Positions 1 through 43,792 of a stretch of 43,792 bases of DNA are shown here, piece by piece. The stretch is from NCBI GenBank assembly GCA_007120385.1, contig SKNT01000042.1, forward strand, positions 1 to 43,792. The letters run 5' to 3'. The stretch is from Balneolales bacterium (lineage in GTDB: Bacteria > Bacteroidota > Rhodothermia > Balneolales > Natronogracilivirgulaceae). The notes beneath the pieces were generated by a model that saw nothing but the letters and a program-made list of their open reading frames with translations, did not search any database and was not told the origin of the DNA. Both the position numbers and the translations under genes were made by a program. The stretch's first letter is position 1, and each line of letters starts with the position of its first letter.

Positions 1-1
1 C

Positions 2-1921
2 GAAGAGCCTGCCGAAGAGCCCATCGAAGAGCCAGTAGAGGAGCAGGTTTCGCAAAAATTTGAGGCCGAAGAATACAAACCGCCCTCGTTTACCGGAGAG
101 GTGGGCGATAAGGTCTATAAAATGGAAGAGCTGGAAGAGGCTTCCGAAGAATATGACGACGACCAGTTCAACGAAATGGTCAAAATGTATGAAGGCACCC
201 TCACCGCCTTCACGGAAAAAGAGATTGTCACCGGACGTGTCCTGGCCATGGATGAGAAGTATGTCATCGTGGATATCGGCTTCAAATCCGAAGGGATCGT
301 CCCGCTGAACGAATTCAAAAAACCGGATCAGCTCAACATCGGCGACGAGGTAGAGGTGTTCCTCGACAAGGTGGAAGACCGCGACGGTCAACTCGTCCTC
401 TCGCGCCGCAAGGCCGACTCCCTGCGTGTCTGGCAGGAAATCGAAGAGTCACACAATTCCGAAAAAATCATCGAAGGCTACATCAAACGCCGCATCAAGG
501 GCGGGATGGTCGTGGATATCAACGGTATCGATGCTTTCCTTCCCGGTTCCCAGATCGATGTGCGCCCGGTGCGGGACTTCGACGCATATGTCGGAAAGAC
601 CATGGAATTCATGGTAGTAAAGCTCAATATGTCCAGCGAGAATGTGGTGGTTTCCCACCGTGCACTCGTGGAATCGGACCTGGAAGAGCAGCGTGAGCAG
701 ATACTTGCCAGCATGGAGCCCGGACAGATCCTCGAAGGCGTGGTCAAGAACATCACCGACTTCGGTGTCTTTATCGACCTTGGCGGTGTGGACGGCCTCC
801 TTCATATCACCGACCTTTCATGGGGACGTGTGGAGCATCCTTCCGAGATCGTTCGGCTGGATCAGCGCCTGAACGTGGTAGTCCTCGAATTCGACGAGGA
901 GCGCAAGCGCATATCATTGGGTCTCAAGCAGCTTCAGCCCCATCCCTGGGATGAGATCGACGCAAAGTATCCCGAAAAGATTCAGGTGCAGGGCAAGGTG
1001 GTCTCCATCGCCGATTACGGTGCCTTTATCGAACTCGAAAAAGGAGTGGAAGGGCTGGTCCATATCAGCGAGATGTCCTGGACACAGCACATCAAGCATC
1101 CTTCCCAGCTGGTAGAGAAAAACCAGGTAATCGAGTGTGCCGTCCTGAACATCAACAAGAACGAGCGCAAGGTTTCCCTTGGTGTCAAGCAGCTGCAGTC
1201 GGATCCCTGGGAGGACCTCCTGGATCGCTATCCGGTCGGATCGAAACACAAGGGCGTGGTTAGAAACCTCACCAACTTCGGTGTGTTTGTGGAGCTCGAG
1301 CCCGGTATCGACGGTCTTGTCCATATCTCCGATATGAGCTGGACCGACAAGGTGAACCATCCCAGTGAGGTGGTGAACAAAGGCGACGAGCTGGAGGTAG
1401 TTATCCTCTCGGTGGACTTTGACAACCGCAGAATATCCTTGGGTCACAAGCAGGTTCAGGAGAATCCATGGGAGAAATACGGTGAGGATTATGCGGTCGG
1501 CAATGAGACCGGCGCCGTGGTCAGCCGTGTCACCGATAAAGGTGTCTTTGCGAAGCTGCCCCTGGGTGTTGAAGCATTCATGCCGGCCCGGGAAGCCGAG
1601 CACGGAGACAACCTCGCTGATTCCTACAATGAAGGTGACGAGATTAAAGTAGTGGTCACCGATTTCGACGAAAACGGCAAGAGTATTGTCATCAGCCAGA
1701 ACAAGATCGGCAAAATGGACAAGAAGAGGGAAACGACTCCAAGAAAGAAAGAACAGCAGGCGGCCTCAAAAACATCAGGTGCATTGACACTCGGTGAAAT
1801 GTCCGGTTTGCAGGATTTGAAGGAAAAACTTCAGAAAAAGGAAAATGATCAGAATCAGAAAAATGAGGATGATCAGAAAAAAGATGACAAGAAAGAGGAC
1901 GATGACAGCAAGGAAAACTGA
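2..1921 (+). CDS. rpsA: 30S ribosomal protein S1 (5' end outside window)
   Basis: Ribosomal protein S1 binds mRNA and helps load it on the 30S subunit. The reading frame is open from the first base, so the true start lies upstream and about 639 residues are visible. The visible N-terminus is an acidic extension with EEP repeats (EEPAEEPIEEPVEEQ), as is common for S1 in Bacteroidota relatives. Six OB-fold S1 domains follow; the third to fifth carry the classic pattern of F-G-V/A-F followed by G-L-V/L-H-I-S/T and end in SLG-x-K-Q. The C-terminal tail (after about nt 1800) is a highly charged stretch of Lys, Asp, Glu and Gln, probably disordered. A strong terminator follows the stop. The identity is secure; only the length of the missing N-terminal part is unknown. 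Confidence 0.96.
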   Translation, partial: EEPAEEPIEEPVEEQVSQKFEAEEYKPPSFTGEVGDKVYKMEELEEASEEYDDDQFNEMVKMYEGTLTAFTEKEIVTGRVLAMDEKYVIVDIGFKSEGIVPLNEFKKPDQLNIGDEVEVFLDKVEDRDGQLVLSRRKADSLRVWQEIEESHNSEKIIEGYIKRRIKGGMVVDINGIDAFLPGSQIDVRPVRDFDAYVGKTMEFMVVKLNMSSENVVVSHRALVESDLEEQREQILASMEPGQILEGVVKNITDFGVFIDLGGVDGLLHITDLSWGRVEHPSEIVRLDQRLNVVVLEFDEERKRISLGLKQLQPHPWDEIDAKYPEKIQVQGKVVSIADYGAFIELEKGVEGLVHISEMSWTQHIKHPSQLVEKNQVIECAVLNINKNERKVSLGVKQLQSDPWEDLLDRYPVGSKHKGVVRNLTNFGVFVELEPGIDGLVHISDMSWTDKVNHPSEVVNKGDELEVVILSVDFDNRRISLGHKQVQENPWEKYGEDYAVGNETGAVVSRVTDKGVFAKLPLGVEAFMPAREAEHGDNLADSYNEGDEIKVVVTDFDENGKSIVISQNKIGKMDKKRETTPRKKEQQAASKTSGALTLGEMSGLQDLKEKLQKKENDQNQKNEDDQKKDDKKEDDDSKEN

Positions 1922-1956
1922 TTTGATCCGTTACCTTTGCTGTTGATGGTTTCTAC

Positions 1957-1996
1957 AAAAGGAGGTATGATATCCATCATGCCTCCTTTTTCTTTT
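1957..1996 (+). terminator. Rho-independent terminator of rpsA
   Basis: AAAAGGAGG at 1957-1965 pairs with CCTCCTTTT at 1982-1990; after a T-G wobble the stem continues with ATGAT/ATCAT around a 4-nt loop. A T-rich tract follows. The hairpin lies 36 nt after the rpsA stop and before nadA. Confidence 0.85.
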
Positions 1997-2034
1997 CTAC
2001 AAGATTCATTTTCTGGATAAACAAGCTCGTGACC

Positions 2035-3075
2035 ATGAATGTTACCATGCCGGAAGCCGCAACGGCAACCGAAACACTGGAGTTTCTGAAGAAGACCCTT
2101 CAGAACATTGTGCCGGAAAGCGAACTGATCTTTAAAGCCGAGATCGCCTATGAAATAAACCGGCTCAAGAAAGAGAAAAACGCTGTGATCCTTGGGCATA
2201 ACTATATGGAGCCGGCTCTGTATTACAGCATTCCGGACCATGTGGGAGACTCGCTTGGACTTGCACGGATTGCCGCTGAAAGCCAGGCTGACCGCATCGT
2301 GTTCTGCGGTGTGCGTTTCATGGCGGAGACTGCAAAGATCCTGAATCCCGACCGGATGGTGCTGCTTCCAGCCAAAGTGGCCGGATGCTCACTGGCCGCC
2401 AGTATTACCGCACAGGATGTCCGGGACCTGAAAGCTCGCTACCCCGGTATCCCCGTGGTAACCTATATCAATACCTATGCCGATGTGAAGGCCGAGACCG
2501 ATGTCTGCTGTACCTCAAGCAATGCCGCTGATATAGTGCGCAAGCTGGACTCTGACTCCGTCATATGCCTTCCGGATGAATTCCTGGCCAAAAACATCGC
2601 CCGGGAAACGGGCAAAAACGTGATCTATCCCGGCAGCGACCGCAAGGGAAAGAATGACATGGTGATTTGGGGCGGAAGATGCGAAGTGCATGACAAGTTC
2701 ACGGTGGAAGATATCCGGAATGCAAGGCGCCAGTTCCCCGATACCGTGGTAGTCGCACACCCGGAATGTTCCCCGGAAGTCGTGGAAGCTGCTGATTACA
2801 GCGGATCCACCACGGCAATGACCCGGTATGTCAGGGAATCAGATGCCAGTCGGTTCCTCATTCTCACAGAGTGTGCCATGGGTGACAACATTGCGGCAGA
2901 AAATCCGGAAAAGGAAATGCTCCGCATGTGCAGCATCCGCTGTCCACACATGAATGAAATCACCCTTGAGGATACACTCACCTGTCTCAGGGAAGATATC
3001 TACCAAATTGAAGTGCCGGAAGATATCCGCGTCAGGGCAAAACGCTCACTGGACCGCATGCTGGAACTAAGCTGA
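2035..3075 (+). CDS. nadA: quinolinate synthase NadA
   Basis: NadA condenses iminoaspartate with dihydroxyacetone phosphate to quinolinate in de novo NAD synthesis, using an oxygen-sensitive [4Fe-4S] cluster in the cytosol. The protein has about 346 residues, the usual length. The three expected cluster cysteines can be placed: C118 (in AGCSLA), C216 (in WGGRCEVH) and C303 (in RCPHMNEITLED). Substrate-contact motifs such as LGHNYM, YINTYADVKA and GSTTAM are present. A short insertion of about 11 residues precedes WGGRC compared with the E. coli enzyme. The start chosen is the ATG at 2035; an in-frame GTG at 2029 and ATG at 2047 are alternatives. No nadB or nadC is adjacent, so NadA stands alone between two terminators. 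Confidence 0.95.
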   Translation: MNVTMPEAATATETLEFLKKTLQNIVPESELIFKAEIAYEINRLKKEKNAVILGHNYMEPALYYSIPDHVGDSLGLARIAAESQADRIVFCGVRFMAETAKILNPDRMVLLPAKVAGCSLAASITAQDVRDLKARYPGIPVVTYINTYADVKAETDVCCTSSNAADIVRKLDSDSVICLPDEFLAKNIARETGKNVIYPGSDRKGKNDMVIWGGRCEVHDKFTVEDIRNARRQFPDTVVVAHPECSPEVVEAADYSGSTTAMTRYVRESDASRFLILTECAMGDNIAAENPEKEMLRMCSIRCPHMNEITLEDTLTCLREDIYQIEVPEDIRVRAKRSLDRMLELS

Positions 3076-3103
3076 AGCCCGCCCGGTTTAAGAACATCCG
3101 TAT

Positions 3104-3147
3104 AAAATAAAAGCCTTCCACGTTTGAAATGGGAGGCTTTTATTTAT
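3104..3147. terminator. Bidirectional terminator between nadA and the minus-strand gene
   Basis: AATAAAAGCCT at 3106-3116 pairs with AGGCTTTTATT at 3134-3144, extended by TCC/GGG. The arms have A/T runs on both sides, so the hairpin can end both nadA (+) and the convergent small gene at 3188-3439 (-). Confidence 0.8.
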
Positions 3148-3187
3148 TGTGTCACAAGATGACACGAAATCTGGTTTGATTGCTGTC

Positions 3188-3439
3188 TTATTTTTCCTTG
3201 TAGAAGAATACTTTTCCGTTAACGGTATCCTTGCCACTCTTGATTTTAGCACCGGTTTCTCTATTGTAGGTATATACTACATTTCTCATGGAATTCAGTT
3301 CCTTATCATTGGTAAATGTTACTTCCAATGCATCTCCACCGGGCTCAAGTTTATTCAATGACTCAATCAATGGTCTGAATTTGGAGGAACTTTTTTTGGT
3401 TATACGAACATCTGAACGGGGAACAAATTTAAGTTTCAT
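3188..3439 (-). CDS. small orphan protein, 83 residues, unknown function
   Basis: I do not recognise this 83-residue protein. It is soluble, basic (many Lys and Arg, including the patch RITKKSSSK near the N-terminus) and lacks a signal peptide, membrane segment or Cys cluster. Segments that look like alternating strands and turns (LEVTFTND, NVVYTYNRETG, GKVFFYKEK) suggest a small beta-rich fold. It starts with ATG at 3439 and has no clear Shine-Dalgarno sequence. It is convergent with nadA and shares its terminator. The coding and upstream DNA is clearly richer in A+T than its neighbours, which may point to transfer or to a rapidly evolving gene. Its promoter region carries a perfect palindrome (separate entry), the best argument that the gene is real. 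Confidence 0.6.
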   Translation of the reverse strand: MKLKFVPRSDVRITKKSSSKFRPLIESLNKLEPGGDALEVTFTNDKELNSMRNVVYTYNRETGAKIKSGKDTVNGKVFFYKEK

Positions 3440-3468
3440 TGCTATTTACTTTAACGTTATTAATAAGG

Positions 3469-3513
3469 TTTAACTAAAATTAGTTAAAAATCCGTATCAA
3501 TGTCAACGTTATT
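3469..3513 (-). promoter_or_regulatory. Promoter with palindromic operator for the 83-residue gene
   Basis: On the minus strand a TTGACA lies at 3506-3501 and a TAATTTTA (7 of 8 to TAnnTTTG) at 3482-3475, with 21 nt between TTG and the -7 box. The -7 box lies inside a perfect inverted repeat, TTTAACTAA-AA-TTAGTTAAA (3469-3488). A 9-bp direct repeat AACGTTATT occurs at 3453-3461 and again at 3505-3513, bracketing the promoter. This is the geometry of a repressor site; the repressor is unknown. Confidence 0.5.
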
Positions 3514-3525
3514 GTAAGAAGAATA

Positions 3526-4527
3526 TTACGGAACCTGAATTGTTTTTAATATGGTTTCTATGATATTCTCAGTTTTTATTTCTTCTGCTTCCGCTTCATA
3601 GGTAAGAACTATTCTGTGCCGCAGGATATCGTAGGCAACAGCACGGATGTCCTCGGGAGTTACATAGGCACGATGCTGTGTGAAGGCATGGGCACGTGCC
3701 GCCAGGTTCAGGTTAATAGTGCCTCTGGGGGAGGCCCCGTAGTCAATAAGTCCTTCTATTTTGTGAATGTTGAACCTTTCAGGACTCCTGGTGGCGATGA
3801 TGATATTAACAATGTATTGCTCAACCTTCTCATCCATGTAAATATCGTTCAGAACCTTTCTGGCTTCCAGGATGGTAAAGGGACTTACCACCGGTTTGAT
3901 AGCCTGAGGCTTGACCGTCCTGGCCATTCTGCGCATGATGGCCAGCTCCTCCTCATCAGTAGGATAGTCAATGTTGATCTTCATCATGAACCGGTCAACC
4001 TGGGCTTCCGGAAGGGGATAGGTCCCTTCCTGCTCAACCGGGTTCTGCGTGGCCAGAACCAGAAACGGACTGTCCAGCTGAAACGTCTCCTCACCAATAG
4101 TCACCTGACGCTCCTGCATGGCTTCCAGAAGTGCACTCTGAACCTTGGCAGGCGAGCGGTTGATCTCATCCGCCAGAATGATGTTGGAGAAGACCGGACC
4201 TTTTCTCACCGTGAACTCACCGGTTTTCTGATTGAAGATGAGCGTTCCGATAAGATCGGCCGGCAGCAGGTCCGGTGTGAACTGAATGCGCTGGAAACCG
4301 GTATCTATCGCCTTGGCGAGACTTGAAATGGTCAGTGTTTTTGCAAGACCCGGGACACCCTCCAGCAGCACATGCCCGTCTGACAGGAGCCCGATCAGCA
4401 GCCGTTCAATCATCACCTTCTGTCCTATGATGACTTTGTCAAGTTCCTGGTAAATATCCTTGATGAAATGGCTGGATTCCTGGATCCGATCGGTCAGGGC
4501 CCGCATGTCAGGACTTTTCTGAATCAT
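3526..4527 (-). CDS. MoxR-family AAA+ ATPase
   Basis: MoxR ATPases are cytosolic AAA+ chaperone-like proteins that usually act with DUF58 and von Willebrand A partner proteins in metal insertion, cell-envelope stress or complex assembly. Seen here: Walker A region LLEGVPGLAKT, Walker B IILADEINRSPAK, the sensor region LATQNPVEQEGTYPLPEAQ with VDRFMM, and the C-terminal lid with YGASPRGT. The frame is open to 4641, but homologous sequence begins near residue 39 of that frame, so the ATG at 4527 is chosen (333 residues, typical). No DUF58, VWA or BatA-like gene is next to it; downstream lies only the 83-residue orphan. It is transcribed divergently from the nuo genes. Confidence 0.92.
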   Translation of the reverse strand: MIQKSPDMRALTDRIQESSHFIKDIYQELDKVIIGQKVMIERLLIGLLSDGHVLLEGVPGLAKTLTISSLAKAIDTGFQRIQFTPDLLPADLIGTLIFNQKTGEFTVRKGPVFSNIILADEINRSPAKVQSALLEAMQERQVTIGEETFQLDSPFLVLATQNPVEQEGTYPLPEAQVDRFMMKINIDYPTDEEELAIMRRMARTVKPQAIKPVVSPFTILEARKVLNDIYMDEKVEQYIVNIIIATRSPERFNIHKIEGLIDYGASPRGTINLNLAARAHAFTQHRAYVTPEDIRAVAYDILRHRIVLTYEAEAEEIKTENIIETILKTIQVP

Positions 4528-4726
4528 GAGCTGTGTGATTGAAGTAGATGTAGGGTTTTTTGATAAAGAGGAAAAAAATCTGAAGTAAAAACAAACTTTT
4601 CTTAAATTCCCGCACGAATTTAATAAAAAAAACAGAGACAATTATGCCCGGGATTGCAGACCCGGTTGTTTGTGCGGTATCTCGGTTTTTCCGTTATCCG
4701 AATTTCTGCAAACATAGCAGATATAG

Positions 4727-4757
4727 TTGAAGACGCAAAGTTTTTTAGGTACCTTGA
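4727..4757 (+). promoter_or_regulatory. Candidate promoter of the nuoJKLMN operon
   Basis: TTG at 4727-4729 is followed after 20 nt by TACCTTGA at 4750-4757 (6 of 8 to TAnnTTTG). Transcription from it would give a leader of about 25 nt before the nuoJ ATG at 4786. It lies in the 258-bp divergent gap between moxR and nuoJ. Confidence 0.45.
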
Positions 4758-4785
4758 TGCTCATTTTTCACATTGTGCCAATTTC

Positions 4786-5304
4786 ATGGAGTCTTACATT
4801 TTCATCCTCTTTGCAACAATGGCCGTAGCTGCCGCTGTCGGCATGATCAGCAGCCGGGATACCGTCAACAGTGCACTGTTCCTGGTCCTTAACCTGATTT
4901 CTGTCGCCGGCATTTTCCTGCTCCTGAAAGCCCAATTCCTGGCTGTCGTTCAGGTTCTGGTTTATGGAGGCGCCATCATGGTGCTCTTCCTCTTTGTGAT
5001 AATGCTGCTGAATCTGTCTGATGAAGAACACATGCTCAGCAGGTTCAGCGTCAGGTATGCCGTGGGGTTTTTCCTGGGTGTGATTGTCCTTTCCCAGCTG
5101 CTCTACGCCATTGCCAGTGTCACCGGTACACTCCCCCACATCCACCCGGAAATGGAACAAATCGGCACGGTTGAATCCATTGGGGATGCACTATTCACCG
5201 TCTACCTGCTGCCGGTCCTGGTCACGGCCATACTTCTGACCGCCGCCGTGGTAGGCGCCCTGCTGCTCGCTCAGCGTAATATCAGTGGAAAGGTAAATAA
5301 ATAA
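4786..5304 (+). CDS. nuoJ: NADH-quinone oxidoreductase subunit J
   Basis: NuoJ is a membrane subunit of respiratory complex I, coupling quinone reduction to ion pumping. The 172-residue protein has about five transmembrane helices and the conserved TM3 region with [20 protein letters not shown], including the pi-bulge-prone YGGA. The frame is open from 4654, but those 44 extra residues do not resemble NuoJ and the candidate promoter lies inside them, so the ATG at 4786 is chosen. Its stop overlaps the nuoK start (TAATG), implying translational coupling. This is the first gene of a nuoJ-K-L-M-phhB-N operon; nuoA to nuoI are not in the window. Confidence 0.93.
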
Positions 5305-5603
5305 TGGAAATGGATTGGTATCTGGGATTGTCGGCTGTCCTGTTCACCATAGGGGTCATCGGTGTGCTCACACGGAAGAACGCCATCGTGATCTTCATGT
5401 GCGCCGAACTCATGCTCAATTCTGTGAATCTTACCCTGGTCTCTTTCAGCGCCCAGCTTGGAGATGTGCACGGTCAGATCCTCGTCTTTTTTGCACTGTG
5501 CGTAGCCGCTGCGGAAGCCGCCGTGGGCCTGGCCATCATCATTGCCATTTACAGAAACAACCTCACGGTCGATGTGACCAAAATAAATCTGCTTCGTTGG
5601 TAG
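5304..5603 (+). CDS. nuoK: NADH-quinone oxidoreductase subunit K
   Basis: NuoK is a three-helix complex I subunit related to MrpC. The 99 residues match the usual length (about 100). The two conserved membrane glutamates are present, in [12 protein letters not shown] and in [17 protein letters not shown], and are part of the proton-conducting chain. The ATG overlaps the nuoJ stop by one base and the gene is followed by 53 nt before nuoL. Confidence 0.95.
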
Positions 5604-5656
5604 CACTGGAGTATCACTCGGTTCCCAATAACCTGAACTGGAAATAGTTTACCTTC

Positions 5657-7675
5657 ATGGACGCATACGTTCATCTCGCACCCTGGATCGTTCTCATACC
5701 GCTGGCAGGATTCCTGTTCAACGGCTTGCTTGGACTCGCTTCCGTGACATTCCGGGAACAGAAGAACCTGATCGGCGGAGTGGCTGCGCTGGCCGTATTC
5801 ATCCCGTTTCTCCTCGCACTCTGGCTCTTCTTCCTGATGTCGGGAGACAGCGAGGCCGTTTCCGTAAGCCTGTTCACCTGGATTGAAGCAGGCAGCTTCA
5901 CCACCGATATCGGCTACCGGCTCGACCAGCTCTCGCTGCTCATGACCCTTGTGGTCACCGGGGTGGGAGCGCTGATCCATCTGTATGCCATCGGGTACAT
6001 GGCCGGTGACGAAGGCTTCTGGAAGTTTTTCGCCTTTATGAACCTGTTCATCTTTGCCATGCTCAATCTGGTGCTGGCCGACAACATGCTTCTGCTGTTC
6101 CTTGGATGGGAAGGAGTCGGACTCTGCTCATACCTGCTGATCGGATTCTGGTACACGGACATGGCCAAGTCTGACGCTGCCAAAAAGGCATTTCTCTACA
6201 ACCGGGTAGGTGACTTCGCATTCCTGATTGCCATGTTCCTTATTTTTCAAACGATTGGCTCCCTGCGTTTTGAAGAGATCCTGGCCGGCACGGCACTGTT
6301 TACCACCGACCAGGTTTTCCTGATCGGCGCACTGATCCTGATCGGTGCCACCGGAAAAAGCGCGCAGATCCCGCTGTTCGTCTGGTTGCCAGATGCCATG
6401 GCCGGACCCACCCCCGTTTCGGCACTCATCCATGCCGCTACCATGGTAACCTCCGGAATCTATGTCATCTCGCGGCTTTCGCCGTTATTCATGCAGTCCC
6501 CGGAGCTGATGCTTCTTGTGGCCGTGATAGGTGGCTTCACGGCGATCATCGCCGCAACCATCGCCTTGACCAAATACGATATCAAGGCCGTGCTTGCCTA
6601 CTCCACCGTCTCCCAGCTCGGCTTCATGTTCCTGGCCCTCGGTTCGGGCGCCTTCGTCGCCGCCATGTTCCATGTGGTCACCCACGCTTTTTTCAAGGCC
6701 TGCCTGTTCCTCGGATCCGGATCTGTGATCCATGCCATGCACCACGTCGAACATAAGCTGCACGACGAAGGTAAGCACGTCCATTTTGACGCCCAGGACA
6801 TGAGGTACATGGGAGGGCTCCGCAAATACCTGCCGCACACCTACAAGACTTTCCTGATTGCAACCATTGCCATCGCAGGAATCCCTCCGCTGGCCGGTTT
6901 CTTCTCCAAGGACGAGATCCTGGTGATGACCTTCAATGCCGGCATGGGGGCGTACGGCCCCGTCTACATCGGGCTTTGGGCAATGGCACTCATCACCGCA
7001 TTCATGACCGCTTTCTACATGTTCCGTCTCACACTGGGAACGTTTCACGGTGAGTTCCGGCTGCCCCGGAAATTCGAGGAAGCCAAAGGCGCCGAAAAAC
7101 ACCTGCATGAAAGCCCCTTCACCATGACTTCGGTCCTCTGGGTGCTTGGCGGATTATCCGTCATAGGCGGTTTCATTGGTATTCCGAATTTTGTGGTGGC
7201 AACCTTCACCGGCACCGCCGACGTAAACCTGTTATCCAACTGGCTCGACAGCACAACCATGGACGCAGAGCTGACACTCAGCAAACTGGTGGAATGGTTC
7301 CTGCTCTTCGGGTCGGTACTGATCGCCGCCGCCGGTATATTCGTGGCCTACCGGCTTTTTGAAGGAGATCAGCTGGAAGCTTCCGATGAACGGATTTCCG
7401 AACGCTTCGGCGCCCTCTACAAGGTCTGGAGCGACAAATACAAGATCGATGAAATCTACGAAGGCGCCATTGTTCGTCCGACTATCCGCTTTTCCGATCG
7501 GGTGCTTGCCGTATTTGACATGAAAGGAATAGACGGCTTTGTCAATTTTATTGCCGCCATAGTCCGTTTTGCCGGAGGGGTGGTCCGCTACTTCCAGACC
7601 GGGCTGGTCCAGTCCTACGCATACGGAATCGTCCTCGGGGTGATCCTCGTCATATTCATGCTGCTGTTCCGATAA
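5657..7675 (+). CDS. nuoL: NADH-quinone oxidoreductase subunit L
   Basis: NuoL is the distal antiporter-like subunit of complex I, with about 14-16 transmembrane helices plus a long lateral C-terminal helix. The 672-residue length fits the family. Key signatures: the TM5 glutamate in LGWEGVGLCSYLLIG (about residue 152), the TM7 lysine in TGKSAQIPLFVWLPDAM followed by AGPTPVSALIHAATMV, and AYSTVSQLGFMF in the TM8-9 region. A His-rich loop (HAMHHVEHKLHDEGKHVHF) sits between TM helices, as in many NuoL proteins. The C-terminal part (from about residue 535) has the amphipathic lateral helix and a last membrane anchor. Confidence 0.96.
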   Translation: MDAYVHLAPWIVLIPLAGFLFNGLLGLASVTFREQKNLIGGVAALAVFIPFLLALWLFFLMSGDSEAVSVSLFTWIEAGSFTTDIGYRLDQLSLLMTLVVTGVGALIHLYAIGYMAGDEGFWKFFAFMNLFIFAMLNLVLADNMLLLFLGWEGVGLCSYLLIGFWYTDMAKSDAAKKAFLYNRVGDFAFLIAMFLIFQTIGSLRFEEILAGTALFTTDQVFLIGALILIGATGKSAQIPLFVWLPDAMAGPTPVSALIHAATMVTSGIYVISRLSPLFMQSPELMLLVAVIGGFTAIIAATIALTKYDIKAVLAYSTVSQLGFMFLALGSGAFVAAMFHVVTHAFFKACLFLGSGSVIHAMHHVEHKLHDEGKHVHFDAQDMRYMGGLRKYLPHTYKTFLIATIAIAGIPPLAGFFSKDEILVMTFNAGMGAYGPVYIGLWAMALITAFMTAFYMFRLTLGTFHGEFRLPRKFEEAKGAEKHLHESPFTMTSVLWVLGGLSVIGGFIGIPNFVVATFTGTADVNLLSNWLDSTTMDAELTLSKLVEWFLLFGSVLIAAAGIFVAYRLFEGDQLEASDERISERFGALYKVWSDKYKIDEIYEGAIVRPTIRFSDRVLAVFDMKGIDGFVNFIAAIVRFAGGVVRYFQTGLVQSYAYGIVLGVILVIFMLLFR

Positions 7676-7691
7676 TTATCACATATATCCG

Positions 7692-9383
7692 ATGGAATTA
7701 CTGCTAAATATCGTCATCTATCTGCCGCTTTTCGGAGCTTTGCTTCTGCTTGTCATCAGGCAGGATGACTGGGTGAGATGGACCAGTCTCCTGGTCACTT
7801 CGGCAACATTCGCGCTCTCGATCCCGCTGCTGCTCCAATTTGATATATCGGCAACCGGTACGGCTCAATATCTGACGGTCACCGAACCGCTTCTCGGCGA
7901 CTGGGATGTGAAGTACATGATGGGGCTGGACGGTCTCAGCATGCTCCTCTTCATGCTCACTACGTTCATGGCACCCATCGTGGTACTCTCCTCCTGGAGT
8001 TCGGTCAAAAAGCATGTGGCCGGCTTCTATTCGATGCTCCTGATCCTTCAAACCGGGTCACTGGGCGTGTTTGCCGCACTCGACCTGTTCATGTTCTACA
8101 TTTTCTTCGAACTCACGCAGATCCCCATGTTCTTCCTCATCGGCATCTGGGGCGGGGAGGACCGCATCTACGCAACCGTCAAGTTCTTCATCTACACACT
8201 GGTGGGTTGGCTGCTGATGCTCGTGGCACTGATCTATGTCGGATTTGCTGCAGGTAACATGGTCAACGACGGCGTTTTCACCACCGACTGGCGCCTCATA
8301 ACAAGCCCTGAGTTCCAACTTGGGCTCGTGGAGCAGACCTGGCTTTTCCTGACGTTCGGCTTCGCCTTCTGTATCAAGGTACCCATCTTCCCGTTCCACA
8401 GCTGGCTCCCGCTGGCACATACCGAAGCGCCAACGGCCGGCTCAGTGGTACTTGCTGCCATAGCCCTTAAAATGGGAACCTATGCCATCCTTCGGTACCT
8501 GATTCCGTTATTCCCAAACGCTGCTATCGCTTTTGCACCCATGTTCGCCGTCCTCGGGGTCATCGGTATTATCTATGGCGCACTGGTGGCCATGGTCCAG
8601 AAAGATGTGAAGAAGCTGGTTGCCTACTCCTCGATCAGCCACCTCGGCTTCGTCGTTCTCGGAATGTTCGCCTTCAATACCATCGGAGCACAAGGAGCGA
8701 TCATCCAGATGGTCAACCATGGACTTTCAACCGGCGCCCTGTTTATCATAGTAGGGATGCTCTACGAACGCCGGCACAGCCGCATGATTGCCGACTTCGG
8801 TGGTGTCGCCAAAATGATGCCGGTTCTGACCGTCATGTTCATGATAGCCACACTGGCTTCTATCGGCCTGCCCGGTCTTAACGGATTTGTGGGTGAATTC
8901 CTGATCCTTGTGGGTGCCTTCAACTCAGAGGTCCTCGGTTCCTCCTGGTATGCGGTCTTTGCAGCCCTGGGTGTCATCCTGGCAGCAGGTTACATGCTAT
9001 GGATGTTCCAGAGAGTCATGTTCGGTCCAGTCACCCATGAAGAAAACAAAAAGCTGACCGACATCAATGCCCGTGAAATCGGACTGTTGGTACCCATTAT
9101 GATCCTCATCGTCTGGATCGGGATCCGTCCGACCGACTTCACCAAATATTCCGAAGCACAGGTGACATGGATGCTGGAAGAAACCCAGGCAAGGGCGGAA
9201 GCAATGGCCGCCAACGCCGCCGGTGATCAACTGCCCGCATGGGCCCGGAAACTGTACGATGTCACCCCGCAGCTGGCCACCACTCTTGAAACCGGAATTG
9301 ACGGTACCAGCCCATCAGAACACGCTGGTGAAACCGCCGGAAATGATGCAAACCGCAACAAAATAGAGGATCAAAGGCAATGA
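7692..9383 (+). CDS. nuoM: NADH-quinone oxidoreductase subunit M
   Basis: NuoM is the middle antiporter-like pump of complex I. The 563-residue protein has about 14 transmembrane helices. The conserved TM5 glutamate is in FFELTQIPMFFLIGIWGG and the TM7 lysine in IKVPIFPFHSWLPLAHTEAP; the discontinuous helix region AYSSISHLGFVVLG is present. The C-terminus carries a hydrophilic tail of about 70 residues rich in Ala, Thr and Asn that extends beyond the usual end of NuoM. The stop overlaps the start of the carbinolamine dehydratase gene by 4 nt (ATGA), so the two are translationally coupled. Confidence 0.95.
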   Translation: MELLLNIVIYLPLFGALLLLVIRQDDWVRWTSLLVTSATFALSIPLLLQFDISATGTAQYLTVTEPLLGDWDVKYMMGLDGLSMLLFMLTTFMAPIVVLSSWSSVKKHVAGFYSMLLILQTGSLGVFAALDLFMFYIFFELTQIPMFFLIGIWGGEDRIYATVKFFIYTLVGWLLMLVALIYVGFAAGNMVNDGVFTTDWRLITSPEFQLGLVEQTWLFLTFGFAFCIKVPIFPFHSWLPLAHTEAPTAGSVVLAAIALKMGTYAILRYLIPLFPNAAIAFAPMFAVLGVIGIIYGALVAMVQKDVKKLVAYSSISHLGFVVLGMFAFNTIGAQGAIIQMVNHGLSTGALFIIVGMLYERRHSRMIADFGGVAKMMPVLTVMFMIATLASIGLPGLNGFVGEFLILVGAFNSEVLGSSWYAVFAALGVILAAGYMLWMFQRVMFGPVTHEENKKLTDINAREIGLLVPIMILIVWIGIRPTDFTKYSEAQVTWMLEETQARAEAMAANAAGDQLPAWARKLYDVTPQLATTLETGIDGTSPSEHAGETAGNDANRNKIEDQRQ

Positions 9384-9661
9384 CGAAAGCACTGAATCCT
9401 GCCCAGATTGAGAAGGAACTCCAGTCCCTCGACGGTTGGACCGTGGAAGGGGACAAGCTCACCCGCCAATTTGCCTTCGCCGACTTTCGCGAGGCAATGG
9501 CCTTCATAGTACGCGTGGCCTTCGAAGCCGAAGAACTGGCGCATCATCCCGAGTTTTTCAATGTGTACAAAGACGTGAGAATCCAGCTGGCTACACATGA
9601 CGCCGGCGGAAAGATCACTCCCAAAGATATTGCCCTGGCGAAACGTATAGACGCTATCTAA
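9380..9661 (+). CDS. phhB: pterin-4a-carbinolamine dehydratase
   Basis: This 93-residue enzyme dehydrates 4a-hydroxytetrahydropterin to quinonoid dihydropterin, recycling the pterin cofactor of aromatic amino acid hydroxylases. The family signature is intact: E-x3-HHP followed by EFFNVY, then TH nine residues later and a closing Asp (KITPKD). It lies between nuoM and nuoN, overlapping nuoM by 4 nt and preceding nuoN by 9 nt, so it is co-translated with complex I genes. No link between this enzyme and complex I is known to me; expression level may be the reason. The window also contains folE2 and a PTPS gene, consistent with a pterin cofactor pathway in this organism. Confidence 0.92.
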   Translation: MTKALNPAQIEKELQSLDGWTVEGDKLTRQFAFADFREAMAFIVRVAFEAEELAHHPEFFNVYKDVRIQLATHDAGGKITPKDIALAKRIDAI

Positions 9662-9670
9662 CTGACATTC

Positions 9671-11101
9671 ATGGAATCAGCAAACGAATTATTGACCATA
9701 TCGCCCCTGATCATCATCGGTGCGGCAGGGCTCTTTGTGATGATGCTCGATGCCTTTACGGGGAATGCCCGTCTGGCGTACCTGTTCACCATGCTCTTTT
9801 CAACCGCCGCACTGGCCGTTGCAGTTTCAGACCTGTTCGGACCCATGGGGGAATCTTTCAACGGCCTGATTACCTACGGTGGCACCGCAGCATTCGGTAT
9901 GGTACTTGTCATGACCGGAACTCTGTTCTCCGTAACCCTGAGCCGCGACTACCTCGAGAAAACCGGCGGGCACATCGCGGAAGTCTATTCCATGATTCTG
10001 TTTGCAGCGTTCGGGATGCTGCTTCTGGTTGCATCCAACAACCTTGTCACGCTTTTCCTTGGAATCGAAACCATGTCCATTTCCCTGTATGTGCTGGCCG
10101 GACTGGTTAAGAACCAGAAGAAATCGGTGGAAGCCGCTCTTAAATATTTCCTGCTCGGAGCTTTTGCAACCGGTTTTCTGCTCTATGGAATCGCCCTGCT
10201 CTACGGGGCGTCCGGTTCCACGTTCCTGGTTGATATTGCCGCCACCGAGGAAAAAGGCATGATTTACTGGGCCGGGGTCGGCCTGCTGCTGGTTGGTTTC
10301 TTTTTTAAAATTTCAGCCGTGCCGTTCCATATGTGGACTCCGGATGTGTATCAGGGTGCACCTACCACCATCACTGCATTCATGGCAACAGCATCCAAGT
10401 CAGCCGCATTTGTTGCTTTTATCCTGGTACTTAGCCGGGCGCTACCTGATGCAAGGGCCGAATGGGGCGATGTCATCTGGGTGTTCGCCCTGTTGACTAT
10501 GGTGATCGGCAATATCCTGGCCCTGGTCCAGGATAACGTGAAACGCATGCTGGCCTACTCGAGCATTGCCCATGCCGGTTATATCATGATCGGCCTGGCC
10601 GCCGGCACCGATGCCGCTTACAATGCCGTGCTGTTCTACCTGTTTGCCTATACCCTCATGAATGTCGGCGCTTTCGGTATTGTCGCCTACTATGAGTGGC
10701 ATAAGGGATACGATATGACCGATATCAACAACTACTCGGGACTCGGTTTCCAGCAACCGGTAATGGGTATTCTTATGTCTGTTTTCCTCTTCTCCATGGT
10801 GGGAATCCCACCCTTTGCCGGATTTATCGGCAAATACCGCGTCTTCGCAGCGGCGGTGGATGAGGGGCTGATCAGCCTGGTGGTGGTCGGGGTCCTGGCC
10901 AGTGCCGCCAGTGTTTACTACTACCTGCGCGTGCTTGTCCATCTGTACATGAAGGAAAATGAAAACGGAACCGTGCTCACCCGTCCGGGCACTCTCTATT
11001 TTTCAGCCCTGCTTATTCTTGGTGCATTGACCATTTTTTTTGGTGTAAATCCGGGCATACTCACCGACCTGCTGGGTACATTCAAGGCACCACATTACTG
11101 A
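9671..11101 (+). CDS. nuoN: NADH-quinone oxidoreductase subunit N
   Basis: NuoN is the third antiporter-like pump of complex I. The 476-residue protein has about 14 transmembrane helices. Seen: LFLGIETMSISLYVLAGL with the TM5 glutamate, KKSVEAALKYFLLGA, the TM7 lysine in FFKISAVPFHMWTPDVYQGAP, and AYSSIAHAGYIMIG. It closes the operon. A hairpin CCGGG/CCCGG (11137-11157) follows but lacks a U tract, so termination here is uncertain and some read-through into the rpsF operon is possible. Confidence 0.95.
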   Translation: MESANELLTISPLIIIGAAGLFVMMLDAFTGNARLAYLFTMLFSTAALAVAVSDLFGPMGESFNGLITYGGTAAFGMVLVMTGTLFSVTLSRDYLEKTGGHIAEVYSMILFAAFGMLLLVASNNLVTLFLGIETMSISLYVLAGLVKNQKKSVEAALKYFLLGAFATGFLLYGIALLYGASGSTFLVDIAATEEKGMIYWAGVGLLLVGFFFKISAVPFHMWTPDVYQGAPTTITAFMATASKSAAFVAFILVLSRALPDARAEWGDVIWVFALLTMVIGNILALVQDNVKRMLAYSSIAHAGYIMIGLAAGTDAAYNAVLFYLFAYTLMNVGAFGIVAYYEWHKGYDMTDINNYSGLGFQQPVMGILMSVFLFSMVGIPPFAGFIGKYRVFAAAVDEGLISLVVVGVLASAASVYYYLRVLVHLYMKENENGTVLTRPGTLYFSALLILGALTIFFGVNPGILTDLLGTFKAPHY

Positions 11102-11173
11102 TAACCCGCCTGAGTTCGCAAAAAAAACGATGATTTCCGGGATAAGTTTGCGCCCGGTTCACAGCATCAATAA

Positions 11174-11204
11174 TTGCAAGAGAAGCATAATCTCGTTATC
11201 TTTG
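11174..11204 (+). promoter_or_regulatory. Consensus promoter of rpsF-rpsR-rplI
   Basis: TTG at 11174-11176, a 20-nt spacer, then TATCTTTG at 11197-11204, a perfect match to the Bacteroidota -7 consensus TAnnTTTG. Transcription should begin near 11208-11211, exactly at the 5' strand of the leader structure described next. A second perfect -7-like word, TAAGTTTG, lies at 11143-11150 but has no TTG at the right distance. Confidence 0.75.
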
Positions 11205-11207
11205 CGC

Positions 11208-11262
11208 CGCCTGCCGCTGGAAACGCCAGCGGCTGTTTACTTTAAAACAACCGAAGGTGACT
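11208..11262 (+). promoter_or_regulatory. Candidate S6:S18-binding mRNA leader
   Basis: An 8-bp perfect hairpin, GCCGCTGG-AAACG-CCAGCGGC, lies at 11213-11233. An outer stem can form between CGCCT (11208-11212) and AGGTG (11255-11259), which includes the ribosome-binding site AAGGTG. Between the hairpin and the closing stem, on the 3' side, is an unpaired A-CCG at 11250-11253. A CCG bulge flanked by a stem and a hairpin is the published hallmark of the S6:S18 autoregulatory motif, and the gene downstream is rpsF. The fold is my hand pairing, not a computed structure. Confidence 0.5.
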
Positions 11263-11631
11263 ATGAAAACCAATTTTTATGAAGTAACCTTTATCATCAA
11301 TCCCGTTCTCGAAGAAGAACAGGTGAAAGAGGTCAAGGATGGCTTCGAATCCTTTATCAAGGATCGGGGAGCCGAAATTGATGAAGTGGATGAGTGGGGT
11401 ATCAAGCGCCTCGCCTACGAAATCGATGGAAAAAACAGCGGATATTTTGTGAATGCGTACTTTAACGCGCCGGGTACCATCGTCAGCGAGTTGGAGCGGT
11501 ATTTCAAACTGAATGAAAATATCCTCAGGAATATCGTCCTCAAGTATGATAACAAGATGCTGAAGCACAGGGAGTTACATAAAAAAGGCAAGCTTCCTGT
11601 CATATTCAGTGAAACCCCTGAAGAGGAATGA
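11263..11631 (+). CDS. rpsF: 30S ribosomal protein S6
   Basis: S6 pairs with S18 on the 30S platform. The 122-residue protein has the family pattern YEVTFIINP at the N-terminus, [10 protein letters not shown] in the middle and [14 protein letters not shown] near the C-terminus. The ATG at 11263 is chosen over an upstream in-frame GTG at 11257 because AAGGTG is well placed as its ribosome-binding site. rpsF is followed directly by rpsR and rplI; ssb, which lies between rpsF and rpsR in many bacteria, is absent. Confidence 0.95.
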
Positions 11632-11665
11632 CTCCAATCCACACCAATTTCAAAAGATTCAGATT

Positions 11666-11917
11666 ATGTTAAAAAATCCTGCACACCCCAAGAAAGGCAA
11701 CCTCAAGGAGAAAGAGTGCAAATTCTCACGGGCGGGCGTTGTCTATATCGATTACAAGGACGTTGACACCCTGGAACGTTTTATTAATGACCAGGGCAAG
11801 ATCCTCCCCCGTCGTGTAACCGGAACCAGCGCCAAATACCAGCGCCAGCTTGCTCTTGCCGTGAAACGCGCAAGGCATCTCGCGCTGCTTCCGTTTGTTG
11901 CTGAAAATCTCAGATAA
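11666..11917 (+). CDS. rpsR: 30S ribosomal protein S18
   Basis: S18 forms a heterodimer with S6 and contacts 16S rRNA. The protein has 83 residues, with [19 protein letters not shown] and [14 protein letters not shown], then [16 protein letters not shown], all diagnostic. The frame is open from 11609, overlapping rpsF, but the ATG at 11666 gives the normal length. The N-terminal CxxC-like pair seen in some S18 proteins is reduced to one cysteine (KECKFSR), so no zinc site is expected. Confidence 0.94.
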
Positions 11918-11938
11918 CCACCAATCCAGGAGTTTACC

Positions 11939-12388
11939 ATGCAAGTTATTTTAAAAGAAGATGTTGAAAAACTGGGTCTGGCCGGTGAAGTTGTGGAGGT
12001 GAAAGACGGCTACGGAAGAAACTTCCTCATCCCCACCGGCAAAGCCGTCCTTGCCACATCAGGGGCCCGCAAAGCGATCGAACAGCAGATGAAAAAGGTT
12101 CTTGAGCAGCGTCTGGCCACCCTCGATTCAGCAAAGGAAACGGCTGAAGCACTCCAGGGAACCAACGTGACCATTGCCGTGAAGGCCGGTGAGGAAGGCA
12201 AGATTTTCGGTACGGTTACCAATGTCCAGATTGCCGATGCCCTCAAGGAAAAAGGATTCGATATCGATCGCCGCAAAATCCAGATCGATGAAGATGTCAA
12301 GCAGCTTGGCGAATACACCGCTGCCATCAATCTGCACGAAGAGGTGAAAGCCAGTCTGACTTTCTGGGTCGTCAAAGCCCAGGATTGA
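11939..12388 (+). CDS. rplI: 50S ribosomal protein L9
   Basis: L9 binds 23S rRNA near the L1 stalk and helps keep the reading frame. The 149-residue length is standard. The N-terminal domain has MQVILKEDVEKLGLAGEVV and the GYGRNFLIPTGKA signature, followed by the long connecting helix (about residues 41-75) and the C-terminal domain with GKIFGTVTNVQIADAL. It starts at ATG 11939 and is followed by a strong terminator. Confidence 0.96.
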   Translation: MQVILKEDVEKLGLAGEVVEVKDGYGRNFLIPTGKAVLATSGARKAIEQQMKKVLEQRLATLDSAKETAEALQGTNVTIAVKAGEEGKIFGTVTNVQIADALKEKGFDIDRRKIQIDEDVKQLGEYTAAINLHEEVKASLTFWVVKAQD

Positions 12389-12427
12389 TAGCCGGGGCAA
12401 GACTATTTGCCGCAAAATCACCGTTTT

Positions 12428-12464
12428 AAAAAGGAAATGCAGCTTCTGTATTTCCTTTTTTTTT
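12428..12464 (+). terminator. Rho-independent terminator of the rpsF operon
   Basis: AAAAAGGAAAT at 12428-12438 pairs with ATTTCCTTTTT at 12450-12460, and the stem extends inward by GCAG/CTGT around a CTT loop, about 15 bp in all. Nine T residues (12456-12464) follow the last C. Confidence 0.9.
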
Positions 12465-12486
12465 ATCAGGTAACAAAACCTGCCTC

Positions 12487-15400
12487 TTGACAAAACGGAT
12501 TCTCTTTCTGACCATCGCTTTGTGCCTCTGGGCACAGTCGAATCTGCAGGCCCAGATCTCCCTGGAAAGAGAGCGGCAGAGAGCAGTGGCAGAAAAGGAC
12601 TCCATCTACCAGCTGGATGTATGGATCATCCCAGGCACCTTCCAAGTGTCAGCCGATACCATGGCCCTGCCTGAAGACGAATGGACATTGTACCCCGTGA
12701 CCGGACGCTGGAGCTGGGATGTCGATCCGGCGCAACGCTCCCGCTTCGATACACTCCGGTTCCGGTATCAGTACCGGCCCATGAGCCTGCCTGTTACCGT
12801 ATATGGAAGGGAGCTCGTCACTCCCGATACCACCGACGCACGGTTTGAACCGGATGCGGAAATTCAGGTAACCCGCCGTCCCGTGCGCCAGCAGGACCTC
12901 TTCGCCGATACCCGTCTGCAACGCAGCGGCAGTTTGAGGCGTGGATTCGTGGCCGGCACCAATCAGGACTTTTCTCTGGAAAGCGGCCTCCATTTCGAGA
13001 TCAGCGGCCATATCACCGATGATATTGAAGTGGTTGCCTCGCTTACCGACCGCAGCACACCCATCCAGCCGGACGGCACCACCCAGACCCTGCGGGAATT
13101 CGACCAGGTCTACATCCGGCTTATGCATGAAATGGGCATGCTGCAGATGGGGGATATTGACATGCGCCTGGATCGCAGCAATTTTGCCGTGATTGACCGA
13201 CGGCTTCAGGGCGTTGGTCTTCAGACCGATCTCAATAGATATGGCAGTTACGAAGGCTCTGCGGCTGTTGTGCGCGGACAATACCGTGAGATGCAGTTCA
13301 CCGGCGAAGACGGCGTTCAGGGACCTTACCGCCTCAGCGGCGCTGAAAACGAACAGTTCATCATAGTGCTTGCCGGGTCCGAACGGGTCTATATCAACGG
13401 AGAACGCTTGACAAGGGGAGAGGAAAACGACTACATTATTGATTACGGTCTGGGTGAGATCACCTTCACCTCCAACCGAATCATCACAGACCACTCACGC
13501 ATCACCGTCGACTTCCAGTACCTTCGGGACGCCTACACCCGCAGCGTGGTTGCCGCCGAAGCCCAGCACGACCACCTTCTCAACGACCGGGTCTCCTTCG
13601 GCGTGTCGGTCATCCGGGAAGCCGACAACGTCAATCTGAGCACTCAGCTCTTCCTCACCGATCAGGAACGCGAAGTGCTCCGGCAGGCCGGCAACGATCC
13701 GTCCCTGGCAGTCGTGAGCGGGGCCGACTCGGTCGGGTTTCGCCGCGACGCCGATTTCCTGCTGTACAGCAGGGTGGATACGGTTTTCCAGGGACAGATA
13801 CACCAGATCTTCCGGCATATCCCCGGCGACTCCTCGGGGGTCTTCCGGGTCCAGTTCAGCCGGGTTCCCGAGGGAGAGGGTGATTATCGACGGGTTGGCC
13901 GCGCCGCCAACGGAATTCTCTATGAGTGGGCCGGTCCCGGAATGGGAAATTACATGCCCAAACGCCGCCTGTCACGACCCGTGGAGCAGAGCATGGTGGC
14001 GCTCCGGAGCCGGCTCAGGGCCTCGCGCAACCTGAGTCTCTACGGTGAATGGGCCGGCAGCCACTATGACCAGAACCGGCTCTCGTCCATCGACAACGAA
14101 TTCAACAATGATATGAGCTTCCTGGCCGGCGTCCGGCTTGAACCGGTTGCCACCCGTCTTGGGTCCTTTTCATTTGATGTGAAAGGCCGCTACGAAGGGG
14201 AGCATTTTGCGTACTTCGACCGGGTGCGCGAAGTGGAATTTGACCGCAGATGGAACCTGACCCATACCGAGGCCTCGCAGGAAGAGCGCCTGGAAGGTTC
14301 CGCCCGATGGACCCCCGGCGGCAACACACACCTGGATATCGGTGCCGGGACGCTCCGCCGAAGCGGCTTCCAGGGAACACGCGGCGACATGCATCTTCTT
14401 TCACGCGAAGAAGGACTTCCGGGCGTGGATTACCGGCTGGAGCGCATTGAAAGCGAGGACCGCAATTTCGGTGAAGATGGCAGCTGGTGGCGTCAGCGCG
14501 GCCATTTTGACTACGATATTTCGTTGCCGGTCGGCAGCCTCCAGCCCGAAATAACGTTTGAGCAGGAGGAGCGGCTTCAGAAAGCGTCAGCTCCGGGCTC
14601 TCCCGGCGCCCCCGATTCACTTCTGGCAGGATCCCTGCGATTCCTGGAAGTGGGCCCCGGGCTCTACTACCAGTTGTCCGACCAGTTCCGCATTGGAAGC
14701 TCTATCCGGTATCGCAAAGACCAGGGTGTCATCGGCGGGGAGCTTACGGATGAATCCAGGGGAATCACCCAGCGCTATGTGATGGACTACCGGCATGGCA
14801 CCCTTTTCCAGACCAGGAATACGATCGGGCTCCGGCAGCGCAGGTTTGAAGAGATATTCCAGGTGGAACAGCAGCGGCTCGACAGCCGGGGCGTGCTTGT
14901 GCGTTCGGTCACCGATTACCGTCCCTGGAACCGGTTCATCGAAACCCAAATCCTTTACGATGCCAATACCGAGCGCCGAGCGCTCCTGCAGGAGGCCTTT
15001 GTTGAAGTGGGACCCGAACTCGGACAATATGTCTGGATCGACCTCAACGATGACGGAGTGCAGCAGGTGGACGAGTTCTTCCCCGAACAGAGTCCCAACG
15101 AGGGTACGTTCATCAAACAGCTGGTTCCGTCAGAAGAGCTGTTCCCCGTGATCGCCCTGAGGGTGCGATGGCGCACTACCGTGGACCCGGCCCGGTTCAT
15201 TGATCCACATGACGCCCGGTTCTCCGGCTGGCGGCACTTCTTGTCCGGAGTCCGTTGGCACTCCCTGGTAGATATCCGCGAGGAAAACCGCACCGGGCAG
15301 CTGCAGGACATCTATCTCATGCGTCTGCATCGTTTCCGAGACGATTCCCTGACCATCAACGGCCGTATCTTCATTGAACAGGATGTGGAACTCTTCCGGA

Positions 15401-16011
15401 ACGACACGCGGCGTGAACTCCGGTTGACCGCTGACCGGATGCGCTCACAGCATCAGCAGGCAAGCGGGCTTGAGAAACGCCGCACAGACCATCTTCGGAT
15501 CAGGGCGGGCGGAAGGTTGTCACGGCGCTACCGGCTTATACTTGCCGCTTCGGCTGGACGCAGCGAGAATCTGAGTGAAACCTTCGCCTCACGCAATTAT
15601 GCTATCCGCGGTGGTGAGCTGAGGCCACGGATTGATGTCCGCTGGAGCGGTTCGCTTCAGTCCGGTGCCGCATTGGGTGTCATTCGCAGAACCGACCGGT
15701 ATCCGGACAATCCCGCCACTGTCAGCGGACTGACCATGCAGTTGGATGCAAGAACATCTTTCGGAAGAAGGCTCCAGTCGGCGGCGCGCATGGAACACCG
15801 GCGCTTTGCGCTGCGGGGAGGGCCTTCCAGCAGCATGGGCGAGTTTGAACTCACCGACGGAGCAGGCATGGGAAATACCTGGGCATGGTCCCTGCAGTCG
15901 GATTACCGCATCAGCGATTTTCTGAGGGCCAGCCTGCAGTATGATGGCCGCACTGTTCCGGGGAGGCCGGCCATTCAGACACTTCGCTTCAGTGTTAACG
16001 CTGTTTTTTAA
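12487..16011 (+). CDS. large outer-membrane beta-barrel protein, function unknown
   Basis: This 1174-residue protein starts with a signal peptide (MTKRILFLTIALCLWAQS, cleavage probably after LQA) and ends with FSVNAVF, an aromatic C-terminus typical of BAM-inserted barrels. The only start that keeps the signal peptide is TTG at 12487. The N-terminal 350 residues carry motifs I associate with a large uncharacterised family of FCB-group bacteria: GSLRRGFVAGTNQDF, QPDGTTQTLREFDQVYI, QGPYRLSGAENEQFIIVLAG, and DYIIDYGLGEITFT. The remainder is rich in alternating hydrophobic/polar strands and in Arg, as in barrels. A calcium-loop-like DLNDDGVQQVDE sits at about residues 852-863. It is preceded by the rplI terminator and no partner gene is evident. 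SprA-like or adhesin roles are possible but not shown. Confidence 0.75.
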   Translation: MTKRILFLTIALCLWAQSNLQAQISLERERQRAVAEKDSIYQLDVWIIPGTFQVSADTMALPEDEWTLYPVTGRWSWDVDPAQRSRFDTLRFRYQYRPMSLPVTVYGRELVTPDTTDARFEPDAEIQVTRRPVRQQDLFADTRLQRSGSLRRGFVAGTNQDFSLESGLHFEISGHITDDIEVVASLTDRSTPIQPDGTTQTLREFDQVYIRLMHEMGMLQMGDIDMRLDRSNFAVIDRRLQGVGLQTDLNRYGSYEGSAAVVRGQYREMQFTGEDGVQGPYRLSGAENEQFIIVLAGSERVYINGERLTRGEENDYIIDYGLGEITFTSNRIITDHSRITVDFQYLRDAYTRSVVAAEAQHDHLLNDRVSFGVSVIREADNVNLSTQLFLTDQEREVLRQAGNDPSLAVVSGADSVGFRRDADFLLYSRVDTVFQGQIHQIFRHIPGDSSGVFRVQFSRVPEGEGDYRRVGRAANGILYEWAGPGMGNYMPKRRLSRPVEQSMVALRSRLRASRNLSLYGEWAGSHYDQNRLSSIDNEFNNDMSFLAGVRLEPVATRLGSFSFDVKGRYEGEHFAYFDRVREVEFDRRWNLTHTEASQEERLEGSARWTPGGNTHLDIGAGTLRRSGFQGTRGDMHLLSREEGLPGVDYRLERIESEDRNFGEDGSWWRQRGHFDYDISLPVGSLQPEITFEQEERLQKASAPGSPGAPDSLLAGSLRFLEVGPGLYYQLSDQFRIGSSIRYRKDQGVIGGELTDESRGITQRYVMDYRHGTLFQTRNTIGLRQRRFEEIFQVEQQRLDSRGVLVRSVTDYRPWNRFIETQILYDANTERRALLQEAFVEVGPELGQYVWIDLNDDGVQQVDEFFPEQSPNEGTFIKQLVPSEELFPVIALRVRWRTTVDPARFIDPHDARFSGWRHFLSGVRWHSLVDIREENRTGQLQDIYLMRLHRFRDDSLTINGRIFIEQDVELFRNDTRRELRLTADRMRSQHQQASGLEKRRTDHLRIRAGGRLSRRYRLILAASAGRSENLSETFASRNYAIRGGELRPRIDVRWSGSLQSGAALGVIRRTDRYPDNPATVSGLTMQLDARTSFGRRLQSAARMEHRRFALRGGPSSSMGEFELTDGAGMGNTWAWSLQSDYRISDFLRASLQYDGRTVPGRPAIQTLRFSVNAVF

Positions 16012-16344
16012 CACGATATTTATATTCGGGCGCTACCTTGCAGTGCAGCATCAAACGATCTGTAAAAAAGCAGGCAACAAGTTGCCGCATGCATCCGTTT
16101 GTGGAGGAGCTAAAAAAACATGCCGGCCGTTTTTTTAATTTTTTCACGCAATGTATGTTTTGCAAGTTTTTGTATTATTGCGGTACTAATGTCTGTGGCA
16201 GATACTATATCTCTGGATTCATGGAGGTTTCAACATGTTCGGGATGCATCCTGCCTTTGACATTTGATGCAAAATAGTCTATAATCACCGTATTGCGAAT
16301 TGTCTTTACACGAATACAACATTAGGTAAAAATCGGAGAATCGT
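16012..16344. other. 333-bp gap with hairpins before exbB
   Basis: No convincing gene. It holds a weak -7-like TACCTTGC (16034-16041), a hairpin GGCAA-CAAG-TTGCC (16073-16086), and AAAAAAAC/GTTTTTTT (16112-16119 and 16129-16136), which may terminate the outer-membrane gene. A Cys-rich 79-codon frame (16038-16277) overlaps all of these and has no ribosome-binding site. An exbB promoter must lie in the right half, but no good match to TAnnTTTG with a spaced TTG was found. GGAG precedes the exbB start. Confidence 0.4.
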
Positions 16345-17109
16345 ATGACCCTCTCGTTTAGTGCACTGCTTATCCAGGGCGCCCTGGAAGAAGGCTTATT
16401 CAATATGCTCGTCGGGTATTTCAATGAAGGTGGTCCGTTCATGTGGCCTGTACTCATTGCTCTCATCCTTGGACTTGCAATTTTCCTCGAGCGTCTGATC
16501 ACGCTCAACAGAGCCGACATCAACACCCGCAAATTCATCCTCGACGTCAAAGAAGCGTTGCAGGAAGGCGGTATCCAGGCCGCAGAGGAACTCTGCTCCT
16601 CCACAAGGGGTCCGGTAGCCTCGGTTTTCCAGGCGGGCCTGCTTCGTGCCGATGAAGGTATCGATGCTGCCGAAAAAGCGATCCAATCCTACGGATCCAT
16701 CGAGATGAGTTTTCTTGAAAGAGGACTTGTCTGGCTTTCACTTTTCATTGCCATTGCACCCATGCTCGGATTTACCGGAACGGTTATCGGGATGATCCAG
16801 GCATTCGATGCTATTGAGGCTGCCGGTGACATTTCACCAAGTCTTGTAGCCGGTGGTATTAAAGTGGCCCTTCTGACCACGGCATCTGGTCTTATCGCCG
16901 GTATCATCCTGCAGGTAGGATACAACTATTGCGTCTCCAAGATCGACCGCCTCGTAGTGGACATGGAGGAGAGTTCAATCGTACTGATTGACTCCATTGC
17001 ACTCCTTCAGCAGGGCAGGCCGATTATCTCTGAAGAAGAGCGCGCCGAGCGCGACACCCGCAAGAGCGACAAGGGCGATGCTTCGGAAGAAGATAAATCC
17101 GGTTCCTAA
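16345..17109 (+). CDS. exbB: MotA/TolQ/ExbB proton channel family protein
   Basis: ExbB/TolQ proteins form a pentameric inner-membrane motor that uses the proton gradient to energise TonB- or Tol-type envelope work. The 254-residue protein has an N-terminal helix (about residues 30-50, GPFMWPVLIALILGLAIFLE), a cytoplasmic domain with RGPVASVFQAGLLRA, and two further helices: WLSLFIAIAPMLGFTGTVIG and AGGIKVALLTTASGLIAG, each with the conserved pore Thr. The C-terminus is hydrophilic and charged. The ATG at 16345 has GGAG upstream. Two exbD genes follow, separated by a small membrane protein gene. Whether it serves TonB or Tol cannot be decided because no tonB, tolB or pal is nearby. Confidence 0.9.
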   Translation: MTLSFSALLIQGALEEGLFNMLVGYFNEGGPFMWPVLIALILGLAIFLERLITLNRADINTRKFILDVKEALQEGGIQAAEELCSSTRGPVASVFQAGLLRADEGIDAAEKAIQSYGSIEMSFLERGLVWLSLFIAIAPMLGFTGTVIGMIQAFDAIEAAGDISPSLVAGGIKVALLTTASGLIAGIILQVGYNYCVSKIDRLVVDMEESSIVLIDSIALLQQGRPIISEEERAERDTRKSDKGDASEEDKSGS

Positions 17110-17136
17110 CCACTTACTTACCAATCACCACTTATT

Positions 17137-17406
17137 ATGTACGTACCTATTGCAATCGGACTGATGCTGGCATTGGTAGCCATTGGAGTGGCCTCAATGA
17201 TCGGATTCGGCATAAAAAATGTCATTGAAGGAAAACAGGAACTCATGAAAATCGGAGTCTACCTGGTCCCTGCACTGATATTTGCAATTTCCTATCTGAT
17301 CACCGGTGGCGTTACCGATGCGGCGATTCTAACCATGCTGATCACCATGGCAATTCTTGCCATAATGCTGATCATCACGGGTCTTCGCACCACTTTTAAA
17401 TTCTGA
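17137..17406 (+). CDS. small three-helix membrane protein in the exb cluster
   Basis: The 89-residue protein has three predicted membrane helices (about residues 3-24, 39-57 and 62-82) joined by a short charged loop NVIEGKQELMK and ends in a basic tail. I do not recognise a named family. It lies 27 nt after exbB and 8 nt before exbD, so it is almost certainly co-transcribed and may be an accessory subunit of the motor. The start is the ATG at 17137. Confidence 0.75.
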   Translation: MYVPIAIGLMLALVAIGVASMIGFGIKNVIEGKQELMKIGVYLVPALIFAISYLITGGVTDAAILTMLITMAILAIMLIITGLRTTFKF

Positions 17407-17414
17407 TTTCAGAC

Positions 17415-17972
17415 ATGAAATTAAAAAAGCGTTCACGTGAAGTTGCGGAAGTTCCTCAGGCGGGGATGGCAGATATCGCTTTCCTCCTCCTGATCTTCTT
17501 CCTCGTGGTCACGACCATTGACGTTGACACCGGAATCGGTATGCAGCTTCCGCCGCCGCCGGATCCCGATCAGGAACCGCCTCCCATCCGGGAACGGAAC
17601 CTGATGAATATCCTGGTCAATGCCCGCGGCCAGATCCTGATCAATGAAGAGCGTGCCAGTATTCAAGAAGTGAGACAGCTGGTCATTGATTTCGTCGATA
17701 ACGCAAACCGGGCTCAGGATCCCAATCTCTCAGAAGATCCGCGCCAGGCTATCGTGTCGATCAAAACCGACCGTCAAACACCGTACGAAATCTATATCGA
17801 CATGCTTGACGAGGTAATCGGTGCCTACCGGCAACTCAGGGATGAGGCCACCATGCAGGAGTTTGGAATTCCATACCGGCAATACCAGGCACGCGTCAGT
17901 CGGGAAGACAACATCATTCGTGAAATGTATCCCCAAAATATCTCACTTGCTGAGCCGGATCCGGGATCATAA
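17415..17972 (+). CDS. exbD: ExbD/TolR family protein (first copy)
   Basis: ExbD/TolR has a short cytoplasmic N-terminus, one transmembrane helix inside the ExbB pentamer and a periplasmic domain. Here the basic N-terminus (KLKKRSREVAEVPQAG) precedes MADIAFLLLIFFLVVTTID, whose Asp is the proton-carrying residue. A Pro-rich segment (LPPPPDPDQEPPPI) follows, then a periplasmic domain with LVNARGQILINEE and VSIKTDRQTPYEIYIDMLDE. At 185 residues it is longer than classical ExbD (about 140) because of its C-terminal tail. The second exbD begins 18 nt downstream. Confidence 0.88.
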   Translation: MKLKKRSREVAEVPQAGMADIAFLLLIFFLVVTTIDVDTGIGMQLPPPPDPDQEPPPIRERNLMNILVNARGQILINEERASIQEVRQLVIDFVDNANRAQDPNLSEDPRQAIVSIKTDRQTPYEIYIDMLDEVIGAYRQLRDEATMQEFGIPYRQYQARVSREDNIIREMYPQNISLAEPDPGS

Positions 17973-17990
17973 AATTATCCTGATATTGTT

Positions 17991-18449
17991 ATGTCAAAAT
18001 TTCAAAAGAAACAGGCCAACACCAAGCAGCAGGTCCCGACCGCTGCCATGCCGGACATCATCTTCATGTTGCTTATTTTCTTCATGGTGGTGACGGTATT
18101 GCGCGAAGTGGAACTGCAGGTCCGTGTTGACTTTACGCGCGCCGACAACATCGAAAAGATCGAGCAGAAGCGTCTGGTCAGCTATATCTATATCGGTCCC
18201 GAAATCCTTGGTGGCGGAAGATACGGTGATACCCGTGTCCAGATTGATGATGCCCTCGTGGATGATATCTATGCCATTCGCCGCCTTATGTATGATAAAC
18301 TGATGGAAGAACCGCGGCTTATCGTATCATTGCGTGTGGACCAGAAATCGGAGATGGGAATCGTAAGTGATGTGCAGCAGGAACTCCGGGAAGCCGGCAC
18401 CCTGCGTATCAACTACTCAACTCTGCGCGGCGACCAGGCACCCATGTAA
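17991..18449 (+). CDS. exbD: ExbD/TolR family protein (second copy)
   Basis: A second, divergent ExbD of 152 residues. Its N-terminus QKKQANTKQQVPTAA leads into MPDIIFMLLIFFMVVTVLRE with the conserved membrane Asp, and the periplasmic part includes YIYIGPEILGGG and LIVSLRVDQKSEMG. The sequence differs from the first copy over most of its length, so the pair may form heterodimers inside the ExbB pentamer rather than being a recent duplication. A strong terminator follows at 18531. Confidence 0.87.
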   Translation: MSKFQKKQANTKQQVPTAAMPDIIFMLLIFFMVVTVLREVELQVRVDFTRADNIEKIEQKRLVSYIYIGPEILGGGRYGDTRVQIDDALVDDIYAIRRLMYDKLMEEPRLIVSLRVDQKSEMGIVSDVQQELREAGTLRINYSTLRGDQAPM

Positions 18450-18530
18450 AGCATGTGACGCACAACGTCTCTGCTGTGCACGGATATGATCCTGCTGCCT
18501 GGATCGTCATATATACCCTTGTTGTGATTC

Positions 18531-18568
18531 AAAAAGGCAATCCGGCCAAATCCGGATTGCCTTTTTTT
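18531..18568 (+). terminator. Rho-independent terminator of the exb operon
   Basis: AAAAAGGCAATCCGG at 18531-18545 pairs perfectly with CCGGATTGCCTTTTT at 18552-18566, loop CCAAAT, followed by more T. This is the strongest hairpin in the window. It lies 81 nt after the second exbD and ends 61 nt before the thiL start. Confidence 0.93.
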
Positions 18569-18629
18569 CTTCGGTTCCGGCAACCGTTAAAAAACTCGAA
18601 TTGCCATACATCTCGAATTGAGAAGTACC

Positions 18630-19664
18630 ATGTCACAGAATTCCGATAATACCATTTCCAGTATCGGCCGGCCCGGCCTCATCCGGAAGATTGCAGGTTA
18701 TTCCACATTCCGGTCTGAAGAAGTTGTTTATGGCATCGGGGACGATGCCGCCGTGCTGGCGGCAAGTGAAACACGCTACGGCCTGCTTTCCAGCGAAACC
18801 TTCGTGGAAGGTGTGGAGTTTGATCTTTCGTTCATGCCCTTCCATCAGGTTGGCGCAAAAGTTGTATCGGCTGCCGTTAGCGACATTTACGCCATGAACG
18901 GACACCCCCGTTCCATACTTGTAAATCTCGCCCTGCCAAACAGAATAACACTGGACATGGTCGATGAACTGTATAAGGGCATCGGCATGGCCTGTGCGGA
19001 TTATGAGTGTCAATTATCTGGCGGCGACCTGACCGGATCCCACAACGCCCTGATCATCACAGTCTCGGTATACGGCGATATTGAAAAGGATAAGATTGTC
19101 TACAACAGCGGAGCCAGTGTCGATGATGCCGTATGTGTCACAGGCGATATTGGCAGCGCCCTGGCCGGTCTCAAGATACTCCTGAGGGAAAAAAGGCACT
19201 GGGAGGAGTCCGAAGACCCGGTCATGCAGCCCGATCTCACCGATTGGGAGTATGTCGTCAAGCGGCAGCTTGTACCGGTTGCAAGAAAGGATCTTGTGAC
19301 GCTCTTTCATGACAAGGGCATCCGGCCTTCAGCCATGATAGATGTCAGCCAGGGCCTGCTGAGCGATCTCCAGCGCCTTGCACGTAATTCAAACAAAGGC
19401 GCATACATTTACCAGGCAGCCCTGCCGATTGACTTGGAGACACGCAAAGTGGCAGATGAAATGCAGGAGGACGTGGACAAGTACGCTCTGTATGGCGGAG
19501 AAGATTTTGAACTGCTGTTCACCCTTCCGGAAAAAGAGGTCGGCAAACTCACCGAACTTAGTCGCGATTTCACCGTAATCGGCAAAATAACCGGAAAAAA
19601 CGGGCAAATTGAAATGCAGACGGCAGAAGGTGACACGGTCGTCTTCGGTGAAGCAACCGATTGA
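18630..19664 (+). CDS. thiL: thiamine-monophosphate kinase
   Basis: ThiL phosphorylates thiamine monophosphate to the active cofactor thiamine diphosphate, using ATP and magnesium. The 344-residue protein shows the order of motifs expected: ISSIGRPGLIRKI at the N-terminus, the metal-binding GIGDDAAVL, VSAAVSDIYAMNG, LSGGDLTGS, and near the C-terminus the GGEDFELLFT motif. The frame opens at a TTG at 18618, but ATG 18630 gives the usual N-terminus. Other thiamine genes are not nearby. TDP is the cofactor of the 2-oxoglutarate enzyme encoded further along, though no regulatory link is visible. Confidence 0.94.
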   Translation: MSQNSDNTISSIGRPGLIRKIAGYSTFRSEEVVYGIGDDAAVLAASETRYGLLSSETFVEGVEFDLSFMPFHQVGAKVVSAAVSDIYAMNGHPRSILVNLALPNRITLDMVDELYKGIGMACADYECQLSGGDLTGSHNALIITVSVYGDIEKDKIVYNSGASVDDAVCVTGDIGSALAGLKILLREKRHWEESEDPVMQPDLTDWEYVVKRQLVPVARKDLVTLFHDKGIRPSAMIDVSQGLLSDLQRLARNSNKGAYIYQAALPIDLETRKVADEMQEDVDKYALYGGEDFELLFTLPEKEVGKLTELSRDFTVIGKITGKNGQIEMQTAEGDTVVFGEATD

Positions 19665-19687
19665 TTAACAAAAATTGCGTATCTTTC
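19661..19687 (+). promoter_or_regulatory. Candidate promoter giving a near-leaderless ftsH mRNA
   Basis: TTG at 19661-19663 (overlapping the thiL stop) and TATCTTTC at 19680-19687 (7 of 8 to TAnnTTTG), spacer 16 nt. The ftsH ATG is at 19692, only 4 nt after the box, so transcription would start at or next to the start codon. No Shine-Dalgarno sequence is present in the 27-nt gap. Confidence 0.4.
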
Positions 19688-19691
19688 TATT

Positions 19692-21785
19692 ATGCCAGAA
19701 AAAAAGGACCCTTCTACAGATACGTACGAACCAAGGAAGAAAGAAGAACGAAACCCGCGTTTCCCTGTCTGGATCTATGTGATCCTGTTTCTTGTACTCC
19801 TTGCCATTCCCTACCTGTCCGTTTTCCCCGACGGAACAATGAACCTGACGTACAGTGAGTTTCTGGACCATGTCCGCAATGGCCATGTGGAGAAAATCAC
19901 CATCATCGACGGTAAAAGCATCGAAGGGTTTTTCCTGGAAGATGCCGTGAAGGAAGGCCATGTGACATTTGAAAAACCGGCTTCAGGCAGCCGCTGGTTT
20001 GACAGCAGCGATGAAGAGGAGGCATTCACCTACCCATTCCGCCTTACCATGATCGAGGGGGACGATATACGCCCGCTTCTTGATGAGCACGCCGTTGCCT
20101 ACGATGCCCGGATCAGTGGCAACTGGTTCAGCAATGTCTTCATCTGGTTCATCCCGCTGCTGCTGATTGTCGCTTTCTGGATTTTCATCTTCCGGAGAAT
20201 GAACCCCGGATCCCAGCTCATGAACATCGGAAAGAACAAGGCATCGCTGTATGACCGGCAGAGCGAACACAAGATAACATTCAAGGATGTTGCCGGTCTG
20301 GAAGAAGCCAAGGAAGAGGTCGAGGAAATTGTCGCATTTCTCAAAGATCCCAAGAAATTCACCCGGTTGGGTGGAAACATACCCAAAGGCGTCCTGTTAG
20401 TCGGTCCTCCCGGTACGGGCAAGACCATGCTGGGTAAAGCTACGGCAGGGGAAGCGGACGTGCCGTTTTTCAGTCTCAGCGGATCGGATTTTGTTGAAAT
20501 GTTCGTCGGTGTCGGAGCCTCACGGGTGCGTGACCTGTTCAAACAGGCCAAGGAGAAAGCACCCTGCATAATTTTCATCGATGAAATTGACGCCATCGGA
20601 CGCAGCCGGGGAAAGAACCAGGTTACCGGCGCCAACGACGAGAGGGAAAATACCCTCAACCAGCTGCTCTCCGAAATGGACGGTTTCAACACGGATAAAG
20701 GCGTGATTATCATGGCTGCAACAAACCGTCCCGATGTTCTGGATTCCGCCCTCATGCGCCCGGGAAGGTTCGACCGCCAGATCCTAATAGACAAACCCGA
20801 CCTCAAGGGCAGGGTGGAAGTTCTCCAGGTACATACCAAAAAACTGAAAATTTCCGACAACGTGGACCTTCATCTGCTTGCATCCCAGACACCGGGTTTT
20901 GCCGGCGCCGAACTGGCCAATATGTGCAATGAAGCGGCACTGCTTGCATCCAGAAGAAACAAGGACTCCGTGGAGATGATCGACTTCCAGGATGCCATCG
21001 AGAGGGTTGTGGCCGGTCTCGAAAAGAAAAACAAAATCATCAGCCCGAATGAGCGGGAGATCATCGCCTACCACGAAGCCGGTCACGCCGTGGTAGGCTG
21101 GTATCTGGAGCACACCGACCCGGTAATGAAGGTAAGCATTGTGCCGCGGGGTTTTGCCGCACTTGGCTACACCCTGCAGACTCCGCTGGAAGACCGTTTC
21201 CTCTTAACCACCCAGGAACTCGACGACAAAATTTGTGCGCTGCTAGGCGGACGCGTCTCCGAAGAGATCATTTTCGGAAAGATTTCCACCGGCGCAAGAA
21301 ATGACCTGGAACGCATTTCGAGGCTGGCTTATGCCATGGTCACCGAATACGGAATGAGCGAAGAGCTGGGAAACATCTCCTATCACGACCCGTCCGAAGA
21401 GGGTGGCCTCCCCTTTCAGAAAAAATACTCCGAACATACTGCGGAACGGATTGACGAAGCAGTCCAGGTTATCATCAGAAGAAATTACGAGCGGACAAAA
21501 AAGCTGCTCCTTGAGAAAAAGGACAAACTGGTAGTTCTTTCAAAAAACCTTCTGGAAAAAGAGATTCTCGGATCGCAAGATCTGATCGAACTGCTGGGAG
21601 AACGCCCCTACGGCAACTATCCCGTCCGGCTTCCATCCGCAAAGACAAGGAAGGAACCGGGTGATGCGTTACAAGCTGCGGAGGGGGATGCAACAGATGA
21701 TAACGATGCAACCAACGCAAGCGATACAACCAACGCAAACGATGCAACAGACGGACAACCTGCCGGAGGAAAAGCCGTCGTCTGA
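19692..21785 (+). CDS. ftsH: ATP-dependent zinc metalloprotease FtsH
   Basis: FtsH is a membrane-anchored AAA+ protease that degrades misassembled membrane proteins and regulatory proteins. The 697-residue protein has a first transmembrane helix (about residues 25-44), an extracytoplasmic domain with LTYSEFLDHV, a second helix (about 148-168, VFIWFIPLLLIVAFWIFIF), an AAA domain with Walker A GPPGTGKT (residues 238-245), Walker B IIFIDEIDAIG and the second region of homology ending RPGRFDRQI, and a zinc peptidase domain with HEAGH (461-465). The C-terminus ends in an unusual Asp/Ala/Thr/Asn repeat tail. The start is the ATG at 19692, 27 nt after thiL. Confidence 0.97.
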   Translation: MPEKKDPSTDTYEPRKKEERNPRFPVWIYVILFLVLLAIPYLSVFPDGTMNLTYSEFLDHVRNGHVEKITIIDGKSIEGFFLEDAVKEGHVTFEKPASGSRWFDSSDEEEAFTYPFRLTMIEGDDIRPLLDEHAVAYDARISGNWFSNVFIWFIPLLLIVAFWIFIFRRMNPGSQLMNIGKNKASLYDRQSEHKITFKDVAGLEEAKEEVEEIVAFLKDPKKFTRLGGNIPKGVLLVGPPGTGKTMLGKATAGEADVPFFSLSGSDFVEMFVGVGASRVRDLFKQAKEKAPCIIFIDEIDAIGRSRGKNQVTGANDERENTLNQLLSEMDGFNTDKGVIIMAATNRPDVLDSALMRPGRFDRQILIDKPDLKGRVEVLQVHTKKLKISDNVDLHLLASQTPGFAGAELANMCNEAALLASRRNKDSVEMIDFQDAIERVVAGLEKKNKIISPNEREIIAYHEAGHAVVGWYLEHTDPVMKVSIVPRGFAALGYTLQTPLEDRFLLTTQELDDKICALLGGRVSEEIIFGKISTGARNDLERISRLAYAMVTEYGMSEELGNISYHDPSEEGGLPFQKKYSEHTAERIDEAVQVIIRRNYERTKKLLLEKKDKLVVLSKNLLEKEILGSQDLIELLGERPYGNYPVRLPSAKTRKEPGDALQAAEGDATDDNDATNASDTTNANDATDGQPAGGKAVV
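21687..21758 (+). repeat. Four 18-nt tandem repeats in the ftsH 3' end
   Basis: Four imperfect 18-nt units beginning GATGCAAC or GATACAAC start at 21687, 21705, 21723 and 21741. They encode six-residue units DATDDN, DATNAS, DTTNAN and DATDGQ at the extreme C-terminus of FtsH. The low-complexity tail is beyond the protease domain. Confidence 0.85.
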
Positions 21786-21879
21786 AACACCCATCTGTTT
21801 TTTCCCTTCAAGGAACCTTTTCCGGCATCATGAATGTTGACGTATCTCCGACACAGAAAAACAACCACAAGACCGCATT

Positions 21880-22299
21880 GTGATTTACGTCACCCGAAAA
21901 GAGCACTTCACGGCAGCCCACCGGCTCCACAACCCGGCCAAGAGTCCGGAGTGGAACCAGGCCACATTCGGACCCTGCAATCATCCGAACTGGCATGGGC
22001 ACAATTACGTGATCGAGGTCACCGTTGCCGGTGAACCCGATCCCGATACAGGTTACGTCGTGGACCTTGGAAAACTGAAGCAGGTAATCCAGGACCGCAT
22101 ACTTTCGGAATGTGATCACAAAAACCTGAATCTGGATGTGGATTTCCTTAAAGGGGTCATCCCCTCTACTGAAAATCTTGCACGGTCCTTCTTTTTTGAG
22201 TTGCGGGACGATGTGGCAGCCATTTGCTGGAACGGAGCACTCCATTCTGTGCGGCTGTTGGAAACGGAACGGAACATTGCGGAATACCGGGAAAATTAA
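21880..22299 (+). CDS. 6-pyruvoyl-tetrahydropterin synthase family protein (PTPS-I-like)
   Basis: Enzymes of this family convert 7,8-dihydroneopterin triphosphate to 6-pyruvoyl-tetrahydropterin (PTPS) or 6-carboxy-tetrahydropterin (QueD). In this 139-residue protein the zinc ligands are H14, H39 and H41 and the catalytic residues C33, D79 and H80. The Cys-to-HGH spacing is Cx5HGH (CNHPNWHGH), as in mammalian PTPS, rather than the Cx3HGH of QueD. Further likeness to mammalian PTPS is seen in EPDPDTGYVVDL, CDHKNLNLDV, PSTEN and LLETERNIAEY. I therefore favour a tetrahydrobiopterin-type role over queuosine synthesis. The start is GTG at 21880. folE2, whose product supplies its substrate, begins 18 nt downstream. 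Confidence 0.88.
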   Translation: MIYVTRKEHFTAAHRLHNPAKSPEWNQATFGPCNHPNWHGHNYVIEVTVAGEPDPDTGYVVDLGKLKQVIQDRILSECDHKNLNLDVDFLKGVIPSTENLARSFFFELRDDVAAICWNGALHSVRLLETERNIAEYREN

Positions 22300-22317
22300 C
22301 CAATCGATCCATAACTG

Positions 22318-23217
22318 ATGATTACCTCTACGCTTAAACGCTTTTACGACCCGACTTTTACTGTCACCGACGCCTACAGAAGCTCGCTGCCCGATCTGCA
22401 GAACGGACCGGCCTCCCTGATCGAGGGAGCCAATGTGCCAATCCAGCAGGTAGGAATCTCCAATTTCCGCCTTCCGCTGAAATTTACCGCACGTGACGGA
22501 CAGATTCTTACACTCGAAACTTCCGTGGATGGCTACGTGAGCCTCGATGCCGGAAAGAAAGGGATCAACATGAGCCGGATTATCCGCACATTCTACGAAT
22601 TCAGGGATGAAGTTATTTCCCAGGATGTACTCGAGTATATTATGCGTGCCTACCGCGACAACCTGAAGAGCAAGGATAGTTACCTGAGGCTGCATGTGAA
22701 CTACCCGATGATTCAGGAAAGCCTGCGTTCCGACCTGAGCGGCTACCAGTACTATCCTCTCTCATTTGAAGGACACATGGATGAACATGGACGCATGCGC
22801 ATGTTCATGCACATCGACTTCGAGTACAGCAGCGCCTGTCCCTGCTCTTTTGAACTTGCCGAGCACGCCCGGAACACACGTGATGTCGCCGCCATCTCAC
22901 ACAGCCAGCGCAGCATCACCAATGTAACCGTGGAGTGCACCTCCTTCCTGGAGCCTGAAAGTCTCATCGAACTACTCAGAAACGCACTGAAGACTGAAAC
23001 CCAGGTCATGGTCAAACGTGAGGATGAGCAGGCGTTTGCCGAGATGAACGGGGCTTACCAGAAATTTGTGGAAGATGCCGCCCGCCTGATCTACGATCAC
23101 CTGAACCGCGTGCCGGAAATCAGGGACTTCGTGGTGCGCTGCAATCACATGGAGAGCCTGCACAGCCACGATGCGATCAGCCGCATCTGCAAAGGTGTGC
23201 CCGGAGGGTTGCGCTAG
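22318..23217 (+). CDS. folE2: GTP cyclohydrolase FolE2
   Basis: FolE2 (type IB GTP cyclohydrolase) converts GTP to 7,8-dihydroneopterin triphosphate, the first step to folate, queuosine and biopterin, and can use metals other than zinc. The 299-residue protein has the family features: GLQ-like substrate region VGISNFRLPLKF, the catalytic Cys in SACPCSFELAEH, the His in AISHSQRS, and the Glu in YQKFVEDAARLIYD, then VVRCNHMESLHSHDA at the C-terminus. The length fits the family. It starts at ATG 22318, 18 nt after the PTPS gene, forming a two-gene pterin operon. No folE or other folate gene is visible here. Confidence 0.94.
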   Translation: MITSTLKRFYDPTFTVTDAYRSSLPDLQNGPASLIEGANVPIQQVGISNFRLPLKFTARDGQILTLETSVDGYVSLDAGKKGINMSRIIRTFYEFRDEVISQDVLEYIMRAYRDNLKSKDSYLRLHVNYPMIQESLRSDLSGYQYYPLSFEGHMDEHGRMRMFMHIDFEYSSACPCSFELAEHARNTRDVAAISHSQRSITNVTVECTSFLEPESLIELLRNALKTETQVMVKREDEQAFAEMNGAYQKFVEDAARLIYDHLNRVPEIRDFVVRCNHMESLHSHDAISRICKGVPGGLR

Positions 23218-23276
23218 GCCCGGTCATGGACATTTCATCTAACCAAGACTTTATCTATCCAGGCATGTTGACGCTA

Positions 23277-26200
23277 TTAACCCAGCGCATCACGCAGAAG
23301 CAGCTCCTGCTCGGCGTTGTGAATCTGCGTCGAACCCGTTGCCGGTGACGCTGAAGCGGCTCGTCCGGCAAACTCCAGCCTACGGCTGCCGCCAAGAAGA
23401 TCGTCAAAACGTGATCTCACGAAACTCCATCCACCCATGTTTTTCGGCTCTTCCTGGCACCAGACCACGGATTCGGCATTATCGTATTTTTCGATGACGG
23501 ACCTCAGACTCTCGTCGGGGAACGGGTAGAACTGTTCCAGCCGCACAATGGCAACATCCCCGCGTTCTTCCTTGTCCCGCATTTCCAGCAGATCGTAATA
23601 AACCTTGCCCGAGCAGAAAACGAGTCGTTTGACAGTAGAAGCACCGTTTATGGTGGTATCATCCAGAACCTCCTGAAAAGAACCACCGGCCAGCTCTTCA
23701 ATACTGGTGACGACTTTGGTATGCCGCAGCAGGCTTTTCGGCGTCATGACTACAAGTGGTTTTTTCCCGATGCGCAATGCCTGTCTTCTGAGCAGGTGGT
23801 AATACTGTGCCGGGGTCGTGCAGTTGGCAACCTGGATATTGTTATCGGCGCACAACTGCAGGAAACGCTCGAGACGTGCAGAGGAGTGCTCGGGCCCCTG
23901 TCCCTCATAACCATGAGGCAGCAGAAGCACGACGCCGCTGGTTTGGCGCCACTTTGATTCGCTGGCAGCAATGTACTGATCAATGATGATCTGGGCTCCG
24001 TTGCTGAAATCGCCGAACTGCGCTTCCCAGAGTACAAGCGCTTCCGGCCGCAGGCTGCTGTATCCGAACTCGAAACCCAGCACGGCAAATTCGCTGAGAA
24101 GGCTGTTGAAGACCTTGAACGTTGCCTGACCTTCCTGAAGGTTGTTCAGGGGCACGAAGACCTGGTCCTTTTCAGTTCCATGAAGCACCGAATGGCGGTG
24201 TGAAAATGTTCCGCGCTCGCAATCCTGTCCGGTAAGGCGTACCGGATGCTTCTCCGTGAGTAAACTTCCGAAAGCCAGGGCTTCCGCAAATCCCCAATCG
24301 ATCTTTTTCTCGTTTTTATCAACGATTTCGCTGCGTTTTGCAAGTATGCGTAGCAGCTTGGGATTGGCGTCGAAGTCCTGCGGCAGGGTATTCAGGCCTC
24401 GGCCGATCTCCTTGAGTTTATCAAGATCAAAGGTGGTGTCAGGCATGTGCCTGGACCATTCCTTCTGGCCGGAATCCTTGCGTTTGAGGTACTCACCCGG
24501 AAGCTGGCCAATACTGCCGGCCTTGCGGGCATCCTTGAATGCCGCCTCAAGCAGTTCGTCAAATTCATCAAAAATCTGCTGGACCTCCTTCTTTGTGAAC
24601 TCACCGCGTTCCACCAGCTGATGGGTGTAATGCTCACGCACACTCGGATGGCCCTGGATCTCCTTGTACAGATAAGGCTGCGTAAAGACCGGTTCGTCCC
24701 CCTCATTGTGCCCGTGCTTGCGGTAGCAGACCAGGTCAATGACCACATCCTTCCCGAATTTCTGCCGGTAATCCAGTGCCAGTTTGATGCTCTGGATGGC
24801 TGCCTCGGGCTCGTCTCCATTCACGTGGAATATGGGAGCCAGAATCATCTTGGCCAGATCCGATGCATACTCCGTGGATCGTCCATCCCGCGGGAGGGTC
24901 GTGAAGCCGATCTGGTTGTTGATGATCAGGTGAATGGTGCCACCGGTGGTAAAACCGTTGAGCTGCGACATGTTGAGCGTTTCGGCAACCACGCCCTGTC
25001 CGGCAAATGCAGCATCACCGTGGATCAGCAGCGGCAATACTTTTCCCGAGGCTTCTTTTTTCCCGATCTTGTCCTGCAGAGCCCTGGCCGCACCTTCAAC
25101 TACCGGATTGACAGACTCCAGGTGACTCGGATTGGGCATCAGCATCAGGTTGATCTCCTTGCCGTCAGTGGTCTTGTGGACGGCGGTAGTCCCAAGGTGA
25201 TACTTTACGTCGCCGGTACCCATGGCGCTTTCGGGATCAATATTCCCTTCAAATTCCGCAAAAACCTTCTTGTAGGATTTTCCCATGGTGTTCACAAGCA
25301 CGTTGAGACGTCCGCGATGCGCCATGCCCAGCACCAGGTCGCTGATATCGTACGTGCCGGCCCGCTCAAGAAGATAGTCGATCATCGGGATGACGGTGTC
25401 GGCACCCTCAAGGGAAAAACGCTTGTGGCCGATGTACTTTTTATGCAGGAACTCCTCAAAGGCACTGGCCTGGTTCAGCTTGTGCAGGATTCTCCATTTC
25501 TGGTCCTTGGTCAGTTCCGGGTCGTTCATGCACGATTCCATGGTGTCCCGCAACCAGGAGCGTTCTTCAACCTCCAGAATGTGGGTATACTCCGCACCGA
25601 CATATCCGCAGTAGGTATTTCGAAGAATGTCGATAATGTTTCGAAGGGAAGTGACCTGATCCTCACCGCCCAGATAGGGCACGTAGAACTTGCGGTCCAG
25701 ATCCCACATGGTCAGACCGTGGTAATGGAAATCGAGCTCGGGATTATATCCGGTGCCAAACTGCAGCGGGTTCAGCTCGGCCATGACGTGACCGTGCCGG
25801 CGGTACCGGTCTACAAGCCGGCTGACCGCAACCGCCTTCTTGTCCGATTCAACACGGTCCGAACCGCCATCCAGAAAGCCGGTATACTGATCCTCGCCGT
25901 AGGGAATGGGCTCGTAGGGAATGTTGAGCTCTTCAAAAATGGACTCGAAGAAATCGGTCGGCCCGGCCAGATACTCCTGGATGCGGGCCAGGAAGGAACC
26001 CGATTCCGCACCCTGGATTATACGATGGTCATAGGTGCAGGTCACGTTCATGACCATGCTTATTCCCAGGTGGCTGAGCAACTCCTGGGACATCGACTGG
26101 AACTCGGCCGGATAGTTCATGGCCCCGGTGGCTATGATTGCACCCTGTCTTTTCATCAGACGCGGCATGGACGATACCGTGCCTATGGTGCCCGGATTGG

Positions 26201-27017
26201 TGATGGTGATGGTCGTGTTCTCAAAGTCCGCAACGTCCAGCTTGCCCTTACGCGCCCTGCCAATGAGATCAAGAAAGGCATGCAGGAACTCGCTGAACGA
26301 CATTTTGTCGACGTTCTTGATACTCGGCACCACCAGGTTGCGCGATCCGTCCTTATTTGGCAGGTCGATCGCAATCCCCAGGTTTACCCCTTTCGGAATT
26401 ACCCGTGCCGGCTTGCCGTCCTTATCCCCGAAATGATGATTTAGCTGGGGATACTCCTTCAACGCCCGTACAACCGCCCAGGCGATGAAATGGGTCAGCG
26501 TGGCCTTGGGCAGCAGCCGCTTCTCAAGATAGCTGTTGATGATGCGGCGATCCTCCATCAGCATTTTCACGGGAATGACCCGGAGGGATGTGGCTGTCGG
26601 CAGTTCCAGGCTTGACTCCATGTTGGCTGCCAGTTTTCCAGCAGAACCTTTAAGGGGCTTGTACTCGAAAAGCTCCTCTTTCTCTGTCCCGTCAGCGTCT
26701 TTTTCAACCTTGCCGGCAGAGTCCTTCTTGTCACGCAATTTCGCCCGGGTGTCCTTTTTTTCAGTAGGCCGGGTCTTGTCGTCATCGGTCCTTTTGTCGT
26801 CATCTGCCCGTTTATCATCCGCTACCCGTCCGCCGGCTTTCTTGTCTTTTGCCACATCGCTCTCAGTACCGGTTTCTGCAGTTTCCCTTCCGTTGCCCAT
26901 CTCGTCAAAATACTGGCGCCAGTACTCAGGCACGGATTCAGGGTTTTCCAGGTACTGGTCGTACAGCTCTTCAACCAGAGCGGTATTGGGGCCGAATTGC
27001 GCTTCTAACTTTTTCAA
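23277..27017 (-). CDS. kgd: multifunctional 2-oxoglutarate decarboxylase/dehydrogenase (fused E2-E1, Kgd type)
   Basis: This 1246-residue enzyme joins an E2-type acyltransferase domain and the E1 thiamine-diphosphate domain of 2-oxoglutarate dehydrogenase, as in mycobacterial Kgd. Order: an N-terminal E1-like segment (residues 1-40, LVEELYDQYLENPESVPEYW), a Lys/Asp-rich linker (about 41-115), the succinyltransferase catalytic domain (about 118-370, with DHR at 330-332 in YDHRIIQG), then E1 with HRGRLNVLVN, LIHGDAAFAGQG, LIINNQIGFTT and a C-terminal transketolase-like region. No lipoyl domain is present, as in Kgd. The start is TTG at 27017; an in-frame stop lies ten codons upstream. It is convergent with folE2 and divergent from pepF. 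No E3 or separate sucB is adjacent. Confidence 0.95.
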   Translation of the reverse strand: MKKLEAQFGPNTALVEELYDQYLENPESVPEYWRQYFDEMGNGRETAETGTESDVAKDKKAGGRVADDKRADDDKRTDDDKTRPTEKKDTRAKLRDKKDSAGKVEKDADGTEKEELFEYKPLKGSAGKLAANMESSLELPTATSLRVIPVKMLMEDRRIINSYLEKRLLPKATLTHFIAWAVVRALKEYPQLNHHFGDKDGKPARVIPKGVNLGIAIDLPNKDGSRNLVVPSIKNVDKMSFSEFLHAFLDLIGRARKGKLDVADFENTTITITNPGTIGTVSSMPRLMKRQGAIIATGAMNYPAEFQSMSQELLSHLGISMVMNVTCTYDHRIIQGAESGSFLARIQEYLAGPTDFFESIFEELNIPYEPIPYGEDQYTGFLDGGSDRVESDKKAVAVSRLVDRYRRHGHVMAELNPLQFGTGYNPELDFHYHGLTMWDLDRKFYVPYLGGEDQVTSLRNIIDILRNTYCGYVGAEYTHILEVEERSWLRDTMESCMNDPELTKDQKWRILHKLNQASAFEEFLHKKYIGHKRFSLEGADTVIPMIDYLLERAGTYDISDLVLGMAHRGRLNVLVNTMGKSYKKVFAEFEGNIDPESAMGTGDVKYHLGTTAVHKTTDGKEINLMLMPNPSHLESVNPVVEGAARALQDKIGKKEASGKVLPLLIHGDAAFAGQGVVAETLNMSQLNGFTTGGTIHLIINNQIGFTTLPRDGRSTEYASDLAKMILAPIFHVNGDEPEAAIQSIKLALDYRQKFGKDVVIDLVCYRKHGHNEGDEPVFTQPYLYKEIQGHPSVREHYTHQLVERGEFTKKEVQQIFDEFDELLEAAFKDARKAGSIGQLPGEYLKRKDSGQKEWSRHMPDTTFDLDKLKEIGRGLNTLPQDFDANPKLLRILAKRSEIVDKNEKKIDWGFAEALAFGSLLTEKHPVRLTGQDCERGTFSHRHSVLHGTEKDQVFVPLNNLQEGQATFKVFNSLLSEFAVLGFEFGYSSLRPEALVLWEAQFGDFSNGAQIIIDQYIAASESKWRQTSGVVLLLPHGYEGQGPEHSSARLERFLQLCADNNIQVANCTTPAQYYHLLRRQALRIGKKPLVVMTPKSLLRHTKVVTSIEELAGGSFQEVLDDTTINGASTVKRLVFCSGKVYYDLLEMRDKEERGDVAIVRLEQFYPFPDESLRSVIEKYDNAESVVWCQEEPKNMGGWSFVRSRFDDLLGGSRRLEFAGRAASASPATGSTQIHNAEQELLLRDALG

Positions 27018-27331
27018 GGTCGGAGTTGTTTCTTGGTTCAGGATTTACATTTTGGGACTGAAAACCGGTCATTTAAACGATGCCGGGACAGGGGATGTTA
27101 CATTAGGTCCAGAATGAGCATGGAATATATCCCAGTTAACGAAAAGCTCACAAAAAACGTTGACTTTTTTTTCTTATCATCCCACATCAAAGGTGTCGGT
27201 CGGGCGAGGCAAAAATTTTGAGTCCGCGTGCCCCTCACCCCCGTGCAAAATGCCGGTCCGTGCAGGCATTTGATACTGTGGATCACCTGATATGAACTGC
27301 CATTTCCGAACAATCAAGTACAAAGGAACAA
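27018..27331. other. 314-bp divergent gap between kgd and pepF
   Basis: No gene is supported here. A minus-strand promoter-like pair (a TTG followed after 21 nt by TATATTCC, near 27125-27160) could serve kgd with a leader of about 100 nt. A hairpin AAATGCC-N10-GGCATTT lies at 27248-27271, upstream of pepF. No strong TAnnTTTG was found for pepF itself; AAAGGAAC precedes its GTG start. Confidence 0.4.
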
Positions 27332-29146
27332 GTGAAAGATAAGCAGATAACCGGTGCGGAAAAGGTCCGCTGGGACCTGACGGACCTGTATCGCGGTCCG
27401 GATGATCCCGCCCTCGCGGATGACCGGACCGCCGTTCTTGAGAAAGCAGAAGATTTTGAAAGAGTGTACCGTGGCCGGATTGCCAAACTTGATGCCGCCG
27501 AATTTGCCGGAGCCCTTGATCATTATTCCGGGATACTGGAGACTATGGGCCGTCTGGGATCCTACGCATATCTCATGTGGACTACCAACACCGAAGATCC
27601 GGCCCTCGGCAAGGCCGTTCAGGAATCCACCGAGCTCTCCTCTGAGCTGTCGCAAAAAATCATCTTCTTCACCATTGAATGGCTGGATATGGATGAAGAT
27701 GCTGCACAGAAGCTGATCCGGAGCAGTGAATTGTCAGCATACCGTCACTATCTTGAGACCTCCCGTCTTGACAAACCGCACACGCTGGAGGAAAAGGAAG
27801 AGAAGATACTGTCCGCCAAGGCCGTTACGGGTGCGCGGGCGTGGGTCCGCTTCTTCGATGAAACCCTCGGGGCCTCCCGCTTTCAAATGGATGGGGAAGA
27901 ACTCACCGAATCGCAGATTCTGAGCCGTATGAGTGACCCGGACCGCGATGTGCGCCGGCAGGCATCGGAAGTCTTTACCCAGGGACTGTCCGGGATGAAG
28001 CACCCGCTTACCTTTGTCTTCAATACGCTGCTTGCCGATAAACACACAAACGACCGGCTCCGGAAATATCCGCACTGGCTCCGGGCCCGCAACCTGGCAA
28101 ATGAAATTTCCGATGAGAGCGTGGAGGTACTGGTGGATTCCGTCACGGCCAGTTACCCCCTGGTCCATCGTTTCTACCGACTTAAGAAGCAGCTGCTCGG
28201 TGTGGATGAATTGATGGAATACGACCGTTATGCACCTGTCCTCAAGAGCCGTGAAAAGATTCCCTGGGGTGAGGCACGCAGAATGGTACTGGATGCCTAC
28301 GCCGAATTCCATCCCGACATGGGCGCCATTGCCGCACGTTTTTTCGATGAAAAGTGGATCGATGCCGCTGTTGTTCCCGGTAAGCGCGGCGGGGCCTATT
28401 CCGCATCCACCATACCCTCCGTTCATCCCTATGTCTTCATGAACTACGATGGCAGAATACGGGATGTTCAGACCTTGGCGCACGAACTTGGACACGGCGT
28501 ACACCAGTACCTGTCCCGCAGACAAGGAATGCTGCAGTCCGGGACGCCGCTCACCACCGCAGAGACCGCCTCCGTCTTTGGCGAGATGCTTGTTTTCCGG
28601 AAGCTGCTGGCCAGTCTCGACAAGCCCGAGGAAAAAATGGCATTGCTGGTGGGCAAGATCGACGATACCATTGCAACCGTATTCCGGCAGATTTCGATGA
28701 ACCGGTTCGAGGATCGCATCCACCGTGCCCGCAGGGAGGAGGGAGAGCTGCCTGCCGGGCGCTTTTCGGAGCTTTGGATGGAAACGCAAACCCCGGTCTA
28801 CGGTGATTCGGTCACGTTGACGGACAATTACCGGCTCTGGTGGAGCTACATCCCGCATTTTATCCATACACCGGGTTATGTCTACGCCTATGCCTTTGGA
28901 GAGTTGCTGGTGCTTGCGCTCTACCAGGAGTATCTCGGCTCCGGTGAAGGATTCAGCGAGTCCTATATTGCGATGCTCGAAAAAGGCGGATCCGACTGGC
29001 CCGCCAATCTGATGGCCGGACTGGGTGTGGATATTAACGATGAGACATTCTGGAACCGGGGGCTGCAGGCCATTGAGGCACTGATTGGTGAAGCTGAGGC
29101 GCTCTTGCAGGAAATGCCTGATAACAAGCAAAACCAGGGATTATGA
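27332..29146 (+). CDS. pepF: M3-family oligoendopeptidase (PepF type)
   Basis: Zinc metallopeptidases of this family cut short peptides in the cytosol. The 604-residue protein has the PepF N-terminal region (VRWDLTDLY), PHTLEEKEEKILSAK, and the catalytic zinc motif HELGH at residues 384-388, within ALAHELGHGVHQYLS-like sequence (here TLAHELGHGVHQYLS). The downstream Glu of the metal site lies in TTAETASVFGEML. The C-terminus includes YVYAYAFGELLVLALY, typical of the family. The start is GTG at 27332. Its stop overlaps the start of the next gene by 4 nt (ATGA), so the GAF-domain protein is translationally coupled to it. Confidence 0.95.
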   Translation: MKDKQITGAEKVRWDLTDLYRGPDDPALADDRTAVLEKAEDFERVYRGRIAKLDAAEFAGALDHYSGILETMGRLGSYAYLMWTTNTEDPALGKAVQESTELSSELSQKIIFFTIEWLDMDEDAAQKLIRSSELSAYRHYLETSRLDKPHTLEEKEEKILSAKAVTGARAWVRFFDETLGASRFQMDGEELTESQILSRMSDPDRDVRRQASEVFTQGLSGMKHPLTFVFNTLLADKHTNDRLRKYPHWLRARNLANEISDESVEVLVDSVTASYPLVHRFYRLKKQLLGVDELMEYDRYAPVLKSREKIPWGEARRMVLDAYAEFHPDMGAIAARFFDEKWIDAAVVPGKRGGAYSASTIPSVHPYVFMNYDGRIRDVQTLAHELGHGVHQYLSRRQGMLQSGTPLTTAETASVFGEMLVFRKLLASLDKPEEKMALLVGKIDDTIATVFRQISMNRFEDRIHRARREEGELPAGRFSELWMETQTPVYGDSVTLTDNYRLWWSYIPHFIHTPGYVYAYAFGELLVLALYQEYLGSGEGFSESYIAMLEKGGSDWPANLMAGLGVDINDETFWNRGLQAIEALIGEAEALLQEMPDNKQNQGL

Positions 29147-30630
29147 ACCGAATCAACCTGTCACCCGTGGAAGAAAAGGAAAAAGACAATCTGCACAATT
29201 TCAAAAAACTTGTACGGGATATGCTGCTGATGCTCCGGACATCACTGGAGGCCGAGACGGCGTCCATGCATTGGGTGAATACCAGACGGGATCAGTTTGT
29301 GCTGGCCAGTTATGCAACCAGCCGCAGGGACGTGGTGTTCCAGGACCGCGTGAGCCGTGAGAACCATTTTCTGAATCAATACAGCTCCATTAAGTCGGTA
29401 ACCCGCCTTGAGAAAAACATTCACTTCAAGCCGGTGCAGCTGGCACACTATACGGGCACCCCGCCAATCAATTATATTTATCTGGTTCCGTTTGTATTTC
29501 ACGCAGAAACCATTGCCATCACCGTTGTGGAGACATCCCGGAAACCGGAACTGACATCCGCTGACGAAAAGGTGATCGCGGCATATCAAAAAGTTATGGG
29601 ACGCATGCTGCAATCCTATCAGGATGTTGCCGACCTGACGGAAAGGCAGACCGAGTGGGCAGAATATGACCAGATGGTTCAAATCCTTGCCCGGACAGAT
29701 GAGCCGCTTGAACTTGCAGCTACGCTTGTGGATCAACTTCAGAGTTTCGTCGGCGATACGGGCGGTGTGGTACTGATGGCCAGGGGTCTGGGGGCATGGC
29801 ACACGGTAAGCAACTCTTTGGACGCCAGGTATCCGCCTCCGGTCGGTCTGGAACTCGAAGAAGGGTCGATTGCCGCCCGGGCTTTGACTGACGGGGCGCC
29901 TTTTTTTTCTCCCCACTTCAACGCCAATCCCAAGCGGATTTCAAGTGCGGAGCCGCTCTGTTACGGCTCCTCTCTGGCTGTTCCTGTCATGCACAGGCAG
30001 CGCCGGCAGCTTTTGGCACTGGTTTACAGCGAAAACCCGCTGCTGTTCAGCGATGCCCTCAAACACAAGACTGGCAACCTGTGCCGGATGGCCGGACTGA
30101 AACTCGAAGCCATGCTGCCCGATCTGGATGTGTACGACAACCTGTTTTCCACACGCCTGTCTGCATATTCGCGGGAACTTTTCAAAAGTTCTCTGACCCG
30201 GATTGCCAACAATGGCCGAAAACATGAACAGGCCATGTCAACCTGGGTTGGCATGATCACCATTGGCAACATCAATGACCTGCGCACCCGGTACCGCCTG
30301 GAAGATCTGAATGCATTGCAGCGGCAGGTTTTGAACGGGATCCGGCCGCAACAGTACGGCATTCCCGGAATCATTGCTGCCCATAGTGACTATGTGTACA
30401 TGTTTCTGCTGCAGTCCCCGGACGAATCGGCGTTTCTGTCCTGGACAGGGCGTATCAGGGAAGCCTTCCGTGATCCCGTCCCCCTTTCCGCGAAAGTCGG
30501 AGAGCGGGTGCAGCTGAATACAGGAGCCACCCGTCTTAACGGAACGGCGGATCCCGATTCCATCCTGCAAAAAGTAAAAAAAGCCATGAATGAAGCTATA
30601 AAACAGCAGAAATTTATTGTGGAGGTGTAA
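29143..30630 (+). CDS. GAF-like sensory protein with degenerate GGDEF-like C-terminus
   Basis: The 495-residue soluble protein has two GAF-like regions (about residues 15-160 and 175-330). Its last third (about 365-495) follows the outline of a GGDEF domain: GMITIGNINDLRTRY, then DLNALQRQVLNGIRP, a central strand pair IIAAHSDYVYMFLL where the GGDEF loop should be, and LNTGATRLNGTADPDSILQKV followed by KKAMNEAIKQ. The signature residues are lost, so it cannot be an active diguanylate cyclase; a nucleotide-binding or protein-interaction role is possible. No transmembrane segment or histidine kinase domain is seen. It overlaps pepF by 4 nt and is followed 1 nt later by deoB, whose ribosome-binding site GGAGGTG lies within its last codons. 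Domain assignments are by eye. Confidence 0.65.
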   Translation: MNRINLSPVEEKEKDNLHNFKKLVRDMLLMLRTSLEAETASMHWVNTRRDQFVLASYATSRRDVVFQDRVSRENHFLNQYSSIKSVTRLEKNIHFKPVQLAHYTGTPPINYIYLVPFVFHAETIAITVVETSRKPELTSADEKVIAAYQKVMGRMLQSYQDVADLTERQTEWAEYDQMVQILARTDEPLELAATLVDQLQSFVGDTGGVVLMARGLGAWHTVSNSLDARYPPPVGLELEEGSIAARALTDGAPFFSPHFNANPKRISSAEPLCYGSSLAVPVMHRQRRQLLALVYSENPLLFSDALKHKTGNLCRMAGLKLEAMLPDLDVYDNLFSTRLSAYSRELFKSSLTRIANNGRKHEQAMSTWVGMITIGNINDLRTRYRLEDLNALQRQVLNGIRPQQYGIPGIIAAHSDYVYMFLLQSPDESAFLSWTGRIREAFRDPVPLSAKVGERVQLNTGATRLNGTADPDSILQKVKKAMNEAIKQQKFIVEV

Positions 30631-30631
30631 C

Positions 30632-31816
30632 ATGGCCGTTTGTTATCTGATCATTATTGACGGACTTGGTGTTGGGGCACAGGAAGATGCCCATCTATAT
30701 GGTGATGAGGGAAGCAACACACTAGGGCATGTGGTAGCGCAGACCCGCTGCCGCCTTCCGGAACTTGGAAAGCTGGGGTTGGGAAATATCATTCCGCTGG
30801 ATACGGTACCGCCTGTAGCTGAACCGCTTGCCGCATACGGGAAGATGCGCGAACGGTCCCCGGGCAAAGATTCCACTACCGGACACTGGGAGATTGCCGG
30901 ACTCCAGATGGAGCAGCCCTTTCCAACCTACCCCGAGGGATTTCCCAACGATATTATCGAAAAATTCTGCCGGCTTGCCGGTGTGGGCGGAGTGCTGGCA
31001 AACAAACCTGCATCAGGTACGGCTGTTATTGAGGAATTTGGGAAAGAGCATCAGGAAACCGGCCTTCCCATTGTTTATACATCGGCCGACAGCGTCTTTC
31101 AGGTGGCTTGTGATGTCGGCACAGTACCGCTCCAGACCCTGTACAAATGGTGTGAGATTGCCCGTAAGGAGATTATGACCGGCGAGCATGCCGTGGGTCG
31201 AGTAATTGCTCGGCCGTTTGAAGGTGCTCCGGGATCCTTTCGCCGGCTGTCCGACCATAGACATGATTACTCCCTGAAGCCGCCCAGACCGTTTCTTCCC
31301 GGATACCTCCAGGAAAAAGGGATTGAGACAATCTCCATAGGAAAAATCGTCGATCTGTTTGCCGAAGAGGGTTTTGACCGTTCACTGCGCACAAGGAGCA
31401 ATGCGGAGGGCATTGAAAAAATCCGGGAAATAATGGATGTGGTCCGGTCCGGATTCGTGTTTGTCAATCTGATAGAAACCGATCAGAATTTCGGCCATCG
31501 CAATGACACACCGGGTTTTGCCGGAGCCATGGTGGAAATTGACCGGGCCATCCCCGGTTTTCTTGATCGGATTCAACCGGAAGACCTGCTCATTATAACC
31601 GGCGACCATGGAAATGATCCGGCTATGCCCAGCACCGACCACTCCCGGGAGTTCACTCCTTTGCTGGTCTATCCAGCAGATATTGCCGAGCGTAAGGAAC
31701 TCCTTACCCGAAACAGTTTCACAGATATAGCCGTTTCGGTATGTCATTTTTTAGGGGTGGAAAACCCGTTTCCCGGTGAATCTTTCCTGAGCAAAGAAAT
31801 AAATACACACAATTGA
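30632..31816 (+). CDS. deoB: phosphopentomutase
   Basis: DeoB interconverts ribose (or deoxyribose) 1- and 5-phosphate in nucleoside salvage, using two manganese ions and a phosphothreonine intermediate. The 394-residue protein starts with LIIIDGLGVGAQEDA (metal Asp at residue 10), has the catalytic DSTTGHWEIAG (nucleophile probably T83), DQNFGHRNDTPGFA, and the metal site TGDHGNDP with TDHSREFTPL. The length matches the family. The ATG at 30632 has an ideal GGAGGTG; the frame extends slightly further upstream to a TTG. It is the last gene of a pepF-GAF-deoB operon. No deoA, deoC or deoD is nearby. Confidence 0.96.
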   Translation: MAVCYLIIIDGLGVGAQEDAHLYGDEGSNTLGHVVAQTRCRLPELGKLGLGNIIPLDTVPPVAEPLAAYGKMRERSPGKDSTTGHWEIAGLQMEQPFPTYPEGFPNDIIEKFCRLAGVGGVLANKPASGTAVIEEFGKEHQETGLPIVYTSADSVFQVACDVGTVPLQTLYKWCEIARKEIMTGEHAVGRVIARPFEGAPGSFRRLSDHRHDYSLKPPRPFLPGYLQEKGIETISIGKIVDLFAEEGFDRSLRTRSNAEGIEKIREIMDVVRSGFVFVNLIETDQNFGHRNDTPGFAGAMVEIDRAIPGFLDRIQPEDLLIITGDHGNDPAMPSTDHSREFTPLLVYPADIAERKELLTRNSFTDIAVSVCHFLGVENPFPGESFLSKEINTHN

Positions 31817-31837
31817 TATATAACATCCGTAAATTTG
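31813..31837 (+). promoter_or_regulatory. Candidate promoter upstream of the primary sigma gene
   Basis: TAAATTTG at 31830-31837 matches TAnnTTTG exactly, but the nearest TTG (31813-31815) is only 14 nt away. A second candidate, TTTG at 31887-31890 with TATATTGC at 31913-31920 (spacer 22), lies closer to the gene. Either would leave a leader of about 60-140 nt. Confidence 0.35.
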
Positions 31838-31978
31838 CATCGTTTTTTCCCTGAATGGAAGCATTCACCCGGCAGATGGTATGCTGTTTGGGAAATCCTA
31901 TCTTAAAGATTGTATATTGCCTGACCGATTCGTGCAGTTTTTGACAGTCTGAACACAAATCAAACCAACCTACTTCAA

Positions 31979-32860
31979 GTGGCTAAGAAGAAAAAAGAAC
32001 CAAAAAATCCAAGTCCAAGCGGAATTTCAACCAGAGAATCACAATCTCTTGACAGATACCTGCAGGAAATAGGCAAAGTGAGTCTTATCACTCCTGACGA
32101 AGAAGTCGATCTTGCCAAAAAAATTCAGGCCGGTGACCAGGATGCCCTTGAGAAGCTGACAAAAGCAAACTTGCGTTTTGTCGTATCGGTGGCCAAACAG
32201 TACCAGAACCAGGGACTTTCCCTGGGAGACCTGATTAATGAAGGGAACCTTGGACTGATAAAGGCCGCAAAACGATTTGATGAGACCCGCGGATTCAAAT
32301 TCATTTCCTACGCCGTTTGGTGGATCCGCCAGTCCATTCTTCAGGCACTTGCCGAACAGAGCCGCATTGTGCGCCTCCCGCTTAACAGGGTAGGGGCATT
32401 AAACAAAATCGGCAAGGAACTCTCCAAACTGGAACAGGAATATGAGCGCATACCGTCCGCTGCCGAGCTGGCCGAAAGTCTTGAAATGACCGTTTCCGAA
32501 GTATCCGATACCCTCAAAATATCGGGCCGCCACCTTTCAGTGGATGCTCCGTTTGCACAGGGTGAAGACAATCGGCTGCTGGATGTGCTTGAAAACGAGG
32601 AGACACCCGATCCCGATAACGACCTGATGGGGGAATCTCTGAAGGTGGAGATCGAACGGGCACTGTCCAAACTGACCAAGAGAGAAGCAGAAGTGATCCG
32701 CCTTTATTTCGGCATCGGCCGTGAGCACTCGCTTACGCTTGAAGAGATAGGTGAACGCTTCGATCTGACACGGGAAAGAGTGCGCCAAATCAAGGAAAAA
32801 GCCCTTAGAAAACTTCGCCACCACAACAGAAGCCTGGCCCTGCGCGTCTATCTGGGCTGA
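31979..32860 (+). CDS. rpoD: primary RNA polymerase sigma factor
   Basis: This is the housekeeping sigma-70 factor, which recognises promoters such as the TAnnTTTG elements seen here. The 293-residue protein lacks region 1.1 and the non-conserved region, the short form usual in Bacteroidota. Visible: region 1.2 ([20 protein letters not shown]), region 2 ([17 protein letters not shown], then [16 protein letters not shown] and [13 protein letters not shown]), region 3 and region 4 with the helix-turn-helix [21 protein letters not shown] Lys-rich N-terminus (MAKKKKEPK) precedes it. The start is GTG at 31979. It stands alone, with long gaps on both sides. Confidence 0.95.
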
Positions 32861-33216
32861 TAAAGCTTACAATCTGTTACAAATTGGATAAGTTTCGGCG
32901 CCTGGCCTCCTCCCGTCAGGTCACTGCCGGGAAACCGCTTATACCACTGTTGGAACAGGTACGTGGAAAAAACAAGTCGGCATCGAACTTTTTTATTTAC
33001 GGATCGTAAAAATATGTACAAAGGCGCGGATTTCTGCCCGAATGTTCTATATTGTAATTAGGTAGAAAGCGTCTCTGAAGTGTAGTATGAAGTAGACAGC
33101 AGAACGCAAGAAAGAAGCAGGCCGGATCGTTTAAGAGTTTAGAAACTGGAACGTTCTGGCAGAAAGTCAGATTGAGCAATGTAGCAGGTTACAATGGCAG
33201 CTAAACGGAGTACATC
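32861..33216. other. 356-bp gap between sigma gene and lipoprotein gene
   Basis: No gene and no clear terminator. It contains a short inverted repeat TTTACG-GAT-CGTAAA (32996-33010) and a -7-like TATATTGT at 33048-33055 without a well-spaced TTG. If transcription starts just after it, the lipoprotein mRNA has a leader of about 155 nt, rich in A and G, ending with GGAG ahead of the ATG. Confidence 0.4.
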
Positions 33217-34356
33217 ATGGCACATATTAAAAACATATCCACATTACTGATAGCCGCCTTCATCTTTACAGGCTGCTACACTCAGGTACGGGTCATCGAG
33301 GAACGCCCGACTCGGACAGTTTCCGACCGCTACGCCGAAGAACGTACCCAGCCGGTTACCGATCAGGATATTTACGATCTGGGCTATGAAGATGGCCTGC
33401 AGGATGCCGAGCTGTACTTCCGCGACTTTGACCGGTATCGCTGGTCCGCCCGCTACTACTATAGCCCCCCCCGAACTTACATGAGGGCCTCCTGGTCACA
33501 TGGCAGCCATTTCTACTGGGGAATGGGGTTCCATTACGGTGACTGGGGATGGCACGCCCCGTGGCATCCGCACTGGTACCATCCGTGGCATGGTTCCTTC
33601 TGGTATTCCTGGCACACACCCTACCACTGGCACTCACCTTACCGCTGGCATCGCTATCCGGCTTACGGCTGGCACAGACCTTACGGATACGGCCCGAATT
33701 ACTACGTTGTTTACAACTACTACAACATCACCGGTCACAGGCCCGCACGTAAGCATATGACCAGAACCCCCGTCGCAACTACGGGTACCCGGGCTTCGGC
33801 AATTACCCGCGATGCCACCAGGTCCACCGGCGTAAGGAGTACAGCTACCACGCAGGGAGTTTCTCGGACAGGCACTGCCACAGTCGACCGTAGAACCAAT
33901 GTCACCCGGAGCACCAGCACCACCCCGACAACCGTGCGTCGTGATGCCGGAACCACTACCACGCGGTCTACAGGATCCGTGACACGGAGTACAACGCCCA
34001 CCCGCAGCAGCGGCACGGTCAACCGTGGAAGCACTACCACCACCCGCAGCAGCGGCACGGTCAACCGTGGAAGCAGCACCGACCGCAGCAGCGGCACGGT
34101 GAACCGGAGCAGCACACCACCGTCACGCAGCAGCGGCACGGTGAACCGGAGCAGCACTCCTCCGTCACGCGGCAGCGGCACGGTCAACCGGAGCAGCACC
34201 ACCCGCAGCAGCGGCACGGTGAACCGGAGCAGCACCACCCGCAGCAGCGGCACGGTGAACCGGAGCAGCACTCCTCCGTCACGCAGCAGCGGCACGGTGA
34301 ACCGGAGCAGCACCAGCCGCAGCAGCAGTTCCGGCACCCGTTCGCGGAATGACTGA
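33217..34356 (+). CDS. His/Trp/Tyr-rich lipoprotein with SSGTVNR repeats
   Basis: I do not recognise a named family. The 379-residue protein begins with a lipoprotein signal (TLLIAAFIFTGC, lipidated Cys at residue 20). Residues about 50-90 are acidic/aromatic (YDLGYEDGLQDAELYF). Residues about 92-165 are extremely rich in His, Trp and Tyr (13 His and 11 Trp in roughly 70 residues; patterns PWHPHWYHPWH and HWHSPYRWHRY), suggesting metal binding or surface adhesion. After residue 185 the protein is Ser/Thr/Arg low complexity, including eight copies of R(S/G)SGTVNR. The protein is expected at the cell envelope, with a long basic, flexible tail. The start is ATG 33217 with GGAG upstream. Confidence 0.75.
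   Translation: MAHIKNISTLLIAAFIFTGCYTQVRVIEERPTRTVSDRYAEERTQPVTDQDIYDLGYEDGLQDAELYFRDFDRYRWSARYYYSPPRTYMRASWSHGSHFYWGMGFHYGDWGWHAPWHPHWYHPWHGSFWYSWHTPYHWHSPYRWHRYPAYGWHRPYGYGPNYYVVYNYYNITGHRPARKHMTRTPVATTGTRASAITRDATRSTGVRSTATTQGVSRTGTATVDRRTNVTRSTSTTPTTVRRDAGTTTTRSTGSVTRSTTPTRSSGTVNRGSTTTTRSSGTVNRGSSTDRSSGTVNRSSTPPSRSSGTVNRSSTPPSRGSGTVNRSSTTRSSGTVNRSSTTRSSGTVNRSSTPPSRSSGTVNRSSTSRSSSSGTRSRND
34003..34317 (+). repeat. In-frame tandem repeats encoding (R)SSGTVNR(S)
   Basis: Eight in-frame copies of a unit whose core is CGCAGCAGCGGCACGGT followed by AACCG, with period 36 to 42 nt depending on whether a PPS or T spacer follows. Copies differ by a few synonymous or near-synonymous changes (GTC/GTG, GGA/AGC). 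Such GC-rich repeats can change number by slippage or recombination, always in multiples of three. Confidence 0.9.
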
Positions 34357-34571
34357 CGGTTCTTCGGCATGATCATTATCAGGAACCTCAAACCTCAAAC
34401 GGACGATTCCTGAAGTTACGCCGTACCTCTACCGGTACAGCCAATTCCCGGGCTGATGATCCCAGTATTTCCGTAAAGCTTTGTAACAGCCCGGCCTGGT
34501 GTTACCCAAAATTTCAAAAATTGCAAATCTGTTTGTCACGAAACGAAACAGCCAACATTATTCTTCATCAC

Positions 34572-36131
34572 ATGACACGTTTCTTTCCGCTCACAAAATC
34601 GATCCTTGCCACCGCAATTCTCCTGGTTGGATTCTCTGCCGCTCACGCACAGTACAGCTTTGATGCCCTGAGGCTGTCGACGCAGCTTCCTGGTCAGGAT
34701 GCCCACAGTATCGCCCTCGGCAGCTCATCGGTTTCCCAAATGCAGGGATTCGGTTCCTACATTGTAAATCCGGCTGTTGCTGCCGTGATGCCGGCCAGCG
34801 CTTTCAGCGCCGGAATCGGTGTCAGGGAGATTTCGACGGAGTCGACGTATATTGGACAAAACCGGAATTTTTCTGACAACCAAACGGGAATTACACACAT
34901 CGGTTTCAACTACAAGATGCCCACTGTGGTTGGCAGCCTGGTCATTGGAGGGGGCTACGTACAGACCACCGACTACAACTCCGCTTTCACGGTTGAAGCA
35001 TTCAATGACCTGACTTCCCGCACCTACCAGTTCCTCACGGACTACACCAACGATATTGCCTTTAACACCTTTGCCATTGACGATTTCAACGGATTCCAGG
35101 AGTCCGTTTTTGAATTCGGAGGATTCCAGGGAGTCGACCAGTTCGCCGAAACCACCCGGCGCGGCCAGTCCGGCGAATACAGCCTTTTTCTGGCAACCGA
35201 ATTCCAGGAAAACTTCTTTTTGGGTCTGTCCGTCGGAATTCCGGTATCCAAATCGGTTTTCAACCAGGTCTTCATCGAAACATCACCCCTCGATGTTTCC
35301 GGCCGTCCCGTATACTCTGGAGAACAGAATACGGGAACATACAATATCAACCGAATGCTGTTTGAAGAGAAAATCACGGTGGATGCGGTCGGATACAATG
35401 CCAAACTTGGTTTTCTTTACACGGGTCTTGATATGATCGATCTGGGCGCCAGCTACACAACCAGCACACGCTGGAATGTTGAGGAACGCTTTGATGCTTT
35501 TGTACAAACCCGCTTCCTGGATGTTGTAACCCTGGATGGCACTGTGCAGACAGACGGCTCCGGCAATACGTTCGGTCCCCAGCTCAACGATGAACTTTCC
35601 GGCGAATACTCCTACAAGGTCCGCACCCCATCCCGCATCCATCTTGGCGCTTCCACAAAAGGACTTCCCTTCGCCAACTTGTCTGCATCGGCCGAACGGG
35701 TGAGCTACAGCAGCATCCGCCTCAGCGGTTTCGATTCAGCCGACCGGGATGTGGAGATTGATGAAAACAACTTCATCAACCAGAACTTCAAGGATGTCTG
35801 GAATTTCCGCGCCGGTGCGGCATTCACCATGTTTGAATCGTTTGAACCCCGGATCGGCTGGTCATACATGCCCAATCCGATATCCTATCTGGAGAAAAAT
35901 GACCGGCACTATCTGAGCGCCGGCATTGGAATAGGCATCAACCAGAGAACTACTATTGACTTCGGCATCCAGTACGGATTCTGGAATACCACCGAAGATC
36001 TCTATTCCGTGGATGCATCCACCGGAATAATAGTAGACCCCGGCACCAATGTCCCGGTTACCTTCATTGAGACGGCTGACAAGGACGTGGACCGGTTCCA
36101 TGCTACATTCGGAATCTCCTTCAAATTCTGA
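34572..36131 (+). CDS. OmpP1/FadL-like outer-membrane barrel protein
   Basis: The 519-residue protein has a signal peptide (KSILATAILLVGFSAAHA, cleavage before QYSF) and ends in FGISFKF, an outer-membrane barrel signature. The mature N-terminus (DAHSIALGSSSVSQMQGF, then VNPAVAAVMPASAFSAG) matches the general pattern of FadL/OmpP1-like proteins in Bacteroidota, in which a short helix plugs the barrel; the rest is alternating strand sequence. FadL-type proteins bring hydrophobic compounds through the outer membrane, but the substrate cannot be inferred. The frame opens at a TTG (34521); the ATG at 34572 begins the signal peptide. It is convergent with the universal stress protein gene. Confidence 0.72.
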   Translation: MTRFFPLTKSILATAILLVGFSAAHAQYSFDALRLSTQLPGQDAHSIALGSSSVSQMQGFGSYIVNPAVAAVMPASAFSAGIGVREISTESTYIGQNRNFSDNQTGITHIGFNYKMPTVVGSLVIGGGYVQTTDYNSAFTVEAFNDLTSRTYQFLTDYTNDIAFNTFAIDDFNGFQESVFEFGGFQGVDQFAETTRRGQSGEYSLFLATEFQENFFLGLSVGIPVSKSVFNQVFIETSPLDVSGRPVYSGEQNTGTYNINRMLFEEKITVDAVGYNAKLGFLYTGLDMIDLGASYTTSTRWNVEERFDAFVQTRFLDVVTLDGTVQTDGSGNTFGPQLNDELSGEYSYKVRTPSRIHLGASTKGLPFANLSASAERVSYSSIRLSGFDSADRDVEIDENNFINQNFKDVWNFRAGAAFTMFESFEPRIGWSYMPNPISYLEKNDRHYLSAGIGIGINQRTTIDFGIQYGFWNTTEDLYSVDASTGIIVDPGTNVPVTFIETADKDVDRFHATFGISFKF

Positions 36132-36164
36132 CACTGCCAGCACATGCCCATGCAGATACCCGAA

Positions 36165-37085
36165 TTACATGTCGCGGTACTGATAGTGCATGCTGCGGGC
36201 TTTTTCGGGGCTGATGCCATGCGGGTTGATGGTGAAAACGGCATTTTTCACACGGCGAACTACGTGTGAAGCCGTGCTGCCCATCATCAGATAATCAAGA
36301 CCCGTACGGCCCACCGAAGAAATCAATACCAGATGATGCCCTTTATCCCGGGCAATCTGCTCGATCTCTGCGTAAGTAGCTCCGCTGCCGGCAATTACTC
36401 TAGCATCCACTCGCTTCCGAATGCTTTTGAAATGGTCGTCTGCCAGATCTTCGATTTCCTTCTGCCGCTTGATAACCGCTTCATCCGCTGCCCCGGAATC
36501 AAAAAACTGCTCACTGCTGACAATGTGGACAAGGTCAATGCTGGCACCTGTTACTTCCGCAATACTGACTGCATAGGGGAATACCTGACAGGAATTTTCA
36601 GAAAAATCGGTGGTCACCATCAATGAGGTCAAATCACCGAGATCCGACGTTTCGGTGACGGTTATCATCGGCTTCTTGCACATGCGCAGCACCTTTTCGG
36701 TCACCGATCCCATTACAAACCGGCTGAATCCCGTCCGCCCGTGCGTGCTCATGATCACCAGATCGAACTGGTTGGAAGTATGGATGATGGAACGTGCCGG
36801 GTTGCCAACATCCAGCAACGGAGGGGAGAGGAGTTCGGGACGGATGTATTTTCCGGCTGCCTCCAGCAACCGTTCATGAAGCACCTTTTCAATTTCGGAA
36901 TACTTCTCATGCGGGGTAATCCCCGATCCCACATAGTAAAAACCATCCAGATCGGTAACCGGAATGTAGGCATGAAACGGCGTGACACTGCCATCGAACA
37001 GACTGGCAAAAGTGTTGGCTGCTTTCAATGCGTGTTCACTCAGCTCTGAGAAATCGACCGGAACAAGAATTTTCGGGTGTAGCAT
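36165..37085 (-). CDS. tandem universal stress protein (two Usp domains)
   Basis: Usp proteins are small cytosolic stress-response proteins, many of which bind ATP. The 306-residue protein contains two Usp domains (about residues 1-145 and 155-288). The first has the start KILVPVDFSELSEHAL and the nucleotide-loop motif MSTHGRTGFSRFVMGSVTEKV. The second has LMVTTDFSENS and SSVGRTGLDYLMMGSTASHV. Both fit GxxG-x9-G(S/T), so ATP binding by both halves is likely. The ATG at 37085 has the strong ribosome-binding site GGGAGG, with a perfect palindrome just upstream. Its neighbours (DUF432-like protein, MscS) suggest osmotic or ionic stress. Confidence 0.93.
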   Translation of the reverse strand: MLHPKILVPVDFSELSEHALKAANTFASLFDGSVTPFHAYIPVTDLDGFYYVGSGITPHEKYSEIEKVLHERLLEAAGKYIRPELLSPPLLDVGNPARSIIHTSNQFDLVIMSTHGRTGFSRFVMGSVTEKVLRMCKKPMITVTETSDLGDLTSLMVTTDFSENSCQVFPYAVSIAEVTGASIDLVHIVSSEQFFDSGAADEAVIKRQKEIEDLADDHFKSIRKRVDARVIAGSGATYAEIEQIARDKGHHLVLISSVGRTGLDYLMMGSTASHVVRRVKNAVFTINPHGISPEKARSMHYQYRDM

Positions 37086-37096
37086 GGCTGGCCTCC

Positions 37097-37130
37097 CTTA
37101 TTTTGAAAATAAGTAATTGGTGCAAGGATA
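37097..37130 (-). promoter_or_regulatory. usp leader with palindrome and -7 element
   Basis: On the minus strand TATCCTTG (7 of 8 to TAnnTTTG) lies at 37130-37123. Downstream of it, next to the ribosome-binding site, is a perfect inverted repeat CTTATTTT-C-AAAATAAG at 37113-37097. No TTG was found at the expected distance upstream of the -7 element. The palindrome may be an operator or an RNA hairpin affecting translation. Confidence 0.4.
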
Positions 37131-37251
37131 AAATTCAGCCTGATTCATCTGCTCTGATCTCAAGATAGCCAAAGATCACACCACTGGAAACAGGCAGCAT
37201 GAATTCCGGCTGGCAAAAACCCGTTTGCTGATTAACTGTGAATCCTGTAAT

Positions 37252-38058
37252 ATGAACCCATTATCCGCAGAATCAATACCTATGGAACCAACTTGCTGGC
37301 CGACTGTAACACTTGAAGAAAAGGGGATCTTCCGCCACAGGGTCGGTCCTCTGACCATCTTTATGAAAAGGCTTTTGAATGAGATCTGGGTGGCCAGTAT
37401 CCGGGATGAGAAATTGCGGGGCGAACCAGCTGGCTTGCCGGAAAAACCGGAATGGATACGCTTGTCTCTGCCCGGTGAATTCGGCGAGTACCGCTTCCAG
37501 CCGGTCATGCCGGACAAGCCGGTGATTATCGATACCGAACATGCCTACCGATTCGTAAGCCAGACACAAACAAGGGTTTTTTCGCGTGTGCCGGTATGGG
37601 TGCGCATAACACCGTCCAGTCGTGATGATCTTATAATTGCCGAATTACCAACGGTGGAGCTGTCTGAAACCTGGTTCGGATCCTTCACAGATGGTGAATT
37701 GGCCTATGCCGTTTCTTCGACTGCCCGGAGAATTCTTACGGAAGACCTGTTGGAACCCCACCTGGTTGTTTGTCCGCTGGAAATCCGCAACAACAGCAGC
37801 GATGAGCTGAAATTTGAGAAGGTCTGTCTTCGTGTGGAACGTCTCTCCATCTTTGCAAAGGGAGATGCGCTCTGGTCGGATGAAACCGTGATCAACTATG
37901 GAGGAAAAGACAGCAGCACGGACATGGAAACGAAGGGTGTGCGTCCGGCTGAGGCCGGTGATGCCATGCGGGTGGGCAAACCGCGCAACCCGGTCAGGAA
38001 AAGCATCGGGCAGAAGACATTCAGGCTCTTGAAAGACTTTCACATACCCGGTTTCTGA
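37252..38058 (+). CDS. DUF432-like protein, upstream of mscS
   Basis: The 268-residue soluble protein has no signal peptide or membrane helix. It resembles in outline the DUF432 family, which I associate with neighbours of mechanosensitive channel genes; this is recall, not a search. Visible features are a beta-rich N-terminal half (LPGEFGEYRFQPVMPDKP, RVPVWVRITPS), TVELSETWFGSFTDGELAYA, and CPLEIRNNSSDELKFEKVCL. The last 50 residues are basic and low in order. The ATG at 37252 is chosen; the frame opens at TTG 37225 and another ATG is at 37282. mscS starts 107 nt downstream on the same strand, and usp is divergent upstream. Function unknown, possibly linked to the channel. Confidence 0.6.
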   Translation: MNPLSAESIPMEPTCWPTVTLEEKGIFRHRVGPLTIFMKRLLNEIWVASIRDEKLRGEPAGLPEKPEWIRLSLPGEFGEYRFQPVMPDKPVIIDTEHAYRFVSQTQTRVFSRVPVWVRITPSSRDDLIIAELPTVELSETWFGSFTDGELAYAVSSTARRILTEDLLEPHLVVCPLEIRNNSSDELKFEKVCLRVERLSIFAKGDALWSDETVINYGGKDSSTDMETKGVRPAEAGDAMRVGKPRNPVRKSIGQKTFRLLKDFHIPGF

Positions 38059-38164
38059 ACCGGCTGCCATTCCCTCTAATGGGGTACATTACCACGGAAT
38101 GACGATTATATCGGCAACATTAGCTACTTTTTTACCTGTTTGATTCACTAAGCAACTGTCACGT

Positions 38165-39073
38165 ATGGAATTTCTCTCAACACTGTTTGGAGAACAGATT
38201 ACCGAAGATCGGTTTTACATTCTGATCAGAGTACTGGTCATTATGTTTGTCGGTCTGCCGCTGCTCATCATCCTCCGTCGTGTTCTGAACCGCTATATCA
38301 CAAAACATTATTCCCAGCATTACGGAATGCTGGCTGGAAAACTTGTTTTTTATATCGGCATAACGATACTGCTGATAACTGTTTTACACGAATTCGGCTT
38401 CAGCCTCACACCGCTGCTCGGGGCGGCCGGCATTGTGGGCATCGCCATCGGATTTGCATCGCAGACCACCGTTTCCAATGTGATCAGCGGGTTTTTCCTT
38501 GTGGCGGAAAAATCATTTGTGGTAGGTGATGTGATCAGTGTCGCCGGAAACGTCGGCGTGGTGTACTCTATTGACACGCTTTCTGTGAAAATCCGGATGT
38601 TCGACAACCGGTTTCTCAGGGTGCCCAACGAAACCATGATCAAGTCTGAGTACATCAACATCACCCGCTTCCCAATCCGGCGGGTGGACTGCAACATATC
38701 CGTAGCCTACAAGGAAGATCTCAAACAGGTGAGTGAGGTCCTGTTCGATGTCGCCGCCAAGTTGCCCTACTCTCTTCAGGAACCCCCGCCACTGCTCATA
38801 TTTGACAAGTTCGGAAGTTCATCCATCGATATACTGTTCGTTGCTTGGGCCAGGAAGGAGAATTTTCTGAAGCTGAGAAACGGACTCAACATGGGCATCA
38901 AGGAGCGGTTCGACAAGGAAGGCATTGAGATCCCGTTCCCGCATGTGTCGGTGTATGCCGGCTCGGCTTCAACACCCCTTCCACTGGAACTTGTTTCCAG
39001 TGACAAGGCCGTACTTTCCAACCGTACCGGAAGTGGCGGTCAGGCCGGGAAACCGGAAGGGGCATCTGAGTAG
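38165..39073 (+). CDS. mscS: small-conductance mechanosensitive channel (MscS family)
   Basis: MscS channels open under membrane tension and release solutes after osmotic down-shock. The 302-residue protein has three N-terminal transmembrane helices (about residues 20-40, 58-78 and 80-110). The pore helix GAAGIVGIAIGFASQTTVSN has the expected Gly/Ala pattern and leads into FFLVAEKSFVVGDVISV, followed by the beta domain with VYSIDTLSVKIRMFDNRFLRVPNE. The C-terminal alpha-beta domain includes ISVAYKEDLKQVSEVL. The last 40 residues are Ser/Gly rich. The start is ATG 38165. It follows the DUF432-like gene and is convergent with the P-II fusion gene. Confidence 0.95.
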   Translation: MEFLSTLFGEQITEDRFYILIRVLVIMFVGLPLLIILRRVLNRYITKHYSQHYGMLAGKLVFYIGITILLITVLHEFGFSLTPLLGAAGIVGIAIGFASQTTVSNVISGFFLVAEKSFVVGDVISVAGNVGVVYSIDTLSVKIRMFDNRFLRVPNETMIKSEYINITRFPIRRVDCNISVAYKEDLKQVSEVLFDVAAKLPYSLQEPPPLLIFDKFGSSSIDILFVAWARKENFLKLRNGLNMGIKERFDKEGIEIPFPHVSVYAGSASTPLPLELVSSDKAVLSNRTGSGGQAGKPEGASE

Positions 39074-39082
39074 GGGAAACGG

Positions 39083-39112
39083 TTGCCGACCTTTCACTTG
39101 CCGACCTTTCAC
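39083..39112. repeat. Perfect 15-bp tandem duplication between mscS and the P-II gene
   Basis: TTGCCGACCTTTCAC occurs twice in direct succession (39083-39097 and 39098-39112). The stop codon of the minus-strand P-II gene lies inside the second copy; the other copy is in the 35-bp convergent gap. An exact repeat in such a gap points to a recent slippage event. Confidence 0.9.
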
Positions 39113-39831
39113 TCTTTTGTCTCTGCTTTCTGAAGCATCTCTTCCAGCAGGTGATTGATCCCGAGTACTTTTTCCACATTCAGCACAAATGCGATTCCCT
39201 TGCCGGGTTTGTCAAGTCTCCCTTTTTTCACGATGGCTTCCAGAACTTTGTCTGTGATCTTTTCGGGCACCAGCGTCAGGACCACCTCTTTCTCCGGCTC
39301 AATATTTAGGGAAAACAGCTTTGCATGTTCATGGACCCCGGTGCCGCGACCGTGTAAAATGGTTCCGCCGGCTGCTCCGGCCTCGCGGGATGCTTCAATA
39401 ATCTCCTCGCAAAATCCCTTGTTCACAATGGTGACGATAAGTTCAAATTGGGCCGTGATATCCATGGATTTCAAAGGTTGGTCCATCGGTTTCTTGTTTT
39501 TCTTGTGGAGGTGTACCGCACCGGTAAACCGGGTAATATCCAGAATGAAAGCTACACCGTTTCCGGGTTTGCTCATTTTTACGCTTTTACTGATGATGTC
39601 CAGAACATTCTCGGCATGCTCGTCTGAAACGACCGTGAAGATCACGTCATTCTCGGGTTCCAGGGGTATTCCCCAGAACTTTTTGCATTCTTCAATCCCG
39701 GTGCCCTGGCCATGAATGATCGTGGCCCCTTCGGCATGTTTGCGCTTGGATGCCTTGATTACCCGTCCGGTCTTGTTCCGGCTGACTATGGTCAGGATGA
39801 GTTTCTGGCAATTTTTTAGCTGTTCAATCAT
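39109..39831 (-). CDS. tandem P-II-like regulatory protein (two fused P-II domains)
   Basis: P-II proteins are small signalling proteins that bind ATP/ADP and often control transporters through a flexible T-loop. The 240-residue protein contains two P-II-like domains in one chain. Each has LILTIV or LIVTIV, then HGQGTG or HGRGTG (residues 40-45 and 160-165), a short T-loop region, EPENDVIFTVV or EPEKEVVLTLV, and a B-loop-like KPGNGVAFIL (88-97) or KPGKGIAFVL (208-217). A basic linker (about 106-123) joins them. The T-loop is short and lacks the Tyr of the uridylylation site. The ATG at 39831 overlaps the 3' end of the upstream DUF1538 gene by 8 nt, so it is translationally coupled. It probably regulates that membrane pair. 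Confidence 0.85.
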   Translation of the reverse strand: MIEQLKNCQKLILTIVSRNKTGRVIKASKRKHAEGATIIHGQGTGIEECKKFWGIPLEPENDVIFTVVSDEHAENVLDIISKSVKMSKPGNGVAFILDITRFTGAVHLHKKNKKPMDQPLKSMDITAQFELIVTIVNKGFCEEIIEASREAGAAGGTILHGRGTGVHEHAKLFSLNIEPEKEVVLTLVPEKITDKVLEAIVKKGRLDKPGKGIAFVLNVEKVLGINHLLEEMLQKAETKE

Positions 39832-40552
39832 TGCGACGTTCTTTCCATGCGTATAACAGTCCCAAGGTAAGGACCGAAATGATAGGAGCCAAGGCAACCA
39901 GGGCTATCATCCCGAAACTGTCGATCATCGGGTCGCGCCCGGGCAGGACCTCGCCCACTCCAAGCGCCACCGCCATGATAAACGTAACGGTCATGGGTCC
40001 TGTTGCGACACCACCGGCATCAAATGCCACCGATGTGAATGTGGGAGACGTGAACTGCATCATGACCAGGGCGATCACATAGCCCGGAAGAACCAGCCAG
40101 ACAATCGGAATTCCCACCAGAAGCCGGAGCATCGCAAGGGCAATGGAAAACCCGACCCCGATGCACAGCGTATACAGCAGCACTTTCTGGGGGATGTACC
40201 CGCCGGACACCTTGTCAACTTCGTGATTCAGGATGCGGATCGCCGGTTCGGCAATGGTGGCAACAAACCCAAGCACAAAGCCGATGGGAATAAGAACCCA
40301 TTTGTGATCCTTGGACCCCAGAACTTTACCCATCATGGTCCCTGCCGGTTCAAACCCGATGTGAACACCCTGCAGGAAGAGAGTGAGTCCGATGAACGCC
40401 AGGAAAATACCCTTAATTATGTCGATAACCTTTTTCCAGGGAAGACGCAACAACAGCACCTGGGCAACCAGGAAAAACACGACCAGCGGAACGAGTGCAA
40501 ATATCACTTCGATAATGACACTGGTAATTCCATTGAATACAGATACGTTCAT
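39824..40552 (-). CDS. DUF1538 family membrane protein (second subunit)
   Basis: The 242-residue protein is very hydrophobic, with about seven transmembrane helices and no signal peptide. It belongs to the DUF1538 family by its motifs: FLQGVHIGFEPAG, FVATIAEPAIRIL and SVAFDAGGVATGPMTVTFI, then MIALVALAPIISVL. The function of DUF1538 is not established; the pattern of membrane-embedded Asp/Gly motifs suggests a transporter. It lies 12 nt after its paralogue (40565-41257) and overlaps the P-II gene by 8 nt. The start is ATG 40552. Confidence 0.85.
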   Translation of the reverse strand: MNVSVFNGITSVIIEVIFALVPLVVFFLVAQVLLLRLPWKKVIDIIKGIFLAFIGLTLFLQGVHIGFEPAGTMMGKVLGSKDHKWVLIPIGFVLGFVATIAEPAIRILNHEVDKVSGGYIPQKVLLYTLCIGVGFSIALAMLRLLVGIPIVWLVLPGYVIALVMMQFTSPTFTSVAFDAGGVATGPMTVTFIMAVALGVGEVLPGRDPMIDSFGMIALVALAPIISVLTLGLLYAWKERRND

Positions 40553-40564
40553 ATGTTCTCTGTG

Positions 40565-41257
40565 CTATCCATAGACTATTCCAAGAATTAATACGGCCAG
40601 TACCGGTCCGATGGAAGCCAGTGCAACAAGGCCAAATCCGCTGTCTGTTGTTTTTCTCCCTCCCAGAACGGCTGCCACCCCGATACCGTAAGCCAGTATG
40701 AAGGGGACGGCCAGGGGCCCGGTCGTTACACCCCCGGCATCAAATGATATGGATACGAACTGCTCGGGGACAAAGTAAGCCAGACCGAATATGAGCAGAT
40801 ACCCGCCGGTCAGCAGATATTTAATCGGAATGTCAAAAATGATACGCAGTACGGCAAGTCCCACGAATATGGCAAGGCCGAGTGCTACGGTATAGATCAG
40901 CAGATGACGATTAACCTGACCGTCCGATACGTTATCGACATAATTGGCCAGAACTCGGACATCAGGTTCGGCTACCGTAACTACAAAACCCAGAACGAAA
41001 CTGATCAGCACGATAAGCCATACCTTCCCCATTCTGGGCAGCGCCGAGCCGATCAGCTCACCGATGGGGAGCAGTCCGATATGAACCCCAAGCAGAAAAA
41101 AAATCAAACCGGCCGAGACCATCACCACCCCGACAATAAATTGCATGAAATCTTCCAGGGGCAGCCAGATGATCGTGAATTGCAGCAGAATCACTACAAT
41201 TGTGACCGGGATGACGGCCTGAATTACTTCGGATACAGTTTCTTTTATGCCTTGCAT
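40565..41257 (-). CDS. DUF1538 family membrane protein (first subunit)
   Basis: The 230-residue paralogue of the next gene, again with about seven transmembrane helices. It shares all main motifs with its partner: FLLGVHIGLLPIG, FVVTVAEPDVRVL, SISFDAGGVTTGPLAVPFI, and LVALASIGPVLAVL. The two together would give a pseudo-symmetric membrane complex. It is the first gene of the DUF1538-DUF1538-P-II operon. The ATG at 41257 has weak upstream ribosome-binding sequence and no clear promoter. The stop is followed by 12 nt and the next gene. Substrate unknown. Confidence 0.85.
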   Translation of the reverse strand: MQGIKETVSEVIQAVIPVTIVVILLQFTIIWLPLEDFMQFIVGVVMVSAGLIFFLLGVHIGLLPIGELIGSALPRMGKVWLIVLISFVLGFVVTVAEPDVRVLANYVDNVSDGQVNRHLLIYTVALGLAIFVGLAVLRIIFDIPIKYLLTGGYLLIFGLAYFVPEQFVSISFDAGGVTTGPLAVPFILAYGIGVAAVLGGRKTTDSGFGLVALASIGPVLAVLILGIVYG

Positions 41258-41441
41258 GGAGCACTACGGGTTATCAGATCGGTTCTACTACATGTCCTGT
41301 TTGCTTCGGATTTTAGCTCAGACCACATCATCAGCCGGTCTGTAACATCTTTCTGAACACCATACGGTTTGCGAATCATTCATTTCGATGCGGCAGTAAT
41401 GCAATTTACACGGGGCTGCAATGTGAATTGCGGTGCCTGCT

Positions 41442-43526
41442 TCAACTCATCCGGAAAAATGTCTTCTTTTCTTCAAGATAGGGAAGAAATACTTTTTTCA
41501 GTGCGGCATGCTTCGGATTCCCAAGCCCGGGATCCGATTCCAGTATTTCCAAAGCGGTGTTTTTGGCAATTTCCAGAAGGTGCTGATCGCTAAGGATATC
41601 AGCATGGCGGAATTCGGGCAGGCCACTCTGCCGGGTTCCCAGAAAATCACCGGGTCCCCGCAACTTAAGGTCGGCTTCGGCAATCCGGAACCCGTCCCCG
41701 GTCTCCAGCATGGTGCCAAGGCGGCTGCGTGCCTCCCGGCTCTGTTTCACATCGGTCATAAGCATGCAGTAGCTTTGCCGTGAACCCCTGCCGATCCGCC
41801 CGCGGAGCTGATGCAGCTGGGAAAGCCCGAATCTTTCGGCATGCTCCACAACCATTACCGATGCGTTTGGCACATTCATGCCAACTTCAATGACCGTGGT
41901 GGAGACCAGGATCTGTATGCGGTTCATTTTGAAATCCCGCATTACTTCCTCTTTTTCCTGGCCGGACATGCGACCGTGAAGCAATCCAACCTGGTACTCC
42001 GGGTATTCCACACGAATCTGGTCGAATCCCTCTGTCGCATTCTTGAGATCCAGGGCCTCCGACTCCTCGATCAGCGGGAAGACCACGTAGATCTGCCCGC
42101 CTTCCTCAAGCCGTTCTGTGATAAACCGGTGCAGCTTTTCCCGTTCAGGCTCACGGATCACCCGGGTAGCAATTTCCTTTCTTCCCGGGGGAAGATCACG
42201 GATAACCGACATATCCAGGTCGCTGTACAGGGTCATGGCAAGCGATCTGGGGATGGGTGTGGCCGACATCACCAGAATGTGGGGGTTTTCCCCCTTCTCG
42301 CGCAACAAAGCCCGCTGAGCCACACCGAACCGATGCTGCTCATCAATGATCGCCATGCCCAGCCGGTGAAACCGAGTGGCATCCTGGATAATGGCGTGCG
42401 TGCCTACCACGATGTCTGCCGTTCCTCCGGAGATGTCAGTCAGGATGTCTTCCCGCAATGCCTTTTTCTGGTTCCCGACTAGCAGACGGAAGTTTACCCC
42501 CAGCGGTTCCAGCCATTCTGAAAGCGAATGGAAATGCTGTTCGGCAAGGATTTCGGTAGGCGCCATCATCACGGCCTGGTACCCGCTGTCGATGGCCATA
42601 AGCATGGAACCGATGGCCACCACCGTTTTGCCCGAACCCACATCACCCTGCAGCAGGCGATTCATCTGCCTGCCTGACCGTATGTCATGCTTGATCTCTC
42701 CGAGCGTGGTTTTCTGGCCTTCCGTAAGTTCAAAAGGCAGCACCTCATTGAAAAAACGGGTGGTCAGAGGTCGCGTTTCCGACATGACAGGTCCGGGTGC
42801 CTTGTCAAAGACCTCCTTTTTCAGCGTGACCACACTGAGTTCGAAAAGAAAAAGTTCCTCGAATTTGAATCGCTCCAGCGCTTTCTTGTGCTGTGCAGGG
42901 CTGTCAGGAGCGTGGATGTGGCGAAATGCAGTGGCGCGATCCGGGTAACCGAACCGGTTGAGCAGGTCTTCAGGAAGAAATTCGGGAACCGCAATCCACT
43001 CCAGCACCGTAAGAATCCATTTCCGAAGCAAACCTGAAGTGATATAGGTGTTTTTGAAAAACTGGTTACCGGGATAGACTGGAATGATGGCGGCAAACCG
43101 CTGGTGTTCATCCCGGGTGGAAGTATCGGTGGATGAAAGCTGTTCCACTTCCGGGTGGGCCATAGAAAGAAATCGGCCAAAACGCTTTACTGTACCAAAA
43201 AATGCGTAATACTCGCCCTTTTTGATTGTTTTGCGGAAATAGGAGATTCCCTTGAACCAGACGGCTTTCAGTTGACCGGTTTCATCCTGAAGGATGGCTT
43301 CCAGCCGCTTTTTCCTCCCGAAGCCGCTCTCACCTACGGCCGATACGGTTCCGATCACGGTAGCTTTCTCCCCGGAGCCCTGAAGCCGGTGGATTTTCAG
43401 TATGGTGCGGCGGTCAAGATAGTTTCTCGGGAAAAACAGGATCAGTTCCCCGGGTGTCCGGATTCCTGAATCCTGCAGTGCCTTTGCCCTTGCCGGGCTG
43501 ATTCCGGGTATGTCGGTGAGTTTCAA
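41442..43526 (-). CDS. recG: ATP-dependent DNA helicase RecG
   Basis: RecG reverses stalled replication forks and drives branch migration. The 694-residue protein has the N-terminal wedge (OB-fold) domain, with GELILFFPRNYLDRR and VWFKGISYFRK, and superfamily 2 helicase motifs: LLQGDVGSGKTVVA (motif I), MAIIDEQHRFGV (motif II, DEQH), LVMSATPIPRSL (motif III), STTVIEVGMNVPNASVMV and LSQLHQLRGRIGRG (motif VI). The C-terminal PGDFLGTRQSG is the RecG signature. Length is typical. The start is TTG at 43526 because an upstream in-frame stop leaves no other choice. It is divergent from rpsL. Confidence 0.96.
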   Translation of the reverse strand: MKLTDIPGISPARAKALQDSGIRTPGELILFFPRNYLDRRTILKIHRLQGSGEKATVIGTVSAVGESGFGRKKRLEAILQDETGQLKAVWFKGISYFRKTIKKGEYYAFFGTVKRFGRFLSMAHPEVEQLSSTDTSTRDEHQRFAAIIPVYPGNQFFKNTYITSGLLRKWILTVLEWIAVPEFLPEDLLNRFGYPDRATAFRHIHAPDSPAQHKKALERFKFEELFLFELSVVTLKKEVFDKAPGPVMSETRPLTTRFFNEVLPFELTEGQKTTLGEIKHDIRSGRQMNRLLQGDVGSGKTVVAIGSMLMAIDSGYQAVMMAPTEILAEQHFHSLSEWLEPLGVNFRLLVGNQKKALREDILTDISGGTADIVVGTHAIIQDATRFHRLGMAIIDEQHRFGVAQRALLREKGENPHILVMSATPIPRSLAMTLYSDLDMSVIRDLPPGRKEIATRVIREPEREKLHRFITERLEEGGQIYVVFPLIEESEALDLKNATEGFDQIRVEYPEYQVGLLHGRMSGQEKEEVMRDFKMNRIQILVSTTVIEVGMNVPNASVMVVEHAERFGLSQLHQLRGRIGRGSRQSYCMLMTDVKQSREARSRLGTMLETGDGFRIAEADLKLRGPGDFLGTRQSGLPEFRHADILSDQHLLEIAKNTALEILESDPGLGNPKHAALKKVFLPYLEEKKTFFRMS

Positions 43527-43527
43527 T

Positions 43528-43547
43528 TGATATAGTGTTATATATCA
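43528..43547 (-). promoter_or_regulatory. Inverted repeat at the recG start
   Basis: TGATATA (43528-43534) and TATATCA (43541-43547) form a perfect 7-bp inverted repeat with a 6-nt spacer, immediately upstream of the recG TTG. It could be a repressor site or a hairpin that limits RecG translation. No Bacteroidota-type promoter was clearly seen for recG. Confidence 0.35.
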
Positions 43548-43647
43548 GATGTATTATTTACGTACTGATGGACGAAGTGATATCGGTCGTTCAGGGTTGA
43601 TATTTGGCGATTTTATGTTGCATCGGAATTTTTATAGTGGTTACTGG

Positions 43648-43679
43648 TTGCAAAGGGTAATCGGAATTCCCTATATTTG
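43648..43679 (+). promoter_or_regulatory. Consensus promoter of the rpsL operon
   Basis: TTG at 43648-43650, spacer 21 nt, then TATATTTG at 43672-43679, an exact match to TAnnTTTG. The leader to the rpsL GTG at 43717 would be about 30 nt. Confidence 0.75.
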
Positions 43680-43716
43680 CAGACTCTTCAACATCCATTA
43701 CCAAACAGAATGAACC

Positions 43717-43792
43717 GTGCCAACGATACAGCAGTTAATCCGTAAAGGCAGAAAGAACAAAATTAAGAAAACTACGGCTCCTGCGCTACAAG
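43717..43792 (+). CDS. rpsL: 30S ribosomal protein S12 (3' end outside window)
   Basis: S12 sits at the decoding centre. The first 25 codons read MPTIQQLIRKGRKN and onward, a near-perfect match to S12 N-termini, with GTG as the initiating codon at 43717. An ATG seven bases upstream (43710) is in another frame and ends after 11 codons, so it is not the start. The streptomycin operon (rpsL-rpsG-fusA) presumably continues past the window. Confidence 0.95.
   Translation, partial: MPTIQQLIRKGRKNKIKKTTAPALQ

Follow-up and report, generated by a model that had tools for sequence, protein, structure and literature searches.

P-II proteins that bind membrane transporters are exemplified by GlnK, which acts on AmtB, and SbtB, which acts on SbtA; as reviewed, known P-II clients are trimeric and are mostly nutrient transporters, and individual P-IIs could have multiple targets. 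The DUF1538 family of membrane proteins has been characterized once. In Halomonas zhaodongensis, UmpA and UmpB are a DUF1538 pair encoded by adjacent genes that forms a heterodimeric Na+(Li+,K+)/H+ antiporter (PMC5484666). The heterodimer was demonstrated by co-immunoprecipitation, UmpA and UmpB jointly but neither alone restored Na+, Li+ and alkaline tolerance in E. coli KNabc, antiport of Na+(Li+,K+)/H+ extended over pH 6.5 to 9.5, and seven membrane segments were predicted for each subunit (PMC5484666). Halomonas UmpAB was active in E. coli without a cassette P-II, and P-II is not mentioned in that paper (PMC5484666). A sequence-only reading of the locus described here had regarded DUF1538 as a family of unknown function, which the published antiport makes outdated. 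It had also named a published function unrelated to transport as evidence that would speak against it; the function on record is transport (PMC5484666).

The window, a 43,792-nucleotide stretch of Balneolales DNA, carries a DUF1538 pair and a tandem P-II protein on its minus strand. The gene for the UmpA-like membrane subunit, DUF1538-A (230 aa, 40565..41257; PF07556 E=9e-76, NCBIfam UmpA E=3e-37), is separated by 12 nt from that of the UmpB-like membrane subunit, DUF1538-B (242 aa, 39824..40552; PF07556 E=2e-74, NCBIfam UmpB E=8e-37). The tandem P-II gene (240 aa, 39109..39831) starts at an ATG at 39831 that sits within the final 8 nt of the B gene; an alternative longer frame has a TTG start from 39897. 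Thus, open reading frames and Pfam profiles confirm the operon of two DUF1538 proteins and a tandem P-II protein, overlapping by 8 nt, that had been proposed from the letters. Two stretches of the P-II protein match PF00543 (E=5.5e-18). Domain bounds place a degenerate N-terminal copy, which belongs to the N-domain clade described below, at residues 6-111 (39499..39816, minus strand) and a copy with conserved residues at 126-231 in the C-terminal half (39139..39456, minus strand). The shared motifs of the DUF1538 pair had also been read exactly: sequence, alignment and model agree on AEPDVRVL (40949..40972) with Glu97 and FDAGGVTTGP (40715..40744) with Asp173 in A, and on AEPAIRIL (40229..40252) with Glu102 and FDAGGVATGP (39995..40024) with Asp178 in B, all on the minus strand.

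Upstream of A on the same strand lies a RecG-like helicase gene (41442-43526, minus strand), named from its sequence. Downstream of the tandem P-II gene, on the opposite strand and convergent with it, a profile match identifies MscS (38165-39073), which together with Usp and a weak DUF432-like match forms a block at 36165-39073. The Usp/DUF432-like/MscS block accompanies the cassette within the window's family and was not found in the rest of the order. A wider osmotic operon including MscS, the DUF432-like gene and Usp was rejected as a general arrangement, these genes being kept in the window's family only. The source genome (2.96 Mb, about 91% complete) holds a single DUF1538 pair, that of the window.

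A and B score 254 and 250 bits, respectively, against PF07556 (cut-off 22.6) over profile positions 1-211 and 2-211, which makes both members of DUF1538. Against the NCBIfam equivalog models, A reaches 128 bits for UmpA (cut-off 490) and B 127 bits for UmpB (cut-off 500). With both scores under their cut-offs, the window pair belongs to the UmpAB family as a remote relative and is no equivalog. It resembles UmpAB in its paired, homologous DUF1538 subunits, encoded by adjacent genes and belonging to two ancient clades; the seven helices per subunit claimed earlier agree with the approximately seven segments of an AlphaFold2 model of a natural fusion and with the predictions for Halomonas UmpA and UmpB. 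It differs in this sequence distance and in having a P-II partner, on which the UmpAB paper is silent. Closer relatives of UmpA and UmpB (312-361 bits to the UmpA/UmpB models) occur in genomes of the phyla to which Pseudodesulfovibrio and Aminicenantes belong, and these too have P-II directly downstream.

To survey the arrangement, we drew DUF1538 loci from four sources. These were genomes related to that of the window, a one-genome-per-species scan of which the best 80 were kept and which is therefore biased toward near relatives, records of plasmids, and evenly drawn samples from four phyla. Removal of duplicates left 174 distinct operons, and 168 of them had at least 400 nt past the last DUF1538 domain. 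P-II was directly downstream in 164 of the 168, in operons spanning Balneolales, Bacillota, Desulfobacterota, Acidobacteriota, Alphaproteobacteria and Archaea. The P-II domain lies a median of 6 nt past the DUF1538 stop codon. Three of the four operons without P-II, from two Sutcliffiella species and Metabacillus lacus, retain an intact pair followed by other genes, and the fourth has a decayed DUF1538 copy (L151). An even sample of 200 Bacillota genomes comprised 66 with both families, 1 with DUF1538 only (the gene decayed), 2 with a P-II match only and 131 with neither. Cassette P-II therefore occurred in 66 of 67 genomes with DUF1538 versus 2 of 133 without (Fisher p=2e-49, a guide only, as species are non-independent). 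The sequence-only reading had proposed checking gene order and co-occurrence across genomes, and had held that genes found apart in most of them would tell against it; because the DUF1538-DUF1538-P-II order is near universal, the proposal survived. The conserved linkage of transporter and P-II genes expected of P-II-gated transporters is thus present.

No recurrent family was found among 112 flanking proteins (the largest had at most 4 members), and neither nitrogen nor carbon genes recurred beside the cassette in this set. The window's own flank of MscS, DUF432-like, Usp and RecG genes is restricted to its family, while the cassette persists through the rest of the order. Chance neighborhood and close kinship were rejected as sources of the gene order, since the cassette crosses domains of life and its flanks change. 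Divergence of P-II tracks that of both subunits (matrix correlation 0.78 with A and 0.79 with B; 0.91 between A and B), a match that would be expected from joint inheritance.

Architectures vary within this constancy: DUF1538 occurs as two genes or fused, and P-II as one gene, two genes or a tandem, with no DUF1538-P-II gene fusion seen among the collected loci. Three loci (L174, L175 and L136) pair a single DUF1538 gene with a single P-II and are possibly homomeric versions of the module. Two others (L164 and L165) are enlarged: a protein of about 710 aa has at least two DUF1538 matches, and the one encoded next has two to three P-II-like domains. At L137 and L142, a single genome carries two complete or near-complete DUF1538-DUF1538-P-II cassettes arranged head to tail. 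A tree of 158 DUF1538 pairs gave a pure A clade (151 A) and a B clade with 150 B among 151 members. Both clades span bacteria and archaea, which points to an ancient A/B duplication. For two-domain P-IIs, the N-domains likewise fell in a single pure clade (110 of 111, with a support of only 0.53), and this topology suggests that P-II was probably duplicated once, the copies later persisting as two genes or as one fused gene.

AlphaFold2 gave a confident model (pLDDT 93, pTM 0.91) of a DUF1538-DUF1538 fusion that occurs naturally in a Balneolales relative (L055). No solved structure for the DUF1538 fold was found by sequence, nor by Foldseek with this model (best E 0.07). In each half of the predicted fusion, the Glu of AEP (97 and 341) occupies a break that separates two helices. 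The FDxGG Asp (175 and 417) is near the end of a short helix, after which a further break follows. Glu97 of A is conserved in 98% of sequences, and A Asp173, B Glu102 and B Asp178 are invariant. Acidic residues in broken helices are usual ion sites of antiporters. On this ground the AEP Glu and FDxGG Asp of each subunit are, in the model, likely candidates for ion or proton sites, and these four acidic residues are the best ones. The AlphaFold2 model of the tandem P-II protein (pLDDT 81) contains the P-II fold twice, with GlnK as the best Foldseek match (E=4e-6). Its linker, residues 116-125, is poorly predicted, so the relative placement of the two domains is uninformative.

Profile and fold place the protein in the P-II superfamily, and an alignment of 265 P-II domains, numbered by E. 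coli GlnK, reveals what this branch has kept and lost. Single P-IIs and C-domains keep Gly27, Thr29, Gly35, Gly37, Gly87, Gly89 and Phe92 (82-100%), the glycine/threonine shell that surrounds adenosine in P-II proteins. The same domains have lost Arg38, Gln39 (mostly His, also Arg), Lys58 (mostly Glu, with Lys next), Lys90 (Ile, Leu, Met or Val), Arg101 (Gly) and Arg103 (varied residues). At least 97% of members lack T-loop positions 43-48, a shortening by six residues, and the uridylylation residue Tyr51 has been lost, with Leu, Phe or Trp mostly in its place. Newly conserved are Arg34, His39, Glu40, the segment EPEKE and, near position 104, a His. The N-domains are degenerate, with shell residues lost. 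Arg38, Lys90, Arg101 and Arg103 have roles in phosphate binding. In GlnK, Gln39 and Lys58 serve Mg2+ and 2-oxoglutarate (PMC3198391). The cassette P-II thus lacks the marks of canonical GlnB/GlnK, namely Tyr51 with a full T-loop and Gln39, Lys58, Lys90, Arg101 and Arg103, and a nitrogen-regulator identity was rejected on the loss of the uridylylation, ATP, Mg2+ and 2-oxoglutarate positions. Gating in the manner of GlnK, which the sequence-only reading had cited as a precedent, is unlikely given the T-loop deletion and the replacement of Tyr51, which argue against plugging by a long T-loop.

Cassette P-II was the only P-II found in Enterococcus lactis (L094) and in an Aminicenantes bacterium (L068), and in Thermoactinomyces mirandus (L040) the only two P-II matches have the spacing of the paired P-II genes in its cassette. 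In the window genome, we found the tandem protein and one weak, unlinked P-II-like protein, and no canonical P-II. The gene for the second protein (L157:1438-1818) follows a look-alike of WYL-type transcription regulators, as judged by eye.

P-II-like genes also adjoin antiporters of other families. A separate P-II-like subfamily (L152:1767-3439, with PF00999 in L152, and L215-L229) lies beside a CPA2-type antiporter, before or after it, in 14 of 15 Bacillota loci as judged by sequence match; at the fifteenth (L228), a different frame, CPA2-like as judged by eye, is adjacent. At L148:274-2106, a P-II-like gene starts 33 nt past a CvrA/NhaP2-type K+/H+ antiporter of the CPA1 group, which scores 601 bits against NF003716 (cut-off 355). 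Judged by its profile match, this is a third antiporter family with a P-II neighbor. The presence of P-II-like genes beside CPA2 and CPA1 antiporters supports a theme of cation/proton transport. At a further locus (L147:1-3050), a cassette-type P-II without DUF1538 follows a pntB transhydrogenase gene in which the NADP-binding domain is repeated three times in tandem.

Comparison with described systems shows partial likeness to each. The cassette shares with AmtB-GlnK a transporter gene beside a P-II gene and the P-II fold, but AmtB has no recognizable similarity to DUF1538, and relative to GlnK the cassette P-II has a shorter T-loop and is missing the uridylylation, ATP and 2-oxoglutarate residues. 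SbtA-SbtB offers P-II-like control, outside nitrogen metabolism, of an ion-coupled transporter, with an altered choice of nucleotide (AMP and cAMP for SbtB); SbtA, however, is a trimeric bicarbonate transporter, and the C-terminal CGPxGC hairpin of SbtB was not seen by eye in the cassette P-II alignments. In YcgO-PtsN, a small soluble signaling protein binds and inhibits a K+/H+ antiporter (PMC11808508). PtsN is a PTS protein rather than a P-II and YcgO belongs to CPA1, although the YcgO/CvrA-type antiporter at L148 does have a P-II-like neighbor gene.

Collectively, these data lead us to favor, with a probability of roughly 0.6, an UmpAB-type antiporter with a dedicated P-II that gates it in response to a signal other than ATP or 2-oxoglutarate. 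A and B would form a pseudo-symmetric heterodimer exchanging monovalent cations (Na+, Li+, K+) for H+. P-II would regulate this exchange from the cytoplasm as a dedicated partner, binding directly to the antiporter and opening or closing it, as suggested by near-constant linkage together with the loss of nitrogen-sensing residues. Its signal would be a small ligand held in the cleft between P-II subunits. With the adenosine shell kept and the ATP-phosphate, Mg2+ and 2-oxoglutarate residues lost, that signal is probably a nucleotide of another kind, a metal or a proton. Of the heteromeric transporter or channel under P-II control suggested at the outset, the P-II-coupled heteromeric transporter stands, upheld by linkage and by UmpAB, whereas the channel gives way to an antiporter. 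The distance of the window pair from UmpAB, the contrast between trimeric P-II clients and the heterodimeric UmpAB, and the few Bacillaceae that have the pair without P-II count against our reading. Activity of UmpAB alone in E. coli and these Bacillaceae also suggest that P-II is a modulator and that transport can proceed without it.

Alternatively, the pair might move a nitrogen or carbon compound, such as ammonium, bicarbonate or an organic ion, while P-II reports nitrogen, carbon or energy status like GlnK or SbtB; Halomonas antiport would then be a side activity or confined to that clade. The nutrient transporters that predominate among known P-II clients and the remoteness of the window pair from Halomonas UmpAB favor this scheme. 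Nonetheless, we consider it unlikely, given the lost uridylylation, 2-oxoglutarate and ATP-phosphate residues, the two genomes with cassette P-II as their sole P-II and the window genome with no canonical one, the lack of recurring nitrogen or carbon neighbors, and the related P-II-like genes beside cation/proton antiporters.

P-II proteins often have several targets. The DUF1538 pair could accordingly be a sensor or membrane anchor, with P-II relaying a signal to transcription, enzymes or other targets and exerting no direct control of an antiporter. Besides this common multiplicity of targets, the cassette-type P-II beside pntB is in keeping with such a relay. We regard it as improbable, however, because linkage extends across domains of life while the neighbors vary, as for a complex, and orphan copies of cassette-type P-II are rare. 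Least probable of all is a structural or assembly subunit that stabilizes the antiporter and carries no signal: near-constant linkage, close gene spacing and degenerate N-domains would suit it, but Halomonas UmpAB needs no P-II for its activity in E. coli (PMC5484666), Sutcliffiella and Metabacillus have kept the pair in the absence of P-II, and the ligand-site shell is strongly conserved in single P-IIs and C-domains.

Na+/H+ exchange helps to set the cytoplasmic pH and salt balance of microbes. If the antiporter is indeed gated by its dedicated P-II, a P-II switch would tie this exchange to a cell signal, bringing ion homeostasis, besides nutrient uptake, under P-II control. A literature search, with most subscription journals outside its reach, found no paper linking DUF1538, UmpAB or cation antiporters with P-II, nor one describing a P-II role in cation antiporter regulation. 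Labels of the form 'P-II family nitrogen regulator' beside DUF1538, for example in plasmid records, would need renaming. The heterodimeric UmpAB, set against trimeric P-II clients, implies either a trimer of heterodimers or a break in the trimer rule, and gating would raise the matter of how a P-II with three-fold symmetry engages an antiporter of two parts, and of whether A/B asymmetry is the reason for the tandem P-II. More broadly, an ancient and widespread P-II branch may have left nitrogen control to become a standard regulator of monovalent cation/proton antiporters, with a signal other than ATP/2-oxoglutarate and with targets other than plain trimers, contrary to the current view that limits P-II to trimeric ones; we offer this wider proposal tentatively, at somewhat under even odds. 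The module is also present in culturable Planococcus, Virgibacillus and methanogens, hosts in which deletion and transport tests are feasible.
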